A stretch of DNA of 64,000 nucleotides from Candidatus Zixiibacteriota bacterium (lineage in GTDB: Bacteria; Zixibacteria; MSB-5A5; GN15; FEB-12). Every line of letters begins with the position of its first letter. Positions within the stretch are counted from its first letter, which is position 1. Positions 1-64,000 of this stretch are shown one piece after another. Position numbers and translations under genes: made by a program. The notes under the pieces are model-generated. The model was given only the letters and a program-made list of their open reading frames with translations, was not told where the DNA came from and ran no database searches. The stretch is taken from positions 62,001 to 126,000 of the forward strand of contig JACZWU010000005.1 of the NCBI GenBank assembly GCA_022571985.1. The letters run 5' to 3'.

Positions 1-912
1 AGCTTTGCCTGTCCAGAAACTGGAAACTTCTGCATCAGTCAATTTACGTCCCAATTCTTTTTCTGCAGCTGCCGATGTTACCGGGATAAACATATCCCAG
101 GTAATACTCTGATTGAGTTCTACCTCCGGCATTAGCATTGTCAGTCCGTCGGCTACTTCATTGTTGCCCAGATATAGATTAATTCCCCCCTGTGATGAAA
201 TGAGAATGAGATCCCCGGTCACGGCATAATTGCGGATTGTCACCGGAGCAATCGCCAGAAACATTCCGGCCACCAGAACCAAAGCAGGGCGAATTGCTGT
301 CTTCCAGTCCAGCGATGGCTGCCTCTGTTTGAAAAACAACCACAGAGCCAAAAAAGGAACGACTATAATAATATTGGGTCGTGTTATCGCAGCCAGACCA
401 AATATCAGGCCGGTAACTGCCCAGCTCTTAAGAGAAGTGCTGTCTTGATTCTCTATCAGACGATACATCCCCCAGACTAAGAAAAACAAAAACAGGACCG
501 GAATCAGAAACATCGCTTCATAAAAAACGAGAGTACCGTAGAGAGCATAAGCAAACCCGGATATGACGCCCACAGTTTCATTGAACAAACTCCGGCCGAT
601 TTTGAAGATGAAAGCTGCAGTCAGACCACAGATTAAAATCTGCAGAAACTTTGCCCAGAATATCGAAGCATCGGTTATGAAATAAAGAAAAGCGAGTAAA
701 TAGGGATACAAAGGACCGCGAAAATATGAACCCTCACCCCAGAAAGATTTGTCCAGAATCTCCTGCGCCCAGAGCCAGTGCCATTTTTCGTCAACCATAG
801 GTACGCTGAACCCGGGCTGATTGCTCAGTTCGACCAGATAGAAGACACGCACGACAATGGCCGCCAATGCAATAATCAGCGGCCATCTGTTTTTTGCTAA
901 GAAATCTTTCAA
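1..912 (-). CDS. Glycosyltransferase family 39-like membrane protein (C-terminal part missing)
   Basis: The reading frame runs off the left edge, so about 304 N-terminal residues are seen. The pattern fits the PMT/ArnT-type GT39 superfamily, which moves sugars from polyprenyl-phosphate donors to lipids or proteins at the outer face of the inner membrane. Visible hallmarks are an N-terminal membrane helix ending in RVFY, a first periplasmic loop with the acidic VDEKWHW segment, the following FRGPLYPYLLAF helix, and several further hydrophobic helices. The start is unclear: no ATG is available, and TTG (912) or CTG (921) follow about 20 bases after the upstream OPT gene's stop, so the two are probably cotranscribed. 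The substrate cannot be told. Confidence 0.75.
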   Translation of the reverse strand, partial: MKDFLAKNRWPLIIALAAIVVRVFYLVELSNQPGFSVPMVDEKWHWLWAQEILDKSFWGEGSYFRGPLYPYLLAFLYFITDASIFWAKFLQILICGLTAAFIFKIGRSLFNETVGVISGFAYALYGTLVFYEAMFLIPVLFLFFLVWGMYRLIENQDSTSLKSWAVTGLIFGLAAITRPNIIIVVPFLALWLFFKQRQPSLDWKTAIRPALVLVAGMFLAIAPVTIRNYAVTGDLILISSQGGINLYLGNNEVADGLTMLMPEVELNQSITWDMFIPVTSAAAEKELGRKLTDAEVSSFWTGKA

Positions 913-932
913 TTTTTTCAGCGTTTTAATTA

Positions 933-2903
933 TTAGTTTTTGCCGAATCCTTTGGTTGCCATCCTGTACATGAACAGGGCCAGCCCGCCGAACAGAATCA
1001 GCGCCAGCCAGGGACCATAAGCACCGGTTACACTGTTCATCATACCTTCGTAGCTGTCATAGTAGCCGGCGTAACCTGCCCAGCTGCCAATCATAAACGC
1101 CACCAGCACGCCGATAAGCGCGTCACCAGCCACCATCCCCGACGCGAACAAGACGCCCTGCAGATTTTTTCGACCATACTCCTGATCAGATGAGACTTTT
1201 CTGACTATGTAAGCAATCAGGGCTCCAGCCATGATTGGTGTTGAGAGTGACAGCGGCAGATACAAACCAATGGCAAAAGGCAGCGATGAAACTCCCAGCA
1301 ACTCAACACCGACCGCAACCATAGCGCCGACCAGAATAGGTGTCCAGGGCAGGTTGGAGTTCATTACTCCCTGGACAATTGTCGCCATAATATTTGCCTG
1401 CGGAGCCAGCAGCGGTTCGCGGGAAGTCGCTCCCTCGACAAAACCAAAAGCATCATTTAAGAAATAAAGTGTAAAGCCCATGGCCATAGCCGGGAAGAGC
1501 AGTCCTATAAATTCTGTTAATTGCTGTTTTCTTGGCGTCGCACCCAGCAGATAGCCTGTTTTCAAATCCTGCGCTATGTCACCTGACATACAGACTGCTA
1601 TACAAACAACCGTGCCGACAGACATGGCGGTGACCATGCCGGCGGTGCCGTCGACTCCAAAATAAAGCAGAATCAGGCAGGTCACCAGCAGCGTTGCTAT
1701 GGTCATTCCGGAAACGGGTGACGACGACGAACCGACGATTCCCACAATTCTGGCGGCGACTACTACAAAGAAAAATCCAAAAATTACGGCCAGCAGAGTG
1801 CCCAGAATATTTAGATTAGTCCCCGGCAGCAGCCAAATGCCGATTGTTACCAGCGTAACTCCGAGCATAACCCATTTCATAGACAGGTCAAGGTCTGTTC
1901 GAGGCGTGCTTTCGGATTGAGCATTCTTGCCTAAAAGTTGACTGAAGCCTGTCTTAAGAGATGTAATGATGACAGGTGTAGATTTTAGCAGTGAGACAAA
2001 GCCGCCCAGAGAAACTGCTCCGACTCCAAGATACTTGATATAGGAGTTCCTAAGTTCTCCGGGGTCCATTTCACTTAATGGCATCGTCCCGGGCGCAATG
2101 ACTATGCCCGGTATCTGTTCACCAATAAATGCCAGCAGCGGTGCGATACCCAAGTAACCCAGCACGGCACCACTTAACATTAGTGCCGCAATTCTCGGTC
2201 CGATAATATAACCGACACCCAAAAGTGCAGGAGTAGCATCTATGCCAATTGTGCCGCCTTTAAGAAATTTTTGAAAGTCATAGTTAACAGATTCAGACCA
2301 GCCTTTAAGCAAGTTATAACCAATTTTGTAGAGAGCGCCCAATCCGATACCGGTGAAGACCAGCTTAGCCTTATTGCCGCCTTCGTCACCGGCTACAATT
2401 ATCTCGGCGCAGGCGGTGCCTTCGGGAAAGCGAAGGTTGCCGTGTTCTTTTTCAACCAGATATTTACGCAGCGGTATCATCAGCAGAATGCCCAGCGAAC
2501 CGCCCAGCATTGACAGCCAGAAAATCTGAGTCTTGGTTATTTCGTGAAAATATCCGGCTGCAGCCAGTTCCTGATTGGCCGACCAGATGAAAAATGCCGG
2601 TACTGTAAAAATAATTCCTGCCGCGAGTGACTCCCCGGCAGAACCCACAGTCTGGACGATATTGTTTTCTAAGATAGTAGCTTTGTTCATCATCAGTCTG
2701 AGAACAGCCATCGAAATTACAGCTGCCGGAATTGAAGATGATACGGTCATTCCAAATTTCAGCCCCATATAGGCATTGGCGACACCAAAAACTACTGAGA
2801 TTATGGCACCGAGAATGATAGCTCGCCAGGTAACCTCGGCCATAGTTGTATTGGCCGCAACTGCCGGCGTAAAAGTCTGCTTATTGGGTCCGTTATCTGC
2901 CAC
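933..2903 (-). CDS. OPT family oligopeptide transporter
   Basis: About 656 residues, nearly all in hydrophobic helices, typical of the OPT superfamily (proton-coupled uptake of oligopeptides or metal-siderophore complexes across the inner membrane). Family-like segments include WRAIILGAII and VFGVANAYMGLKFGMTVSSS near the N-terminus, RFPEGTACAE about one third in (the conserved PxGxxCA region of bacterial OPTs), and GDIAQDLKTGYLLGATPRKQQ past the middle. The frame is open to an ATG at 2972, but a GTG at 2903 sits 5 bases behind a strong AAGGAGG and removes 23 atypical residues, so I chose GTG. The GT39-like gene follows downstream. The transported peptide is not predictable. Confidence 0.9.
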   Translation of the reverse strand: MADNGPNKQTFTPAVAANTTMAEVTWRAIILGAIISVVFGVANAYMGLKFGMTVSSSIPAAVISMAVLRLMMNKATILENNIVQTVGSAGESLAAGIIFTVPAFFIWSANQELAAAGYFHEITKTQIFWLSMLGGSLGILLMIPLRKYLVEKEHGNLRFPEGTACAEIIVAGDEGGNKAKLVFTGIGLGALYKIGYNLLKGWSESVNYDFQKFLKGGTIGIDATPALLGVGYIIGPRIAALMLSGAVLGYLGIAPLLAFIGEQIPGIVIAPGTMPLSEMDPGELRNSYIKYLGVGAVSLGGFVSLLKSTPVIITSLKTGFSQLLGKNAQSESTPRTDLDLSMKWVMLGVTLVTIGIWLLPGTNLNILGTLLAVIFGFFFVVVAARIVGIVGSSSSPVSGMTIATLLVTCLILLYFGVDGTAGMVTAMSVGTVVCIAVCMSGDIAQDLKTGYLLGATPRKQQLTEFIGLLFPAMAMGFTLYFLNDAFGFVEGATSREPLLAPQANIMATIVQGVMNSNLPWTPILVGAMVAVGVELLGVSSLPFAIGLYLPLSLSTPIMAGALIAYIVRKVSSDQEYGRKNLQGVLFASGMVAGDALIGVLVAFMIGSWAGYAGYYDSYEGMMNSVTGAYGPWLALILFGGLALFMYRMATKGFGKN

Positions 2904-3412
2904 AATACCTCCTTGTCGGGTTGGGGGAAATCTGAAGTTGTGTAAACTTAGTCCAAAGCCGGTTTTAGTCAAGTAAATAGAAATTTGTGATAAAGGGCTT
3001 CCTGACCGCAGTAACTGCGCTAAATTGAGCTGATATTATGAATTCAGGCAGGCTTTTTGTTTGTATAACAGGCAGTAAAGTTAACGTAAATACTGTAATA
3101 TCAGACAGATACGGCCAAGCCCTAAAGAAAGCCGTAACTGCTGGACTTTGTTAGGTTTAGACAAACAGCTAAATATCGGCTGGAAACTTAATTTTGTAAA
3201 AAGGGTTGACAAGATTGAATAAAAATGCATATTTAGAGCAGGAATTCAGACCTAATCCGATTGCCAGATATACCGCTCACTCAAATAGTTGGTGAGGGCT
3301 TATTAAAAAAATAATCGTTTTTGCGGACAAATATAGGAAGTTACTGTTAATGCAAGGGAGTATGTGTTTACAGTTAACGAATTTTTAACCAGGCTCATTT
3401 AGGAGGTGACCC
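2904..3412. other. Divergent intergenic region with long leader of the T9SS-type gene
   Basis: This 509-base gap separates the OPT gene (minus) from the exported cohesin-like gene (plus). It holds the OPT ribosome site (AAGGAGG, minus, about 2909-2915) and a plausible plus-strand promoter at 3206-3235, giving a leader of about 170 bases before TTG 3413. I see no convincing small gene and no strong hairpin. Confidence 0.6.
3206..3235 (+). promoter_or_regulatory. Putative sigma-70 promoter for the T9SS-type gene
   Basis: A perfect TTGACA (3206-3211) is followed by an 18-base spacer and TATTTA (3230-3235). It is the best promoter match in the AT-rich gap before 3413. Not tested; a distant start would leave a long leader. 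Confidence 0.4.
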
Positions 3413-4240
3413 TTGATTAAACGCTTACTCGTTGTGACAGCAGTCATGGCTCTGTTGGTGGTGTCGTCCACTCTTTTTGCGGCTGAATCCCACAAGTTTG
3501 GGGTAGGTAAAGCCATAGCAAAAAGTGCAACCATTATTGTTGTACCGTTGGAAATTTCCAACCTGGACAATCTGGTGGCGCTGGACATTCCGCTATCATT
3601 TTCGGAAGGCGTGACTCTTAAGGAAGTTGATTTTACCGGTACTCGTATTGAGTATTTCGACTTCAAAATCTCGAACATAGACAATGAAAACAATACCGTT
3701 ATTATCGGTGCTCTGCCTCAGATGTCTTATGAGGCCAAGTCCGACCTGGCAGCAGGCAGCGGTGTTGTGGCTAATCTGATTTTCGAGATAGATGATCCTT
3801 CGATTACCGAAGTGACCATCGAAGCAATAGAGATGGCTGATCCATATCACAAACTGATGTTTGTGTATCATGATTACAATGCAGACGGCAGTATCGCCGG
3901 TATTCGTGCTGAGTACCCGGCCTTTGCTGATATCGTTGTAGACAGCGATCCTGTTGGTGCTAACCTTCCGACGGTTTTTGCTCTTGACCAGAACTACCCG
4001 AACCCGTTTAACCCGTCAACCGAAATTTCTTTCGCGTTGCCGAATGCGGGTCGTGTTTCACTTACTATCTACAATGTTTTGGGACAGGAAGTGGAAAGAC
4101 TGGTCGATGAGCACATGGAAGCAGGTAACCATACGGTAACCTGGGAAGCCAGCAATTATTCAAGTGGCGTCTATTTTTATCGTCTGATCGCGGACAATGA
4201 TAAGTTCGTCAAGACGAATAAAATGATGGTCTTGAAATAA
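3413..4240 (+). CDS. Exported cohesin-like protein with T9SS type A C-terminal sorting domain
   Basis: 275 residues. It starts at TTG 3413 behind GGAGG. Residues 1-24 form a Sec signal peptide (IKR, hydrophobic core, FAAE cleavage region). The middle, about 30-180, is a beta-rich domain with a cohesin-like pattern (VPLEISN, LVALDIPLSF, EGVTL, LIFEI). The last 90 residues are a FlgD-like/Por sorting domain: YPNPFNPST, YNVLGQEV, LVDE, SGVYFYRL, KMMVLK. In Bacteroidota and relatives this domain directs secretion by the type IX system and surface attachment. Cohesins bind dockerins, and two dockerin proteins lie about 18 kb away, so a surface scaffold is possible but only inferred. It is single-gene, with a terminator behind it. 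Confidence 0.85.
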   Translation: MIKRLLVVTAVMALLVVSSTLFAAESHKFGVGKAIAKSATIIVVPLEISNLDNLVALDIPLSFSEGVTLKEVDFTGTRIEYFDFKISNIDNENNTVIIGALPQMSYEAKSDLAAGSGVVANLIFEIDDPSITEVTIEAIEMADPYHKLMFVYHDYNADGSIAGIRAEYPAFADIVVDSDPVGANLPTVFALDQNYPNPFNPSTEISFALPNAGRVSLTIYNVLGQEVERLVDEHMEAGNHTVTWEASNYSSGVYFYRLIADNDKFVKTNKMMVLK

Positions 4241-4324
4241 GACAGAGTTACTTGATTGGTTAAAAATTAGCTTGTTAACTGAAGGAACAGGTATAGTCCT
4301 TTAGTGTTAATAAATACTGTTAAA

Positions 4325-4358
4325 AAAGCCCTTGCTTGATGGGTCACGCAAGGGCTTT
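4325..4358 (+). terminator. Rho-independent terminator after the T9SS-type gene
   Basis: A perfect 11-bp stem, AAAGCCCTTGC (4325-4335) with GCAAGGGCTTT (4348-4358), encloses a 12-base loop and is followed by ATTTTG. It lies 85 bases past the stop at 4240. The A-run before the stem lets it work weakly on the minus strand as well. Confidence 0.9.
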
Positions 4359-4786
4359 ATTTTGTCCGGTTATTTTTGTTTGTATTTGTTCGTCATTCTT
4401 GTCCGCCCGTGGCGGAAAAATCCAGCCGGTAATACGATAGCAGAATTCTTGTTATGTCTGTTCTTCTTGTCATTCACGTTCCCTTTGTCATTCCCGAGTG
4501 TCGTTGTCGGGAATCCATCTTCCATAATCGTTCATCCTTAGCAAACCTATAGCGAATTCATCCTGAGCCTGCACTTGTCCCGAGCGTAGCCGAGGGGTCG
4601 AAGGAGACTTTGCTACATTTTCGTGAGCTCGCACTTCGACAAGCTCAGTGTGACCTCACCAAGGTTAAGAGCCTTAATATAAACAAAGTACAAAGTAGAG
4701 TTGTCCTGACCCTGCTTCTGGGTTAAGTGGGTGGCCGCCTATGGCGCGTCCCCGTCTGTCCCTCGACTCAGCATAGTAAGAAAAAA
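4359..4786. repeat. Gene-free stretch with fragments of dispersed palindromic repeats
   Basis: This gap contains no credible gene. It holds several members of the window's dispersed repeat family: ATTCCCGA (4490-4497) paired with TCGGGAAT (4507-4514) inside a GTCATTCCCG-type unit, a TCCTGAGCCTGC...GTCGAAGGA unit around 4560-4608, a CACTTCGACAAGCTCAGTGTGA unit around 4631-4653, and a GTGGGTGGCCGCCTATGGCGCGTCC unit near 4727-4752. Related fragments recur at about 5.2, 5.4, 26.0, 36.9, 40.1, 41.9, 42.8, 43.7 and 55.1 kb. They resemble REP-like intergenic repeats common in environmental genomes. Confidence 0.75.
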
Positions 4787-5059
4787 TCACTCAGAAGTAG
4801 TCGGGTCAATAATCGTCTTTATTTCAGAAACGCTGTCGGCCGGGAATCCTGCTTTTTCGGCGTGTTCTTTTATCAGCACTTCACTCGGAGCAATATAAAC
4901 GCAGTAAATTTTGTCGCCGGTCACATAGCTATGCAGCCACTGGATGTCACTGCCAAGTTCCCTGAGCACGCTGCAGGACTTTAGCGCTGCGCCTTTTAAC
5001 TCCCCGGCAGAAAGATTTCCGACACCCGGCATATTTCGTTCGATTACAAATTTTGGCAT
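4787..5059 (-). CDS. DUF4242 family small protein
   Basis: 90 residues, cytoplasmic. The start chosen is ATG 5059 (MPKFVIER), preceded by AGGAGAG at proper spacing; the open frame extends to 5161 but the extra 34 residues look random. The alpha/beta ferredoxin-like pattern (MPKFVIERNMPG at the N-terminus, then a helix, IQWLHSYVTGDKIYCVYIAPS, and EHAEKAGFPADSV) is characteristic of DUF4242, a family related to a nickel-binding actinobacterial protein. No role can be assigned here. It stands alone between repeat-rich gaps. Confidence 0.8.
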   Translation of the reverse strand: MPKFVIERNMPGVGNLSAGELKGAALKSCSVLRELGSDIQWLHSYVTGDKIYCVYIAPSEVLIKEHAEKAGFPADSVSEIKTIIDPTTSE

Positions 5060-5171
5060 AGCAGCTCTCCTTTTTGACTTTGATGTTTTGAAACTGTTTC
5101 GATGAATAAACGCCGCGGGCCAATAATTGTCAACCAGGCTATGTGCTTTTAAGGTCGGCAATATCGCCCCT

Positions 5172-5430
5172 TTGTCATTCCAGCTTTAGTCCCGTGTAGT
5201 CACGGGGCGTAGGCGGGAATCCATCTTCAGCGGGTTATGATGAGTATTTTCCCGACTTTTGTCGGGATGTGACCCTGCACTTGGGCACCTGAACTGCAAG
5301 GGTCACAATCCCCCGCAATGCGGGAAATCAAGACCCTGCAGAACATAAATCCTGAGCGGACGTCTTCCTGAGCCTGCCTTGGTCCCGAGCCGGCCTCGGC
5401 GGAAGGGGTCGAAGGAGTCTAGGGATGACA
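5172..5430. repeat. Cluster of dispersed palindromic repeat fragments
   Basis: Two partial units of the same family as 4359-4786. One is a TTGTCATTCC...GGCGGGAATCCATC unit at about 5172-5226. The other is a TTCCTGAGCCTGCC...GGTCGAAGGAGTC unit at about 5364-5420. Between them is a shorter palindrome with CCCGACTTTTGTCGGGA near 5250. Open frames here on the minus strand only translate repeat sequence. Confidence 0.65.
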
Positions 5431-5610
5431 GACAGGCAGCTAATGCGCCGCAGGCTATCAAACTCTGCGCTTTTATGGCCGGCAATGTTACCGCAATGTG
5501 AGCTAAGTGGTTGTCTATCAACAACGCCAGTATCAAACAGAGTCTTGGCACACAATTTGATACTATAACATGCTTAGCGAGGAAGCCGGGAGGCCGAACC
5601 GAAAGTTGGC

Positions 5611-5718
5611 GTTTGTAAAGATGTTTTTTACAAGCTGGCGCTATCGCGCAGCTGTTTGCTGACTTAAGTGACGGAAATCACAGCAATTCATGGCGGTGAA
5701 ATTGCTGGGATTATTCCC
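5611..5718. other. Tight run of small hairpins (possible structured RNA or palindromic element)
   Basis: Four inverted repeats lie end to end: TTGTAAA (5613-5619) with TTTACAA (5627-5633); AGCT-g-GCGC (5633-5641) with GCGCAGCT (5646-5653); CAGCAATT (5681-5688) with AATTGCTG (5700-5707); GGGA (5707-5710) with TCCC (5715-5718). A fifth hairpin follows at 5736. No open frame explains them. They may form a structured transcript, or be a decayed palindromic element, upstream of the XRE module. Confidence 0.45.
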
Positions 5719-5735
5719 GGCATGGTGAGGAGAAA

Positions 5736-5765
5736 GAAAGGTCCTGATTTAGGTCGGGACCTTTC
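5736..5765. other. Strong hairpin GAAAGGTCC / GGACCTTTC
   Basis: A perfect 9-bp inverted repeat (5736-5744 and 5757-5765) with a 12-base loop. It lies between the hairpin run and the XRE promoter, with no T-run, so terminator activity would be weak. The AAAGGTCC arm recurs at 7051-7058 in the hairpin after the protease gene, so similar hairpins flank the XRE-ImmA pair. Confidence 0.5.
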
Positions 5766-5838
5766 ACTTTATAAAAGACTTTGAGTAGGGATTTAAATCG
5801 AGTAGGTCGAAACCCGCCTGCTTGGTGCGGTTTCGACA

Positions 5839-5880
5839 ATTCAGTCATTGCGAGGAGTGCCAGCGACGAAGCAATCTCAA
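5839..5880. repeat. Copy of the widespread CATTGCGAGGAG...GACGAAGCAATCTC repeat
   Basis: CATTGCGAGGAG followed by GCGACGAAGCAATCTCA is a well-known imperfect palindrome type scattered between genes in many bacteria. Here it lies just before the XRE promoter. It accounts for the apparent minus-strand open frame at 5711-5974. Confidence 0.7.
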
Positions 5881-5967
5881 ACAGGTACCCAAGTGAATAG
5901 AGGGCCACCCCTACTATTGGAGGGCATTCGCTACTTTCTATTGAAGCAAAATACTTCAAAAAACTGC

Positions 5968-5996
5968 TTGACATGATTTAATATTTTTGTTTTAAT
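5968..5996 (+). promoter_or_regulatory. Promoter of the XRE-ImmA module
   Basis: TTGACA (5968-5973), a 17-base spacer and TTTAAT (5991-5996) form a near-consensus sigma-70 promoter 41 bases before the chosen XRE start. The initiation site would fall in the inverted repeat at 6000-6024. Confidence 0.65.
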
Positions 5997-5999
5997 TTG

Positions 6000-6024
6000 G
6001 GGTCTTCCATAAATGGGAAGACCC
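6000..6024. promoter_or_regulatory. Likely operator: 9-bp inverted repeat over the transcription start
   Basis: GGGTCTTCC (6000-6008) and GGAAGACCC (6016-6024) are perfect inverse complements around a 7-base centre, directly after the -10 box. The position suits autorepression by the XRE protein encoded next; a leader hairpin is the alternative. The repeat contains the far-upstream ATG at 6013, one reason I do not use that start. Confidence 0.6.
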
Positions 6025-6036
6025 ATGAGGAATAGA

Positions 6037-6339
6037 ATGAACTATAAGCTTTTTGGAATCAGATTAAGAGAATTAAGAAACAATAGGCAAATCAGTATCA
6101 AGCAACTCGCTTCGCAACTGGGATATACTTACACCCATATTAGTAACGTCGAAATCGGATACAAGAAACCCTCACGAGATTTTGTGCAAAAGGCGGCAGA
6201 TTTTTTTAAGATAGACTCCGAAGGTCTATTATTACTATCAGCAGAAATACCTGAAGACATAATGAGAATTTTGCAGAGAAGCCCAACGGAAGCACCAAAG
6301 TACTTGAGAAAAAGATTTAAAGATAAAGATGAAAAATGA
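6037..6339 (+). CDS. XRE-family helix-turn-helix regulator
   Basis: 100 residues. The start is ATG 6037, behind TGAGGA; in-frame ATGs at 6013 and 6025 lie in or against the operator repeat. The HTH_XRE/Cro-CI domain covers about residues 6-62 (RLRELRNNRQISIKQLASQLG, helix, YTYTHISNVEIGYKKPS), followed by a short charged tail. Such proteins bind palindromic operators as dimers. The stop overlaps the ATG of the ImmA/IrrE protease by 4 bases (ATGA), a classic repressor-antirepressor arrangement in mobile elements and stress or defence loci, where the protease cuts the repressor. A strong promoter and inverted repeat lie immediately upstream. The host trigger is unknown. Confidence 0.85.
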   Translation: MNYKLFGIRLRELRNNRQISIKQLASQLGYTYTHISNVEIGYKKPSRDFVQKAADFFKIDSEGLLLLSAEIPEDIMRILQRSPTEAPKYLRKRFKDKDEK

Positions 6340-7046
6340 ATTTTATATCTGTTGAAAATATCGAAAGAATAGCATCCAGAGATTTTAGTGACTATTTGAA
6401 AAAAGTGGGCATAAAATCTCCCCAATTTCCGTTGGACCCAGAAGAGATTTTTCGAATCCTGTTTGGGTTAAACACAAGATATATTGACTTTGAAGAACAT
6501 AATATATCTTCAAAAAGTGAGGGGAAACTTTTGGGTGCACTTTACCCAGAAGGATTTGAGTTTTGTGGTGAAGATAAGCAGATATTAGTAAATGTTACAA
6601 ATAAGGACTTAGAAGACCAAGAACTATTCGCATATATTGAACAAGCTCAGCGTTTCACCGTGTTTCACGAGGGTGGACATGAAGCTCTTCACGTAAGACC
6701 TTCAAGACAACAGACATCCCTTTTCCCGGCAGACAAGAAGCTATACAATAGGGGTCAACCTTTCTTGTGTAGGAGTGATCAAATTTTGGGCGAGACTTTT
6801 GACCCTTTGGAATTTCAGGCGAATCGCTATGCAGCAGCGTTGATGATGCCACGTGATGAAATATTTAGAATTGTTGAACAATCAAATATTGTAGATTTAC
6901 ACAAATTTGGTGCCAAATTTCGCAAATATTTTGGAGTTTCACAAAAAGCGATGGAAGTCAGACTTAACAATCTCAAATATGTAGTCTTAAATGGGAAATA
7001 TAGTGAACTTTTTTATAGAAAGGAGCCTTATGGAAATAGAAAATAA
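6336..7046 (+). CDS. ImmA/IrrE family zinc metallo-endopeptidase
   Basis: 236 residues, formerly DUF955 (M78). The zinc motif HEGGH is at residues 111-115, in FTVFHEGGHEALH, and the third ligand is probably Glu159 in the EFQANRYAAALMMP segment that marks the family. A C-terminal FGVSQKAMEVRL stretch matches the helix-turn-helix-like region often found in ImmA proteins. Family members cleave partner XRE repressors to derepress a mobile element or stress response (ICEBs1 ImmA, Deinococcus IrrE). Translation is coupled to the XRE gene by a 4-base overlap. The sequence is AT-rich relative to flanking genes, suggesting transfer. A hairpin follows the stop. Confidence 0.88.
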   Translation: MNFISVENIERIASRDFSDYLKKVGIKSPQFPLDPEEIFRILFGLNTRYIDFEEHNISSKSEGKLLGALYPEGFEFCGEDKQILVNVTNKDLEDQELFAYIEQAQRFTVFHEGGHEALHVRPSRQQTSLFPADKKLYNRGQPFLCRSDQILGETFDPLEFQANRYAAALMMPRDEIFRIVEQSNIVDLHKFGAKFRKYFGVSQKAMEVRLNNLKYVVLNGKYSELFYRKEPYGNRK

Positions 7047-7053
7047 ATAGAAA

Positions 7054-7081
7054 GGTCCATATCGATGCAACGATATGGACC
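7054..7081. other. Hairpin after the protease gene (GGTCCATATCG / CGATATGGACC)
   Basis: A perfect 11-bp inverted repeat with a 6-base loop lies 8 bases past the ImmA stop. There is no T-run on the plus strand; on the minus strand it is followed by TTTCTATTT. It may attenuate readthrough, stabilise the upstream mRNA, or serve as an operator for the two genes that follow. An ATG at 7075 lies in its right arm. Confidence 0.6.
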
Positions 7082-7200
7082 CCATTGAATCCGTAGAGGA
7101 CCCAATTTGTAAAATCCAATCTAAGATAGTATCTTTCATTGACTTGTCAATAACAAATTTGGCTTCTCCTAACATTAACATTGAACTAGTGAGGTTCGAA

Positions 7201-7515
7201 ATGACGAATCAATACAATTATGGTCGCAAGAAAGAACATCTTGTTGCCAACAGATTGAGAAACAAAGGTGCCAGTGTGAAGCTGTCACCAGGAAGCAGAG
7301 GAGCTGCCGACTTGGTCGCACGCTTTGATACTAAGACCTGGCTTGTGCAAGTAAAGTCCACACGAAGTGGTACGCCTGCATCACCTACTGCAGCGAATTT
7401 AGGTAACTTAAAACGGTCTGCGACTAATTCGTCCGCTACACCGGTAGTGGCAGAAGTTTCAGGCAAAAAAGTAAAATATTTCTCTGCCAGAGATGGCCGA
7501 GAATTAAAGCCATAA
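7201..7515 (+). CDS. Small PD-(D/E)XK nuclease-like protein
   Basis: 104 residues. The start is ATG 7201, with GAGG 6 bases upstream; the frame is open from 7075 but that start is inside a hairpin and the extra residues lack fold-like pattern. The core matches the Hjc/VRR-like restriction-endonuclease fold: helix with Glu12 (RKKEHLVANRLRNKGA), then SPGSRGAADLVA with Asp37, and the beta strand WLVQVKST with Gln50 and Lys52 (the D...QxK form of the motif). Such domains cut or bind DNA (junction resolvases, Mrr-type endonucleases). No methylase partner is present. It is followed 14 bases later by the GIY-YIG-like gene. Enzymatic activity is inferred from motif only. Confidence 0.7.
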   Translation: MTNQYNYGRKKEHLVANRLRNKGASVKLSPGSRGAADLVARFDTKTWLVQVKSTRSGTPASPTAANLGNLKRSATNSSATPVVAEVSGKKVKYFSARDGRELKP

Positions 7516-7529
7516 GAAAGGAAATAATC

Positions 7530-7832
7530 ATGGCAGATTCTGAGTATCAAATAAACACAGAAATAAAACAGTATATTGATAACAACGGTGGTAGCTATTC
7601 ATCTTGGTATGTAGGTATTACTGGTGATCCAAAAGTTCGATTATTCGAGCAACATGATGTTCACGAAAATGGTGACAACTGGATATGGAAAGAAGCTGGA
7701 TCAAATCAAGAAGCAAGGAACATTGAAAGTTACTTTGTAAATGATCTTGGTACTTCTGGTGATACCGGCGGTGGAGATGATTCTTCAGTCTTTGTATATG
7801 CTTACAAGATAAACAGTCATACAGAACCGTAG
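7530..7832 (+). CDS. GIY-YIG-like small protein of unknown role
   Basis: 100 residues, ATG preceded by AAGGAAA. It contains a short GIY-YIG-like core: WYVGITGDPKVRLFEQH (residues 26-42) with Arg37 and His42 in the places expected of the family's Arg/His helix, and EARNIESYF with Glu66 as candidate metal ligand. The first GIY strand is not obvious, so the domain is either degenerate or a divergent member. The C-terminal half has a TSGDTGGGDDSS loop and VYAYKI strand, a pattern I recognise from small orphan proteins in many bacteria but cannot name. It is probably cotranscribed with the PD-(D/E)XK gene. Confidence 0.6.
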   Translation: MADSEYQINTEIKQYIDNNGGSYSSWYVGITGDPKVRLFEQHDVHENGDNWIWKEAGSNQEARNIESYFVNDLGTSGDTGGGDDSSVFVYAYKINSHTEP

Positions 7833-7868
7833 ATAGCCCATTATTATCGTATTTCTACTTTCAAACAT

Positions 7869-7897
7869 TGCAAGAGGAACAATTCGATCCTCTTGCA
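7869..7897. terminator. Terminator-like hairpin between convergent genes
   Basis: TGCAAGAGGA (7869-7878) and TCCTCTTGCA (7888-7897) form a perfect 10-bp stem with a 9-base loop, in the 79-base gap between the GIY-YIG-like gene and the convergent PP-loop gene. There is no long T-run, so termination strength is uncertain. Confidence 0.55.
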
Positions 7898-7911
7898 GTG
7901 CCATTAATTTC

Positions 7912-8952
7912 CTATCGTACCGGCTGCAACGATTCGCTCAACTCATGCGCACCCGGTGAAAAGGCGAAAGTCCTGTCAACGTCCGGGCCGGTGACAGAAA
8001 CTGTCACTGAATCGTCATCACGCGCCGAACTATAACGGACTGTCAGCGAAGTGGCTTTGCTGATATTTTCGTCTGAGGCGTTGCCAATCAAAAGAGTAAC
8101 CGGGGAGCCACAGTCTAAGGCTTCAATACGGAAGTGATGGTCGCGTTTGTTAAAATCGAGAAGTTTGTTCTCTCTTTCATTACGCCCGATAATAAGTTTG
8201 GTCTGGTCATCTATTCTAAAATGCCGCCCCAGCCTGAGCAGATTTAAGTCGTCAAAACTCAGCTTGCCGGTATGTTCCAGTAAATCCCGCAGGCGGTTGG
8301 AATAGCCGCGATCGGTCAATAGGCAGCCCGATGCCGGCGAGGGGTAGTTATCAAGCCCAAACTCTTTGGCCATTTCCAGCTGGCGGTGGCGCCCACGTCC
8401 GGAAATTCCTTCGAGCATTTCGCGGTCAACTAAGCCGTTTAGTTCGGCTTCGGTAGGCGGCAGAAGTTTTGCCGAAAGGGGCCTTAGTAATTTTCCTTTG
8501 AGGCCGGCTTTTTTAATAGTCAGGTTAAGTTTGTTTTTGACCTGCGACATCGGCCGCTGTCCCATAACTTCGCCGGTGATAATAAAATCAGCGTTGGTCA
8601 GTTCCAAAAACTCTTTGGCCTCTGTCAGCATCAGAATGCGGCAATCGACACAGACATTCATATTTTTGCCGCGGCCATATTGGGGGTTTTCTACAATATC
8701 CACAAACTTCTGCCCCAAATGCATTAGCTTGACATTAAAGCCAAACTTCTCAGCCGCCGGATAAGGATTGCCACCGCAGGAAGACCTGTCGCCCAGATCA
8801 CAGCCGAAATGAGTCATAAAAGTCAGAGCGGTGACTTCTATATCCTGCTTCAACATCAGCAGGATTGCCAGGGCAGAGTCCAGTCCGCCCGAAAAGAGGG
8901 CGATACAATGTGGTTTCTTTGGCGGTTTCTTTTGTTTGTTATTATCACTCAT
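7912..8952 (-). CDS. ThiI/MnmA-like PP-loop tRNA-thiolation-type enzyme with NFACT-R-like C-terminus
   Basis: 346 residues, cytoplasmic. Residues 16-30 carry the PP-loop of N-type ATP pyrophosphatases (ALFSGGLDSALA), which adenylates the target base. A CVDCR motif near residue 100 and GEVMGQRPMSQ near 128 match the THUMP-less ThiI-like group that transfers sulfur to tRNA. From about residue 240 the segment KLIIGRNERENKLL, then CGSPVTLLIG and ISKATSLTVRYSSAR, resembles the NFACT-R (DUF814) RNA-binding domain. That fusion is known in the family and would replace THUMP as the RNA-binding part. The substrate base (s4U8 or s2U) is not decided by sequence. ATG 8952 is the natural start. It stands alone. 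Confidence 0.8.
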   Translation of the reverse strand: MSDNNKQKKPPKKPHCIALFSGGLDSALAILLMLKQDIEVTALTFMTHFGCDLGDRSSCGGNPYPAAEKFGFNVKLMHLGQKFVDIVENPQYGRGKNMNVCVDCRILMLTEAKEFLELTNADFIITGEVMGQRPMSQVKNKLNLTIKKAGLKGKLLRPLSAKLLPPTEAELNGLVDREMLEGISGRGRHRQLEMAKEFGLDNYPSPASGCLLTDRGYSNRLRDLLEHTGKLSFDDLNLLRLGRHFRIDDQTKLIIGRNERENKLLDFNKRDHHFRIEALDCGSPVTLLIGNASDENISKATSLTVRYSSARDDDSVTVSVTGPDVDRTFAFSPGAHELSESLQPVR

Positions 8953-9116
8953 ATTCTAAACGATCCCGGCTCGCGACTACTCAGGACCTTGCGGCAAGCT
9001 GTGGGCGACCCCGTTATTCATCATTTTTCCCAATATTATTTACTTATATAAGTATAAGGAATATGGCCTGTTAATCAAAATTACAAATTTCCCTGTAAAT
9101 AGACCTTTGTCAGACC

Positions 9117-9145
9117 TTGACCAAACTGCATATTGGCTCTAATAT
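9117..9145 (+). promoter_or_regulatory. Promoter of the mlaE-mlaF-mlaD operon
   Basis: TTGACC (9117-9122), a 17-base spacer and TAATAT (9140-9145) precede the permease gene by about 68 bases. It is the best sigma-70 match in the gap 8953-9213, where I see no other feature. Confidence 0.6.
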
Positions 9146-9213
9146 TGGGTCAGCTTAATATGCAATCTTAGGTCGTAGGTAGAAAGGGTAATGATATTTC
9201 TGACGTAGCAACT

Positions 9214-9978
9214 ATGTGGCTGAAGCATATGGCTTACCACAGTCAAAATCAGTTTTTCTTCTTTTTCAGAATGCTCAGGGCGCTTTTCAGGCTGCCATTT
9301 TATGCCACCGAGACTAAAGAGCAATTATATCTGCTGGGAGTGAAGTCGCTGTTTTTGGTGATTTTAACGGGCGTTTTCGCGGGCATGGGTTTCTCGCTGG
9401 CCTTTGCTCAGGAGCTCTCAGAATTTGGCGCCAAAAATTATCTCGGACGAATTATGTCGATTTCGATAGTCCGTGAGCTTGGTCCTGTGTTGACCGGTCT
9501 GATGGTGGCTGCCCGGGTATCGGCCGGCATAACTGCTGAGATTGGCTCGATGAAAGCATCGGACCAGCTCGATGCCATGATTGCTTTCGGCATTGACCCG
9601 ATGCAAAAAATCGTGGTGCCGAGGTTAATAGCTCTGGTAATAATGCTGCCAGCATTGACTGTTGTAATGGATGTTATAGCAATTTTCGGAGGCTGGGCGG
9701 TGGCCACACTGGCCGAAAACGTTTCATCCAGTCTTTACTGGGCCTCAGTTCGTGAGCGTCTGACTTTCGGAAATATGTTTATAGGTCTCTTAAAACCGTT
9801 TTGCTTCTCGTTTATTATTGCGACTGTTTCCTGTTATAAGGGATTTACCAGCGAAGGCGGCACCAAAGGTGTTGGCCGGGCGACTACTGAGTCGGTGGTG
9901 CTTTCATCAATTATGATTCTGGTTGTAAATTTCTTTTTAGCAAAAATAGTTTTCCAACTGATTAAAGGATACTTATGA
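9214..9978 (+). CDS. mlaE: MlaE-family ABC transporter permease
   Basis: 254 residues with five or six membrane helices. Family-defining segments are FAGMGFSLAFAQEL, IVRELGPVLTGLMVAARVSAGITAEIGSM (the conserved ELGPVLT...G...AELG-type stretch near residue 90-115), DQLDAMIAFGIDP, and the C-terminal CYKGFTSEGGTKGVGRATTESVV. MlaE with MlaF forms the inner-membrane ABC module that, with an MCE protein, moves phospholipids between inner and outer membrane in diderms. The start ATG 9214 has no strong ribosome site; ATG 9229 is an alternative. The stop overlaps mlaF by 4 bases. Confidence 0.9.
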   Translation: MWLKHMAYHSQNQFFFFFRMLRALFRLPFYATETKEQLYLLGVKSLFLVILTGVFAGMGFSLAFAQELSEFGAKNYLGRIMSISIVRELGPVLTGLMVAARVSAGITAEIGSMKASDQLDAMIAFGIDPMQKIVVPRLIALVIMLPALTVVMDVIAIFGGWAVATLAENVSSSLYWASVRERLTFGNMFIGLLKPFCFSFIIATVSCYKGFTSEGGTKGVGRATTESVVLSSIMILVVNFFLAKIVFQLIKGYL

Positions 9979-10745
9979 TCGAATTTCGCAATGTACATTT
10001 CGCGTACGACGAAAAAGAAGTGTTAAGAGGCATCAATCTGCAGATTGATTACGGCGAAACTGTGGTGATTATGGGGCCGTCCGGCTCAGGCAAATCAACA
10101 ATACTCAGGCTGCTGCTTGGTCTGGAATGCCCGCAAAAAGGGGATGTAATAATTGACCAGCAGGATATTTGTAATCTTCCTGAAAAAGACAAAAGAGAAA
10201 TACGCAAAAATATCGGTATGGTCTTTCAGAACGGAGCCTTATTTGATTCTCTTTCGGTCGGAGAAAACGTCGGTTATTATCTTTTTGAACATACCCGGAT
10301 GACTCTCGATGAAATATCCGAAAAGGTAGAGAAGATGCTGGGGTTTGTCGGACTGGATTCTGATGAAATAATTGATAGTCTTCCCGAACAGCTCTCCGGA
10401 GGCATGCAGAGACGGGTGGCCATTGGACGGGCGCTGCTTTCGACCGACCCGAAAATAATGCTTTACGATGAGCCGACCACCGGACTTGACCCGCAGTCGG
10501 GAGCTAATATCTTGAGCTTAATAAAAAAGCTTCATCTCGAAAGAAATATTTGTTCAATAATGGTAACTCATCAAATAGCTGACGCCCTGCAGGTTGGCGA
10601 CAGGTTTGTAGTTATTGTCGAGGGTCTGGTGGTCTTTGACGGCTCACTTGACGAGCTGCGCGAAAGTCAGGAATTGGATGTACTGAATTTTCTGGCTCCA
10701 TTCAGGGAGTCTTTGCACGGAGTTACTAATAAGAGATTTATATAA
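9975..10745 (+). CDS. mlaF: MlaF-family ABC transporter ATP-binding protein
   Basis: 256 residues. A complete nucleotide-binding domain is visible: Walker A GPSGSGKST at about 36-44, Q-loop in VFQNGALFDSLSV (typical of MlaF), signature LSGGMQRRVAIGRAL near 144, Walker B IMLYDEPTTGLDP, and switch His in VTHQ. It powers lipid transport through MlaE. Translation is coupled to mlaE by an ATGA overlap. The MCE gene follows after 52 bases. Confidence 0.92.
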   Translation: MIEFRNVHFAYDEKEVLRGINLQIDYGETVVIMGPSGSGKSTILRLLLGLECPQKGDVIIDQQDICNLPEKDKREIRKNIGMVFQNGALFDSLSVGENVGYYLFEHTRMTLDEISEKVEKMLGFVGLDSDEIIDSLPEQLSGGMQRRVAIGRALLSTDPKIMLYDEPTTGLDPQSGANILSLIKKLHLERNICSIMVTHQIADALQVGDRFVVIVEGLVVFDGSLDELRESQELDVLNFLAPFRESLHGVTNKRFI

Positions 10746-10797
10746 AATGAATCAGGTTTTGTTTGTCTGGATTTTAGAGAATAAGTAAGGATAGTTT

Positions 10798-11733
10798 ATG
10801 AATCGTTCAATCAGAATTCGCTGGGGCTCACTAAAAGTAGGCCTCTTCTTAATATCTGCTGCTGCCGTGCTGATGTGGGCCTCGCTTAGCGGCACCGGTA
10901 CCTCTATATTTGATTCAAAGGATTTATTCGTCTGCTACTTTAATAATGTAAGCGGACTATTGCCCGGTTCGCCGGTCTGGATGTCCGGCGTCGAAGTTGG
11001 CAATGTCAAATCAATTGAGTTCGCCAATTTAGATTCGCTGCGTCAGGTCAAAGTTGTCTGCCGCACCAAGACATCCGTCTGGGCTCACTTGAATAAAGAC
11101 GCCAGAGTACAACTGGGCACGATTGGATTTTTGGGTGACAAGTATGTCGAAATTATTCCGGGTCTAAATGGCGCGCCACCCATTAAATCAGGTGGAGAAC
11201 TGGTTGTAATCGAAGGCGGCGGCATGGCCGAAATGTTTGAAGAAGGCGGCAACGCCCTGAGTGAAGCCAGCGTGACGATGTCGAACTTGAGCGATTTTCT
11301 CAAACGAATCAACCAAGGCGAAGGTACTATCGGTAAGATGATCAACGACGATGAGCTTTACCTTCAGATGACTCTGCTATTAACAAACCTGACCGCGCTG
11401 ACATCGGATTTGCAAAAAAATCAGGAACGGATTATTTCTTCGATAGAAACCACCGCCAAATCACTCAACTCACTTAGTGAAAAAGTTGACAAAAGCGAGG
11501 GCACACTGGGGAAGATTATAAACGACCCGCAGCTGTATGATAATTTGAGCGCCACCACCGCTCGTCTCGATACTATCATGAACAAGATTAACTCCGCCGA
11601 GGGCAGTATGGGGTTGCTGGTCAACGACACCGCGCTTTATGTAGAAATCGTAAATTTACTTACCAGGGTCAGCAATATGGTCAGCGATATGGAAAAAAAC
11701 CCGGGGAAGTATTTTAAGTTCAGCGTGTTTTAA
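10798..11733 (+). CDS. mlaD: MlaD/MCE-family lipid-transport substrate-binding protein
   Basis: 311 residues. One N-terminal membrane anchor (about 14-32) is followed by an MCE domain (about 40-120) with VCYFNNVSGLLPGSPVWMSGVEVGNV and GFLGDKYVEIIPG, the core of the family's beta-barrel ring. The C-terminal half is helical and contains three copies of an EGT(I/L)GK(M/I)INDxxLY-like motif (about 175, 236 and a variant near 265), as in the coiled tails of single-MCE proteins that form a periplasmic channel. It would pass phospholipids to or from the MlaEF complex. It is third in the operon. Confidence 0.88.
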   Translation: MNRSIRIRWGSLKVGLFLISAAAVLMWASLSGTGTSIFDSKDLFVCYFNNVSGLLPGSPVWMSGVEVGNVKSIEFANLDSLRQVKVVCRTKTSVWAHLNKDARVQLGTIGFLGDKYVEIIPGLNGAPPIKSGGELVVIEGGGMAEMFEEGGNALSEASVTMSNLSDFLKRINQGEGTIGKMINDDELYLQMTLLLTNLTALTSDLQKNQERIISSIETTAKSLNSLSEKVDKSEGTLGKIINDPQLYDNLSATTARLDTIMNKINSAEGSMGLLVNDTALYVEIVNLLTRVSNMVSDMEKNPGKYFKFSVF

Positions 11734-11742
11734 TTTGTTGCT

Positions 11743-12573
11743 ATGTATTGGATATCCAAGAGAAAAGCAAAGAAGACACTTCAAAGAAATATTGCCAAGG
11801 GGCTGAACTTTTTGAATAGAGGGGACTATAAGGATGTCCTTACTGTTTGGTTTGGCGATTCAATATCAATTTTGGAAGAAATATTTGGAGCCGAAGACAA
11901 TATCTGTAATAGGTTGAGATTCATCGAATTAAAATACAAGGAGGAACGCTCAAAATCTTCCTCTAGCCCTTCTGTAGCACTTCAAGACGGCATCGATCTC
12001 TTACGAAAAGCGATAGAACGAATCGAAGAATATGGTATCGCTAGAAATAATTTAGTAGCACACCCACTCTGGTATGTGCTCGTGATTCCTGTCGTGCTAT
12101 TTTTGGCTTCATTATTTACTCAACCAATGCAAAGACTTTTAGGGATCAGCGAAGAGGACTTACGAACACAAGCAATCATTCAATATGACTCATTGAAGCA
12201 AGTTCAGCAAGAGCAAGAAAGATTAAGCAAAATTGAAATCCTAATATCTGATCTGCACAGTTGGTATAAGCAGAATGATCTCATCTTCAAACGTTCCTTT
12301 GACAGTGTTAATGAATTCTATTCAATAAGTGGAAGATTTGGAATGGGACAGTCGATAGAGAAAATTATTGATTTTTGTGAAGACTTCAGGATACGCAGAG
12401 ATAACACTATAGATTCGTTTTATGTGAGGCTAAAAGCACTCGGCGCAAATATATCCTCTCTTAATATTAGAAAGAAGCTTCCAGTTAGAATAGACAAAGC
12501 ATTACAGCCAAGGATTGACTACTTAAGGATTGATCAATACCGTATCAAAAGTCTTCGACTAGATTCTCTGTAA
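11743..12573 (+). CDS. Unknown protein with one central membrane segment
   Basis: 276 residues, starting at ATG 11743 only 9 bases after mlaD, with no clear ribosome site. Residues 1-100 are a helical domain (SILEEIFG, then NRLRFIELKYKEE, then DGIDLLRKAIERIEEYG); this layout resembles the helical N-terminal region often fused to bacterial effector domains, but I cannot name it. A single hydrophobic helix (about 107-124, WYVLVIPVVLFLASLF) precedes a charged helical C-terminus. It is AT-richer than mlaEFD and ends 10 bases from the convergent helicase gene. It may be an accessory insertion rather than a transport component. No function is assigned. Confidence 0.7.
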   Translation: MYWISKRKAKKTLQRNIAKGLNFLNRGDYKDVLTVWFGDSISILEEIFGAEDNICNRLRFIELKYKEERSKSSSSPSVALQDGIDLLRKAIERIEEYGIARNNLVAHPLWYVLVIPVVLFLASLFTQPMQRLLGISEEDLRTQAIIQYDSLKQVQQEQERLSKIEILISDLHSWYKQNDLIFKRSFDSVNEFYSISGRFGMGQSIEKIIDFCEDFRIRRDNTIDSFYVRLKALGANISSLNIRKKLPVRIDKALQPRIDYLRIDQYRIKSLRLDSL

Positions 12574-12583
12574 GAATTCAGGC

Positions 12584-14860
12584 TCACACCAACTCCACCG
12601 CCAGCATAAACTCAAGCAGCCGTATCGCGCCCTTTTTGCCGCCCGGGCCAACTTCCATCGGCGGACCGACACAGACCGGACAGCCGGCTTTGCAGGGGCA
12701 TTTTCTGACATGCTCAAAGGTCGCTTCAAAAAGAGCTTCGGCCTGGCTGTAAAGTTTTTCAGAAAGTCCCACTCCGCCGGGAATATTTTCATAAATGTAA
12801 ATAGTAGGTCTCTCGGTAAAGGGCGCCCTTACCTGCGAAATTGAGCGTAAATCACGGGTGTCGCACATTACCCAAAGCGGTGCGATTTTGCCCAGCACAT
12901 TAGCCAGTCCCCGAAGCGCCCCGCCAAACTGCGCCCCGCTGATTTCAAGCTGTCTGGCAATACCGGCCGGGAAGGCATACCAAAAAGCGGTACTGTGCAT
13001 TTCCATCTCAGGCATTTTTAGTTCACCGGAACCAACGTTTTCGTGAGTATGGAACTTTATTTTCTTAAAGAGAACTACCACACTTGTGACAGAGACATCG
13101 CCGCAGCATATTTCAATCTCACCCAGCTGTTTTGATTGGTCAATTTCCAGCACTTTTAACTCAGATTTTGATTCGCTGTCGGTGTAGTAATCGACTTTGT
13201 CCTCTTTGACATAGGCCTTTTTACCTTCCCAGTCCAGCCGTAAGACCTGAAACTGGCGGGCGCCGTGAAGATAAATCGCTTCCGGGTGCAGAAAAATTGG
13301 CGCCGAAAAATAGTCAACTTCGCCAATAACTTCATTATTGTTCGATTCGTTTAAGATTACGAAATTATCAGGCGAGGCAGAGCGCAGAGAAATTTGCTGG
13401 GCCGGATAAATATCCGAAGACCAGTAGTAGCGATCGGCCGTTTTACGCACGACATCACTCTCGGATAAGTAATCCATAATTTCTGCAGTGCCGTCGGTTG
13501 AGTATTCTTCAGTAGTTTCAATCGGAAGTTCAAAAGCAGCGCACTTCAGATGATTGGTACGGATTATCAAATTGTCAGGGTCAACGATTCCTGATTCGGG
13601 TGAGCGTTCAAAAATATATTTTGGCTCCGAGCACAGAAACTGATTAATAGCAGTCGATGATGCCACCATGATAGTCACGGCGGTGCTTGAACGCCGTCCG
13701 GCCCGTCCGGCCTGCTGCCACAAAGATGAAATAGTGCCAGGGTAACCGACGATGATTGAAACATCAAGATTGCCGATATCAACCCCCAGTTCAAGCGCAT
13801 TGGTGGAAACCACACCGGTAATTTCACCACTGCGCAGGCCGCGCTCTATCCGTCGTCTTTCACCCGGAAGATAGCCGCCGCGATAGCCGGCAATTTTTAT
13901 GCCTTTGCCAAAACTGCCTTTAAGCTCTCTTTGCAGATATGTCAAAAGCACTTCGACATAAAGCCTGAAATGAGCAAATACGATTGTCTGGATTTTGTTG
14001 CGCAAAAAAAGAGTTGCTAGTGCTGCCGCTTCGTTGATGACCGATTTGCGAATCCCTAACTGCTGATTGACAACCGGCGGATTATAAATCAAAAAATGTC
14101 TTTCACCTGACGGTGCCCCGTTGTTATCAATAAGTGTGGCCGGCTCATCAATAATCTTTTCAGCCAGTTCCTGCGGATTAGCGATTGTTGCCGAACAGCA
14201 GATGAACTTAGGGTTAGAGCCGTAAAATTTGCAGATTCGTTTTAAGCGCCGGATAACATTAGCCAGATGTGAACCAAAGACCCCGCGGTAGTGATGCACC
14301 TCGTCAATTACTACATATTCCAGATTTTCAAATAGTTTTATCCATTTGGTATGGTGCGGCAGAATTCCGGCGTGAAGCATGTCGGGGTTGGTAATTACAA
14401 TATGACCGGCCGAACGAATAGCCCGCCTGGCTGTCTGAGGAGTGTCGCCGTCGTAAGTAAATGTCTTGATATCAACATCGAGTTTCTGAATAAAGTCATA
14501 AAGTTCCGACAGCTGGTCCTGTCCCAGAGCTTTGGTAGGGAAGAGATATAGCGCCCGGCTGCTGTCATTCTCCATGATTTTATTTAAGACCGGCAGGTTA
14601 TAGCAGAGAGTTTTGCCCGAGGCTGTCGGAGTGACAATTACTACGTTTTCGCCGCCTATGATTGCATGAATTGCTTCAGACTGATGCGTGTAAAGCTGGC
14701 TGATGCCCTTAATTTTAAGAGTTTCGATAAGTTTCGGATTTATGTTGTCAGGGAAATCAGCGTAGCGGGCTGCTTTGGGACGGTATGTTTTCCAGTGGGA
14801 GATATTGGAGCTAATGGCAGGATCGGTTCTTAGGAAATCGATAATCTGCTCAATTGTCAT
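12584..14860 (-). CDS. MrfA/YprA-like DEAD-box DNA helicase with DUF1998 domain
   Basis: 758 residues. Superfamily 2 helicase motifs: Q-motif region QLYTHQSEA, Walker A TPTASGKT (about 79-86), DEVH box in VVIDEVHHYRG, motif III CCSATIANP, and motif VI QQAGRAGRRS. The C-terminal part is a DUF1998 zinc-binding domain with the cysteine cluster CPCKAGCPVC near 725. Bacillus MrfA, which repairs mitomycin-type DNA lesions outside the UvrABC pathway, has this architecture. The family typically pairs with MrfB, an exonuclease; no such gene is adjacent, though a DnaQ-like protein is encoded at 26.0 kb. It is the last gene of a minus-strand run. Confidence 0.9.
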   Translation of the reverse strand: MTIEQIIDFLRTDPAISSNISHWKTYRPKAARYADFPDNINPKLIETLKIKGISQLYTHQSEAIHAIIGGENVVIVTPTASGKTLCYNLPVLNKIMENDSSRALYLFPTKALGQDQLSELYDFIQKLDVDIKTFTYDGDTPQTARRAIRSAGHIVITNPDMLHAGILPHHTKWIKLFENLEYVVIDEVHHYRGVFGSHLANVIRRLKRICKFYGSNPKFICCSATIANPQELAEKIIDEPATLIDNNGAPSGERHFLIYNPPVVNQQLGIRKSVINEAAALATLFLRNKIQTIVFAHFRLYVEVLLTYLQRELKGSFGKGIKIAGYRGGYLPGERRRIERGLRSGEITGVVSTNALELGVDIGNLDVSIIVGYPGTISSLWQQAGRAGRRSSTAVTIMVASSTAINQFLCSEPKYIFERSPESGIVDPDNLIIRTNHLKCAAFELPIETTEEYSTDGTAEIMDYLSESDVVRKTADRYYWSSDIYPAQQISLRSASPDNFVILNESNNNEVIGEVDYFSAPIFLHPEAIYLHGARQFQVLRLDWEGKKAYVKEDKVDYYTDSESKSELKVLEIDQSKQLGEIEICCGDVSVTSVVVLFKKIKFHTHENVGSGELKMPEMEMHSTAFWYAFPAGIARQLEISGAQFGGALRGLANVLGKIAPLWVMCDTRDLRSISQVRAPFTERPTIYIYENIPGGVGLSEKLYSQAEALFEATFEHVRKCPCKAGCPVCVGPPMEVGPGGKKGAIRLLEFMLAVELV

Positions 14861-14888
14861 CTGTTTAATTTAGCTCCATTTTGTTTTG

Positions 14889-15440
14889 TCAACTGATGCC
14901 GGTCAGCTGTCTGCGGCATATGTCACAAAACTTCTCTCCTTTGCTGTCAATGTCAAGCATCAATTCGCTTTTGAAGTTCACACACTTTGGGTTACGGCAG
15001 GCGCTGACCTCAAAAATGTGGGCCATCTGCAATACCGCCTCCTTAAACAGACGGGGGTAGACTTTGGCTTCGTCCTCAGGAAGGCCGTAAAACTCCTGTC
15101 TGATCTGATAAAGCGACACTACCGCTGTGCCGGCCAGGTTATCAGAGTGTCCCAGAATATAGGGCCGGCTCGGGATATAAAGGTCTTCTTCACATATCGC
15201 GATTACTCTCTCGCGGCTGTTGGCTTTGGTTCTCTCGAGTTTTGAAAGGATGACAGTGGCGTAGTATTGATTACGAATAAGGTTGTGCGCTTCGGTAGGC
15301 ATTTTTATGCCTTTCAAAATATCGACCGAACGATTAAAAACAGGGCCGATATCTGCCGCTAACCGATTGACCAGCATAAAATCAGCTTCACCCATCGGTA
15401 CTACGACAATCTTAGATTTTAATAACGCCAACGAACCCAT
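14889..15440 (-). CDS. Archaemetzincin-family protein with degenerate active site
   Basis: 183 residues from ATG 15440, 8 bases after the upstream small gene's stop. The full archaemetzincin (M54) layout is present: KIVVVPMGEAD, EEDLYIPSRPYILG, GTAVVSLYQIRQEFYGLPEDE. The catalytic motif HExxHxxGxxHC reads instead L137-Q138-x-x-H141-x-x-E144-x-x-A147-C148. Two of three zinc histidines, the catalytic Glu and the Gly are gone. The structural Cys4 site survives (C148, C153 and the CDIC pair near the end). It should therefore fold but not hydrolyse peptides in the usual way. The frame is intact, so it looks like a maintained pseudo-protease rather than a decaying gene. Confidence 0.85.
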   Translation of the reverse strand: MGSLALLKSKIVVVPMGEADFMLVNRLAADIGPVFNRSVDILKGIKMPTEAHNLIRNQYYATVILSKLERTKANSRERVIAICEEDLYIPSRPYILGHSDNLAGTAVVSLYQIRQEFYGLPEDEAKVYPRLFKEAVLQMAHIFEVSACRNPKCVNFKSELMLDIDSKGEKFCDICRRQLTGIS

Positions 15441-15450
15441 AATCTGCCTG

Positions 15451-15648
15451 TTAACCGGCTCTGAAAAAACGTGTCCGGCTGCCGGTCGGGGAAACTCTAA
15501 CCTCTGTTTTACCCGCACATTTCGGACACCACCCGACAAATGCGGTACCTTTGACGTTCAGCAGAATTCTCTGATAGACATTACAGCATCTGAAATGAAC
15601 GCCAATAAAAGGACGTCTTGGTTTTGTATTCCCTTTTTCTCCGGGCAC
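15451..15648 (-). CDS. Small cysteine-rich (zinc-ribbon-like) protein
   Basis: Up to 65 residues. RCCNVYQRI and WCPKCAG give a plausible Cys4 zinc ribbon, followed by VRVSPTGSRTRFF, a C-terminal pattern I recall from short uncharacterised proteins of Planctomycetes and FCB bacteria. The start is uncertain: GTG 15648 is the first possible one, and true translation could begin nearer GVHFRCC with a weak codon. It ends just before the archaemetzincin start, so the two are probably cotranscribed. Confidence 0.5.
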   Translation of the reverse strand: MPGEKGNTKPRRPFIGVHFRCCNVYQRILLNVKGTAFVGWCPKCAGKTEVRVSPTGSRTRFFRAG

Positions 15649-15720
15649 GAAACCAAGATAACATATAATTCGCGTTTGGCAACCGGCTGATTTTTAATTG
15701 TAAAGGGAGACATTGAAGTC

Positions 15721-16392
15721 CTACGTAAGCTGTTGCTGTTCTTGAACTATCGCCACACTTGAAGAGCTGCCTAAGCGGCTGGCTCCGCATTCTATCAGCT
15801 TTTGGCACTGCCCGGCAGTTTTAATACCGCCCGATGCCTTGACATCAATCTGGCCGCCAATAGCTTCAAAAAGAATTTTGACCTGCTCTGGTGTGACGCC
15901 TCCCGAGAAGCCCGTACCGGTTTTCACAAACTGAGCTCCTCCATTTATCACTGCTTTGACTGCGGATATTTGCTCAAGTTTGGTCAAAAGCGAGCATTCT
16001 ATTATCACTTTTAGTAAAACATTAAACGGAACAGACTTTCTGACATCTTTTATTTCTTGTTCTACTTTTGTAAACTCCCCGGATTTTAACCAGCCGATAT
16101 TTGCCACCATGTCGATTTCATCAGCGCCGTCGCTGACCGCCCGGGCAGCTTCGTCTGTTTTTATATCTGTTCGATTGGCGCCCAGCGGAAAACCGACTGT
16201 CGAGACAACTTTGACATTTGTGCTTCTTACAAGTTCAGCCGCTGTCCTGACCCAGCACGTGTTTACTGCTACGGCGAAAAATTTATGCTCTACTGCTTCG
16301 TTACAGAGTTTAGTTATCGCTTGCTCGGTTACATCGGGTTTTAAAGCTGCGTGGTCGAAGAGTAGATTTAGGTTGTTGAGTTGGTTGGTCAT
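15721..16392 (-). CDS. deoC: Deoxyribose-phosphate aldolase
   Basis: 223 residues, a TIM-barrel class I aldolase that splits 2-deoxyribose 5-phosphate into glyceraldehyde 3-phosphate and acetaldehyde. Visible active-site motifs are DEIDMVANIG (Asp near 93), LLKVIIECSLL (Lys near 129), and VKTGTGFS with the Schiff-base lysine near 157, then KASGGIKT. N-terminal FDHAALKP replaces the more usual DHTLLKP. It acts after phosphopentomutase, encoded upstream in the same operon (deoB), with a pentapeptide-repeat gene inserted between. The gap to that gene is 6 bases. Confidence 0.93.
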   Translation of the reverse strand: MTNQLNNLNLLFDHAALKPDVTEQAITKLCNEAVEHKFFAVAVNTCWVRTAAELVRSTNVKVVSTVGFPLGANRTDIKTDEAARAVSDGADEIDMVANIGWLKSGEFTKVEQEIKDVRKSVPFNVLLKVIIECSLLTKLEQISAVKAVINGGAQFVKTGTGFSGGVTPEQVKILFEAIGGQIDVKASGGIKTAGQCQKLIECGASRLGSSSSVAIVQEQQQLT

Positions 16393-16398
16393 ATGCTT

Positions 16399-17682
16399 TT
16401 AATCAAACGGTCTACCGAAGTAACTCAAAATCCATAGACCTATAAGGAATACGCTTAGTAACGCTTGGAAAGCTGAAATGGGTCTTAGTGCTCCAGTAGG
16501 CCTGAACTCCGTTTGCTTTTTGAGGAGTAATTTTAGAATTCTTCCAAAGTTGAAACCTCTCAAACCAATATTAAATGTGCATAGTAAACTGAAGAAGAAA
16601 GCAAAACCTATTTTTGATAAAACACTAATTTGTTTATACACAATCTTAGTTCCAAGAGGTTCCGTTCTTGATATGATGAGAGAATTTTGTGCAATGATTA
16701 AGAAAAAGGAATAAATTACAGAAGCAATTAACCATATCCAGAATAAAATCTTAATCGGTCTCCAAAAATTTGATCCGTACTCGGAAGTATAATCAAACAC
16801 GATTTCTTCGAACCAATTTTGATCGTGCCTTTTTAAGGCACATGTTATTTCGCGTTCTGCCTGTCTATAATGATTTAGCCTGAAATAACTCTTGAGTCTT
16901 GATAATGTTTCACCCTTTTTTCGGAATTTTAATTCACTTAGCCCCTTCGCAAGAGCAAAGGTGCTAAAACTGTTCATTGAAATTGAATCGGGCTCCATTA
17001 TAACCTTACCTAATTTGGTATTTGAAAAATCTACAGACAGAATGTAGGAACTACCGAAATTTGCCCTCGTATCGTCTATTTGGTATTCTGACTTAGCATC
17101 AAACCGAGAATTCATAAATCCAGCAAAACTTAAGAACTTAACCATCTCGAAATGTGCGTAACCTTCAAAAACAGTGGACCGAAAATCAGTACGCTTTCTA
17201 AACGTCACATTAATGAAGCTGGCATTTTTTTCAAAAGTAGTATATGCAAAAGATGACTGTATATAGAACTTCGAACTTGCGAACGAAACAGGACCCTCAA
17301 ACTTGGTATGCGTAAAGCTAGCGAATTCTTTCGTAGTAGATGAGTCGCCGAATTGTGAATTCTTAAACGAAACAGTATCTAGAAACGTCGAATTAACAAA
17401 GCCGATGCCGCCTGCAATAATAGCTTCACTAAAATCAATTATGTCATCAAAAGTAGAGTTCACAATGAGTAGCTCTTGTTGAATTCTACCATGATAAACG
17501 AGCCTCCCCAATATTGTACATGAGTCAAGACGGATGTAGTAGCCTGAACTTAAGAGCTGCACAAGTGTATCCGCACTTATTTCCTCATTCTGCTTCATAA
17601 ATCTCTTATCAGTAGCAATACCAGCACAAATGCCGGTAAATATTATTAGCAAAACGAATATTGAGAAGATTAATCTTCGCAT
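16399..17682 (-). CDS. Pentapeptide-repeat membrane protein
   Basis: 427 residues. An N-terminal hydrophobic segment (about 4-22) may be a signal anchor. Residues 55-225 form a right-handed beta-helix of pentapeptide repeats (A/S-F-x-x-(T/S) steps such as FVNSTFLDTVSFKNSQF, FASFTHTKFEGPVSF, ASFINVTF). A linker follows, then three membrane helices (about 308-330, 352-374, 402-420). The layout suggests a membrane-bound sensor or channel-like protein; no catalytic motif is seen. Its ATG overlaps the deoB stop by 1 base (TAATG), so it is translationally coupled within the deo operon. It is AT-richer than deoB and deoC, suggesting later insertion. Confidence 0.8.
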   Translation of the reverse strand: MRRLIFSIFVLLIIFTGICAGIATDKRFMKQNEEISADTLVQLLSSGYYIRLDSCTILGRLVYHGRIQQELLIVNSTFDDIIDFSEAIIAGGIGFVNSTFLDTVSFKNSQFGDSSTTKEFASFTHTKFEGPVSFASSKFYIQSSFAYTTFEKNASFINVTFRKRTDFRSTVFEGYAHFEMVKFLSFAGFMNSRFDAKSEYQIDDTRANFGSSYILSVDFSNTKLGKVIMEPDSISMNSFSTFALAKGLSELKFRKKGETLSRLKSYFRLNHYRQAEREITCALKRHDQNWFEEIVFDYTSEYGSNFWRPIKILFWIWLIASVIYSFFLIIAQNSLIISRTEPLGTKIVYKQISVLSKIGFAFFFSLLCTFNIGLRGFNFGRILKLLLKKQTEFRPTGALRPISAFQALLSVFLIGLWILSYFGRPFD

Positions 17683-18872
17683 TATAAAAGCTCTCTCATT
17701 ATTTCCACCAAAAACGACTTTCCCACAAACCCATGCTCCAGCCCAAAAACCTCGGCCAGAGTACAGGCAATATCTGCAAATGTCTCTCTGGTGCCAAGAT
17801 TTACGCCGGCTTTAACGTTTTTGCCATAAACAAGCAACGGAACATATTCGCGGGTATGGTCGGTTGAAGTTTTAATAGTCGGGTCGCAGCCATGGTCGGC
17901 GGTGATAATCAGTAAATCATCATCACGGAGTTTATCAAGCAGCGCTCCTAGCTGCACATCAAATTCCTCGAGCGAACGCGCAAAATGTTTCTCATCGTTT
18001 CGGTGTCCCCACTTATCATCAAAATCAACACAATTGGCAAATATCAAATCATACTCAGAACTGTTTTCTATCGCTTCAATTATATTTTGCATCACTTCGG
18101 TGTTATCAGCCGTTTTAATTTTCTCAGTAATGCCGCGCCCGACAAACAGGTCATAAATTTTACCAATCGACAGGATTCTCCTGCCGGATTTATGCAGTAA
18201 GTCCAGTATCGTATCGTCGGGCGGTTCAAGGGAAAAATCTCTGCGACTGGCTGTGCGCACAAAATTGCCCGGCTCTCCGGTAAACGGCCTGGCAATCACC
18301 CGGCCAACTCCAAAGTCTCCCGAAAGCATTTGGCGTGCAATGGTGCAGATTTCATAGAGTCTTTCGACAGTAATAATATCTTCATGCGCCGCCAGTTGGA
18401 AAACAGAATCAGCCGAAGTGTACAAAATGATGGCGCCGGAATCTATATGCTCTTTTCCCAGACGCTCGATAATTTCGGTGCCGCTGGCAGCGATATTTCC
18501 GATCGTTTTGACATTGGCTTCTTTTTCAAATTGTTCAACTATACTTTGCGGGAAACCAGCTGGAAAAGTTGGAAACGGACTTTCGATCACCACCCCGGCC
18601 ATCTCCCAATGACCGCTGGTAGAATCTTTACCTGCCGCTCGTTCAGCCATCTTTCCGAAACAACCTGAAGGCTTTTCGGCGGGAGGGACACCCTCGATTT
18701 CTACAATGTTGCCCAGACCAAGCTTCTGGCAGTTGGGCATATTTAGTCCGCCTGCTGCTTTGGCTACATTTGGAATCGTCGCCGAGCCGATATCGCCATA
18801 GTCCGCGGCATCGGGCAGTTCGCCCACTCCGCAGGCATCAATGACCAGGATTATCGCTCTTTTAAATTTCAT
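17682..18872 (-). CDS. deoB: Phosphopentomutase
   Basis: 396 residues from ATG 18872 (MKFKRAIILVIDACGVGELPDA); the frame extends to 18971 but the extra residues overlap the anti-sigma gene and do not match the family. Alkaline-phosphatase-superfamily metal sites are visible: Asp in VIDACGVG, the phospho-acceptor Thr in KDSTSGHWEMAG, Asp/His in FANCVDFDDKWGHRND, ITADHGCDPT, and STDHTREYVPLLVYG. It interconverts (deoxy)ribose 1- and 5-phosphate in nucleoside salvage and feeds DeoC. No strong ribosome site is seen. The next gene is coupled by a 1-base overlap. Confidence 0.93.
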   Translation of the reverse strand: MKFKRAIILVIDACGVGELPDAADYGDIGSATIPNVAKAAGGLNMPNCQKLGLGNIVEIEGVPPAEKPSGCFGKMAERAAGKDSTSGHWEMAGVVIESPFPTFPAGFPQSIVEQFEKEANVKTIGNIAASGTEIIERLGKEHIDSGAIILYTSADSVFQLAAHEDIITVERLYEICTIARQMLSGDFGVGRVIARPFTGEPGNFVRTASRRDFSLEPPDDTILDLLHKSGRRILSIGKIYDLFVGRGITEKIKTADNTEVMQNIIEAIENSSEYDLIFANCVDFDDKWGHRNDEKHFARSLEEFDVQLGALLDKLRDDDLLIITADHGCDPTIKTSTDHTREYVPLLVYGKNVKAGVNLGTRETFADIACTLAEVFGLEHGFVGKSFLVEIMRELL

Positions 18873-18939
18873 TGATGAATTATATAATTTCCCGACTCGC
18901 AGGAAAATATAAAAGCAAAAAAGAAATCGAATTCGCTCT

Positions 18940-19197
18940 TTAGTGCACTTCTCCGGATTGACCTGCGTCACCCGAAATCTTGGCGATTATCAAAGCCGTA
19001 GCTTTCTCAAAATAATCGCATTCGGGTTCTTCGGTGGAAAACGCCCGTAGAAGCGTCTTTAGCTGAACTGTAATATCGAAATCAGACTGGCAGTCCGGGC
19101 AGCTGTCGATATGTTCTTTGACCTGTTTTTTTCTGTGCTCATCCAAACTATTATCCGCATAATCCTCGATAAAGGGTTGGACCTCCCCGCAAGTCAT
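18940..19197 (-). CDS. Anti-sigma factor with zinc-finger (ZAS-like) domain
   Basis: 85 residues, ATG behind AGGAG. The N-terminus has a Cys (MTCGEV) and the H-x3-C-x2-C motif (EHIDSCPDC), the anti-sigma zinc-binding fold that clamps ECF sigma factors. No membrane segment is present, so it is a soluble anti-sigma, possibly redox- or stress-responsive. It lies 24 bases after the sigma gene, the standard pairing. deoB starts 67 bases further on. Confidence 0.82.
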   Translation of the reverse strand: MTCGEVQPFIEDYADNSLDEHRKKQVKEHIDSCPDCQSDFDITVQLKTLLRAFSTEEPECDYFEKATALIIAKISGDAGQSGEVH

Positions 19198-19221
19198 TTT
19201 TACTCCTGATGTTTTATTTAT

Positions 19222-19785
19222 TTAAAGTCGGTCTTTTAAAATCCGTTTTAACTTTGACCGGGCGATGTGGAGATTTGAGCGTACCGTGGCTTTGGGGCAC
19301 TCCATAATATCAGCAACTTCGGACTTTGTAAATCCTTCGACATCATGGAGTATCGCTGTCAGTTTTTGTCGAGGCGGCAGCTGGTCAAGCGCCAATTTAA
19401 TCTCCGTCATCAATCTTTTGTTGTCATACTCTTCTGATGGAGTGGGGACTTTTTTTGATAAATCAAGCTGAACATTGCCTGGCAGCGAGTTAGTATCATC
19501 GTCCAGCCCACTGTGACCCTTGCGTTTTCGCAGGAGGTCAATAGAATAGTTACTGGCTATTCTGATCAGAAAAGTCGAGAAATATTTTACATCTCCAAGT
19601 TCCTTCCTTTTCCGGTGAATTCTGACAAATGTTTCCTGCACAACCTCGTCGGCGTCCAGATGATTTCCCAGAAATTTATAGGCTACCGAGTAGATTTTTC
19701 GTCTAAATATACGAATTAGCTCCGCAAAATCTGCTTCGTCACCGCTGACAAATCCTTTGACAAGCTCGGGAATCTGATCGTTCAT
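19222..19785 (-). CDS. ECF-type RNA polymerase sigma factor
   Basis: 187 residues, cytoplasmic. Region 2 (about 20-85) includes the DADEVVQETFVRIHRKR stretch typical of sigma-70 region 2, and region 4 (about 130-185) has LPPRQKLTAILHDVEGFTKSEVADIMECPKATVRSNLHIARSKLKRIL, a helix-turn-helix that reads -35 boxes. Region 3 is missing, as in ECF factors. Its partner anti-sigma is encoded immediately downstream. The MFS gene is transcribed divergently from the 168-base gap; whether it is a target cannot be told. Confidence 0.92.
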   Translation of the reverse strand: MNDQIPELVKGFVSGDEADFAELIRIFRRKIYSVAYKFLGNHLDADEVVQETFVRIHRKRKELGDVKYFSTFLIRIASNYSIDLLRKRKGHSGLDDDTNSLPGNVQLDLSKKVPTPSEEYDNKRLMTEIKLALDQLPPRQKLTAILHDVEGFTKSEVADIMECPKATVRSNLHIARSKLKRILKDRL

Positions 19786-19953
19786 TTCCCGGCTCCTGTC
19801 TTGTTGTCGTAGTTATATGACGTACCAATAGTCGTATTGTTTAACGAAATCCGAGAAAAATAAACAAGTTGACTGCTCTTATCTGATAGCTTATGGTTCA
19901 TTCTTAAATGAGCCAATTCTTCATCAGACAACAACTTAGCTAAAGAAAAACAA

Positions 19954-21366
19954 GTGAACGATTCCGTCATATCACCTCACAAGTATAAATTATTCTCTAT
20001 CGCGGCGGTGGGGACATTCATGGCCACCTTCGACGGTTCGGTGGTCAACGTGGCCTTGCCTACAATAGCCAAAGAGCTGGGTGCCAGCGTTGATTTGGTA
20101 GCCTGGGTAGCGCTTAGTTACTCACTCACACTGGTCGCACTCATCATGCTGTTCGGCAGTTTAACAGAAAGCAAAGGGTATGCCTTTGCGTACAAATTTG
20201 GATATATATTTTTTATCGTAGGCTCTTTGCTGTGCGGCCTGAGTACTTCCATTTACACCCTGATCTTCAGTCGCATTCTGCAGGCGACCGGCACAGCCAT
20301 GTTTGCTGCGGTGGGGCTGGGCATGGTTACCGAAATTTTCCCCGAAAACGAGCGCGGCAAGGCTATCGGAATGATAGTAATGACAGTCTCGGCCGGATTC
20401 ATAATCGGTCCGCCCGCCGGAGGTTTGTTATTATCCTGGTTTTCCTGGCAATCAATATTTTTTATAAATATCCCGATAGGTGTGGCTGGTCTGACAATGG
20501 CTTTTGTTTATTTCAAAAAAATGCCTGTCAGGAAAGAACCAAAACAAATGCGCTGGGCCGGACCGCTTTCAATATCGCTGACTCTTGTCAGTGCGACCTT
20601 CGCGCTGCGCATGATAAAAGATTACCCGATAAGTGATTTTAGAATCTGGGGACTCGCTCTTGTTGCGCTTTTTGCCCTTGCAGCTTTTATTAAATTCGAA
20701 TCAAACGAAAAGACGGCGCTGATAGGCTTTGAAATTTTCAAAAATCGTCAGTTTACTTTTTCAATTGCGGCCATGCTGGCGGTCTTTGCCTCTATTTCAG
20801 GACTGCTGCTGTTGGTGCCCTTCTTTTTGGAGAATGTCAAAGGATTACAGCCAGACGAGGTCGCTTATTTCCTGATAATTATTCCGGTGCTGATGTTTAT
20901 TTTTGCACCGCTTTCGGGCAAGCTGTCTGATAAGATTGGTCCCCGAATTCTGACAACCAGCGGTGTTATGGTGCTGATTGGAGGCTTGATTTTAATCGGC
21001 AGGGTAGAAGAGGCCAGTCCGCTCTTTCATGTCGCTCTGGCTCTGGCTGTAATCGGCGCCGGCATAGGACTTTTTACTACTCCCAACTCATCGGCTTTGA
21101 TGGGCTCGGTCCATTCAGGTCAGCGTGCTATTACTTCGGGGATTGTTGCTACGTCGCGCAATATCGGTCTGGCTATGGGCGTTGCTATTAGCACGGCTAT
21201 GTTTGCTTTTTTTCAGGAGATGTATGCAGATATCGGAATTGAAAATGAGATTTTCGTAGCAAGTTTCCGCAATGTAGCGCTATTGTCGGTTGCTATGGCA
21301 TTCGTAGCCTTGCCGTTTTGTATAGCACGAGGAAATCGTCTGCCTAAAACGGAATCGTCACCCTGA
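19954..21366 (+). CDS. MFS transporter, DHA2 (EmrB/QacA-type) drug efflux family
   Basis: 470 residues, about 14 membrane helices. The first helix carries FDGSVVNVALPTIAKELG, the DHA2 signature. Motif A-like and motif C-like segments follow (LFGSLTESKGYAFAYKFGY, SAGFIIGPPAGGLLLSWFSWQSIFFINIPIG). Family members expel drugs or organic ions using the proton gradient. The start is GTG 19954 with only an A-rich upstream, so weakly supported. It is divergent from the ECF sigma gene. Substrate is unknown. Confidence 0.88.
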   Translation: MNDSVISPHKYKLFSIAAVGTFMATFDGSVVNVALPTIAKELGASVDLVAWVALSYSLTLVALIMLFGSLTESKGYAFAYKFGYIFFIVGSLLCGLSTSIYTLIFSRILQATGTAMFAAVGLGMVTEIFPENERGKAIGMIVMTVSAGFIIGPPAGGLLLSWFSWQSIFFINIPIGVAGLTMAFVYFKKMPVRKEPKQMRWAGPLSISLTLVSATFALRMIKDYPISDFRIWGLALVALFALAAFIKFESNEKTALIGFEIFKNRQFTFSIAAMLAVFASISGLLLLVPFFLENVKGLQPDEVAYFLIIIPVLMFIFAPLSGKLSDKIGPRILTTSGVMVLIGGLILIGRVEEASPLFHVALALAVIGAGIGLFTTPNSSALMGSVHSGQRAITSGIVATSRNIGLAMGVAISTAMFAFFQEMYADIGIENEIFVASFRNVALLSVAMAFVALPFCIARGNRLPKTESSP

Positions 21367-21570
21367 TCATATGCAGGGCTATACCTTTCAGTTTTTCTGC
21401 CATGAAAACTAAATCCTAGCAATTCTTAGACTTCCCCAATTGCCAAAATGAAAGCCTTGACAAAAAGCTCTTTTTAGTGCAAATCTATCGGGTTGCTGAA
21501 ATTCCATCAAGAATTACACCTTTGCAGCTTGATTTAGGATATTAGGCCAGCCTCAGAAAGAGAGGGCATA

Positions 21571-23746
21571 ATGAAATTCTCTGTTCTTAATTTCATGCTA
21601 TCTATAATTATTCTTACTATGGCTGTTTCTTCAGCCAGTGCCCAGTGTCCGCCGTTGTATATATTCACAGGACAGGCAGGCGATCGAGCCAGCGCCGCAC
21701 AGCCGGGACATCCGGTTGATGTGAACAATGATGGCTACGACGATATCCTGGTGCGACTGGTTTCAAACGATTCGGCGGGAATGGACGCTGGCATGGTTCG
21801 AGTTTATTCGGGTATGGATGGGTCATTGCTTCATACATTTCTCGGTGAGGCCGCTGGCGACCTCTTCGGAGTCTCAGTTGCAGGCGCAGGGGATGTGAAT
21901 AACGATGGTTTCGGCGATATAATTGTTGGAGCACAACTAAATGATGCGGGTGGGACTAACGCAGGAAGGGCTTATGTTTATTCTGGTTTGGACGGCTCTC
22001 TCATTTGGACCTTTACCGGAGAAGCGGCTGGCGATACTTTGGGACACTCTGTTTCTGGCGCTGGAGATGTGAATGGGGACGGTTTTGATGACCTTATTGT
22101 CGGCGCATGGAGTAATGATATCGGGGGCAACGGCGCTGGCCGCGCCTATGTTTTCAGCGGAAAGACAGGTGCCGCTCTTTACACATATACGGGAACAGGT
22201 GACGAGCATCTCGGTATTCGTGTCTCAGGCGCTGGTGATGTAAACAAAGATGGGTTTGATGATTTCTTGATAGGAGCATGGAAATGATGACGCGGCGACA
22301 TCTGCAGGAAAAGCATGGGTATATTCAGGATTCGATGGGTCACTTATTCACCAGTTTTCAGGTGAGAACTCCTTCGACAACTTAGGAAATGTTGGGGCAG
22401 CCGGCGACGTTAATAATGATGGATATGCAGACATTATTGTCGGCGCAGAGGGCTATGATTTTCCTGGGGCAAACGCGGGTAAGGCATATGTTTATTCGGG
22501 TATGGATGGTTCACTCATTTACGATTTTGTGGGCGAATTCGCCGGCGACCGATTTGGGTTTGTGGTCTCGGGTACTGGTGATCTTGATGACGATGGGTAC
22601 GATGACTTCGGTGTTTGGGCGCCAAATTATTCAGTCGGCGGTCCTAATAAGGGGAAACTGTATTTGTACTCTGGGTTCGATGGATCTCTCATTAGAACAT
22701 TCACTGGAGAAACCGACGAAGACTATTTCGGTTACCCTTCCCCGGGAGGGGATATTAATAATGATGGCGTGAGTGATCTTATTTTCGGCGCCACTGGAGT
22801 TGACATCGGTGGAGCTGATGCAGGCGCAGTTTACGTTTACACGTTTCCCATCGAAACCTGCTTCAATTCCATCTGGGAGGCGTCGTCGGGAGAGTTTCCG
22901 GATGAGGCCTGCCCACTGTGGAATCTAATTAATACCGCTGATATTGAATTTCCAACTTTTCAGGGAGATACATTAGTCCTTACAACTTCAGCCAATGCCG
23001 AAACCATGTACTACTCTTTATCAGGTTCTCAAGTTAGTGCAATCGATATTTTCGTCATCGAATGCAGGATGCGCTACGTAGGAGGTACAAGTGATTCCCC
23101 TGAGCAATCAGGAGCAAAGGTATTGTCAATTATTAGCGGTAATATGAATGTTCTTGTGGTCGGTCAGGATGAAATATTCATTTGGTCGGCAGTTTCTGTA
23201 AAAGGCGCATCTGCAATCGTTGACACAGATGATGATTTTCATACTTACAGAATGGAGTATACCGGTACGGCTGTATCAGTTTACTACGACGATTCATTAG
23301 TATTAAGCGGTTCTACATTCCCCACTCCAAATCCAAACCTCATTTATTTCGGTGATGGCACCTCCGTAGCCTCAGGAACTTCAATATGGCAGTATGTGAG
23401 ACACAACGCCTACGCCTTTGATACTGATGTTGATTTGGATGGAGTCATCGACTCTTGCGACAACTGCATAGACACCCCCAACCCAGATCAGGCTGATGCT
23501 AATAACGATGGTGAAGGTGATGCTTGCTGCTGTGTAGGAAATCGCGGCGACTTAAATGGCGACGGAATGGATGCCAATATTCTTGACCTTACTTTTGCAG
23601 TTGACAGGATTTTCCGAGGCGGCGGAGCATCAGGATGCCCGGCAGAAGCAGATGTAAACGCCGATGGAAATCCGCATAATGTCCTTGATTTGACTTTTTT
23701 AGTAGACAGAATTTTCCGAGGGGGCGGCCCTCCGGGTGGGTGTTAA
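21571..23746 (+). pseudogene. Exported FG-GAP propeller / ConA-like / dockerin protein, frameshifted
   Basis: The frame opens at ATG 21571 with a signal peptide (SVLNFMLSIIILTMAVSSASA) and stops at TGA 22285-22287. The rest continues in the next frame from 22283 to 23746. Joined, it has seven FG-GAP (integrin-alpha-like) blades: four before the break (DVNNDGYDDILV through DVNKDGFDDFLIGAW) and three after (DVNNDGYADIIVGAE onward). Then come a ConA-like domain (about 22860-23410), a type-3 thrombospondin repeat ([14 protein letters not shown]) and two dockerin repeats ([23 protein letters not shown]). Comparing blades (GAWSND against GAW...ND) implies two missing bases near 22282. It is either a true lesion, a sequencing error, or phase variation. 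Confidence 0.8.
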
Positions 23747-23818
23747 TTTGGTTATTTGTTTCATGTTTCTTGCTATATGGAGTACAATTATAGAATTCGG
23801 CACATATCGGAGGAGTTT

Positions 23819-25744
23819 ATGAAATTTGGAAGGCTAATTCTATTGGCGATCACGATCGAGATTATTTCATTGTCGAGTGTAGGCGCAGATCCAGTGCCAA
23901 AATGTGGTTACGCGATTGAAGAATACGTAACAATCCCATTTGATATTGCGAAAATTGCTTTCGATGCTCAGGACAATCTGTACGTCGGTAACAACAATAA
24001 TGATCCAGCCGGGGAGCAGATAGGCAAGGTTGACCGCATCACGAAGCTAGTAACTAGCTTTGGTGACTCACTAGTTGACCCTGATGCCGTTATTGTGGAT
24101 TTGAACGGAACTATCTCCGGCTCGGGTATCGGGCACATAATAGTTGGTGGTTCTATCACCTTTTGCGGAATAAGCTGTTCGGGGTATGTCGCCGTAATCA
24201 CGCCGTCTGGCGACACAACCACTGAGATCTTTAACAGTAATGTATGTCTCGAAAATCCGAACGATTTGGTGTTTGATGCGCAGGGACGCCTCTATGCGGC
24301 GAATTGGGAAGGTGAGAATATATGTCGGATTGATGGGGCAGTACTGACTACCATTGTTGCCAACACTTTTGGACCCGCCAATTCAATGGTGGTGGATCCG
24401 AACGGCAACATTTATGTCTCAAACACAACTGCATCTGCGATTAGAAAGTTCGATTCGACAGGCACACTAGTGGACAGCACTTTCCTGGCGTCAGGAATTC
24501 CATTGGCGTGGGGACCGCCGGGACCCTATGAGGGTCTGGTCATCGGCAAAACTCTTGAAGTCGTTGTCGTAAACGTAACAACGATGCAGGAGACAGTCAT
24601 TTTGAGCAATATCATTCCCTTCGACGTAGCCTTTGACTCGAATAATGATTTATACGTTGCTGATAAAACGCTTCCCGCAGGACAGCAGAAAATATTTCGT
24701 GTCTTTATTGCACCTGATTCTGATGGAGATGGTGTTTTCGATTCCTGTGACAACTGCATAGACATCGCTAATCCTGCTCAAGAAGACCTCGATGGCGACG
24801 GAGTTGGTGATTCCTGTGATGCGTGTATAGAAGTTGCTGGAAGTATCTGCTACAACTCTATTTGGGAAGGAATATCAGGATTGTTTCCGGACGAAAACTG
24901 CCCCTCTTGGAATCTTATCAATATCACTGATGTTGAATTTCCAACTTTTCAGGGAGATTCACTAGTAATTTCAACTTCAGCCAATGCCGAACGTATGTAC
25001 TACACTATGTTAGGTTCTCAGGTAACTGCAATTGATACCTTCGTGATCGAATTCAGGATGCGCTACGGTGGAGGTACAAGTGATTTTCCATGGCAAAGTG
25101 GAACTAAGATATGGTCAACTATTGGCGGTAAAGCTAACGTTCTTGTTATAGATCTGGATGAAATATTTATTTGGTCGGAATTGAGTGTGAAAGGAACATC
25201 TGTAGCCGTCGATACGGATAATGAATTCCATAATTATAGAATGGAGTATGCAAGTACGGCTGTATCAGTTTACTATGACGATTCATTAGTAATTAGTGGT
25301 TCTACATTCCCTTATTCCACTCCAGATTCGAATTACATTTTTTTCGGCGATGCTACTTCCGTAGCCACAGGAACTTCAATATGGCAGTATGTGAGGCATA
25401 ACGCTTATGCCTTCGGTAGCGATGTTGATTCGGATGGAGTCATCGACTCTTATGACAACTGTATCGACACCCCCAATCCCGATCAGGCTGATGCTAATAA
25501 CGATGGTGAAGGCGATGCCTGCTGCTGCGTAGGAGATCGAGGCGACTTAAATGGCGACGGAACCGATGCCAATATTCTTGACCTGACTTTCGCAGTCGAC
25601 CGCATATTCCGAGGCGGCGGACCATCAGGATGCCCGGCAGAAGCAGATGTAAACGGAGACGGCAATCCTCATAACGTCCTGGATTTGACCTTTTTGGTAG
25701 ATAGAATCTTCCGGGGCGGCGGCCCCCCGGGATCTTGTTTATAA
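23819..25744 (+). CDS. Exported NHL/SMP-30-like propeller protein with ConA-like and dockerin domains
   Basis: 641 residues. The start is ATG 23819 behind GGAGG, just before a signal peptide ([22 protein letters not shown]); the frame is open upstream but lacks sense. The N-terminal about 280 residues are beta-propeller-like ([53 protein letters not shown]). Two type-3 thrombospondin repeats, a ConA-like domain and a second thrombospondin-like stretch follow, then a two-repeat dockerin ([29 protein letters not shown]). The last about 300 residues are nearly identical to those of the preceding gene, while the propellers are unrelated. It is probably secreted and binds a cohesin-like partner. 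Confidence 0.85.
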
Positions 25745-25783
25745 AGCTGACGATATACAATGTGGAAAATCTTACTAAGTAAG

Positions 25784-25856
25784 TGGAGCCAGAGGGGATC
25801 GAACCCACGACCTCTTGACTGCCAGTCAAGCGCTCTCCCAACTGAGCTATGGCCCC
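25784..25856 (-). tRNA. tRNA-Ala (anticodon GGC)
   Basis: A 73-base cloverleaf on the minus strand. The anticodon loop CTGGCAG between CTTGA and TCAAG gives GGC, reading GCC codons. The acceptor stem GGGGCCA/TGGCTCC contains the G3-U70 pair that identifies alanine tRNAs. The T-loop is GTTCGATC. The 3' CCA is not encoded. It lies 40 bases past the dockerin gene, on the opposite strand. Confidence 0.95.
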
Positions 25857-25953
25857 ATTCTCAAGTTATTAGGATAATTCTCTTTTCGGCCATAGTCAAC
25901 CTTGAACTTAGCGAGCAATTGGACAACACCAGGGACGTAGTCTAAGAAATTCT

Positions 25954-26006
25954 TGTGGGCGGCAGACGTCCCGCGTTGTCCTGAGCCTGCCGAAGGGTCT
26001 GCCCCT
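25954..26006. repeat. Dispersed repeat fragments (GTGGGCGGCAGACGTCC and TCCTGAGCCTGC types)
   Basis: GTGGGCGGCAGACGTCCC is followed at once by GTCCTGAGCCTGCCGAAGGGTC. The first resembles units at 4727, 36932 and 55140; the second resembles those at 4560 and 5364. No gene is present in this short gap. Confidence 0.6.
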
Positions 26007-26027
26007 CGTGCTCATAACACTTTATTC

Positions 26028-26849
26028 CTACCCCAGCAGCCGGTAGCTCTCAATCCTGTCCAGTCTGAAAGTTCGCTCGTCGCCGGCCAGTTCACAATAG
26101 GCGTTGATATAAAGCTTCGATTTCAGAGCATAAATCGCCTTTGGTCGCACCACTCTTACTGAAACTGCCTGTTCCGCACCGGCATAAGATATTTCCACTC
26201 TTAAATTGTTCTCCAAAGCCTGGGTTATTCCGGAAAACTTGGCAGGTAGCTGTACTTTCTCCAGCTGCCAGTCCGCTATCCGTATCGGTTTGAATTTCCT
26301 GGTCAATTCAGCTATGGTCGAAATATTAGAGAGTTTTTTTAAGGCCAGCTCAAATATCTTCTGCACTAATACAGCGTCATCAAGCGCCCTATGCTGCTGC
26401 TTCTGTGACAGCCCAAAATGCTGCGCCAGAGATAATAGAGAATATGATTGCACCTCGGTGAAGACTTTTCTTGAAATCGTGACTGTATCAAGCACTATGT
26501 TTTCAGGGCGTTTTTGGTCAATTCTATCAAGTTCGACCGCTAAAAAAGAAACATCAAACAGAGCATTGTGAGCCAAGAGAATTGTATCAGTTCCACAGAA
26601 CTCCAGAAAATCTGGCATCACTTCGCCAATTTTTCTCGCATCTGCTACCATTTCATCAGTGATGCCGTGCACGGCGATAACCTCTGAAGGCATTGGCCTC
26701 TCAGGATTGATCAGCGCTTGAAATGTTGATATTTTACCCCCGCCGAGATAAAATTTGACCGCCCCAATTTCTACCAATCGATTGGATGGCGCCCAAAGGC
26801 CGGTCGTTTCGGTATCAAATGCTACAAATTGCTGCTCTGATATTTTCAT
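26028..26849 (-). CDS. DnaQ-like 3'-5' exonuclease fused to a WYL domain
   Basis: 273 residues from ATG 26849; an in-frame TTG at 26873 is less likely. Residues about 1-165 are a DEDDh exonuclease: Exo I FDTETTGL, Exo II HNALFDVSF, Exo IIIepsilon HRALDDA. These enzymes trim 3' DNA or RNA ends (Pol III epsilon, RNase T, DinG-type partners). The last about 90 residues match a WYL domain (VEISY, RVVRPKAIYALKSKLYINAYCE, FRLDRIESYRL), a ligand-sensing fold that binds nucleic acids or nucleotides and is frequent in DNA-repair and defence regulators. The fusion suggests an exonuclease gated by a nucleic-acid signal. It is monocistronic. Confidence 0.85.
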   Translation of the reverse strand: MKISEQQFVAFDTETTGLWAPSNRLVEIGAVKFYLGGGKISTFQALINPERPMPSEVIAVHGITDEMVADARKIGEVMPDFLEFCGTDTILLAHNALFDVSFLAVELDRIDQKRPENIVLDTVTISRKVFTEVQSYSLLSLAQHFGLSQKQQHRALDDAVLVQKIFELALKKLSNISTIAELTRKFKPIRIADWQLEKVQLPAKFSGITQALENNLRVEISYAGAEQAVSVRVVRPKAIYALKSKLYINAYCELAGDERTFRLDRIESYRLLG

Positions 26850-26921
26850 CAGTGGAATATGAGCAGACAGCAAGGGATTGACAAACAGAATCTGCTGTGT
26901 TTCTTTTAAGCGGAGCTATAA

Positions 26922-27029
26922 ATGAAATCAGCAAAATATTATCTTATCCTGACCCCGGTCATCAAGACAGCCACAACTGTCATGACCCGCTATACTCCGG
27001 ATTCCGGCTCCGGCATGCAGGACGAATAG
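26922..27029 (+). CDS. Possible 35-residue protein upstream of the lyase gene
   Basis: ATG 26922 follows GCGGAGC at workable spacing and opens 35 codons ending at TAG 27029. The N-terminus is basic then hydrophobic (KSAKYYLILTPVIKTATTVMT) and the tail acidic (QDE). It may be a small protein or a leader peptide for the lyase 65 bases downstream; chance cannot be excluded. Confidence 0.3.
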   Translation: MKSAKYYLILTPVIKTATTVMTRYTPDSGSGMQDE

Positions 27030-27094
27030 CTGCCTGCTTAAAATTTTCGTATTTAATTCTATATTTTCAATAATCATAAATGGAGTCTTTTGCA

Positions 27095-28627
27095 ATGAAC
27101 ATAAATGAAGTTATCATAAACGGAGATTCGCTGACATTGGAGCAGATTGATGCTGTCTGTCGTCATAGAGCGACAGTCAAATTGTCCGACTCAGCTGTGG
27201 CAGCAGTCAAGGCCAACCGGGGCGTACTGGAAAGTCTGATAAAAGCTGATACTCCTATCTATGGCGTGACTACCGGCATCGGGGAGTTCGCCAAAATTAA
27301 TATCTCTCCTGAGCAGTGGGAAGAGCTTCAGAAACGAATTGTCTACTCTCACGCTGCTGCTGTCGGTGACCCGATCATAGAGCCGCAGGTACGTGTCGCC
27401 ATGCTGCTTCGCGTAAACACTCTTTCCAGCGGCTATTCGGCAGTAAGAATTGAACTTATTAATACTCTGGTAGAAATGCTGAACAAACAGGTCCATCCGG
27501 TAATCTATGAAAAAGGCTCGCTGGGAACATCGGGAGACTTATCACCACTGTCGATGATGGCCGAAGTTGTCATGGGGGAGGGGCGCGCCGACTATCACGG
27601 AAAACGTATGACTGGAGCTGAAGCTATGAAAGCGGCAGGCATAAGGCCCGTGGTGTTATCACTTAAAGAAGGACTTGGTCTGATAAACGGTACCGACGCT
27701 TTCAGCGGCGTGGGCGCCCTGGCTGTTTTTGACTCCATCAATCTGGCCAAGAATGCGCTCATAGCAATAGGCATGACTCTTGACACTGTTGGCTCCAATA
27801 TAGCGGGGTTGGATAAACGCGCTCACGCAATACGAAAACATCGCGGCCAGATAGTAACAGCCGAAAACCTGAGAACTCTACTCGAAAGTTCCCAAACTAT
27901 TCCAGCCAATAGAGGCAAAGTACAGGACGCTTACTCACTTCGCTGCGCACCTCAAATATTTGGTCCGTCGCTTGACGCCATTAAATATGCAGCTGATGTT
28001 CATCTGCGTGAAGTCAACGGCGTCTCTGACAACCCTCTGTTTTTCACAGACGATGGTGACTATGTCGCGGCCGGAAATTTCCACGGCCAGGCAGCGGCTA
28101 TGGCGCAGGATTTTCTGGCTATCGGAATTTCAGAAATTGCTTCGCTTTCAGAACGCCATACCAACCGGCTGCTCAACCCGACTTTATCGGGGCTGCCAGA
28201 TTTTCTGGTTGAAGGCAAGGGACTGAATTCCGGCCTGATGGTGGCGCAATACTCAGCAGCGGCGCTCGTATCAGAAAACAAAATCCTCTCTCATCCGGGT
28301 GTTGTTGATTCTATCTCTGTCTCGGCCGACCAGGAAGACCATGTCTGCATGGGTTCGATAACAGCCAGAAAACTTACGGAAATAGTCCGCAACACAGAAA
28401 TAGTAGTCGCCATACAGCTGATGTGCGCCGCCCAGGCGCTGGATTTCCGCCGTCCTGAAAAAGGAGGCAAAGGCACAGAGAGCGCTTATCCGGTCATTAG
28501 AAAAGTGGTCGAGCGGCTTATCGATGACCGGCCGCTTTATCCTGACATTGATAAAATTGTCGAAATCGTGCGCAATGGTTCGATCGTAGTAGAAGTCGAG
28601 AAGGCTGTTGGTGAACTAAAGTTATAG
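27095..28627 (+). CDS. hutH: Histidase-family (MIO) aromatic amino acid ammonia-lyase
   Basis: 510 residues from ATG 27095, which has GGAG 9 bases upstream; an ATG at 27080 overlaps that site. The fold is the MIO lyase family: YGVTTGIGEFA near residue 57, the cofactor triad in GSLGTSGDLSPLS (Thr145-Ser146-Gly147), LINGTDAFSG, QDAYSLRCAPQIFGP, SDNPL, and SADQEDHVCMGS. The last motif is histidase-like, favouring urocanate formation. The triad is TSG rather than ASG, a variant known in the aminomutase AdmH of Pantoea. No other hut gene is adjacent, so another amino-acid substrate remains possible. It converges with recN, overlapping by 6 bases. Confidence 0.82.
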   Translation: MNINEVIINGDSLTLEQIDAVCRHRATVKLSDSAVAAVKANRGVLESLIKADTPIYGVTTGIGEFAKINISPEQWEELQKRIVYSHAAAVGDPIIEPQVRVAMLLRVNTLSSGYSAVRIELINTLVEMLNKQVHPVIYEKGSLGTSGDLSPLSMMAEVVMGEGRADYHGKRMTGAEAMKAAGIRPVVLSLKEGLGLINGTDAFSGVGALAVFDSINLAKNALIAIGMTLDTVGSNIAGLDKRAHAIRKHRGQIVTAENLRTLLESSQTIPANRGKVQDAYSLRCAPQIFGPSLDAIKYAADVHLREVNGVSDNPLFFTDDGDYVAAGNFHGQAAAMAQDFLAIGISEIASLSERHTNRLLNPTLSGLPDFLVEGKGLNSGLMVAQYSAAALVSENKILSHPGVVDSISVSADQEDHVCMGSITARKLTEIVRNTEIVVAIQLMCAAQALDFRRPEKGGKGTESAYPVIRKVVERLIDDRPLYPDIDKIVEIVRNGSIVVEVEKAVGELKL

Positions 28628-30286
28628 CGACTTTGACGTTTGCGGTAAGGCCACCATGCGCTCCAGTTCAGCGGCAATGGCGGGTTTTTCCAGCTTATTG
28701 ACTGCGATGGTTGCTCTTCCGAAAGCAGAAGTCTTTTCAGCCAGGTAATGATGGTTGGCCAGTCTGGCTATCTGGTGCAGATGCGTGATGACCAGCACCT
28801 GGGCCTGCTGTGAAAGTTTCTTGAGTTTACTGCCGACTTCTGCCGCAGTCCGTCCGCCGATACCGGCATCAACTTCGTCAAAAACCATCAGAGCGTGACT
28901 GGTCTTGTTAGAGCTTTTGGCTGCGGATTTGAGGGCTAATAGAATTCTGGATATTTCCCCTCCCGAGGCACACTTGACCAGCGGCTTCAGCGGTTCCCCT
29001 TCGTTTGCTGAAAACATTATGCGGCCTTTTTCCAGTCCCTCAGGATATGCTTTCACCGCTCTGTCATCAACGACAATACCTTCGGGATCATCGGTATAGA
29101 CAAACTCGAATTCAAATTGTGGCTTATCAATGGCCAGTTCAGTAAGTTCTTTAATCACTAATTTTTCCAGATAGGCAGCTGTTTTCTTGCGCGTATCAGA
29201 AATTTTTAAGGCCTGTTCCCGGTACTCTTTTTGAAGTCTGTTACGCTCTGCCTCAAGTTTACTGGTCAGAACATTTATATCCGGCCGGTCGCCAAGTTTG
29301 CTGTTGATCACTTCCAGAGTCCCGACAATTGCTTTTTCCGAACCACCATATTTTTTCTTGAGCCGGTAAATTTCATCAAGCCTCAGATTTATATCTTCCA
29401 GCCGGGTGGGATCGTCTGCAATTGCCGAGCCATACTGTTCAATAGTCTGAGAAAGTTCCTGCAGCTGTATTACCGAGTCATTAAGCTGCTCGACTTTTTT
29501 GACAAGCTTCGAATCAACATCAGACATTCGCTGCAGCTCTTTCTGGACAATACCAAGCTGCTCTAAGGCAGAATTTTCCTGATCATCCAAAAGTGTTTTT
29601 ATGAGGGCGGCTGAGCGCAAAAGAGAGCGGGCAGAATCTAAAATTCTTCGTTCTTCGTTAAGATTTTCTTCTTCACCAACAGATATACTGGCCTTTTCAA
29701 TTTCACTTTTTTGAAACAGCAAGAGGTCTCTTTCGTGCGCCAGTTCTTCATGTTTGATCAGAGTTCTTCGCAGCTCTTCGGTGACTCTCTTCCAGTCATA
29801 GAATATCTCTGAAATAGTTTCCCGAAGAGGGGTGATGCCTCCGAAATCATCCAGGAAATCCAGATGGTTTTCTTCATTCATCAGCATCTGATTGGAGTGT
29901 TGTCCCATTATTTCTGCCAGTGGGGCGGTCACCTGTTCGAGATGATGAAGGGTCGAGCCTTTGCCGTTAATCAGAATTCTGGATGAAGAATCACGGGAGA
30001 TAATCCGCTCGATAGTAATTTTGTTGTCTTCTATCAAAATTTCGTGCTGTCGCTTGTATGAAGTCGGCATATTGGAGACATCAAAAACAGCAGTAACGCT
30101 ACCATAAACTTCATCATGACGGATATTATCCTTGTCCGCCCGTTCACCCAGAGCCAGAGAGAGGGCAGTTACAATAATAGATTTTCCGGCGCCGGTTTCT
30201 CCGGTAAGCACCGAAAGGCCGTTTCCAAAAACGATTTCGGTATAAGGAACCAGAGCGATATTTTCGATAATCAGTTTTTTAAGCAT
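28622..30286 (-). CDS. recN: DNA repair protein RecN
   Basis: 554 residues. SMC-like: N-terminal LIIENIALV and Walker A GETGAGKSI (about 30-38), long central coiled coil (about 150-370), C-terminal CASGGEISRILLALK signature and Walker B ALMVFDEVDAGIGG, then VLVITHLHQIA. RecN organises broken DNA ends during double-strand-break repair. The stop of dnaG overlaps its start (TAATG), so it is coupled to the replication operon. No SOS-type box was noticed by eye. Confidence 0.95.
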   Translation of the reverse strand: MLKKLIIENIALVPYTEIVFGNGLSVLTGETGAGKSIIVTALSLALGERADKDNIRHDEVYGSVTAVFDVSNMPTSYKRQHEILIEDNKITIERIISRDSSSRILINGKGSTLHHLEQVTAPLAEIMGQHSNQMLMNEENHLDFLDDFGGITPLRETISEIFYDWKRVTEELRRTLIKHEELAHERDLLLFQKSEIEKASISVGEEENLNEERRILDSARSLLRSAALIKTLLDDQENSALEQLGIVQKELQRMSDVDSKLVKKVEQLNDSVIQLQELSQTIEQYGSAIADDPTRLEDINLRLDEIYRLKKKYGGSEKAIVGTLEVINSKLGDRPDINVLTSKLEAERNRLQKEYREQALKISDTRKKTAAYLEKLVIKELTELAIDKPQFEFEFVYTDDPEGIVVDDRAVKAYPEGLEKGRIMFSANEGEPLKPLVKCASGGEISRILLALKSAAKSSNKTSHALMVFDEVDAGIGGRTAAEVGSKLKKLSQQAQVLVITHLHQIARLANHHYLAEKTSAFGRATIAVNKLEKPAIAAELERMVALPQTSKSL

Positions 30287-32025
30287 TATTTATAATCTAT
30301 ACCGTAGCTTTTCAACTCATCTAATATAGTATCGGCTTTTTCTCTGTCTCCCTTGGCCTCGGCCTCGGCTAATTGCAGCTGCAGCCGGTTTCTGACGACT
30401 ACTTTCTTATTTTCAATGATTATTCGGGCATGGGCGGCAGTTTCGCTCTCAATCTGGTCAGCTGGCCATTCCAAAGCCGCAATTCTGGCTATAAGTTGTT
30501 TTAGCTCTTCGTCTCCGGCTGCATCAATCAGGGCCCGAGCCTCAATATTCCCGACAACCCGGTACTGGTCAATCATAGCCGAATAAAGCCGCCCCAAAGC
30601 TTTGGAGTCAAAATCGTCCGGTGATATCTGCTCAAAAATTTCATCAGTTGAACCCGGAGAATGAAACAATAGTGAAAGAAGGCCGGATTCTACCGGGTTA
30701 AATTTCTGTTGAGTCGGGGAATTCTCCTGAGCACCGCTGCCGGTTGTTGGTGTCTGAATTTGAGTTTGAAATATCGCCTGATTTACGCCCATTTCGTCAG
30801 CGGCTTCATCAAAAAAGAGCGTTCGCCGGGTAGTGTCACCTATTTTATTACCGATCAGCCGAAATTCTTTTATCAGTTTCTCCCGGTCTATGATGCCTGA
30901 CTTGGTAACGTAAATATTTTTTAATCTGAATGGAATAAAACCCAGTGCTTCTTTTTTCAGATCTTCAATTTTATCAGCGCCATATTTGCTGGCCAGCGAG
31001 TCCGGGTCTTCGCCCTTGGGATAAGTTATAATTTTAACTTCCAGCCCGGCATCGTAGAGCACATCAACAGATTTAAGCGCTGCTTTTTCCCCGGCCGAGT
31101 CGGAGTCAAAGAATAAGTAAACTTCTTCTGCAAAGCGTCCCAAAAGCCGTGCCTGCTGCAGAGTGAAGGCTGTTCCCGAAGAAGCCACCACGTTTTTTAT
31201 TCCGGCCTGCCAGAGTGAAATCAGATCAAAGTAGCCCTCCACCACATAAGCAAAATTGCTTTTGCGGATATAATCTTTTGAATCACTTAAGCCGTACAAA
31301 ACATAGCCTTTTCGATAAAGCGGAGTCTCCGGAGAATTTATATATTTAGCCGGTTCATCTTTTTTGAGTGTCCTGCCCCCAAAGGCGATCGGTTTGCCGC
31401 TAAGATTATAAATGGGAATCATCAGCCGCTGGCGGAAACGGTCGTAGTGAGAATTTTTGCTTTGGTTATGTATAGCAAGTCCGGCTCTGACCATCTCGTC
31501 TTCTGATATATCTTTTCTCTTGGCATGTCTGAGCAGACCTTCCCATTCATCTCCAGCCAGACCTAACTTGAAAGTTTCGATAGATTCAGCAGATATTTTT
31601 CTTTTGCCCATTAAATAATCTTCTAAAACGATTTTAAATTTATCCTGCCGGAGAGTTTTCTGAAAATATTCAACTGCCACCTGATTGGCATAGCTGATGC
31701 GCTCTATTAAATCACGTTTGAAGTCGCTGCCTTTATCTTCTCTTATTATGATATTTGCTCTCTGGGCCAGTTCTTTGACAGCCTCCACAAATGACATCCG
31801 TTCATGCTCCATCAGAAATGAAAAGACATTGCCCCCTTTGCCGCAGCCAAAGCAGTGAAAAATTTGTTTGTCCTGCGAAACAGAAAAAGATGCCGTGCGC
31901 TCGGTATGAAAGGGGCAGAGGGCCAGATAGTTGCGGCCTCGTTTCTTGAGGCGGATATAGCCGCTTATCAGATCAGCAATATCAGTCGCCTGCCGAATCT
32001 GCTCTATCGTTTCCTGTGGAATCAT
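30286..32025 (-). CDS. dnaG: DNA primase
   Basis: 579 residues. The N-terminal CHC2 zinc finger is clear (CPFHTERTASFSVSQ, then HCFGCGKGGN near 40-65). The catalytic TOPRIM core follows: RFRQRLMIPIYN, GRTLKKDEPAKYINSPETPLYRKGYVLYG, VVEGYFDLISLWQAG and FDSDSAGEKAA. The C-terminal about 150 residues would be the helicase-binding domain, poorly conserved. It makes RNA primers for replication. It lies 6 bases after mutS2 and is coupled to recN by overlap, as part of an rpsU-dnaG type cluster. Confidence 0.95.
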   Translation of the reverse strand: MIPQETIEQIRQATDIADLISGYIRLKKRGRNYLALCPFHTERTASFSVSQDKQIFHCFGCGKGGNVFSFLMEHERMSFVEAVKELAQRANIIIREDKGSDFKRDLIERISYANQVAVEYFQKTLRQDKFKIVLEDYLMGKRKISAESIETFKLGLAGDEWEGLLRHAKRKDISEDEMVRAGLAIHNQSKNSHYDRFRQRLMIPIYNLSGKPIAFGGRTLKKDEPAKYINSPETPLYRKGYVLYGLSDSKDYIRKSNFAYVVEGYFDLISLWQAGIKNVVASSGTAFTLQQARLLGRFAEEVYLFFDSDSAGEKAALKSVDVLYDAGLEVKIITYPKGEDPDSLASKYGADKIEDLKKEALGFIPFRLKNIYVTKSGIIDREKLIKEFRLIGNKIGDTTRRTLFFDEAADEMGVNQAIFQTQIQTPTTGSGAQENSPTQQKFNPVESGLLSLLFHSPGSTDEIFEQISPDDFDSKALGRLYSAMIDQYRVVGNIEARALIDAAGDEELKQLIARIAALEWPADQIESETAAHARIIIENKKVVVRNRLQLQLAEAEAKGDREKADTILDELKSYGIDYK

Positions 32026-32031
32026 ATACTG

Positions 32032-34386
32032 CTAATCCTTAAGTTTTACCACCGTTACACCGGCGCCGCCTTCGTTCCAGTCTCCCAGCCGCATAGAATC
32101 TACTTCAGGATGTTTCATCAGGAAATCACTAAGTATACGTCTGAGAGTGCCGGTACCTTTGCCATGTATAACATAAATCCGTCCCAGCCCGGCCACAACA
32201 GCCTGGTCAAGATATTTATCAAGTTTTTCCAGAGCTTCCTCAACTGTCATGCCCCGCAGGTGAATTTCCGGAGCAACAGAGGTCTCGATTTTAGCAACTG
32301 ACTTAGCTCTGCTCGAAATTTTAGCCGGAGCTGCCTGGCTTTGGGACAGATTGCGAAGCTCAACTGTGGTGACAATATTACCGATTCTTACTTTGGCCTT
32401 GTCATTTCCCAGAAGCTGCTCTATCTCGCCGTCTTTATTAAACGATAATACATGCACCCTGTCGCCGGCTTTTAGTTCGGTCAATGATGGTTCTTTTCTC
32501 ATTTTGTCCAGACGCTTTTTGACCTCTTCCTGATTTTTTTTAATCTTATCATGAAATTCTTTGAGAGACTCTTTTGAAGCCTGACTTTTGCGAATTTCAG
32601 CTACTAATTTTTCGATATCTCTGCGGGTGGTTTCCAAAAAAGCTGCGGTTTCTGATAAGGCTTTCTCTTTTTCTTTGTCAGTCTCTTTTTTAAGCCTGGA
32701 TGTTTCGCTTTTGAATTCGCTCTCAAGCTCGCTGGCCTGCTCCAGGCGTTTGTTCAAGGCTATTTTGTCAAGCCGGACCTGGCCCAGTTCTGCCTCGAGC
32801 TCGCCAATCAGGGCAGTCAGAGACCTCTCGCCGGAGCCAATCAACCCTAAAGCTTTATCACAAATTTCCGGTGGCATGCCTAATCTTTTGGAAATCTCAA
32901 CCGCATAAGATGAACCGGGTAAACCCAGCTGCAGACGGTAAGTTGGCTCCAGCGTTTTTTTGTTAAACTCAAGCGAAGCGTTTTCGATTTCCGGGTGGTG
33001 CTGGGGCAGTGTTTTAAGCTGCGAGTAGTGGGTGGTGGCTATCAGCTTAGCGCCTGATTTTACCGCATACAAAATAATCGCTTCTGCCAGGGCGGCGCCT
33101 TCTTTGGGGTCGGTACCGGCGCCTATTTCGTCAAACAGATAAAGCGTATCAGTAGCAATATTGTCCAAACCGCGAATTATATTATTTATGTGCGATGAAA
33201 ATGTCGACAGCGACTGCTCAATTGACTGCTCATCACCAATATCTACAAAGATGTTTTTAAATATACCGACAGTAGATTTTTCCCCGGCAGAAATATGAAG
33301 TCCTGACTGCGACATCAAAAGCAGCAGCCCCACAGTTTTAAGTATTATCGTTTTGCCGCCGGTGTTCGGGCCGGTTACTAATATGGCCTGCCGCGAACTG
33401 TCAAGACTTATATCGGCCGGGATGACCTCTTCAATCTTTTCGAACTGCTCTATCAACAGCGGATGACGCGCGTTTACCAGTTCAAACTCGGCATCTTCGA
33501 CAACAGCAGGTTTAGCTCCTTTTATCTTGATTGAATAAGTCGCACAGGCGTGAATGCGGTCAATGGTTCCGACTATTTCGGCATTTTCAGTAAGCGGCAG
33601 ATTCCGTTCGGCAATCTCTTTAGTTAAGATTTTTAAGATGCGAATTATTTCAAGTCTTTCTTCCTGCTGCAAAAGAATGATGCGGTTATTTACCTCGACC
33701 GCTTCTTTCGGCTCGACATACAAAGTCGCCCCGCTCTGACTTCTGTCCTGCAAAATACCAATATCAGATCGATACATATTAGAGGGAATCGTAATTACAT
33801 AGCGGCCGTTGCGCTGGGTTATGACATCATCTTGGGCGCCGCTTTGTTTCTTGCTGCTGCTTAACATTTTATCCAGAAGTCGCTGGATCCCCCGCTTTTT
33901 GTCGATTAGTTCGTTTCTTATTTTTCTAAGATCTTTTGAAGCAGAATCTTTGATTTCACCGCTTTCATCAATTGTTTTGTTTATATCTTTAACCAGTTCA
34001 GGAAAAGCGCGAAGCCTGCTCAAGAAACTGTCTATTTGGGGGAAGTGTTCTCTCTCTTCTTTAGAAAAATTATGCAGGGCATCGACGCACAGTACAAAAG
34101 ATTTGAGCAGTAAGAATTCCGATGGCTCCAGGAAAATTTCCGGAACTGTCGATTTCTTGAGTATCTCGCGGGGGTCTTCAATCCGAACCAGGGGAAAGGG
34201 ATCGCCAAAATTGAGAATATCTTTCATCTGAGAAATTTCAGTCATCTTAAGTTCAATCTCTGTCTTATCAAAAAGCGGGCAGATTTTTAAGGCCTGCTTT
34301 TTGCCCAATGGAGTCAGAGATTTCCCGGCTATCAGGTTTAAGACTTTGCCGAATTCCAGAACATCTAAAGTGTGTTTATCTATCAT
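32032..34386 (-). CDS. mutS2: Endonuclease MutS2
   Basis: 784 residues. Lever/clamp region (about 1-300), then the ATPase with Walker A GPNTGGKT near 336, FVDIGDEQSIEQSLSTFSSHI, Walker B LYLFDEIGAGTDPKEGAALAEA and THYSQLK. A long coiled coil (about 505-620) precedes a KOW-like segment, and a C-terminal Smr nuclease domain follows with IHLRGMTVEEALEKL and VIHGKGTGTLR. MutS2 restrains recombination or rescues stalled ribosomes depending on the species. A terminator for the upstream gene lies just before its start. Confidence 0.95.
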   Translation of the reverse strand: MIDKHTLDVLEFGKVLNLIAGKSLTPLGKKQALKICPLFDKTEIELKMTEISQMKDILNFGDPFPLVRIEDPREILKKSTVPEIFLEPSEFLLLKSFVLCVDALHNFSKEEREHFPQIDSFLSRLRAFPELVKDINKTIDESGEIKDSASKDLRKIRNELIDKKRGIQRLLDKMLSSSKKQSGAQDDVITQRNGRYVITIPSNMYRSDIGILQDRSQSGATLYVEPKEAVEVNNRIILLQQEERLEIIRILKILTKEIAERNLPLTENAEIVGTIDRIHACATYSIKIKGAKPAVVEDAEFELVNARHPLLIEQFEKIEEVIPADISLDSSRQAILVTGPNTGGKTIILKTVGLLLLMSQSGLHISAGEKSTVGIFKNIFVDIGDEQSIEQSLSTFSSHINNIIRGLDNIATDTLYLFDEIGAGTDPKEGAALAEAIILYAVKSGAKLIATTHYSQLKTLPQHHPEIENASLEFNKKTLEPTYRLQLGLPGSSYAVEISKRLGMPPEICDKALGLIGSGERSLTALIGELEAELGQVRLDKIALNKRLEQASELESEFKSETSRLKKETDKEKEKALSETAAFLETTRRDIEKLVAEIRKSQASKESLKEFHDKIKKNQEEVKKRLDKMRKEPSLTELKAGDRVHVLSFNKDGEIEQLLGNDKAKVRIGNIVTTVELRNLSQSQAAPAKISSRAKSVAKIETSVAPEIHLRGMTVEEALEKLDKYLDQAVVAGLGRIYVIHGKGTGTLRRILSDFLMKHPEVDSMRLGDWNEGGAGVTVVKLKD

Positions 34387-34403
34387 AACAATTCATATAA
34401 GAA

Positions 34404-34425
34404 AAGCCGGCCAATCGGCCGGCTT
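34404..34425 (-). terminator. Rho-independent terminator after the CvpA-like gene
   Basis: AAGCCGGCC and GGCCGGCTT form a perfect 9-bp GC-rich stem with a 4-base loop; on the minus strand it is followed by TTCTTATATG after the stem's own TT. It lies 35 bases past the CvpA-like stop and 18 bases before the mutS2 start, so it may attenuate rather than block readthrough. Confidence 0.75.
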
Positions 34426-34459
34426 CAATATAACTTCTATAATTCAGTTTTAAAGTCCG

Positions 34460-35083
34460 TTAATACCTTTTGAAATCGCTGTTGAAGAATCTCTCCATCT
34501 GATACATTACTTGCTGGACCTGCTGGCGGTCTTCGCTCGGCTGTCCGCCGGGGCGTTCCATCAAAAGGGATTTTTCCATCTGAGCCATAAATTTTGGATT
34601 TTTGGGATGAATTTTGGCGGTGCTGTCATAAATCAGTGGAATGGTCTTGGCCACCGACGGACCCAGGAATGAATTTTCAAATGAGCTATAAAAGGCGTTG
34701 GGCATTGGCAGCATGAATACTAAAACAGTCAAAAATCCAATAGCTATCCAGCCGCGCAAAAACCCGATCAAAGCCCCGCCCATCTGGTCGGTTTTTCCTG
34801 AGCTTTTTATATCAGCAATTTTATAAAATGCCAGGCCAACTACTTTGAAAGCAACATAGCTTAACGCCAATAGCAGGATAAAAGAAATAAATGCCGAGAG
34901 CAGGGGAGTGAAGCCGGATTTATCATATACCCAGACAGCAAACCGGTCTAAGTAATTTACCGAAATTATGATTGCTACGAAAAAAACCAGAAAAGCCATC
35001 AACTCTCTGATTAAACCTTTCCTGGCGCCTACAATAACCGAGGTCAACAGCAAAATTATCAAAACTCCATCAATCCAGTTCAT
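34460..35083 (-). CDS. CvpA family membrane protein
   Basis: 207 residues, four membrane helices in the first 125 residues. The N-terminus NWIDGVLIILLLTSVIVGARKGLIRELMAF matches the CvpA signature (D-x(6-10)-G...RGxxRE). The GGALIGFLRGWIAIG helix is also typical. CvpA proteins are linked to colicin V export and envelope homeostasis. The last 70 residues are soluble and less conserved. It sits between yqeY and mutS2, a frequent arrangement. Confidence 0.88.
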   Translation of the reverse strand: MNWIDGVLIILLLTSVIVGARKGLIRELMAFLVFFVAIIISVNYLDRFAVWVYDKSGFTPLLSAFISFILLLALSYVAFKVVGLAFYKIADIKSSGKTDQMGGALIGFLRGWIAIGFLTVLVFMLPMPNAFYSSFENSFLGPSVAKTIPLIYDSTAKIHPKNPKFMAQMEKSLLMERPGGQPSEDRQQVQQVMYQMERFFNSDFKRY

Positions 35084-35136
35084 ATTAAACTCCTTTTGGC
35101 ATTCTACCCTTGTTGAGATTATAGAGTTTTTTTAGA

Positions 35137-35583
35137 TCATTTAGCAAGGAATTCTGTGGCTAATTTGCTGACCAATTTGCCGTCAGCCCGTCCCTTGATT
35201 TTGGGCATTACTATTTTCATTACCAGTCCCATCTGCTGCGGAGATTCGGCCCCGGATTCCTCGACTGCCAGCTTAACTATCCCTCTAAGCTCTTCTTCGC
35301 CAAGCTGTTCGGGGAGGTATTCGGAAATTATCTCCAGGGCTGCCTTTTCTTTAATGACCAGGTCTTCGCGGCCCCCTTTACCAAACTGCTCTATAGAATC
35401 TCTAATTTTTTTTGTATTAACAGAGAGAACATCCATGACTTCTTCATCAGTCAGTTCTTCACCTTTATCGATTATTTTGTATTTTATGTCAGATTTAAGG
35501 CCCCGAAGCACTACGACTTTTTCTTTGTCGCCGGACTTAAGGGCCTTTATCAATTCAGTTTCTAATTTTTCAATTATTGACAT
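35137..35583 (-). CDS. yqeY: GatB/YqeY domain protein
   Basis: 148 residues, soluble and helical. VVLRGLKSDIKYKIID near residue 25, LTDEEVMDVLS, EQFGKGGREDLVIKE, EYLPEQL, and the C-terminal PQQMGLVMKIVMPKIKGRADGKLVSKLATEFL match the YqeY family, related to the tail domain of the amidotransferase subunit GatB. Its exact role is unknown; tRNA binding is proposed. It follows rpsU by 6 bases, the usual order. Confidence 0.93.
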   Translation of the reverse strand: MSIIEKLETELIKALKSGDKEKVVVLRGLKSDIKYKIIDKGEELTDEEVMDVLSVNTKKIRDSIEQFGKGGREDLVIKEKAALEIISEYLPEQLGEEELRGIVKLAVEESGAESPQQMGLVMKIVMPKIKGRADGKLVSKLATEFLAK

Positions 35584-35589
35584 TACTGA

Positions 35590-35787
35590 CTAATCTCTGG
35601 GTCTATATGTTGACTTACGAGCCTTGCGTTTGGCTGCTGCCGTTTTGCGCTTCTTGATTTCCGAGGGCTTTTCGTAATGCTGATTCTTTTTTATATCGCT
35701 TAAGATTCCTGCTTTTTCACAAAATTTGTTAAATCTGCGAAGGGCTTTTTCGAATGACTCATCGTCGCGTACTTTTACGCCGGTCAA
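35590..35787 (-). CDS. rpsU: 30S ribosomal protein S21
   Basis: 65 residues, very basic. [27 protein letters not shown] and the arginine/lysine-rich tail ([13 protein letters not shown]) are diagnostic. S21 helps the 30S subunit bind mRNA. It starts at TTG 35787, behind GGGAGGGG; no ATG or GTG fits. It heads the minus-strand cluster rpsU-yqeY-cvpA-mutS2-dnaG-recN. Confidence 0.95.
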
Positions 35788-35968
35788 ATAAATACACCCC
35801 CTCCCAAATTATTCCAATATACAAGTTTTCTCTCATAGCTTTGTAATATCGTCCAAAAGTTCAAAAATGTCAATGACTTATGCTGAAATCGGACTCTTTT
35901 TTTATGGTTCGTAGTGATATTGATAATTGGAATGTCGCCAAATCCACAGCTATGTGGCGGCTTTCGAT

Positions 35969-36301
35969 TTACTTTTCAAGAAACTTAAGGTTATCAGCCC
36001 CACGGTCAGACATAAAGTGATAGTGCAGATGCTCTATTTCCTGTCCATAGCCATTATTGACCTGAATTTGAAAATGATCTTCAATTTTGAGCATCTCAGC
36101 CACTTTTTTGACCGTCCGGCCCATAACGGCCAGAGTATCCAGCGAAGCTTCGTAGAAATTTTTGGATTTCTCCTTCGGAATCAAAAGCAGATGCACCGGG
36201 GCTTTGGGGTAGAGGTCCTGAATGACAATGACTTCATCGTCCTCATAGAAAATCCTGGAAGGAATCTGCCGTTTGATGATTTTTTCAAAGATGTCGTCCA
36301 T
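35969..36301 (-). CDS. HIT family (HinT-like) nucleotide hydrolase
   Basis: 110 residues. IFEKIIKRQIPSRIFYEDDEVIVIQDLYPKAPVHLLLIPK is the conserved N-terminal half, and the histidine triad reads HLHYHF (about 93-98), with an aromatic at the variable positions. HinT proteins hydrolyse AMP-lysine or aminoacyl adenylates in the cytoplasm. It is monocistronic, opposite to the lipoprotein gene at 36509. Confidence 0.92.
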   Translation of the reverse strand: MDDIFEKIIKRQIPSRIFYEDDEVIVIQDLYPKAPVHLLLIPKEKSKNFYEASLDTLAVMGRTVKKVAEMLKIEDHFQIQVNNGYGQEIEHLHYHFMSDRGADNLKFLEK

Positions 36302-36399
36302 AATGATTCAAGTATAGGTTTTTGAATTTGGATAGTCAACCAACAATCAGACCTATTGCCAATTATCCAAACAGCTATTAAATTGAGGATAGGCATCTT

Positions 36400-36466
36400 G
36401 TAGGTCAGGACCCTTTTGTGATCCTGACTTATTGAGAAAGATGTCAGGAGAGCAAGGCACCTGACC
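36400..36466 (+). repeat. 67-bp palindromic element, copy 1
   Basis: GTAGGTCAGGACCC at the left, two internal palindromes (GTCAGGA...TCCTGAC and GTCAGGaGAgcaaggCaCCTGAC) and CCTGACCAAC at the right. The reverse complement of 54958-55025 matches this copy along its length, with its inner AGGAGAGCAAG block intact. It looks like a small non-coding, MITE- or REP-like element lying between two genes. Confidence 0.65.
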
Positions 36467-36508
36467 AACCAAATAAAGGTCTATTGGTAATGCGTTGATA
36501 TGTGAGGA

Positions 36509-36925
36509 ATGATTAAAGTAATGTATACTCTTACGAAGCTAATATTGGTTGGTATTATGCTGTTAGCAATAGTAGGCTGTCTCCTTAGCACGAGAGTTAC
36601 ATATAACCAGTTGTTGTTGAAGAACAATAGTGACATTAAGATAACGACTTTGCTTAATATTTCATATCCCGATAGCACATTGGCATTTGCGTTTCCTGAC
36701 AGATATCTCGACGCAAACAGCCAGGGTTACGTAAGTAACACTATTGATTTGAGAAAAAGACCCGGTCTTACACTTTTCGTTTTTTCTGACGCTTACTACG
36801 AATCTCGATGGCATGAGAATGTAGGAACACCGGATAAATACTTGGAGGTAGACAGCATCTTGCAAAGATACGTGCTGTCAAAGGCACAGCTAGACAGCCT
36901 TTCGTGGACTGTTGTTTTTCCATAA
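36509..36925 (+). CDS. Predicted small lipoprotein, unknown function
   Basis: 138 residues, start ATG 36509; ATG 36521 is an alternative. The N-terminus has a lipoprotein signal with lipobox AIVGC (Cys near residue 24). The mature part is about 115 residues with mixed beta character (YNQLLLKNNSDIKI, LTLFVFSDAYYES) and no known domain that I can see. It is AT-richer than yebC and lies alone between the HIT gene and yebC. Confidence 0.6.
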   Translation: MIKVMYTLTKLILVGIMLLAIVGCLLSTRVTYNQLLLKNNSDIKITTLLNISYPDSTLAFAFPDRYLDANSQGYVSNTIDLRKRPGLTLFVFSDAYYESRWHENVGTPDKYLEVDSILQRYVLSKAQLDSLSWTVVFP

Positions 36926-36930
36926 ATATT

Positions 36931-36958
36931 TTGTGGGCGGCCGGCTTTGGCGTGTCCC
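36931..36958. repeat. GTGGGCGGCC...GGCGTGTCCCC repeat fragment
   Basis: TTGTGGGCGGCCGGCTTTGGCGTGTCCCC lies between the lipoprotein stop and the yebC ribosome site. It resembles units at 4727-4752 and 55139-55163, and in reverse at about 40170-40195. It is translated only if yebC is wrongly started at 36904. Confidence 0.55.
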
Positions 36959-36975
36959 CAAAAACAGGAGTAAAT

Positions 36976-37725
36976 GTGTCCGGTCACTCAAAATGGTCGA
37001 CTATAAAGCGCAAAAAAGGTAAAGCCGATGCCGAGCGCGGCAAAATCTTTACCCGCTTAACCAAAGAAATCGCAGTAGCAGCCCGAGAGGGCGGAGGCGA
37101 CCCCGAAACCAACGCCCGGCTGCGCACAGCCATTGCCAGCGCCAAAACTCAGAATATGCCTTCTGATAATATCAAACGCGCCATCCAAAAAGGCACCGGC
37201 GACCTGCCCGGCATCGTCTTCGAATCACACATCTACGAGGGCTACGGACCCGGCGGCGTGGCGCTTATTCTGGAAGTTATGACCGACAACAAAAACCGCT
37301 CGGTGGCCGAAATCCGACACGCGCTGGCAAAATACGGCGGCAATCTTGGCTCTAACGGCTGTGTCGCCTGGATGTTCGACAAAAAGGGAATCATCACCGT
37401 AGACTTCGAAGCCTCCACCGAAGATGCCTTGATGGATATCGCTCTCGATGCCGGCGCCGAAGATATCCTCTCCGATTCCGGCGCCTACGAAATCATCACC
37501 CCTCCTGAAGCGCTTGATGCCGTTCGTTTGGCTATTGAAGCCAAAGGTATAACTATGGCCTCAGCCGAAATTACCATGCGACCGCAGAACACTGTCAATT
37601 TGACAGATGAAAAAGAGGCCAACTCGATGCTGCGTATGTACGAACTTCTGGAAGATATAGACGACGTCCAGAAAGTATACGCCAACTTCGACATCGAAGA
37701 GGCACTGCTTGAAAAAATAGCGTAG
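36976..37725 (+). CDS. yebC: YebC/TACO1 family protein
   Basis: 249 residues from GTG 36976 (SGHSKWSTIKRKKGKADAERGKIF), behind AGGAG; the frame is open to 36904 but the conserved family start is here. NARLRTAIASAKTQNMPSDNIKRAIQKGTG, YEGYGPGGVALILEVMTDNKNR and GSNGCVAWMFDKKGII are diagnostic. Family members act as translation activators for proline-rich stretches or as DNA-binding regulators. In many bacteria yebC directly precedes ruvC; here ruvC lies 6 kb on, past accessory genes. Confidence 0.95.
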   Translation: MSGHSKWSTIKRKKGKADAERGKIFTRLTKEIAVAAREGGGDPETNARLRTAIASAKTQNMPSDNIKRAIQKGTGDLPGIVFESHIYEGYGPGGVALILEVMTDNKNRSVAEIRHALAKYGGNLGSNGCVAWMFDKKGIITVDFEASTEDALMDIALDAGAEDILSDSGAYEIITPPEALDAVRLAIEAKGITMASAEITMRPQNTVNLTDEKEANSMLRMYELLEDIDDVQKVYANFDIEEALLEKIA

Positions 37726-37842
37726 TTTCTGCTCCCCGGATTTTGCGCTTTGGGAAACATGCATATCAGAATAGCTCAAGACTGAGTAAAGTGTTTTGTC
37801 AACCTTTTTTCTGGGTCCCGAATTGAGCAGTGGAATAAGTTC

Positions 37843-37870
37843 TTGACACTGAAGTTGAATGCCTTATCAT
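37843..37870 (+). promoter_or_regulatory. Promoter of the unknown gene at 37977
   Basis: TTGACA (37843-37848), a 16-base spacer and TATCAT (37865-37870). The leader downstream carries the direct and inverted repeats at 37881-37912. Confidence 0.55.
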
Positions 37871-37880
37871 AGAGGGTTGA

Positions 37881-37912
37881 GACCTAATTATCGTATGGAA
37901 TACGACCTAATT
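37881..37912. promoter_or_regulatory. Paired GACCTAATT repeats around a CGTAT/ATACG palindrome
   Basis: Direct repeats GACCTAATT at 37881-37889 and 37904-37912 flank CGTAT (37892-37896) and ATACG (37900-37904). They sit just after the promoter, where a repressor would act. No cognate regulator is evident. Confidence 0.4.
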
Positions 37913-37976
37913 GCTGAACAATTGCATTGATCAGACCTTTATCGCACTTAGGCATTTCTAAAGAAGAGGATCTAAG

Positions 37977-38810
37977 ATGACAGAAGAATTAGATGAAAAA
38001 CTCGTTCGTCCCGTAATAAAAAAAAAGAAAGCTTCGCTCTTTCAAAGTCCCAAGAGGGCTAGGAAAACAGCTACCAAGAAAATTGTAGTTGAGGTGATTG
38101 ATGTAGGAACCCTTGAAGATCCAATGGCAGGTATTTTCTCAATGTCGAAGGATTTAGAGGAGCCAAGTTCGGTCGCTGACGTTGCTTTACAACTAGCAGA
38201 ACTCAGACGCGATTTCAACGAGTATAAGTCTTTTGAATTCACCAAGTCTGATTTAGACAAGGTGCCATTTTCTCGATGCATACCCGTTCGAGTATATTTG
38301 TCCGAAGAGAGCGAAGGTACAGCTGAGTTCGTTTGCTTGGCTCTCAGAAATCTACTAGACGAATACGGATTTACGCTCGCCGAGTCATATCCTATTGAAC
38401 TGGGCTCGTTTTTCCAACGATTTATCTACAAAACCAAAAAAGCAGCTACTAAACCAGAGGTTGCGATAAGATTGAAAAAGGCCGAACGTGCTATCGAATT
38501 AGCTACGTTGGATAAAACACAGGCATCCATAGACAAATCAAAGGCTGAGGCTGCAGGAATACTTGTCAAATCTTTAGAATATGTGCCGAACGGTGCGTGC
38601 CAAGTGGGTTCAATCTTAGTTGTGAAGACAACAGATGACGACGGTCCTAGGATTCTAATTCGGAGCCTAAGCAATCTGGAGATGATCTATTTAGAGGAAA
38701 ATCCGCAAGATTTGTATAAGCCACAATTGATTCTGAAAAAACTAACTGCTATCAACAAATTGCCGGAAGTGGAGGTTTCCGAGGCAGTCAGGACGCAGCC
38801 ACGCCCATAG
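37977..38810 (+). CDS. Unknown soluble protein
   Basis: 277 residues, no signal peptide or membrane segment. A lysine-rich N-terminus (KKKKASLFQSPKRARKTATKK, about 16-36) looks like a nucleic-acid-binding tail. The central part has IPVRVYLSEES, FVCLALRNLLDEYGFTLAESYPIELGSFFQRF, then a helical repeat KKAERAIELATLDKTQASIDKSKAEAAGIL and a beta-rich end (VGSILVVKTTDDDGPRILIRSL). I know of no domain with this pattern, though the VRVYL...LLDEYGF...GSFFQRF layout feels like a real, recurring family. It stands alone with its own promoter in the yebC-ruvC insert. Confidence 0.65.
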   Translation: MTEELDEKLVRPVIKKKKASLFQSPKRARKTATKKIVVEVIDVGTLEDPMAGIFSMSKDLEEPSSVADVALQLAELRRDFNEYKSFEFTKSDLDKVPFSRCIPVRVYLSEESEGTAEFVCLALRNLLDEYGFTLAESYPIELGSFFQRFIYKTKKAATKPEVAIRLKKAERAIELATLDKTQASIDKSKAEAAGILVKSLEYVPNGACQVGSILVVKTTDDDGPRILIRSLSNLEMIYLEENPQDLYKPQLILKKLTAINKLPEVEVSEAVRTQPRP

Positions 38811-38819
38811 CCTGAATTC

Positions 38820-38998
38820 CGGGTGGCCCGCCTTCTAGGGTGGGGCTCCCCACAAATTTCCCACAACTTAACCGCAAAATAGATCCGCCCGCCTAATATA
38901 GAGCAGCTAAGACCATGCCTGAATGCCATTGAGACCAGAGCAAAAAACCAACAACTTTTGATAGGGGAAAAGTAAAATATGACAAAACGAACCCATTT
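38820..38998. repeat. About 180-bp dispersed repeat ending in ATGACAAAACGAA, copy A
   Basis: The segment ends with AACTTTTGATAGGGG, AAAGTAAAATATGACAAAACG and ACCCATTT, and contains TATAGAGCAGCTA and ATGCCTGAATG. It aligns along its length with 39863-40050. The ATG opens only 10 codons (MTKRTHLRRL) here. This is the main content of the gap 38811-39117; the rest is the duplicated leader of the lipoprotein gene. Confidence 0.7.
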
Positions 38999-39036
38999 GC
39001 GCAGGCTTTAGCAGTACTGGGTGCCCTACGATTTAC

Positions 39037-39117
39037 GTCCAATCCTTGCCAACTAATGCAATAGGGCAGTACAGCCGATAAAATAATACACCATAATACA
39101 CCTGGGGAGGGCTAGTT
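39037..39117 (+). repeat. 81-bp duplicated leader of the lipoprotein gene, copy 1
   Basis: It begins with GTCCAATCCTTGCC, contains AATAGGGCAGTAC and AATAATACACCATAATACACC, and ends in the ribosome site GGGGAGGG before ATG 39118. An equally long, nearly identical leader precedes the paralogue (42833-42913). It probably carries a shared promoter or control site. Confidence 0.7.
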
Positions 39118-39846
39118 ATGTTATTCTTAAGAGAAACAATTCTAAATCGTTTGCTGCCTTTTTGCGGTCTATTAGCTCTCTTGACATTTTCGGCAGGCTG
39201 CGACAGTGACAGCAACACCGGTGGAACCGCGACTGACCCCGGCGGGACAAATACCCTTTTTCAGGAAGATTTTGCGGGCACTACTCTCGCTGCCGCCTGG
39301 TCGGCCTCAAATTTTAGTGCGACTTCGGAAATCGACTCTACCATTGGCCAGCCGGCGCCATCACTGCACATATATGTTGACTCAGGAGTCAATGGAAAGT
39401 CATTTGTTACTTTGTCTCAGCCATATAACAACGCCGGCGGAATAAGTTTTACCATAGAAGTTGAAGTCGATAATTCAGGCAGAGCAGGCCTAAATTCCGA
39501 TTGGATAAAAGTTGTCATTCACGACCAGGGACGAAATCAGTCACAAGCAGGCATGACGATTCGCAGATTCACTGATGGATCGGACAATGTAAACATCAGC
39601 TATGACGTCTATCCTGGAGGCCCCTGGCAACAAGTCAAAGAATGGAACATTGTCTTATCACCCGGTTTTCATGAGTTCAAATTTACTGTCTATCCAGACT
39701 TCACTGCCAAATGGTTCCGTGATGGGATACAAAGGCTTTCTACTTTGACGGGCCAACAGATGTTTGAGGCCGATTTGCAATTAAAGCTGGAGGTTCGCGG
39801 TCCTGAAACAGCAGCGTACTTTGACAACGCTCTTGTTTCCCGGTAG
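39118..39846 (+). CDS. ConA-like lipoprotein, paralogue 1
   Basis: 242 residues. Lipoprotein signal with lipobox FSAGC (Cys near 24), a Ser/Gly/Thr-rich linker (SDSNTGGTATDPGG), then a single beta-sandwich domain of about 190 residues: FQEDFAGTTLAAAW, PAPSLHIYVDSG, ISFTIEVEVDN, FHEFKFTVYPDFTAKWFRDGIQR, AYFDNALVSR. The pattern is of concanavalin/LamG-like carbohydrate or ligand binding, probably on the outer surface. It is closely related to 42914-43645, including the leader. Ribosome site GGGGAGGG. No enzymatic residues are seen. Confidence 0.75.
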   Translation: MLFLRETILNRLLPFCGLLALLTFSAGCDSDSNTGGTATDPGGTNTLFQEDFAGTTLAAAWSASNFSATSEIDSTIGQPAPSLHIYVDSGVNGKSFVTLSQPYNNAGGISFTIEVEVDNSGRAGLNSDWIKVVIHDQGRNQSQAGMTIRRFTDGSDNVNISYDVYPGGPWQQVKEWNIVLSPGFHEFKFTVYPDFTAKWFRDGIQRLSTLTGQQMFEADLQLKLEVRGPETAAYFDNALVSR

Positions 39847-39862
39847 AGTTTTGCCCTGCCGC

Positions 39863-40050
39863 CGGGTGCCCCACGTTTTAGGTGGGTTTCTTTCCCTCCC
39901 CACAATTCCCCCCCAATCTCACTACAAAAGACTTCCGCCCACCTATAATAGAGCAGCTATGACTATGCCTGAAAGCATTCGCAACCAGAGCAAAAAAACA
40001 ACAACTTTTGATAGGGAGAAAGTAAAATATGACAAAACGAAGCCATTTTT
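39863..40050. repeat. Dispersed repeat ending in ATGACAAAACGAA, copy B
   Basis: It matches copy A (38820-38998) with a few changes: TATAATAGAGCAGCTA, CAACAACTTTTGATAGGG, AAAGTAAAATATGACAAAACGAAG. The ATG (40029) opens a short frame, MTKRSHF. It runs directly into a GTCATTCCCG-type repeat. Confidence 0.7.
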
Positions 40051-40215
40051 TGTCATTCCCGCTTTAGTCCCGAGCAAAGTAGAGGGGAGCAGTCGGGAAT
40101 CCGTCCTACTAAGGGGCAGACTCTTTGGCTCCCGCGAGTACTCGGGACTATGTTTGCTCAGGACCATGTGGAGGACACGCCATAGGCGGTCGTCCCGCAA
40201 CCGCTATCGTAATTT
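40051..40215. repeat. Palindromic repeat fragments before the ATC-start gene
   Basis: GTCATTCCCGCTTTAGTCCC...AGTCGGGAATCCGTCC (about 40052-40108), then CCCGCGAGTACTCGGGA (about 40131-40147) and GTGGAGGACACGCCATAGGCGG (about 40167-40191). These are the same families found at 4.4-5.4, 41.9 and 43.7 kb. No gene is present in 40051-40310 apart from the start region of the next gene. Confidence 0.6.
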
Positions 40216-40310
40216 GTGGTATTGACAGAAAGTCATACGGCTGTTATAATGAAACGAAAGCGCAGCAAATATTATCCTCATTTGTCATAACTTGAAACAA
40301 GGAGGTTACT

Positions 40311-40835
40311 ATCACTAAAATTATCAGATTATTCCTGGTATTATTTTTCATCGTCGCCTCTTTTCCAAGCGAAGCTAAAAGCCAAATTTCACTTGAGCTA
40401 AACAGTAAAGTTCGCATATATGCTCCAACTGTTGTCGGTGGAATCGTACCGGGCAAGCTTATCAGATTAGACCAGGACAGCCTTGCTGTTAGAGTGGACA
40501 ACAGGGTCATTGTGTTTCCCAAGTCTTCAATCGAGAAGCTCTGGCGGGTATCAGGAGAAAAAGGCCATGCGTTAACCGGGGCGTTGATCGGACTGCCGGC
40601 CGGCGCTCTTGCTGGTCTGGCTTTTTCAGCACTAACTTGTGGTGAAGCATTTTCGGAGCTGTGTACTTTTGTTGGATTACTCACCGGAGCTGGCCTGGGT
40701 GCTATTACCGGTGCTATCATTGGATCAAAAACCAAATCGGTAAGCTGGCAAAAAGTAGATGTCAGCAAAATAAATCTGAGTCTCGGTGCGGTACACGGTC
40801 GAACTGCCGGTTTGAAAATTTCCTGGGCTTTTTAA
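40311..40835 (+). CDS. Exported glycine-zipper protein starting at a non-standard codon
   Basis: About 174 residues. The frame has a full signal peptide (TKIIRLFLVLFFIVASFPSEA) that begins only at codon ATC 40311, 5 bases behind a perfect AAGGAGG; no ATG, GTG or TTG gives this start. The next standard start, GTG 40494, would remove the signal peptide and 61 residues. The mature part has a beta-rich segment (KLIRLDQDSLAVRVDNRVIVFPKSSIEKLW) and a glycine zipper hairpin (GALIGLPAGALAGLAF, GLLTGAGLGAITGAIIGS) that should insert into a membrane. Either ATC is used, or this is a point-mutated or miscalled ATG. Confidence 0.6.
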   Translation: MTKIIRLFLVLFFIVASFPSEAKSQISLELNSKVRIYAPTVVGGIVPGKLIRLDQDSLAVRVDNRVIVFPKSSIEKLWRVSGEKGHALTGALIGLPAGALAGLAFSALTCGEAFSELCTFVGLLTGAGLGAITGAIIGSKTKSVSWQKVDVSKINLSLGAVHGRTAGLKISWAF

Positions 40836-41211
40836 GGTCAACGATTTAGCGCTGAATTGACACAGGATTCACGGGGTGGGAATCCGTACCAAAATCTCGG
40901 ATATAAAAGCAGAGAAAAAAAGATGTTAAACTTGTGCTGAACTTGTTTCAGTATATGACAAAACGAACCTTTTAATCCCGCGGGGCTTTAGTCCCGTGGG
41001 GCATTTGTTCCGTTGGGGCTTTTGCCATACTGACCAGCCCCTCGGCCGGATACCGCTGACTTCGCCACCGAAATGAAAAAATAGATGTTAAAACTTTGTG
41101 CTGAACTTGTTTCAATAAATGACAAAACGAAGCCATTTTTCGCTCAGAGGATGGTAAAAAGGTACAAATCTTTAAATAAGTCAAATACCACAATCTTTTT
41201 GTAAAATACAC
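40836..41211. repeat. Gap with two further MTKR-type repeats
   Basis: Related 55-60-bp units at 40914-40969 and 41075-41133 both contain GATGTTAAA, CTTGTGCTGAACTTGTTTCA and ATGACAAAACGAA. Between them is CCCGCGGGGCTTTAGTCCCGTGGGGC, a palindrome-rich fragment. Nothing resembling a gene is present. Confidence 0.65.
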
Positions 41212-41240
41212 TTGACATTTAAGATTGTCGCTGTTATCTG
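41212..41240 (+). promoter_or_regulatory. Promoter of the membrane protein / XRE pair
   Basis: A perfect TTGACA (41212-41217) is followed after 16 or 17 bases by TTATCT/TATCTG (41234-41240). The operator palindrome lies directly downstream. Confidence 0.6.
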
Positions 41241-41243
41241 TGT

Positions 41244-41259
41244 GTAAAGTAAACTTTAC
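41244..41259. promoter_or_regulatory. Likely operator palindrome GTAAAGT-aa-ACTTTAC
   Basis: A perfect 7-bp inverted repeat with a 2-base centre lies over the expected transcription start and 24 bases before ATG 41283. It suits binding by the small XRE protein encoded second in this operon, giving autorepression. Confidence 0.6.
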
Positions 41260-41282
41260 TTTATGACAAAGGAGCTATACTA

Positions 41283-41705
41283 ATGAACAATCAGATGACA
41301 GAAGCGGGCAATTTGAAAGCCCGTACCAAGAAGAACACTTGCCGAATTTTGTACTGGGGAATTGCCTGGGTACTATCGACGGCGCTGGTTGCTTTTGGAC
41401 CTGAATCAATTTGGGATTCTAATACTGCGCTAACTATTCTGGCAATTTTCATTAATCTGGGGATCGGCTTCGGAATGATAATGGCCAACAAACGGCACCT
41501 GAAAGGACTCGACGATTTGCAGCAAAAGATCCAGCTTGAGGGAATGGCCCTGGCACTCGGGGTTGGTTTAGTACTTGGTCTCAGCTATGAAATGCTGGAG
41601 GACGTAAATCTCATTACTTTCAAAGCACAAATTTCACACCTGATAATGCTGATGGCAGTTACTTACTTTATCGCAATAAAACTCGGCGACAGGCGTTACA
41701 GATGA
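41283..41705 (+). CDS. Four-helix membrane protein paired with an XRE regulator
   Basis: 140 residues. Four hydrophobic helices (about 23-40, 50-65, 85-103, 115-133) and a basic N-terminus; ribosome site AAGGAG. I do not recognise a named domain. Small membrane proteins cotranscribed with YgzD-like XRE regulators are common in bacteria and are often thought to be linked with membrane or antimicrobial stress. The stop overlaps the XRE start by 4 bases. Confidence 0.7.
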   Translation: MNNQMTEAGNLKARTKKNTCRILYWGIAWVLSTALVAFGPESIWDSNTALTILAIFINLGIGFGMIMANKRHLKGLDDLQQKIQLEGMALALGVGLVLGLSYEMLEDVNLITFKAQISHLIMLMAVTYFIAIKLGDRRYR

Positions 41706-41902
41706 AGAACCGCCTAAAAGTACTCCGCGCCGAACGGGACTGGACCCAGGCTCAACTGGCCACTGCTCTTGATGTTTCACGGCAGACTGTCAACGCAATC
41801 GAGAAAGGGAAGTTTGATCCCAGTTTACCCTTGGCGTTTAGAGCCGCCCGACTATTTGAAATGTCAATAGAAGATATTTTTCAAGATGAAGTAGCATCTT
41901 GA
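41702..41902 (+). CDS. Small XRE-family regulator (YgzD-like)
   Basis: 66 residues, almost only a Cro/CI helix-turn-helix: NRLKVLRAERDWTQAQLATALDVSRQTVNAIEKGKFDPSLPLAFRAARLFEMSIEDIF. The VSRQTVNAIE recognition helix and compact length match the YgzD-like group. Its ATG overlaps the membrane gene's stop (ATGA). It probably represses its own operon through the palindrome at 41244-41259. Confidence 0.88.
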   Translation: MKNRLKVLRAERDWTQAQLATALDVSRQTVNAIEKGKFDPSLPLAFRAARLFEMSIEDIFQDEVAS

Positions 41903-41914
41903 TCCGAAATAGAA

Positions 41915-41990
41915 AAAGGTCGAGGTCGCCCACCTCTCGACTCCCGCGAGTATTCGGGACTTTGTCCGCTCAGGATGACGATGATTAACA
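41915..41990. repeat. CTCGACTCCCGCGAGTATTCGGGACTTTG-type repeat
   Basis: A fragment shared with about 40125-40160, 42763-42822 and 43665-43722 (CTC/TTCGAC..., GGGACTTTG or GGACTCAAGACA..., CTCAGGATG). It is part of the same palindromic repeat family and lies between convergent genes. Confidence 0.55.
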
Positions 41991-42038
41991 GGGTGACGAT
42001 ATTTCTTCCCTGTCACGTACTGAACAAATAATCTTGTT

Positions 42039-42662
42039 TTAGTAGCCACTACCTCCTGTAACTATTAAGTAGCCTAATAGTAAAACGAGCGGTACAACAG
42101 GAGCAAAGTATGAACGTCCGGATATGCCAAGATGAATTTTGCTTTCTTCGATCTCTCTTGTTGGAACTGGGGCAAGTAGTCCTTGATTTTCTGTGTAACG
42201 GGCAAATCTGTAGTATACGTCGATAGAGAATAATTCATAGAAAGCTATGGAACCTGATAGAGCAAGCACTGGAAATTTCAATTTTCTGTCGCCGGTGCTA
42301 AAAAGAAAGATCCGTGGCGAAATATCAATTGCCGTATACCGGTCGAGCCATTTCCGGTAGCGTGGACCAACTCCAAATGTTAGACCATCGTCGTCTGAGA
42401 AAAAGCCAAAAGTACCACCGATGGCTGAATTTTTATTAATATTGAACATAAGTCCGACATCGCCGGTCATCATTTCACTGGTGCCAGTACCAGCTATTTT
42501 AAAATAACCACCCGTCTCGATAATAGTGAAGTAAGAACATTCCGGTAACGGCTTACCTCGAATGCGAAATCCAGCATTGCTATTGTCTTCCGCTTTAGCG
42601 CCCGATTGTAGGAGAACCAATGAGAGAATTGAAAATATAGCATATCTTGTAAAACATTTCAT
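42039..42662 (-). CDS. Outer-membrane beta-barrel-like protein
   Basis: 207 residues. A clean Sec signal peptide (KCFTRYAIFSILSLVLLQSGAKA). The mature chain alternates polar and aromatic residues in 8 or so amphipathic strands (GYFKIAG, VGLMFNINKN, AIGGTFGFFSD, LTFGVGPRYRKWL, AIDISPRIFLF, FPVLALSGSIAFY, SIDVYYRFARYT, IHLGISGRSYF), suggesting a small barrel. The hydrophobic C-terminus (VPLVLLLGYLIVTGGSGY) is atypical for a barrel end. No function is assigned. It lies on the minus strand within the yebC-ruvC insert. Confidence 0.65.
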   Translation of the reverse strand: MKCFTRYAIFSILSLVLLQSGAKAEDNSNAGFRIRGKPLPECSYFTIIETGGYFKIAGTGTSEMMTGDVGLMFNINKNSAIGGTFGFFSDDDGLTFGVGPRYRKWLDRYTAIDISPRIFLFSTGDRKLKFPVLALSGSIAFYELFSIDVYYRFARYTENQGLLAPVPTREIEESKIHLGISGRSYFAPVVPLVLLLGYLIVTGGSGY

Positions 42663-42832
42663 GGTAAAACCCTCGCTTTTCCATATGGACGCACGAAATG
42701 CGAAAATGTAAAGTGAAAAGATTCTCCGGATAACACCGATTGGCCCGGCTCGACCCCACTCCTCGACTCCCTCGGCTTCGCCGGGACTTCGTACGCTTCG
42801 GGACTTTGTTCACCTGGGACGATGCCTTTTAT

Positions 42833-42913
42833 GTCCAATCCTTGCCTATTAATGAAATAGGGCAGTACTGCCGATAAAATAATACACCATAATACACCTG
42901 GGGAGGGCAAGTT
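42833..42913 (+). repeat. 81-bp duplicated leader of the lipoprotein gene, copy 2
   Basis: It aligns base for base with 39037-39117 (same length) with few changes, including AATAATACACCATAATACACC and GGGGAGGG. It precedes the second ConA-like lipoprotein, showing that gene and control region were duplicated together. Confidence 0.7.
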
Positions 42914-43645
42914 ATGTTATTCTTAAGAGAAACAATTCAGAATCGTTTGCTGCCTTTATGCGGTCTAATAGCTATCTTGACATTTACGGCAAGCTGCGGA
43001 AGTGACAGCAACATCGGCGGAAATTCTACTGACCCCGGCGGGACAAATATCCTTTATCAGGATGATTTTGCGGGCACTACTCTCGCTACCGCCTGGACGC
43101 CCACAATTTTTGGGGGTGGTGCAATAGGGATCGATGCCACTACAGGTCAGCCGGCGCCATCGCTGTATATTCAGTCCGACTCCACTTGGACTTCACAGTC
43201 GCTGGTCAAGTTGTCACAGCCGTATAGCAATGTCGGCGGGGTGAGTTTCTCCATACAAGTTCAAATCGATAATCCGGGCAGTGCAGACAAAATACTCGAC
43301 GCCATAAGAATTACGGTTCATGACCAGGCGCGTGGTTCAGCAGCAGTGGTAACAATTAGCAGATACCAGGTAGGTTCCAACATTTTAAAGATCACCTATG
43401 ACCTTTATCCTGGAAGCTCCCCCTGGCAACAAGTCAGAGAATGGAACATTGCGTTATCACCTGGTTTTCATGAGTTCCGATATACTGTCTACCCGGATGG
43501 CAAAGCCAAATGGTTCCGTGACGGGATACAAAGGATTTCTACTTATACAGGCGTTCAGGTACTTGAGGCTGATTTGGAATTACATCTGAATGTGAGCGGG
43601 GTTGATGCGGCGGCGCACTTTGACAACGTTCTTGTTTCCCGATAG
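42914..43645 (+). CDS. ConA-like lipoprotein, paralogue 2
   Basis: 243 residues. Same layout as 39118-39846: lipobox FTASC (Cys near 24), linker SDSNIGGNSTDPGG, then the beta-sandwich (YQDDFAGTTLATAW, PAPSLYIQSDS, VSFSIQVQIDN, SPWQQVREWNIALSPGFHEFRYTVYPDGKAKWFRDGIQR, AHFDNVLVSR). The signal peptide and C-terminal half are most conserved; residues about 45-75 differ most, possibly the binding face. It is the last accessory gene before ruvC. Confidence 0.75.
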   Translation: MLFLRETIQNRLLPLCGLIAILTFTASCGSDSNIGGNSTDPGGTNILYQDDFAGTTLATAWTPTIFGGGAIGIDATTGQPAPSLYIQSDSTWTSQSLVKLSQPYSNVGGVSFSIQVQIDNPGSADKILDAIRITVHDQARGSAAVVTISRYQVGSNILKITYDLYPGSSPWQQVREWNIALSPGFHEFRYTVYPDGKAKWFRDGIQRISTYTGVQVLEADLELHLNVSGVDAAAHFDNVLVSR

Positions 43646-43801
43646 AGTACTTTGCCCGGCGCCCCACTTTTCGACCCTTTCCGCCAAGGTGGACTCAAGA
43701 CAAGCGCAGGCTCAGGATGCCGATAGTTCCCCTCTATCACATACTGAACAAATAAGCTTGTTTTAGTTGATATAAAAGGCTTTTCACCTCTAAATAGTGC
43801 C

Positions 43802-44302
43802 ATGCGAGTATTAGGCATTGACCCGGGTCTGAATATCAGCGGTTACGGAATTATCGAAAGCCTTGGTGACGGCAGCGATATGAATATAATCGAGGCCGGA
43901 ATTATACGCACCAACGTGAAAGCTGATATGGACCAGCGTTTAGTAGAAATAGGGCGGGAGTTCGATTCTGTACTGAAGCAGTTTGAGCCGGATGTGATGG
44001 CTATCGAAGAACTTTACTCGCATTTTAACCACCCCAAGACATCTATAATCATGGGACATGCCCGCGGGCTGATGATCTTTAAAGCGGCGGAGGCGGGTCT
44101 TCGGGTAGTATCGTACGCTTCGACCCGTATCAAAAAATCTCTGACCGGCAACGGCCGTGCCACCAAAGAGCAGATGCAAAAAGCGGTGCAGACTAATATG
44201 GGGCTGAAATCTCTGCCCGAGCCGCCCGATGTGGCCGATGCGCTGGCGGTGGCCTGGTGTCATCTGCAGGCGATCAACCGAATCGAGGTAGCTGCGATAT
44301 GA
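43802..44302 (+). CDS. ruvC: Holliday junction endonuclease RuvC
   Basis: 166 residues. RNase H-like fold with the four acidic residues: Asp7 in GIDPGLNISGYG, Glu in AIEELYSHFN near 68, and the paired Asp in PPDVADALAVAWC near 141-144. GHARGLMIFKAAEAG and KKSLTGNGRATKEQMQ are conserved. It cleaves four-way junctions with RuvAB during recombination. The stop overlaps ruvA by 4 bases. Confidence 0.96.
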   Translation: MRVLGIDPGLNISGYGIIESLGDGSDMNIIEAGIIRTNVKADMDQRLVEIGREFDSVLKQFEPDVMAIEELYSHFNHPKTSIIMGHARGLMIFKAAEAGLRVVSYASTRIKKSLTGNGRATKEQMQKAVQTNMGLKSLPEPPDVADALAVAWCHLQAINRIEVAAI

Positions 44303-44961
44303 TAAGCAGAATTCGAGGCAAGCTGGCCGAAATTAACGAAGACTCGGCCCTGGTAGAAAACGGCGGCGTATTTTACGAAGTAAAAGTTCCATCAGCGCTG
44401 GCCGAACGTTTGAAAGAATCCGGTAAAGTCGGTCAGACAATTACTTTTGAAACTATAAATTTTATCGAAGCCGGCGAAAGAAAAACTTATCTGTATCCGA
44501 GATTAGTCGGCTTTACCGACCCCATCGCCCGCGAATTTTTCCTGCTGTTTACGCAGGTGCAGGGCATGGGAGTCAAAAAAGCGCTGCGGTCACTTACTAT
44601 ACCTATCAAAGATATAGCAGCCGCGATCGAAAACCGGGACTCAACCGAGCTCTGCCGGCTGCCCGGTGTGGGCGGCAGACTGGCTGACAAGATAATAGCT
44701 CAGCTGCACGGCAAGACGGCCAAATTTGCTTTGTCCAGAGAAGATGAACCGCTGGCCAAGTCCGGCAAAAGTAAAGTTTCTTCAAATTTCGAAGACGAAG
44801 CTATGGAAGTCCTGCTGCAATTGCAGTATAATCAGAGTGAAGCCCGGAGGATGATTGATTCGGCCCTGAGACTGAATGCTGATATCGGCAGCAGTGAAGA
44901 GTTGATTTCATTCATTTTCAAGAACGAAATGAAAAGTGAACCGCTTCGAAAGGGAGCCTAA
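44299..44961 (+). CDS. ruvA: Holliday junction branch-migration protein RuvA
   Basis: 220 residues from ATG 44299 (ISRIRGKLAEI), overlapping the ruvC stop; the frame's upstream extension lies inside ruvC. Domain I OB fold, domain II helix-hairpin-helix motifs (FTQVQGMGVKKALRSL and LCRLPGVGGRLADKII), and a C-terminal three-helix domain that contacts RuvB (EDEAMEVLLQLQYNQSEARRMI). It binds junctions as a tetramer. ruvB follows after 3 bases. Confidence 0.95.
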   Translation: MISRIRGKLAEINEDSALVENGGVFYEVKVPSALAERLKESGKVGQTITFETINFIEAGERKTYLYPRLVGFTDPIAREFFLLFTQVQGMGVKKALRSLTIPIKDIAAAIENRDSTELCRLPGVGGRLADKIIAQLHGKTAKFALSREDEPLAKSGKSKVSSNFEDEAMEVLLQLQYNQSEARRMIDSALRLNADIGSSEELISFIFKNEMKSEPLRKGA

Positions 44962-44964
44962 AAC

Positions 44965-45993
44965 TTGAGCCGCGAACGCGTCGTAACACCCAGTCAGATT
45001 GAACCGGAAGAGGATTTACTACAGCTCTCCTTGCGCCCTAAAAGCCTCGATGAGTATATAGGACAAAACGAGTTACGTGGGAAACTTAAAGTTGCGCTCG
45101 ATGCTGCCCGGCAGCGCCAGGAACCAATCGAGCATACTCTTTTTTACGGCCCGCCCGGCTTAGGCAAGACCACTCTGGCACATATCATAGCCAACGAGAT
45201 GGGCTCCAAGCTTTATTCTACGGCGGGGCCGGCACTGCACCGCACCGGTGACCTCATGGGGATTCTAACCACGCTCAAGGAAGGGGACGTTTTGTTTATC
45301 GATGAGATCCACCGGCTTTCTCCGTCAATTGAAGAGTTCTTGTATCCGGCTATGGAAGATTTCAAAGTTGATTTTGTAGTCGATAAGGGGGCCTTTGCTA
45401 AAGTCATAAATGTACCGCTGGAAAGGTTTACATTGATAGGTGCCACCACCCGGGCCGGAATGCTCTCAGCGCCGCTTCGCGACAGATTCGGGCTTTACTA
45501 TCATATCGATTTTTATCCGCCGGATGAATTAAAGCAGATAGTATTACGTTCTTCGAAACTTCTTGAAACGACAATAGATGTTGAATCGGCCGGAGATATT
45601 GCCGGACGGGCTCGCGGCACTCCCAGAGTGGCCAATAGATTGTTAAGAAGAGTTCGTGATTACGCCGCTGTCAAAGGGAACGGTATTATTGAGACTGCTA
45701 TAACCTGTGAAGCACTTGAGGCCGAAGGCATCGACTCAGCCGGGCTTGACCCGCTCGACCGTAAACTGCTCAAGGTTGTCATCGAATACTACAATGGCGG
45801 CCCGGTTGGTATTGAAGCGCTCGGCGCAACTTTGAATGAAGAAGTAGATACTCTGGTTGATATGGTAGAGCCGTTTCTACTGAAAATCGGTTATATTCAG
45901 CGAACTAATCGAGGCCGAATGGCTTCAGATTCGGCAGCCCGACATCTGGGACTCAAATTGCCAAATTCATCCAGTCAGCAAAGCATGTTTTAG
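44965..45993 (+). CDS. ruvB: Holliday junction branch-migration ATPase RuvB
   Basis: 342 residues, starting at TTG 44965 behind AAGGGAG. AAA+ ATPase with LRPKSLDEYIGQ, Walker A FYGPPGLGKTTLAH, Walker B LFIDEIHRLSP, sensor 1 GATTRAGMLSAPLRDRFG, arginine finger region, and a winged-helix end (TLVDMVEPFLLKIGYIQRTNRGR). It drives junction migration with RuvA. It ends the ruvCAB operon. Confidence 0.96.
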   Translation: MSRERVVTPSQIEPEEDLLQLSLRPKSLDEYIGQNELRGKLKVALDAARQRQEPIEHTLFYGPPGLGKTTLAHIIANEMGSKLYSTAGPALHRTGDLMGILTTLKEGDVLFIDEIHRLSPSIEEFLYPAMEDFKVDFVVDKGAFAKVINVPLERFTLIGATTRAGMLSAPLRDRFGLYYHIDFYPPDELKQIVLRSSKLLETTIDVESAGDIAGRARGTPRVANRLLRRVRDYAAVKGNGIIETAITCEALEAEGIDSAGLDPLDRKLLKVVIEYYNGGPVGIEALGATLNEEVDTLVDMVEPFLLKIGYIQRTNRGRMASDSAARHLGLKLPNSSSQQSMF

Positions 45994-46150
45994 AACTTTT
46001 ATTGCTATCAAAGTATTACATTGCTTTAAGCTCGTAAATCGTTGTCTCTCAATAGTGAAATATGGGTTGATATTGGATGGTTTGATGCCGATACTTTATT
46101 GAAGCGGAATACAGCATTCGATTAAGACAAAATCAGGGAGTAGATGAATT

Positions 46151-46435
46151 ATGAGCAACGATGATATACAGCTGCTAATAAATTCCTTAGGCGAGCAGAT
46201 TGTTATTGATAACAATGCCGGTGATATCTTGGGTACGCTTACCAAAGAGACCCTTAGATTTAGGGACAAACTTCTGGAAGAAAATGAGCTGACTTTGACA
46301 GTCGCTGATACCCGTATAGCTCTGGAGGCTCTGGAAGAATACTTTCAGAAGCGGGAACCGAGCCAGAAACTGACCCCGGAGCAGGCCTCGCTGCTTCAAA
46401 TCTGGATTGACAAGATTACACTTTTCAGTAAGTAA
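46151..46435 (+). CDS. Small acidic helical protein, unknown
   Basis: 94 residues, ATG 46151 (GGGAG upstream). It is acidic, mostly helical (IQLLINSLGEQI, FRDKLLEENELTL, ALEALEEYFQ, ASLLQIWIDKITLF), with no Cys, signal or membrane segment. It lies between ruvB and queA. I do not recognise it; its codon pattern and ribosome site support a real gene. Confidence 0.55.
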   Translation: MSNDDIQLLINSLGEQIVIDNNAGDILGTLTKETLRFRDKLLEENELTLTVADTRIALEALEEYFQKREPSQKLTPEQASLLQIWIDKITLFSK

Positions 46436-46507
46436 ATCTCATATTAGGCAGACATACAAATCAGCTGAGCTTCTATCTGTACTGACTATCTGTTATCATC
46501 CTTTTCA

Positions 46508-47566
46508 ATGGATATAAAGCTGTTCGATTATGATCTCCCGACAGAGCTGATTGCCCAGTATCCTCCCAGGCGGCGCGGGAATTCTAAGCTGATGATACTA
46601 AATCGCTCGACTGGCCAGATAGATATCAGGCCATTTAGCACCTTGTCTGAGTATCTGGTCAGGGGGGATGCACTGGTTATGAATAACACCCGGGTGTTCA
46701 AAGCCAGACTGCTGGGACATCACCAGAGCGGTGCTGAAGTTGAAGTTTTTCTAACTAAGTTTCTTTTACATAGTGCTGATTCATCGAAAAAGAGGCCTCG
46801 CCCTTGGGGGGCGTTAGTTAGGCCTTCGCGGCGTCTCAAAGATGGAGAAGAAATCATTTTTGATGAGCGTCACAGGCTCTGCTTAAAAAAGAATCTGGGA
46901 GACGGCAAGTGGTTCATTGAGTTTTCGTCAAGAACGATGGAGCAAAGCGTTATTCGTAAATTTGGACATATTCCCTTGCCGCAGTATATCAAACGACAGG
47001 ATGAAATCAGCGACTCCAATCGTTACCAGACAGTTTTCGCCAGAAGAGATAGAGCCAATGCTGTCGCGGCACCTACGGCCGGTTTGCATTTCACCCGCAG
47101 CATGCTGGTAAATTTAAAACGGCAGGGCGTCAATACCGTAGAAATAACTCTCGATGTTGGCCCCGGGACATTTAAGCCGGTTCAGGTTGAGGATATTAGA
47201 AATCATAAAGTAGACTCAGAATTTGCCAGCCTTTCAGCCAAGGCTTGCAGGATTTTAAATACTGTTAAGTCAAAAGGAAATAGGGTAATCGCGGTCGGGA
47301 CGACTTCAATGAGGACGCTTGAATCGGCTGCAGTTACCGGTAACGCAATTCAGGCGTTTTCAAAAGACGTTAATTTGTATATCAAACCGGGTTACAGATT
47401 TAAATTTGCCGACCGCCTGCTGACAAATTTCCATCTGCCGAAATCGTCACTTTTGATATTGGTCTCGGCTTTTGCCGGGCGTGAAAGAATTCTAAAAGCT
47501 TATCAGGAAGCCATCAGGAATAAAATGAGATTTTTCAGTTACGGCGACGCCATGCTGATTTTGTAG
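46508..47566 (+). CDS. queA: QueA-like S-adenosylmethionine:tRNA ribosyltransferase-isomerase
   Basis: 352 residues. FDYDLPTELIAQYPP, VMNNTRVFKARL, VAAPTAGLHFT, GTTSMRTLES, LTNFHLPKSSLL and RFFSYGDAML are family motifs. QueA transfers a ribosyl unit from SAM to preQ1 in tRNA, making epoxyqueuosine. Two conserved histidines look changed: the usual LHVGxGTF reads LDVGPGTF (Asp216) and the usual HxMHSE reads HKVDSE (Asp near 236). The reaction may still occur, but a variant role is possible. No other queuosine gene is adjacent. Confidence 0.88.
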   Translation: MDIKLFDYDLPTELIAQYPPRRRGNSKLMILNRSTGQIDIRPFSTLSEYLVRGDALVMNNTRVFKARLLGHHQSGAEVEVFLTKFLLHSADSSKKRPRPWGALVRPSRRLKDGEEIIFDERHRLCLKKNLGDGKWFIEFSSRTMEQSVIRKFGHIPLPQYIKRQDEISDSNRYQTVFARRDRANAVAAPTAGLHFTRSMLVNLKRQGVNTVEITLDVGPGTFKPVQVEDIRNHKVDSEFASLSAKACRILNTVKSKGNRVIAVGTTSMRTLESAAVTGNAIQAFSKDVNLYIKPGYRFKFADRLLTNFHLPKSSLLILVSAFAGRERILKAYQEAIRNKMRFFSYGDAMLIL

Positions 47567-47622
47567 GTCAGAGCAGAAATTCACTTGTTTTCAATTATGA
47601 TAAAGTCATATTTAATTTTCTA

Positions 47623-48321
47623 ATGAGTAACTGGGCATTAATAGTTGCAGCAGGAAAGTCTGAGAGATTTGGCGACCCTCTGCCCAAGCAGTTTCACGAA
47701 ATAGCCGGCAGGCCGCTCTTGAGCTGGACGATCGAAAAGTTTGAACTGGCTTCATCGATTGATAAAATAGCGGTAGTTGTTGCCGCCGATTACCAGCTTG
47801 AAACCAGCCAAAAAATTATCGATCCGTTCGGATTCAATAAAGTAGCCAAAATCGTCAGCGGCGGCCTGAGCAGGCAGGAATCAGTTTCAAAAGGTCTGGA
47901 GGCGCTGCCCGAATCTACCAGGGTTGTGGCAATTCACGACGGAGTGCGAGCTTTGGTATCTCCTGATGATATTGACAAAGTCGTCAAGCTGGCGTTAGCA
48001 GAAAAAGCAGCTATGCTGGCTCTGCCGGCCACGGATACTGTTAAAAAAGTTAAGAACCATTCAGTCGTAGAAACCCTGGACCGCAGTCAGATCTGGCTGG
48101 CGCAGACTCCCCAGGCATTTGAGTATCAGCTGATTCTCGAGGCTCACCGCAAATTTGCTGAGAATCCGAAAGGTACAATCGTAACCGATGATGCCAGTCT
48201 GGTCGAGGCTCTGGGGGTTGGAGTAAAAGTTGTAAAGTCATCATCAATGAATTTGAAAGTAACCACTACTGCAGATTTGAAATATGTGGAAATTGTCTTA
48301 GGGGCCAAAGAGCATGTCTAA
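47623..48321 (+). CDS. ispD: 2-C-methyl-D-erythritol 4-phosphate cytidylyltransferase
   Basis: 232 residues. The nucleotide-binding start WALIVAAGKSERFGDPLPKQF, LLSWTIEKFE, AIHDGVRALVSPDDI, PATDTVKKV and TPQAF are diagnostic. It makes CDP-methylerythritol in the MEP isoprenoid pathway. It overlaps ispF by 8 bases, the common ispDF pair. Confidence 0.95.
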   Translation: MSNWALIVAAGKSERFGDPLPKQFHEIAGRPLLSWTIEKFELASSIDKIAVVVAADYQLETSQKIIDPFGFNKVAKIVSGGLSRQESVSKGLEALPESTRVVAIHDGVRALVSPDDIDKVVKLALAEKAAMLALPATDTVKKVKNHSVVETLDRSQIWLAQTPQAFEYQLILEAHRKFAENPKGTIVTDDASLVEALGVGVKVVKSSSMNLKVTTTADLKYVEIVLGAKEHV

Positions 48322-48802
48322 TTACAGAATTGGTTATGGCTACGATGTTCACCGTCTGATTACAGGCCGCAAATTAATTCTGGGTGGAGTAGAAATAGAA
48401 TTTGAAAAAGGACTCGATGGTCACAGCGATGCCGATGTCGTTCTTCACGCTATTTGTGACGCCATGTTAGGTGCGGCTGCGCTGGGCGATATTGGCGAAC
48501 ATTTCCCGCCCGATGACCCACAATACAAAGATGCCGATTCAAGGGAACTCTTAAAGCAGGTGCACAAGAAAGTAAAAGAAAGTGGCTGGAGTAAAATTGA
48601 AAATATTGACGTTACGATTATGGCCGAACGGCCGAAGCTGACTAAGTTCAAATCTCTCATGAAAGAAGAAATATCAAGGCTGCTTGAGATAGATTCGTCA
48701 CGCGTAAACATTAAAGCAACCACTACCGAAGGGCTGGGCGCTATCGGTCGTCAGGAAGGTATAGCGGCTGCTGCTGTCTGTCTTTTAAAAAACGATGATT
48801 GA
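48314..48802 (+). CDS. ispF: 2-C-methyl-D-erythritol 2,4-cyclodiphosphate synthase
   Basis: 162 residues. GYDVHRLITGRKLILGG and GHSDADVVLHAICDAMLGAAALGDIGEHFPPDD carry the zinc ligands (Asp/His) and substrate site; ATTTEGLGAIGRQEGIAA closes the domain. It acts two steps after IspD. The stop overlaps the DedA gene by 8 bases. Confidence 0.96.
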   Translation: MSNYRIGYGYDVHRLITGRKLILGGVEIEFEKGLDGHSDADVVLHAICDAMLGAAALGDIGEHFPPDDPQYKDADSRELLKQVHKKVKESGWSKIENIDVTIMAERPKLTKFKSLMKEEISRLLEIDSSRVNIKATTTEGLGAIGRQEGIAAAAVCLLKNDD

Positions 48803-49424
48803 ACAACCGGCCTATATAATAGAATTTCTTGACAGCATTTTCAGCTTTGGCACATTCTGGGTCTATCTGGTTTTGTTTGCAGCCTGTTTTATCGAGAATC
48901 TTTTTCCACCCTTTCCGGGCGACAGTTTTATTATCGCAGCCGGCGGGCTGGTGGCATTGCAGCGGCTTGACCTGACCCTGACGGCAGCTACGATTTTGGT
49001 CGGAGGTGTCAGTTCAGTTATGCTGCTCTACTACTTTGGCGCCGGATATGGCCGCAGATATTTTCAGAAGAAAGATTATAAATACTTTTCTGTAAAAGAT
49101 ATTGAACTGATGGAAGTCCGGCTTTTAAAATACGGTGCAATTGTACTTGTCATTTCCCGCTTTTTGGTGGGTATTCGTTCTGCGGTAGCTGTCGCTGCCG
49201 GGGTCGGCCGCTATCCGGCTTTAAATATGTTTTTCTATTCTACTATTTCTTATTTTTTGTTTACCTTTGTTTTGATGTATCTTGCCATTGAAACTGTCGA
49301 GAATTTTGATGTAATTATTCAATTCATGGATAAATACAATTTGATCGTCTGGCCCATAATGATTATGGCGGTTTTTTCGTATATTCTGACAAAATATGTG
49401 AAATTCAAAAGAGAGGACGCATGA
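48795..49424 (+). CDS. DedA family membrane protein
   Basis: 209 residues, about five hydrophobic segments. FAACFIENLFPPFPGDSFIIAAGGL with the ENLFPPFPG-type re-entrant loop, GYGRRYFQKK, and RFLVGIRSAVAVAAGVGRYPALNMFFYSTI match DedA/VTT proteins, now known to scramble or flip undecaprenyl phosphate and phospholipids. It is translated overlapping ispF, and undecaprenyl carriers derive from that pathway. ddl overlaps its stop by 4 bases. Confidence 0.9.
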   Translation: MIEQPAYIIEFLDSIFSFGTFWVYLVLFAACFIENLFPPFPGDSFIIAAGGLVALQRLDLTLTAATILVGGVSSVMLLYYFGAGYGRRYFQKKDYKYFSVKDIELMEVRLLKYGAIVLVISRFLVGIRSAVAVAAGVGRYPALNMFFYSTISYFLFTFVLMYLAIETVENFDVIIQFMDKYNLIVWPIMIMAVFSYILTKYVKFKREDA

Positions 49425-50449
49425 AAGTATTGCTGCTGGCAGGTGGCGACTCTGGCGAACGCGAAGTATCGCTCGACTCCGGAGCCGCGGTTTATGAGTC
49501 ACTCAAGCGCCTGGGGTTTACGGTCTATGCCATTGACCCGGCCAGCGGTAAGTCTCTTCTGACCAGCGACGGAAAATTCCTGACCGGGCCATCAACCAGT
49601 GGAGCTACCGCAGCAGCTCCGCTTCAGCGGGGCGCAATGGCTCTGGCCAAAACTCTGATTACGCCGGCCTTTGATGACATCAAGGTGGTTTTTCTGGCGC
49701 TGCACGGCGGCACAGGAGAGAATGGCGCTATTCAAAATTTGCTGGAACTGGCCGGGATGCCCTTTACCGGATCCGACATGACCGCTTCAACTGTGGCCAT
49801 GCACAAAGATATGTCGAAACGGTTGTTTCAATCCGAAGGCATAAAAACACCGAAATGGAAAACATTCCGCGTAAAAGACAACGGCATCAGCCGTGATATC
49901 GTAAACGCAATCGGCTCTTTTTTCAAATTTCCTGTCATTGTTAAACCAAACGATTCTGGCTCCACTCTCGGTCTTACCAGAGTAGAAAAAAGAGAAGAGT
50001 TAGCCGAAGCATTTCAAAAGTCGCTCAAAGAATCAAAGATTGTTTTAGTCGAAGAATATATCGCCGGACGAGAGCTGACTGTTCCGGTTTTGGATAATCG
50101 GATATTGCCTGTTATCGAAATAATACCCGAAAGCGGATTGTATGATTACGAGGCGAAATATACCAAAGGCAGATCGCAATACGTCGTACCGGCTGAGATA
50201 AGCGACAAACTATCTGACAAAATCAAATCAACGGCAAAACAGGTGTATGATATCCTCGGCGCAGCTGGACTTGCCCGTATAGACTTTATATTAGCCAAAG
50301 GCAACAAGTACCATTGTTTAGAGTTGAACACTCTTCCCGGCCTGACAGAACTTTCGTTAGCTCCCATGGCCGCTAAGGCCGATGGCATTGAGTTTGACAA
50401 ACTTATCAAAATGCTGATAGATTCAGCTCTGGTTCATCACCCAAAATAG
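49421..50449 (+). CDS. ddl: D-alanine--D-alanine ligase
   Basis: 342 residues, ATP-grasp. KVLLLAGGDSGEREVSLDSG at the start, ALHGGTGENGAIQNLLELAGMPFTGSD, KPNDSGSTLGL, EEYIAGRELTVPV, ARIDFIL and LELNTLPGLTELSL are family motifs. It joins two D-Ala for peptidoglycan. The ATG overlaps the DedA stop; the HAD gene follows with a 1-base overlap. Confidence 0.94.
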   Translation: MKVLLLAGGDSGEREVSLDSGAAVYESLKRLGFTVYAIDPASGKSLLTSDGKFLTGPSTSGATAAAPLQRGAMALAKTLITPAFDDIKVVFLALHGGTGENGAIQNLLELAGMPFTGSDMTASTVAMHKDMSKRLFQSEGIKTPKWKTFRVKDNGISRDIVNAIGSFFKFPVIVKPNDSGSTLGLTRVEKREELAEAFQKSLKESKIVLVEEYIAGRELTVPVLDNRILPVIEIIPESGLYDYEAKYTKGRSQYVVPAEISDKLSDKIKSTAKQVYDILGAAGLARIDFILAKGNKYHCLELNTLPGLTELSLAPMAAKADGIEFDKLIKMLIDSALVHHPK

Positions 50450-51186
50450 TGGAAAAGCTAAAACCTAAAGCTGTAATTTTCGATCTCGGCTCAACCCTGA
50501 TTGATTACCTGACAGATGACTGGTTTGAGGTAAGTTATGCTGCCACCCAAAGTGCACATCAACAGTTTCTCGGTTCAGGGCACTCTTTACCGGACTTTGA
50601 GGAATTCTGGAATCAGCTGGAAAAAATAAAAGATAGTTACAGAGAAAAAGCACAAAAGGAATATCAGGAGTGGACAATTATTGAAGCCGTTTCGGATACG
50701 TTCAAAGTCTTAGAGTTCGACAATAACGGGCACATGGCAGGAGAATTTTTTGATCTATACTATAAAGTAATATCAGAAAAACTTTATATTTATGACGACA
50801 CAATTGAAACCTTAAATTGGATAAAAGAGCGGGTAGGAACAATTGGTCTTATCTCAAATACTTTTTTCCCCGAAGAAAAGCACCTTGAAGAATTAAATAG
50901 ATTTAAAATCGCTGCTTTTTTTGACTTTAAAATTTTTAGTTCAACTTTCGGTCTTCGTAAACCCCATCCGGATATTTTCAGCAGAGCTGTAGAACTGGCC
51001 GGGTTTGAACCAAACGAATGTGTCTATATCGGCGACAGATATGTTGAAGATATCACCGGTCCGGCAAAAATCGGCATGCCTGCTATTCTAAAGAAAATAA
51101 AGGGCAGAGAATACCCTGAAGAAATGCCGGAATCTACCCGCCAAATCAGCACTCTAAGCGAGCTCAAGAACCACTTCGATATTTAA
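50449..51186 (+). CDS. HAD-superfamily hydrolase
   Basis: 245 residues from GTG 50449, sharing one base with the ddl stop (TAGTG). Motif I is VIFDLGSTL, lacking the second Asp of DxD, as in several HAD subgroups; motif II lies in GLISNT, motif III in LRKPHPDIF, motif IV YIGDRYVEDITGPAKIGM. An alpha-helical C1 cap (about 20-110) fits YjjG- or haloacid dehalogenase-like phosphatases. Substrate is unknown. It is AT-richer than ddl. Confidence 0.85.
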   Translation: MEKLKPKAVIFDLGSTLIDYLTDDWFEVSYAATQSAHQQFLGSGHSLPDFEEFWNQLEKIKDSYREKAQKEYQEWTIIEAVSDTFKVLEFDNNGHMAGEFFDLYYKVISEKLYIYDDTIETLNWIKERVGTIGLISNTFFPEEKHLEELNRFKIAAFFDFKIFSSTFGLRKPHPDIFSRAVELAGFEPNECVYIGDRYVEDITGPAKIGMPAILKKIKGREYPEEMPESTRQISTLSELKNHFDI

Positions 51187-51277
51187 AGCTGGAAATTCGC
51201 GGCTGATAAGCTATATTCTCACTTCAAATCAGAATTCTGATAATTGAATTCTTTCGAATTGAAATACTGAGGTAGAA

Positions 51278-52354
51278 ATGGATGCTACAGAAAAATTACT
51301 GAAAGAACTGACCGAAGCCAACGGCGTCTCCGGTTACGAAAAAGATGTTCGTGCTATCATGAAGCGCGAACTTAAGAAAACTACCAAAGAAATCCTGACC
51401 GATAAGCTTGGTTCTATAGTCGGTGTCAAGAAAGGCACCAAGGACGATGTCCGGGTTATGCTGGTCGGGCATATGGACGAAATTGGTTTTATGGTCAAAG
51501 AGATTACAAGCGATGGCTTTATTAAGTTTCTGCCTTTGGGCGGCTGGTGGGGGCACGTCGCTCTGGCTCAGAGAATGCGAATTGTGACCTCAAAAGGTAC
51601 TGTCATCGGTGTCGTTGGCTCTGTACCTCCTCATAATCTACCGCCGGAAGAACGCAAAAAAGTTTTAGAAATAAAAGATATGTTTATAGATGTCGGCGCT
51701 CAAAAAGGCTACGATGTCAGAAAAAAACTTGGCATCAGAGTGGGTGATCCGATAATCCCCGACAGCGATTTTATTATTATGGGTAACCCAAAGATGTATC
51801 TCTCAAAAGCGTTTGACAATCGTGTCGCTTGTGCGATAGCAATTGATGTTATGAAAAAGTTGAAATCTTCGCGTCATCCCAATATCGTTCTGGGCGGTGC
51901 CACTGTACAGGAAGAAGTCGGCCTGCGCGGTGCGGCAACTCTGGCGCATCTCGGGAATCCCGATGTCTGCCTGGTTTGCGATACCGGCATAGCGGTGGAC
52001 ATGCCCCCAAATAGTTACAGCAAAGCCGAACGATTAGGCGGGGGAGCCTCGGTACTGGTTTACGACGCTACTTTGATTCCGAATTTAGGCCTGAGAGATC
52101 TTGTCATAAAAACCGCCGAATCAAAAAAGATTCCTTATCATCTGACCACTATGGAAAAAGGCGGCACTGATGCCGGCCGCATGCACATTACCAGATACGG
52201 TGTGCCCTCGATAGTCATTGGCCCGCCGGTCAGGTATATCCACAGCCACAACGGCATCTTAAATCGCAGCGATTATGATAACACGGTCAAACTGATTACC
52301 GAAGTGATTAAGAGACTTGACAAGAAAACAGTGAAAAGTTTTACCGACGCATAG
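51278..52354 (+). CDS. M42 family metallo-aminopeptidase
   Basis: 358 residues. Zinc sites are clear: VGHMDEIGFMVKEI (His/Asp near 68-70), AFDNRVACAIA (Asp), QEEVGLRGA (catalytic Glu-Glu), CDTGIAVDMP (Asp) and the final His in IHSHNG. M42 (TET-like) aminopeptidases trim peptides in the cytoplasm as large hollow complexes; some were named cellulase M. Ribosome site GAGG. cysS follows by 3 bases. Confidence 0.92.
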   Translation: MDATEKLLKELTEANGVSGYEKDVRAIMKRELKKTTKEILTDKLGSIVGVKKGTKDDVRVMLVGHMDEIGFMVKEITSDGFIKFLPLGGWWGHVALAQRMRIVTSKGTVIGVVGSVPPHNLPPEERKKVLEIKDMFIDVGAQKGYDVRKKLGIRVGDPIIPDSDFIIMGNPKMYLSKAFDNRVACAIAIDVMKKLKSSRHPNIVLGGATVQEEVGLRGAATLAHLGNPDVCLVCDTGIAVDMPPNSYSKAERLGGGASVLVYDATLIPNLGLRDLVIKTAESKKIPYHLTTMEKGGTDAGRMHITRYGVPSIVIGPPVRYIHSHNGILNRSDYDNTVKLITEVIKRLDKKTVKSFTDA

Positions 52355-52357
52355 TCT

Positions 52358-53755
52358 ATGGCCTTACGATTTAAGAACAGCTACAGCAGAAAGGCCGAAG
52401 AGTTTAAGCCTATCGACGAGGGCAAGGTGCGAATGTACACCTGTGGCCCGACAGTCTATCTTTTTGCCCATATCGGAAATTTCCGGACATTTATTTTCGA
52501 GGATCTGCTTCGGCGCTATCTTAAGTATAAAGGCTACCAGGTAACGCAGGTGATGAATATCACCGATATCGATGACAAAATTATCCGTGACTCACAAAAA
52601 GAAGGTAAAGGTCTTAAAGAATTTACAGAGCCGTACACCAAAGCTTTTTTTGAAGATATCGACGTACTCGGAATCGAACGGGTGGAGCACTATCCGCATG
52701 CCACGGCATATATTAATCAGATGGTCGAGATTGTCAAAAAGTTGGTTGATAACGGCCTGGCTTATGAAATCAAAGGTAATTATTATTTCAAAATTTCAGC
52801 ATTTAAAGACTATGGCAAATTAGCCCATCTGGATATGGATGGTCTCAAACCGGGCGCGCGTGTGGCTTCAGACGAATATGAGAAAGAATCGGTCTCAGAT
52901 TTTGCCCTCTGGAAAGCCTGGGACGAAAAGGACGGCAGTATTTTCTGGGAGACAGATATTGGCAAAGGTCGCCCGGGCTGGCATCTGGAATGCTCGGCCA
53001 TGTCGATGGAAATTCTCGGCGAGCATTTTGATATTCACACCGGCGGAGTGGACAATATGTTTCCGCATCATGAAAATGAGATTGCCCAGTCCGAAGGCGC
53101 CACCGGTCAGAAATTTGTCAACTACTGGTTGCACAGCGAGTATCTGATTGTCGAAGGCAAAAAGATGTCAAAATCGCTGGGAAATTATTACACTCTGCGC
53201 GATGTCTTAGATAAAGGCTACTCCGGCAAAGCCGTGCGCTATGCTTTAATATCCACCCACTATCGTCAGCAGCTGAACTTTACTTTTGAAGGACTTGATG
53301 CCGCCCGCAACTCGCTTGAGCGCTATAACGACTTTATTGCTAATCTCAAAAGTTACCAGGGTGGCGAGTCTGATGGCACCGCTTCAGAAATAATTAAAAA
53401 AGCCAAAACAGATTTTGAGAATGCGCTTGACGACGATTTAAATATTTCTGCTGCGCTGGCAGCGGTCTTTGATTTGATAAGGGAAATCAACCGGCTCAAG
53501 GCTGAAAATAAATTATCCGCCGAAGAGCGCGACTCTGCTCTTGAGCTTGTCGCCCGGTTTGACACAGTCCTGAATTTCAGAACCGAATCAGGCGGCTCTT
53601 TGGATGAACGAGTTGAAACCCTAATCGAAGAGCGCAATCAGGCCAGAGCCGGCAAAGATTTCGCTACTTCCGATAAAATCCGCGACCAGCTGCTTGAAAT
53701 GGGCATTATCCTCGAAGACACCCCCCAGGGCGTCAGGTGGAAGAAGAAGGTTTGA
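52358..53755 (+). CDS. cysS: Cysteinyl-tRNA synthetase
   Basis: 465 residues, class I. MYTCGPTVYLFAHIGNFRTFIFEDLLRR gives the zinc Cys and the HIGH-like HIGN motif; WHLECSAMS and HHENEIAQSE supply other zinc ligands; KKMSKSLGN is the KMSKS loop. The C-terminal helical region (about 340-460) recognises the tRNA. ispDF and cysS are often neighbours; four genes lie between them here. Confidence 0.96.
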   Translation: MALRFKNSYSRKAEEFKPIDEGKVRMYTCGPTVYLFAHIGNFRTFIFEDLLRRYLKYKGYQVTQVMNITDIDDKIIRDSQKEGKGLKEFTEPYTKAFFEDIDVLGIERVEHYPHATAYINQMVEIVKKLVDNGLAYEIKGNYYFKISAFKDYGKLAHLDMDGLKPGARVASDEYEKESVSDFALWKAWDEKDGSIFWETDIGKGRPGWHLECSAMSMEILGEHFDIHTGGVDNMFPHHENEIAQSEGATGQKFVNYWLHSEYLIVEGKKMSKSLGNYYTLRDVLDKGYSGKAVRYALISTHYRQQLNFTFEGLDAARNSLERYNDFIANLKSYQGGESDGTASEIIKKAKTDFENALDDDLNISAALAAVFDLIREINRLKAENKLSAEERDSALELVARFDTVLNFRTESGGSLDERVETLIEERNQARAGKDFATSDKIRDQLLEMGIILEDTPQGVRWKKKV

Positions 53756-53767
53756 ATACACGACACC

Positions 53768-54796
53768 TCATCTGGGATTAAAGATTTTCCCAATTGCAAT
53801 TGAATTGTCTTGAAATAGCTGACTAATGAAGCTGAATTTATTTGGGAGCTCATTCGGGAATCTTGTAATGTACACAATTTCTTGATTCGCAAACTGTTCT
53901 AGCAATTCATTGATATTAATTAAGATCTGTATTCTCGTAGTGTCTTCAATTGAATTGGAAATCAAGTTGTAGAAATCGTAATTTCCAAATCTCCACTTTC
54001 CAGATGGCATAAATTTGACGAACGGTTTTTCTTCAAAATGCGGAATTCTTTTTGAAAGAGTAACTATTGTACTATCTTTGTATTGAATCAATAAAGTATT
54101 TTCATCTTCAATTACTGTATCTACTTCATTTGAGTTTATTACTAAAATAGTGTCGTTGAAATTCTTGATAGAATCGAGAATTGGGGCATATGCATTTTTT
54201 GTTGAACCAAAATAATGGTTAATCGAAAAGCCAAATTCTCTACCGTAAATTTTGTATTTTACAACAGGCATCAAACGGGAGAACTTCGTAAGATTGTACT
54301 TCCTAAAATCCGCTTCGAGCGGAATAATTGGCCTTATATAACTGGTACGTCCATAACCCAATCCCAAAGAAAAAGTCTGATGTATGTCATCTGAAGATTT
54401 AGAGTACATAGCACCGAGTTCAAAGTAGGGATTTCTCTGAAAGCCCCAGAATAGATTCAAATGTCCATAGAAAGCCCAACGAGAATTAACTTTCTTTGGT
54501 TGATAATTTACGTAAGTCAAATGAGATATCAGAAATGGGAAGTTTGTATTAACGCCCAAGTTTTGACTCTTACCAATACCTATGTATGCATTAAAATCCG
54601 GTATTACTGTCGGCGGATCCAGACCGTTTAAGCCATAGTGCCACGTTATAGAAAGTTGCCACTGACGCTTATCAAGTGGCTCATGAGGTACAAAATGATG
54701 TGCTGTGCCGCAGGATTGGCAGATTATTGCTACTATAATGACCAGAGGAATCAAAAGAGCTGAGAACTTTACTTTCCCTGTTGGAACGAATCTCAT
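53768..54796 (-). CDS. Predicted lipoprotein, unknown function
   Basis: 342 residues, ATG 54796 with GGAAG upstream. An N-terminal hydrophobic segment ends in IICQSCGT, a plausible lipobox (Cys near 29). The mature chain is beta-rich with aromatic alternations (WQLSITWHYGLNG, YIGIGKSQNLGV, RWAFYGHLNLFWGF, FSLGLGYGRTSY, VVKYKIYGREFGFSINHYFG), suggesting a beta-barrel or surface domain, and a charged C-terminal third. It is AT-rich and lies against the strand of cysS, so it is probably accessory. No domain is recognised. Confidence 0.65.
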   Translation of the reverse strand: MRFVPTGKVKFSALLIPLVIIVAIICQSCGTAHHFVPHEPLDKRQWQLSITWHYGLNGLDPPTVIPDFNAYIGIGKSQNLGVNTNFPFLISHLTYVNYQPKKVNSRWAFYGHLNLFWGFQRNPYFELGAMYSKSSDDIHQTFSLGLGYGRTSYIRPIIPLEADFRKYNLTKFSRLMPVVKYKIYGREFGFSINHYFGSTKNAYAPILDSIKNFNDTILVINSNEVDTVIEDENTLLIQYKDSTIVTLSKRIPHFEEKPFVKFMPSGKWRFGNYDFYNLISNSIEDTTRIQILININELLEQFANQEIVYITRFPNELPNKFSFISQLFQDNSIAIGKIFNPR

Positions 54797-54957
54797 AATG
54801 CTTCCAATCTACTTTCTCATTTTACTCATATGCAACAATATCTTTCCATTTAACAGGTGTTGACTAGTGATACCACCCATAAATTCTACTCGAAGAGCTC
54901 TCTTTTCTTGACAAACCTGCCGAAAAGCTATTGAATAGTGGCCTGTTAAACAGTTGG

Positions 54958-55025
54958 GTAGGTCAGGGGTCTTGCTCTCCTGACTTCTATATCAATTTGT
55001 CAGGACCGCAAGGGTCCTGACCTAC
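54958..55025 (-). repeat. 68-bp palindromic element, copy 2 (terminal GTAGGTCAGG / CCTGACCTAC)
   Basis: Bounded by a perfect 10-bp inverted repeat, GTAGGTCAGG (54958-54967) and CCTGACCTAC (55016-55025), with an internal GTCAGGACCgcaaGGGTCCTGAC hairpin and an AGGGGTCTTGCTCTCCTGAC hairpin. It is the inverted relative of 36400-36466. It ends 29 bases before tRNA-Thr. Confidence 0.7.
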
Positions 55026-55054
55026 GGAATAGTGGACTGTTAACGCAAATGTCA

Positions 55055-55127
<73 letters not shown>

Positions 55128-55138
55128 CTTAAAATTGA

Positions 55139-55163
55139 AGTGGGCGGCAGATGTCCTCCTCTG
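55139..55163. repeat. GTGGGCGGCAGATGTCCTCCTCTGCC repeat fragment
   Basis: Directly after tRNA-Thr lies a GTGGGCGGC-type unit like those at 4727, 25954 and 36932. No integrase is nearby, so there is no sign of an island at this tRNA. Confidence 0.5.
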
Positions 55164-55251
55164 CCCCAGCGCGTAATTTTGGTACTCCCCTAAATAAAAC
55201 CCCCTATTCTGCCGTAAAGCTAATAGATAAGCCTTTTTATCACAAACTATT

Positions 55252-56211
55252 ATGGTTACTGTCGAAGCATACGGAATTACTAAAGTCTTTTCAGGCAAGA
55301 AGCACAAAAAAGCCGTGGTTGCGCTTGATGCCGTGGATCTGGCTGTGCCGCAAGGGGAAGTCTACGGCCTCTTAGGCGATAACGGCGCCGGCAAAAGCAC
55401 TCTCTTTAAGACTTTCTTTGGGCTGGTCAAACCGGACTCCGGTGAGATTTTTATCAACGGGCATATTCCTTCGAGCGCTTTCTCTCGCTCAAATGTTGGC
55501 TACCTTCCGCAAAACCCCAAATTCCCCGGTCATCTTACAGCCAGACAATTACTGCTCCTGACGGGATATTTGTACGATATGAACGACAGGGACTTACGAG
55601 AAAGAATTGATGGGTTACTTAAGACGGTCGGGCTTCATCACTGGCCGACTCTTAAGATTAAAAAATTCTCCAAAGGGCTGACTCAAAAAGTTGGCCTGGC
55701 GCAGGCTTTGATTTCCGACCCGGATCTGCTGATTCTCGATGAGCCGTTTGAGGGACTCGATGACAAGGACAAGCCTGAGCTGATGAAAGTAATTGATAAG
55801 GTTCGCTCCGAATCCAAGACTATTCTGATAAGCTCTCCTTTTCGTTCCGACGTAGAATCACTGGCCGACAGAATCGGCATTATGAAAAAGGGAAGAATCG
55901 TACAGACTATTGAGATGAATGTCTTGAGAGAAGAAGAAAAGTGCATGTTTGAAATCGAGGCCGGCATGGGCGGCAAAGTAGTAGATATACCTGCTGAAAT
56001 CGGGATAAAGCTCAGAGTTTCCACCACCAACATGGTGGTAGAGCTGGTTGACGAAGAGAAGATTAACTACGTAATCGACCAAATTCGCAAGATGGGCATC
56101 AGTATCAGGTCGATTAAACCGCTAAAGACAAAGCTTGAGCAGTCGCTATATCGCAATATCAAGACGACCGTAGAACCAGAGCCAGAGTCAAACTCAGAGG
56201 TGGCAGTCTGA
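55252..56211 (+). CDS. ABC transporter ATP-binding protein (ABC-2 type exporter)
   Basis: 319 residues. Walker A GDNGAGKST (about 42-50), Q-loop GYLPQNPKF, signature FSKGLTQKVGLAQAL, Walker B LLILDEPFEGLDD, and a C-terminal about 90-residue domain as in DrrA/NatA/CcmA-type subunits of ABC-2 exporters. The signature is the degenerate SKG form. It is coupled to the permease by a 1-base overlap. Substrate is unknown. Confidence 0.9.
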   Translation: MVTVEAYGITKVFSGKKHKKAVVALDAVDLAVPQGEVYGLLGDNGAGKSTLFKTFFGLVKPDSGEIFINGHIPSSAFSRSNVGYLPQNPKFPGHLTARQLLLLTGYLYDMNDRDLRERIDGLLKTVGLHHWPTLKIKKFSKGLTQKVGLAQALISDPDLLILDEPFEGLDDKDKPELMKVIDKVRSESKTILISSPFRSDVESLADRIGIMKKGRIVQTIEMNVLREEEKCMFEIEAGMGGKVVDIPAEIGIKLRVSTTNMVVELVDEEKINYVIDQIRKMGISIRSIKPLKTKLEQSLYRNIKTTVEPEPESNSEVAV

Positions 56212-56981
56212 TGGGCATATTTAAAGAAACCCTGCTTGAATTTTTTGATAGAAAACAGCATCTGGCCGGGATGGTGGTAACAGTTTTGGGGCTGCTGTTG
56301 ATTTATTTGGGACTCTCCAAAAGACTTGATCTGGTGGACAATAATCTGGATACAGCTGCCAACGTGACGGTTTTTGCCATCGGCGCTCTACAGACATTTG
56401 TCTCGCTGATGGTGCTGCTGGCGGCAGTTTCAACCATCTTTCTATTCACCAAACTCTCGCGGAAAGGTCAGGTCGAATATTATCTCTCCAAGCCAATTAC
56501 CAGAGGCAGTTTTTTCTTAAGTAAGCTGTTCAGCATTTATTTCATTTATGCTATAGCTTTAACCGCGCTTTGTTCGATGGTGGGCATTGAACTTATCGGA
56601 CTGGGGGTAATCAGTCTTGCACAATTTGGCTATGTATTAAGCGTAAATCTGATATCATTTGGTATCTGGATGAGCGTCATGCTGTTTGTAGGAATGTTGA
56701 CTAAGTCTGTAACATATTGCTTTGCTTCTCTGGCGGCTGTCTGGGTCGGACAACTGGTTCTGACAGGGAGGGAGAGCTGGAGCGCTGGCGAGCAGTTTGG
56801 CCGCTACCTGCTTGACACCATCTACTATATTTTGCCGAATACGAGCGAAATGGGGCAGATGGCACAGCTACTGGCCACCGGGCAAGCGGTCAGCAGCTGG
56901 CTGCCAGTTATGACATCGGTGGTGCTGCTGCTGCTGCTTATCTACACCAGCAAAAGCAGATTTCAGCGCCTTGATTTTTAA
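56211..56981 (+). CDS. ABC-2 type permease
   Basis: 256 residues with six hydrophobic helices (about 19-36, 50-78, 100-123, 128-155, 158-178, 232-248). YYLSKPITRGSFFLSKLFSIYFIYAI matches the substrate-membrane loop of ABC-2 permeases. It pairs with the ATPase gene upstream. Its ATG shares one base with that gene's TGA. Confidence 0.85.
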   Translation: MGIFKETLLEFFDRKQHLAGMVVTVLGLLLIYLGLSKRLDLVDNNLDTAANVTVFAIGALQTFVSLMVLLAAVSTIFLFTKLSRKGQVEYYLSKPITRGSFFLSKLFSIYFIYAIALTALCSMVGIELIGLGVISLAQFGYVLSVNLISFGIWMSVMLFVGMLTKSVTYCFASLAAVWVGQLVLTGRESWSAGEQFGRYLLDTIYYILPNTSEMGQMAQLLATGQAVSSWLPVMTSVVLLLLLIYTSKSRFQRLDF

Positions 56982-57036
56982 GAATCCATAAATTCTTCAT
57001 TGCCATTTCAGCAAATTTTCGATAATATGAATTGGT

Positions 57037-57558
57037 ATGTCTGAGACTAAAGATATTAAGTCAATTTTGGAGCCTCTGAGAATCGCTCTTCAATTAGAGA
57101 TTGAAGGCAAACAGTTTTTCTTAGAAGCTGCCTCGACCACCAAAAGCCGTCTGGCCCGCCAGACATTTGAGTTTTTGGCCGCTGAAGAAGACCGCCATAT
57201 TGAGCAGATTGAAAATATGTGCAAGTCTGTTGAAGGGACCGACGGCAAAGATTTGCTCGATGCCGGTGTATCCGATGCCGACCAGAAACTGGTCGATTTT
57301 AATAATAAGTTAGCAGAGTTAAAAGATGAGATTGCTGCTGCCGAAGATGACACCTCGGCCTACAGGATGGCTCTCAAATTTGAAAACGGCGCCGAAGAGT
57401 TCTACGAAAAAATGATGAACGAAAGCGACAACCCCAGAGTCAAAAAATTCTACAAGTGGCTTATCGAAGAAGAAGAGATGCATTCCCGGCTTCTAAAGTC
57501 GTGTATCAAATTCATAGACAATCCGGCTGACTGGTTTAAATCGCACAAGCCGGGATAG
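57037..57558 (+). CDS. Rubrerythrin-like diiron protein without rubredoxin domain
   Basis: 173 residues, four-helix bundle. Two E...E-x2-H sites are visible: LQLEIEGKQFF with EEDRHIEQI, and LKFENGAEEFY with EEEMHSRLL. These match rubrerythrin-type diiron proteins that reduce peroxide or oxygen. The C-terminal rubredoxin domain is missing, so electrons must come from another protein. It is monocistronic. Confidence 0.88.
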   Translation: MSETKDIKSILEPLRIALQLEIEGKQFFLEAASTTKSRLARQTFEFLAAEEDRHIEQIENMCKSVEGTDGKDLLDAGVSDADQKLVDFNNKLAELKDEIAAAEDDTSAYRMALKFENGAEEFYEKMMNESDNPRVKKFYKWLIEEEEMHSRLLKSCIKFIDNPADWFKSHKPG

Positions 57559-57696
57559 TGATTCTGTTTGCTTTACTGCCTTTTCACAAAACAAATTTCA
57601 CGTCTTTCTAAAATCTGATGCAACTGCTTTACAATAGCTAAAATTACGTCTATATTTTTTGTCTGGCTGAACTAAAAATAAAGGAGCAAAAATCCG

Positions 57697-59064
57697 ATGA
57701 CTGCTTTCGAATATCTAAAAAATTCCGAAAAACAACGCACCAATGAACTTCTTCAATTTTTGAGCTTTGCCTCGGTTTCGGCTCAATCCAAACATAACAA
57801 AGATGTGGCAGCCTGTGCCGACTGGCTGAAAGCTCATCTGACAAAAATAGGATTTAAGACCAAACTTTACTCGACCAAAGGGCATCCGGTCATCTTCGCC
57901 GAATATTTTGTAGATAAAAAACTACCGACCGTTTTGTACTATGGTCACTACGACGTTCAGCCACCGGAACCGCTTGATCTCTGGAAAACTCCACCGTTTC
58001 AACCTGACATTCGCGACGGTTATTTTTACGCTCGCGGCGCGACCGATGACAAGGGCCAGACTTTCACCCATATCAAGGGCCTTGAAGCTATAATCAAGAC
58101 AACTGGGACGCTGCCAATAAACGTCAAGTTTATGATTGAAGGTGAAGAAGAGATTGCTTCTGCTAACCTTCCTGCCTTTATGAAGAAAAACAAGAAACTC
58201 TTAAAAGCTGATATATGTGTTGTCTCTGACACCGCTCAGTTTAACAAAACAACTCCGGCCGTTACTTTTGGTCTGCGCGGGATTTCTCCGGCGGAACTTT
58301 TTGTCTATGGTCCCAATCGGGATGTCCATTCCGGCTCTTTTGGCGGCTCTATTACAAATCCGGCCATTGCCTTGTGCCAGATGATAGGGCAGCTGCACGA
58401 CAAAAATGGCAGAATAACTGTTCCGGGATTTTACAAGGATATCAAGCCGGCTTCCAAATGGGAGAGAAATCAGTTCAAAAAATTGCCTCACAGTGATGCC
58501 AAATATATGAAGTCGCTGGGAGTGCCAGCCTTGTTTGGAGAAAAAGGCTACACCACGCTCGAGCGTATATGGATAAGGCCGACTCTTGAAATCAATGGGA
58601 TAACTTCGGGCTATCAGGGCGAAGGCAGCAAGACTATCATACCGTCTTTCGCATCCTGCAAAATCACCATGCGGCTGGTGCCTGATATGGACCCTGATGA
58701 TGTCGCCAATAAACTTGAGAAGTACCTCAAAAAAATTGCGCCGAAATCTGTCAGAATTAAACTCAACAAGTCTCCCGGCGGCAAGGGTGTCAATGTACCC
58801 ACCGATGGCCCCTGGCTTGAGGCGGCGGCAAGCGCTATCAAAACCGGATTTGGCAAAACTCCGGTGTTTATGAAAGAGGGCGGCTCAATTCCGGTGGTTA
58901 CTGATTTCAAAGATTTGCTCGGGCTGGATACTTTGTTAATCGGATTTGCCCAGCATGATGATAACATTCATTCTCCAAACGAGCGGTTCCGTATTGTAGA
59001 TTTCGAAAGAGGCTGCAAAACCGGCGCTGCTCTGCCAACAGAACTGAGCAAGGTTAAAGCGTGA
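57697..59064 (+). CDS. M20 family dipeptidase
   Basis: 455 residues. Metal-site motifs: YYGHYDVQPPEPLDLW (His/Asp), ARGATDDKGQ (Asp), EGEEEIASANLP (Glu-Glu catalytic pair), VVSDTAQF (Asp) and a final His in GFAQHDDNIHSPNER. A dimerisation lid domain occupies about 210-330. M20 dipeptidases of this length (PepV/CNDP-like) act on dipeptides in the cytoplasm. Ribosome site AAAGGAG. The EamA gene overlaps the stop by 4 bases. Confidence 0.93.
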   Translation: MTAFEYLKNSEKQRTNELLQFLSFASVSAQSKHNKDVAACADWLKAHLTKIGFKTKLYSTKGHPVIFAEYFVDKKLPTVLYYGHYDVQPPEPLDLWKTPPFQPDIRDGYFYARGATDDKGQTFTHIKGLEAIIKTTGTLPINVKFMIEGEEEIASANLPAFMKKNKKLLKADICVVSDTAQFNKTTPAVTFGLRGISPAELFVYGPNRDVHSGSFGGSITNPAIALCQMIGQLHDKNGRITVPGFYKDIKPASKWERNQFKKLPHSDAKYMKSLGVPALFGEKGYTTLERIWIRPTLEINGITSGYQGEGSKTIIPSFASCKITMRLVPDMDPDDVANKLEKYLKKIAPKSVRIKLNKSPGGKGVNVPTDGPWLEAAASAIKTGFGKTPVFMKEGGSIPVVTDFKDLLGLDTLLIGFAQHDDNIHSPNERFRIVDFERGCKTGAALPTELSKVKA

Positions 59065-60005
59065 GCCAATCGCCCGACTCAGGCGGGCGCGAAATCAAAT
59101 CAACCGTCGCTGAGCCAGAGCATAACTCTGCCGCAAAAATCTCTACTGGTTTTGTTGTGGGAGTTCTTGTCTTTCAGCAGACCATGGCGGCGCTGGCTTT
59201 TCCGATCAGTAAATACGGCCTGGAGATTATTGAACCGTTCGCATTTGGCTTTTATCGTTTCATAATTTCATCGCTGGTCCTTCTGGCCATAAACAGATTC
59301 TTAAATCATTCCGTCCGAATCGAAAAAAAAGATTACTGGAAAATCTGGGGACTGGGTATTTTAATTATTCCGCTGAATCAGCTGGCTTTTTTATACGGGC
59401 AGTCGCTGACGTCGTCCGGGCATGGGGCAATTCTATTTGCCACCACGCCGGTCTGGATTTTTCTTATAGCTCAGTTTATCTTAAGAGAAAAGCTGATTGT
59501 CAGGCGGGCTATTGGAATTGTTATAGCTGTTATCGGAGTGATTGTGTTAATGACAGGCGGGGCGGTGGAACTGGGCACCGAATATCTATACGGCGACTTG
59601 CTAATACTCTTAGCTGTCTTGACCTGGGCCTTTTATACGGTTTTCGGCAAAGAACTCGTCCGCAAATACGGAGCGCTGCGCATTACGGCTTACGCCTTAT
59701 CGTCGGGAACACTATTGTATCTGCCGTTCGGTGCATACTTTGCCAGCCAGCTCGACTACGCCGCTGTCAGCCTGGGCGGCTGGATGACAGTATTGTACAT
59801 GGCTATCGGGACTTCGGTTATTGCCTATGGTTTATGGTACTGGGCGTTGAAATATATGGACGCTTCACGAATGGCGGTTTTCCATAATATTCAGCCGGTG
59901 GTTGCGACTATCGTAGCTTTTTTCTGGTTAGGCGAACCGCTGGGAATAGAATTTATAGTCGGCGGAGTGATAGTACTGGGCGGAGTGATTTTAGCAGAGC
60001 TATAA
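59061..60005 (+). CDS. EamA/DMT family transporter
   Basis: 314 residues, ten membrane helices in two EamA repeats (about 35-160 and 180-312). LAFPISKYGLEIIEPFAFGFYRFIISSL, LTSSGHGAILFATTPVWIFLIAQFIL, SVIAYGLWYWALKYMDASRMAVFHNIQPVVATIVAFFWLGEPL are typical. It exports or imports small metabolites. GTG start at 59061 overlaps the M20 gene's stop (GTGA); convergent with the M29 gene by 6 bases. Confidence 0.9.
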   Translation: MSQSPDSGGREIKSTVAEPEHNSAAKISTGFVVGVLVFQQTMAALAFPISKYGLEIIEPFAFGFYRFIISSLVLLAINRFLNHSVRIEKKDYWKIWGLGILIIPLNQLAFLYGQSLTSSGHGAILFATTPVWIFLIAQFILREKLIVRRAIGIVIAVIGVIVLMTGGAVELGTEYLYGDLLILLAVLTWAFYTVFGKELVRKYGALRITAYALSSGTLLYLPFGAYFASQLDYAAVSLGGWMTVLYMAIGTSVIAYGLWYWALKYMDASRMAVFHNIQPVVATIVAFFWLGEPLGIEFIVGGVIVLGGVILAEL

Positions 60006-61136
60006 ATCCTTCGATTTCAGATTCTCTTTCGAAAATGATTTCTCCATCTCAGCATCGGTGAAGACGCCGTCTTTGCGAATCAGCTTATCGTCAAACCAGA
60101 TTTCGCCGCCGCCATACTCGGGACGCTGTATCAAAACTATATCCCAGTGAATCGATGAAGCATTGCCGTTGGGGGCTTCGTCATAACACTGACCGGGCGT
60201 CAAATGAAACGAGCCGGCGATTTTTTCATCAAAGAGGGTGTCTTTCATTGGGTGCAGAATGAAGGGATTGACACCGATAGCAAATTCGCCGACATAGCGG
60301 GCGCCATCGTCAGTATTGAAAATCTTTTCCATTTTATCACTGTGAGCATCGGCGGTCGACTTTATGATTTTGCCGTTTTGGAAAGTCAGCTCGATATTGT
60401 TATATACGTTTCCCTGATAAAGCGAAGGAGTATTATATCTGATGGTGCCGTTAATCGAATCGCGCACCGGGGCAGTATAGACTTCGCCATCGGGGATATT
60501 GCGTTCGCCGTCGCATTTTACACAGGGGATATCTTTGATAGAAAATGTCAAATCGGTGCCGGGGGAGACTAAGCGGACTTTGTCGGTAGCAGACATCAGC
60601 GCAAAAAGTTTGTCCTGCGCTTTGGACATCTTGGCGTAATCGGCGCAGCAGACATCAAAATAGAAATCTTCAAATGCTTCCTGCGAAGTTTCGGCTAATT
60701 GTGCCATGGCGTTGTTAGGGTAGCGCAGCACCACCCATTTTGTGCGCTTCACACGTTCTTCAAGATGGACCGGTTTATAGAAAAGCGAATTGAATTTTTG
60801 AATCTGTTCTTCAGCAATATCGGCCATATCGAACGGGTTGTCTGGACCGCGAAGACCTATATAAGCATCGGCGCGTTTCATCAGTTCAAGATGCAGATCG
60901 GCCTGTTTTTTGAACTGGTCGTCGTCGGCATTTTTGACCCACTGGCGAAGTAGCGACTCATCGTTGTAATACCAGAAAGGGATGCCGCCCTTTTCGGTGG
61001 CGATACGGATAACCTGTTTGCCCAATTCCAGCGTTTCTTTGCCTTTGATCTCAAGGTAGAGAACTTCGCCGGGCTGAAGTTTGACTGAGTATTCGATCAG
61101 TTGACGGGCGAGAACTTCGTTGCGTTTATCTTTCAT
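60000..61136 (-). CDS. M29 family aminopeptidase
   Basis: 378 residues. AmpS/AmpT-like: LARQLIEYSVKLQPGEVLYLEIKG at the start, LRGPDNPFDMADI, GTDLTFSIKDIPCVKCDGERNIPDGEVYTAPVRDSINGTI (metal-binding Glu), EFAIGVNPF (Glu), and NASSIHWDIVL with the His-x-Asp metal ligands. It removes N-terminal residues from peptides. It complements the M42 and M20 peptidases and the OPT transporter in this window. Confidence 0.9.
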   Translation of the reverse strand: MKDKRNEVLARQLIEYSVKLQPGEVLYLEIKGKETLELGKQVIRIATEKGGIPFWYYNDESLLRQWVKNADDDQFKKQADLHLELMKRADAYIGLRGPDNPFDMADIAEEQIQKFNSLFYKPVHLEERVKRTKWVVLRYPNNAMAQLAETSQEAFEDFYFDVCCADYAKMSKAQDKLFALMSATDKVRLVSPGTDLTFSIKDIPCVKCDGERNIPDGEVYTAPVRDSINGTIRYNTPSLYQGNVYNNIELTFQNGKIIKSTADAHSDKMEKIFNTDDGARYVGEFAIGVNPFILHPMKDTLFDEKIAGSFHLTPGQCYDEAPNGNASSIHWDIVLIQRPEYGGGEIWFDDKLIRKDGVFTDAEMEKSFSKENLKSKDL

Positions 61137-61280
61137 TTTATTACTCCAATAATTGAATAATCTCTAACTATTTGCCCTAAGATAAGACAGATAGTTACCT
61201 CGCGCCAGTAGTTCACCACAGCAATTTTGCTTGAGTCTACCCTGCAAAATGCCTTATTTCCATTGTCTATCGAGACAAAT

Positions 61281-62465
61281 ATGCAGAAAAACAGACTGAA
61301 TTTTCTATATACGAATATTGGCCGCGGCCATCCCTTTTATCTGGACGGCATAGTCGAGCTTGCCGGAGAAAGAAAGATGTTCGAGCTGTCAATTTCAGAT
61401 GTCTTTGAATCTTCAAGTGACATTTCATATCTGAGCTGGCAACTGGTCAGGGCTTTATATAAAACAGGCTCGGCGGATTCGTTTGTCGGCCGGATGTACA
61501 ACAAACTTCGCGATGCCGGCGATTTTAACCGGCAAGGCTTGGCCATGAGAATAATGGGACGGGATATCGAAAAAAAGTACCATGATGATTCCTCGCCACT
61601 AATAGTGGCTCATCCGATTTTGCTGGGGATGCTTGCCAGAAAGAAGAATCTATGGTATCAGCATGGTGAACTGGCTGTTCCCAAACAGGCAGTAGTGTCT
61701 GGAGCGGAATATGTTTTTGTGCCGACAACAGAAACGGCCATGCCATTTATTAAAAGCGGGAACCCAAGTTCAAGCGTAATTGTAACAGGTCTTTGTATAG
61801 AGCCCTGTATAGTAAATCAAGCCGAGACAGCTTTCGAAAAGAGAATGTCCAGATTCGACAGCTCTGATTCATTAACTGGCGCATTTTTCAGTTCAGGTGC
61901 GGAACCAAAGCCGCATATTGAAAAGTTAGTACAGGCTGCTGTTTCGGTAGTAAAGCAAGGTCACAAAGTAATTATGTTTGCTAAAAAAAACGGCAGCCTG
62001 GCCGGTTTGATAAAGCGTGAATTTGAAAACAGAAATATTGAGCTGATGAAAATAGATGAAAAATCTCAAGAAGTCGAGAGTGGATCAAGCGCCGTTCTTT
62101 GTTTTTATTCCGACAGAAAGACCGAGACACAACTCGTCTGCCGCTTTTTTGAAGAGCTGGACTTTTTCGTGGCGCCGTCCCACGAGCGTACCAACTGGGC
62201 TATGGGATTAGGCCTGCCAATGTTTATTTTAGAACCAGCCATCGGGCCGTTTTCGCCTTTGAACCGGGAAATTTTGCTGGAAGCTGGTGTCGCAGAAAGT
62301 ATGAATTCAGCCGAAGATGCCAAGCGGTTTGGTGAAAAGTTCAATGAGTTGAAAAAGAGCCGGAAACTGCAGCAGATGTCCGAATCTGGCTGGGAAAAGC
62401 ATCCCATTACTGGTTTTCAGACTATATGCGACTTTTTGGTTAACAAACAGACTCAATTTGCGTAA
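61281..62465 (+). CDS. GT-B-fold glycosyltransferase-like protein
   Basis: 394 residues from ATG 61281; the frame is open to a TTG at 61227. NRLNFLYTNIGRGHPFYLDGI resembles the MurG/UgtP-type N-terminal GxGH loop. A Rossmann-like middle follows (PLIVAHPILLGML, EYVFVPTTETAMPFI, VIVTGLCIEP), and the C-terminal half (GAFFSSGAEPK, VIMFAKK, DFFVAPSHERTNWAMGLGLPMFILEPAIGPFSPLNREILLEAGVA) fits a nucleotide-sugar-binding domain. Donor and acceptor are unknown. The FHA-GAF-phosphatase gene follows after 29 bases. Confidence 0.7.
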   Translation: MQKNRLNFLYTNIGRGHPFYLDGIVELAGERKMFELSISDVFESSSDISYLSWQLVRALYKTGSADSFVGRMYNKLRDAGDFNRQGLAMRIMGRDIEKKYHDDSSPLIVAHPILLGMLARKKNLWYQHGELAVPKQAVVSGAEYVFVPTTETAMPFIKSGNPSSSVIVTGLCIEPCIVNQAETAFEKRMSRFDSSDSLTGAFFSSGAEPKPHIEKLVQAAVSVVKQGHKVIMFAKKNGSLAGLIKREFENRNIELMKIDEKSQEVESGSSAVLCFYSDRKTETQLVCRFFEELDFFVAPSHERTNWAMGLGLPMFILEPAIGPFSPLNREILLEAGVAESMNSAEDAKRFGEKFNELKKSRKLQQMSESGWEKHPITGFQTICDFLVNKQTQFA

Positions 62466-62494
62466 ATTATTTAGAATTAAGTAATATTATAAAT

Positions 62495-64000
62495 ATGCTA
62501 AAATTAGTAGGTACAGACGGAAATCGCTATTACTCCTGGATTCTGGAACCGGGTAAGTATATAGTAGGTCGCAAAGAAGAGTGTGAATTTTTTCTGCCCG
62601 ACAGAACTGTTTCACGGCGTCATGCTGAAATTGAAGTTGCCAACGGCAGCGATGAAATAATCATTCATGATTTGGGAAGTCACAACGGTACTTGTGTCAA
62701 TGGCCGCAGATTTACCGGAAGTATAGCAGTTCGGCTGAACGATACTGTCATGTTCGGTCAGGTAGAGTTCCGAGTAACCTCGCTCGATGACCCGGCCAGA
62801 CAAGCCAATAAAACGCCGACAACAACTCAGCTGGCGCAGTACGATCCGGAGAAATCGGTCGTTTTAGATATCAAAGAAGCGCTGCAACCGCTGCCCTCTA
62901 AAATCACTGATATACCAGAGCTATGGAGTACGCTTTCAGATATGGCGCGAATGCTGGTTTTACCTGAGCCGAAAGAAGTCATGCTTCAGCGTTCTTTAAA
63001 GTTAGTATCAAAAGTAGTACCGGCAGACAGGCTGGCAGTGCTGTCGACTTCGCCGGACATGAAATCTGTTTATACCGATGCTGTGCTGCTGCCATCAGGC
63101 ATAGACCCGGGTACTTTTACTCTGTCCAAAACGATTATCAATGAAATATTGACCAACAAAACTTCTGTTTTGATAGGCGACTCAAGCAGCGATGAACGTT
63201 TTGCCCGGCAGGAGTCAATTGTAGCTTCGAATTTGAAGTCGGCCATGGCAGTACCTCTGTTTGATGAAGGTAAAGTGCTGGGAATTTTATACGCAGATAC
63301 GGCCAATCCACTGCACTGTTACAGCAACGATTATCTGCGGTTGTTCGCAACCTTCGGCAATATCATTGCATCCAGACTGGTCAACTATACTCTCATAAAC
63401 GAACGGCAGGAAAAACAACTGTTGGAAGCAGAGCTGGACAGGGCCGCACAAATTCAGGAAAATCTGCTGACCAAAAACATTCCAGAATTCCCCGGCTACG
63501 CCATTCATCCCTTTCAGGAGCAGTGCCAGGCAGTTGGCGGAGATTTGTATGATCTGGCGCTTCTTCCCGACGGCAAGCTGTTTTTCTTAGTCGCCGATGT
63601 CAGCGGCAAAGGCATGGGGGCGGCTCTTTTGATGTCAAATATTCTGGCATCCTTCAGGATCAAGTATAGTGATCCCAATTTTGAACTTGCCGCGGCGATT
63701 AAGCAGGTTTCAATTCAACTTCACAAATATACTGCTGCTCAGGATTTCGCTACCTTCTTTGGCGGTATTATCGACCCGGAAACGCACACTTTGAGTTTTG
63801 TAAATGCCGGACACAATCCGCCGCTGGTAGTGAGAAAGAACGGAGATTCAGAGTTTCTTGAAGCTTCGGGAGTAATGATTGGCGCTTTTGATTTCAGCGA
63901 ATGGCAGCTTGATCAAACGAAGTTTAACCCCGGGGATGTTTTATTTGTCTTCACTGACGGAGTATCTGAAGCTAACAACAGCAAAGATATGCAATACGGT
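62495..64000 (+). CDS. FHA-GAF-PP2C (SpoIIE/RsbU-type) serine phosphatase, C-terminus missing
   Basis: 502 residues seen; the frame runs off the window. An FHA domain occupies about 1-90 (GRKEECEFFLPDRTVSRRHAEI, GSHNGTCVNG) and binds phosphothreonine. A GAF domain (about 150-310: VPADRLAVLS, SAMAVPLFDEGKVLGILYADT) would sense a ligand. A linker helix (LEAELDRAAQIQENLL) leads to the PPM phosphatase (AVGGDLYDLALLPDGKLFFLVADVSGKGMGAALLM, FVNAGHNPPLV, FTDGVSEAN), with metal-binding Asp in GGDLYD and VADVSGKG. Such proteins regulate anti-sigma antagonist systems or kinase cascades. Confidence 0.92.
   Translation, partial: MLKLVGTDGNRYYSWILEPGKYIVGRKEECEFFLPDRTVSRRHAEIEVANGSDEIIIHDLGSHNGTCVNGRRFTGSIAVRLNDTVMFGQVEFRVTSLDDPARQANKTPTTTQLAQYDPEKSVVLDIKEALQPLPSKITDIPELWSTLSDMARMLVLPEPKEVMLQRSLKLVSKVVPADRLAVLSTSPDMKSVYTDAVLLPSGIDPGTFTLSKTIINEILTNKTSVLIGDSSSDERFARQESIVASNLKSAMAVPLFDEGKVLGILYADTANPLHCYSNDYLRLFATFGNIIASRLVNYTLINERQEKQLLEAELDRAAQIQENLLTKNIPEFPGYAIHPFQEQCQAVGGDLYDLALLPDGKLFFLVADVSGKGMGAALLMSNILASFRIKYSDPNFELAAAIKQVSIQLHKYTAAQDFATFFGGIIDPETHTLSFVNAGHNPPLVVRKNGDSEFLEASGVMIGAFDFSEWQLDQTKFNPGDVLFVFTDGVSEANNSKDMQYG

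Follow-up and report, generated by a model that had tools for sequence, protein, structure and literature searches.

A four-gene XRE–ImmA cassette with two small nuclease-like proteins: a candidate switch-controlled defence locus in Zixibacteria

CapH and CapP together control immune operons (CBASS, Bub, BREX, Pycsar and DISARM) upon DNA damage: CapP is activated by single-stranded DNA (ssDNA) and cuts the repressor CapH, and neighbouring operons are derepressed (PMC13373217). CapW or CapH–CapP is found in 219 of 544 Bub operons, and BREX, Pycsar, CBASS and DISARM are likewise reported with CapW and CapH–CapP (PMC13373217). The same logic operates in ICEBs1 (ImmR–ImmA) and in Deinococcus (IrrE/PprI–DdrO), where an M78 protease inactivates an XRE repressor after DNA damage (PMC2701414, PMC10904395); the Deinococcus protease PprI is ssDNA-activated and cleaves DdrO (PMC10904395). 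ImmR–ImmA pairs control ICEs more generally, and COG2856–Xre pairs occur with PIN and RelE toxins, for which a three-component system has been predicted (Makarova et al. 2009, PMC2701414). CapH–CapP has so far been known as a regulator of large immune operons with sensors elsewhere, and the literature we searched holds no description of such a switch paired with small stand-alone nucleases.

Here we describe a cassette that places an XRE–ImmA pair ahead of two small nuclease-like genes. It lies near one end of the window, by which we mean the whole 64,000-nucleotide stretch of DNA that was analysed.

A switch-like gene pair at a variable chromosomal site

The cassette consists of four small open reading frames, numbered here genes 1–4, which run head to tail from 6013 to 7832. 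A sequence-only reading had described them as a row of AT-rich genes encoding a repressor, its likely protease (HEGGH) and two nuclease-like proteins, with a near-consensus promoter, a 9-bp inverted repeat, hairpins after genes 2 and 4, and no integrase or phage gene. This layout is borne out except in base composition: genes 1, 2 and 4 are AT-rich (GC 0.36–0.37), whereas gene 3, at 0.457, is close to the window as a whole (0.452), which hints at a separate origin for gene 3.

Gene 1 (6013–6339, + strand) encodes a CapH-like repressor of the XRE family. It is recognized by Pfam HTH_3 (5.2e-10) and by PADLOC capH (4.7e-7), with the generic helix-turn-helix model HTH_VI scoring better than capH (1.5e-12), and its start is likelier at ATG 6037, preceded by AGGA, than at 6013. 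Gene 2 (6336–7046, + strand) overlaps gene 1 by 4 bp and encodes a CapP-like ImmA/IrrE (M78) metallopeptidase with the HEGGH motif; Pfam Peptidase_M78 matches at 8.1e-10 and 39 bits (cut-off 22), and capP is the best PADLOC match (1.5e-12), covering model positions 64–152 of 242, the catalytic half. Judged by family membership, the pair would work like CapH–CapP. Matches of the window ImmA to phage and Rhizobium plasmid proteins were generic and were set aside, and the viral contigs searched contain no confirmed relative of gene 2. One Rhizobium plasmid locus (L012, 1–6916) carries PD-(D/E)XK, ThiF, XRE, ImmA and exonuclease-domain genes, and is possibly another XRE–ImmA-controlled defence locus.

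Upstream of gene 1, a promoter-like pair (5968–5996, + strand) combines TTGACA at 5968, a 17-nt spacing and TTTAAT as the −10 element (5991–5996). It agrees with the consensus at 11 of 12 positions; the promoter scan did not list it because position 2 of the −10 element is not A. Just downstream lies a perfect inverted repeat with 9-bp arms, GGGTCTTCC (6000–6008) and GGAAGACCC (6016–6024), and a 7-nt spacer, which is a candidate operator or a 5′ hairpin (6000–6024). The divergent XRE/GIY intergenic region of two related loci described below (L005 and L007) contains ATGTAACA-N7-TGTTACAT, with the same layout as the window repeat in different letters. Both hairpins are strong, with no shuffled sequence as good: a palindrome whose arms are 11 bp long, immediately following the protease gene (7054–7081, z −5.28) and terminator-like on the − strand only, and a second hairpin after the last gene (7866–7899, z −5.70). 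As the + strand has no T-run at either, we rejected plain, standard terminators as their identity. The hairpin after gene 2 sits in the 155-bp gap between genes 2 and 3, and coupled transcription of these two genes is therefore not certain.

Alignment with two genomes of the same genus shows that the cassette is an insert at approximately 5911–7910. Synteny with the window extends to 5910 and resumes at 7911 in one genome (G001), and extends to 5860 and resumes at 7916 in the other (G002), so that the insert edges fall ~80–100 bases beyond the outer ends of the four genes. Between the conserved flanks, these genomes hold a YCF48-like gene and a PLAT-domain gene, respectively. Since both share the flanks but hold unrelated genes between them, the cassette is lineage-specific cargo of a variable chromosomal site. 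The site is small and lies upstream of a ThiI-like/NFACT-R gene (window 5911–7910 compared with L027 and L028), with a single, differing cargo in each of the three same-genus genomes. The insert and its immediate surroundings in the window show no integrase, relaxase or phage gene.

Two small nuclease-like proteins

Gene 3 (7201–7515, + strand) encodes a small PD-(D/E)XK-like protein related to Hjc and YraN. Its start was placed at ATG 7201, with GTGAGG upstream; an alternative start at ATG 7075 was set aside because it overlaps the hairpin and the ribosome site is better at 7201. The E...D...(E/Q)xK motif is present as E12, D37 and Q50-V-K52, the residues that the sequence-only reading had singled out. 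Profile matches are sub-threshold for Pfam Hjc (7e-4, 19.9 bits, cut-off 21.1) and for PDDEXK_5 (0.011), and the NCBIfam YraN match (9e-4) reflects a local similarity. The single-sequence structure model of gene 3 (pLDDT 45) is too poor for the fold to be read.

Gene 4 (7530–7832, + strand) begins 14 bp after gene 3 and encodes a GIY-YIG-like protein. GIY-YIG is its only Pfam match (0.049, 14.4 bits against a cut-off of 22.6), and a relative that is 47% identical (L005) exceeds the same cut-off, with 25.6 bits (1.6e-5). The catalytic Tyr, Arg, His/Tyr and Glu correspond to Y27, R37, H42 and E66, and Y27, G29, R37, H42 and E66 are kept in all copies that contain R37. A weak GIY match elsewhere (L003, G048) fell on glycine-rich sequence in an unrelated protein and was discarded.

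The AlphaFold2 model of gene 4 is fair (pLDDT 79) and shows, in order, a helix, the strand WYVGIT, a helix with the Arg and His, a strand, a helix with E66 and the strand VFVYAY. The usual first strand (GIY) is absent ahead of YVG; from this order and from conservation, we guess that the conserved C-terminal Y-x-Y strand (VYAY) may replace it. Foldseek places a viral GIY-YIG protein first among the BFVD matches (probability 0.97, E 0.023) and returns nothing convincing from the PDB. Structure prediction thus gives moderate support to the GIY-YIG assignment, from the viral match and without a counterpart in the PDB.

Relatives and their neighbourhoods

A pattern search of 84,980 genomes, which finds close relatives only, returned four relatives of gene 4, and 132 genomes of the window's phylum returned one more. 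In three related loci (L005–L007, of which L007 is labelled Gastranaerophilales), the GIY-YIG-like gene is divergent from an XRE–ImmA pair; the Gastranaerophilales pair matches capP at 4.8e-28 and capH at 6.8e-11. A tyrosine recombinase adjoins the GIY-YIG-like gene in each, followed by hsdS in L007 and in L006 (contig edge). Across L005 and L006, a segment of ~3 kb (4525–7508) comprising ImmA, XRE, GIY-YIG-like and recombinase genes is 99% identical while the left flank differs, and this segment has therefore been recently mobile.

The fourth linked locus (L013, from genome G102) belongs to another family of the window's class. Here a CapH–CapP-like XRE–ImmA pair is followed by Multi_ubiq, ThiF-DUF6791 and DUF6527 genes, a Bub-type operon, then by the GIY-YIG-like gene and, on the opposite strand, hsdS, hsdM and hsdR. 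The locus (433–8728) forms a compact defence island, made up of CapH–CapP-like, Bub-type, GIY-YIG-like and type I restriction–modification (R-M) genes. The ImmA protein of the window is only distantly related to those of L005 and L013 (21–26%), and the XRE–ImmA pairs are thus not one inherited module. A further full-motif GIY-YIG-like gene (L004) has no XRE–ImmA pair within ~5 kb.

M78 genes number 0–2 per genome among the genomes checked and, because ImmA genes are this rare, the chance of any one gene lying within 5 kb of ImmA is ~0.7%. Outside the window, two of three independent settings of the full-motif gene are linked, for which the chance is ~1e-4, a rough estimate from few loci.

The GIY-YIG-like family extends to a class of another phylum, where 10 of 14 genomes carry a relative (L025, L029–L037). 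R37 is lost in all ten copies and E66 in four, and the neighbours, named from sequence, resemble housekeeping genes, among them rpsF-ssb-rpsR and pgl. In L030 and L034, the R37-less gene stands beside rpsF-ssb-rpsR-type genes; in two genomes (G194 and G398), ImmA genes lie on contigs other than that of the R37-less gene. This class-wide protein is possibly a non-catalytic derivative. Since the R37-less clade is unlinked and in housekeeping surroundings, the XRE–ImmA link goes with catalytic-type residues, and no tie to ImmA holds across the whole GIY-YIG-like family.

Searches of 386 genomes and of plasmids, phages and viral contigs brought up no intact relative of gene 3. A single decayed relative (L039, genome G298), split over two frames and lacking its middle, lies immediately upstream of an XRE–ImmA fusion and downstream of a DruE-like helicase, in a Druantia-like locus. 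From this one copy, a link of the gene 3 family to XRE–ImmA is suggestive. One locus (L041, 164–8912) carries in a row a DruE-like helicase, the decayed gene 3 relative, an RmrA-like XRE–ImmA fusion and a PIN-like gene. YraN-type matches of gene 3 (L038 and L040) belong to housekeeping rnhB-yraN loci and were discarded. No tblastn match to genes 3 and 4 or to two GIY-YIG-like relatives turned up among 72,556 plasmids and 50,697 phage records, and neither gene 3 nor gene 4 has a confirmed relative in viral contigs; we therefore rejected a phage or plasmid origin of the two genes.

The sequence-only reading had tied both small proteins to the repressor–protease switch. For gene 4, the neighbourhood comparison favours this tie, though not without exception: co-occurrence with ImmA holds in L005–L007 and L013 and fails in L004 and the ten R37-less copies, and known defence genes do adjoin it, namely the type I R-M genes hsdS in L007 and hsdS, hsdM and hsdR in L013. 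For gene 3, the tie comes down to the one decayed copy. The pairing of genes 3 and 4 with each other is not found anywhere outside the window.

Explanations and comparison with known systems

The explanation that we favour, with moderate confidence, is a compact, horizontally acquired stress or defence cassette in which a CapH–CapP-type switch controls two small nuclease-like proteins. The XRE protein would repress its own promoter via the candidate operator (6000–6024) and would also hold genes 3 and 4 down, directly or by read-through. DNA damage or phage replication would yield ssDNA and activate the ImmA/CapP-like protease, which would cut the repressor; both small proteins would then be made and would attack invading DNA, or all DNA. 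We infer this switching, with genes 3–4 as its targets, DNA cutting as its effect and defence as its outcome. A defence function is plausible from the neighbouring genes, and the GIY-YIG-like protein, which stands beside XRE–ImmA and restriction genes in unrelated bacteria, is for that reason probably a defence effector under switch control that has yet to be described. The system had been proposed as undescribed, which applies to the combination in the literature searched and not to the CapH–CapP switch itself.

A bolder version, which we put forward tentatively as a rather long shot, is a minimal immune system made of a CapH–CapP switch and small stand-alone nucleases, without a separate sensor or signalling enzyme. 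The protease would be the infection sensor, and the effector would be a rearranged GIY-YIG domain, shared across phyla, whose C terminus gives the first strand. A locus that carries nothing beyond one or two nucleases of 100 residues would show that the damage sensing of the switch can be enough on its own, and these proteins would form a small effector family that is easy to test. Because the GIY-YIG-like gene is linked across phyla to XRE–ImmA, Bub and restriction genes, this idea is open to direct testing.

The same wiring would also serve a three-component toxin–antitoxin-like module, in which a protease-controlled XRE repressor restrains nucleases that are toxic to the host, slowing or killing it, or that stabilize the locus. 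COG2856–Xre with PIN and RelE toxins is a precedent (PMC2701414), and the XRE–ImmA fusion of L041 is near a PIN-like gene. We consider this unlikely, as the observed links are to restriction and Bub genes, not to the plasmids and phages in which genes 3 and 4 lack relatives, and GIY-YIG and PD-(D/E)XK folds suggest a DNA rather than an mRNA target. An equally doubtful account is that of chance neighbours: an XRE–ImmA pair gathered at a variable site with one or two small genes that arrived independently and have no functional link to it. It would accommodate the unrelated cargo in G001 and G002, the different GC content of gene 3, the absence of genes 3 and 4 together elsewhere and the GIY-YIG-like genes that are unlinked to XRE–ImmA, but it sits poorly with a full-motif gene that adjoins XRE–ImmA in two further unrelated settings and with a decayed gene 3 relative upstream of an XRE–ImmA fusion.

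ImmR–ImmA control of ICEs (PMC2701414) brings to mind a mobile-element remnant, from an ICE or prophage, with an ImmR–ImmA-type control region and genes 3–4 as processing nucleases. The tyrosine recombinase beside the GIY-YIG-like gene in the Gastranaerophilales copies would fit, yet that recombinase adjoins hsdS. Specificity-switching recombinases are common beside hsdS. Given also an insert free of integrase, relaxase and phage genes, this reading seems very improbable.

Among known systems, ICEBs1 ImmR–ImmA and Deinococcus IrrE/PprI–DdrO share with the window the combination of XRE repressor and M78 protease; the window differs from the former in having no ICE genes and from the latter in that the locus is not a DNA-repair regulon. 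As in COG2856–Xre toxin–antitoxin loci, protease, repressor and small nuclease genes are adjacent, but the effectors are not PIN or RelE, neither of which genes 3 and 4 match in profile searches. Gene 4 resembles GIY-YIG nucleases (UvrC N-domain, I-TevI and CMoRE) in its YVG, an R ten residues later, the H and the downstream E, and in the weak to moderate profile matches of the protein and its relative; it differs in standing alone at ~100 amino acids and in having no clear GIY strand before YVG, and CMoRE has a sensing domain that gene 4 does not (PMC12923530). Gene 3 is like Hjc and YraN in its E, D and QxK, its sub-threshold Hjc match and its local YraN similarity, but it has Q where the ExK motif has an acidic residue, is ~104 amino acids long and lies outside the rnhB-yraN setting. 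With CapH–CapP, the window shares overlapping XRE and ImmA-type genes ahead of further genes, capP and capH matches, and an inverted repeat over the promoter. The window ImmA is, however, a distant capP match confined to the catalytic half, with cleavage putative, and what the pair would control is not a known immune operon but two small nuclease-like genes; the window locus contains no known immune operon, and Bub and type I R-M genes accompany the related GIY-YIG-like loci.
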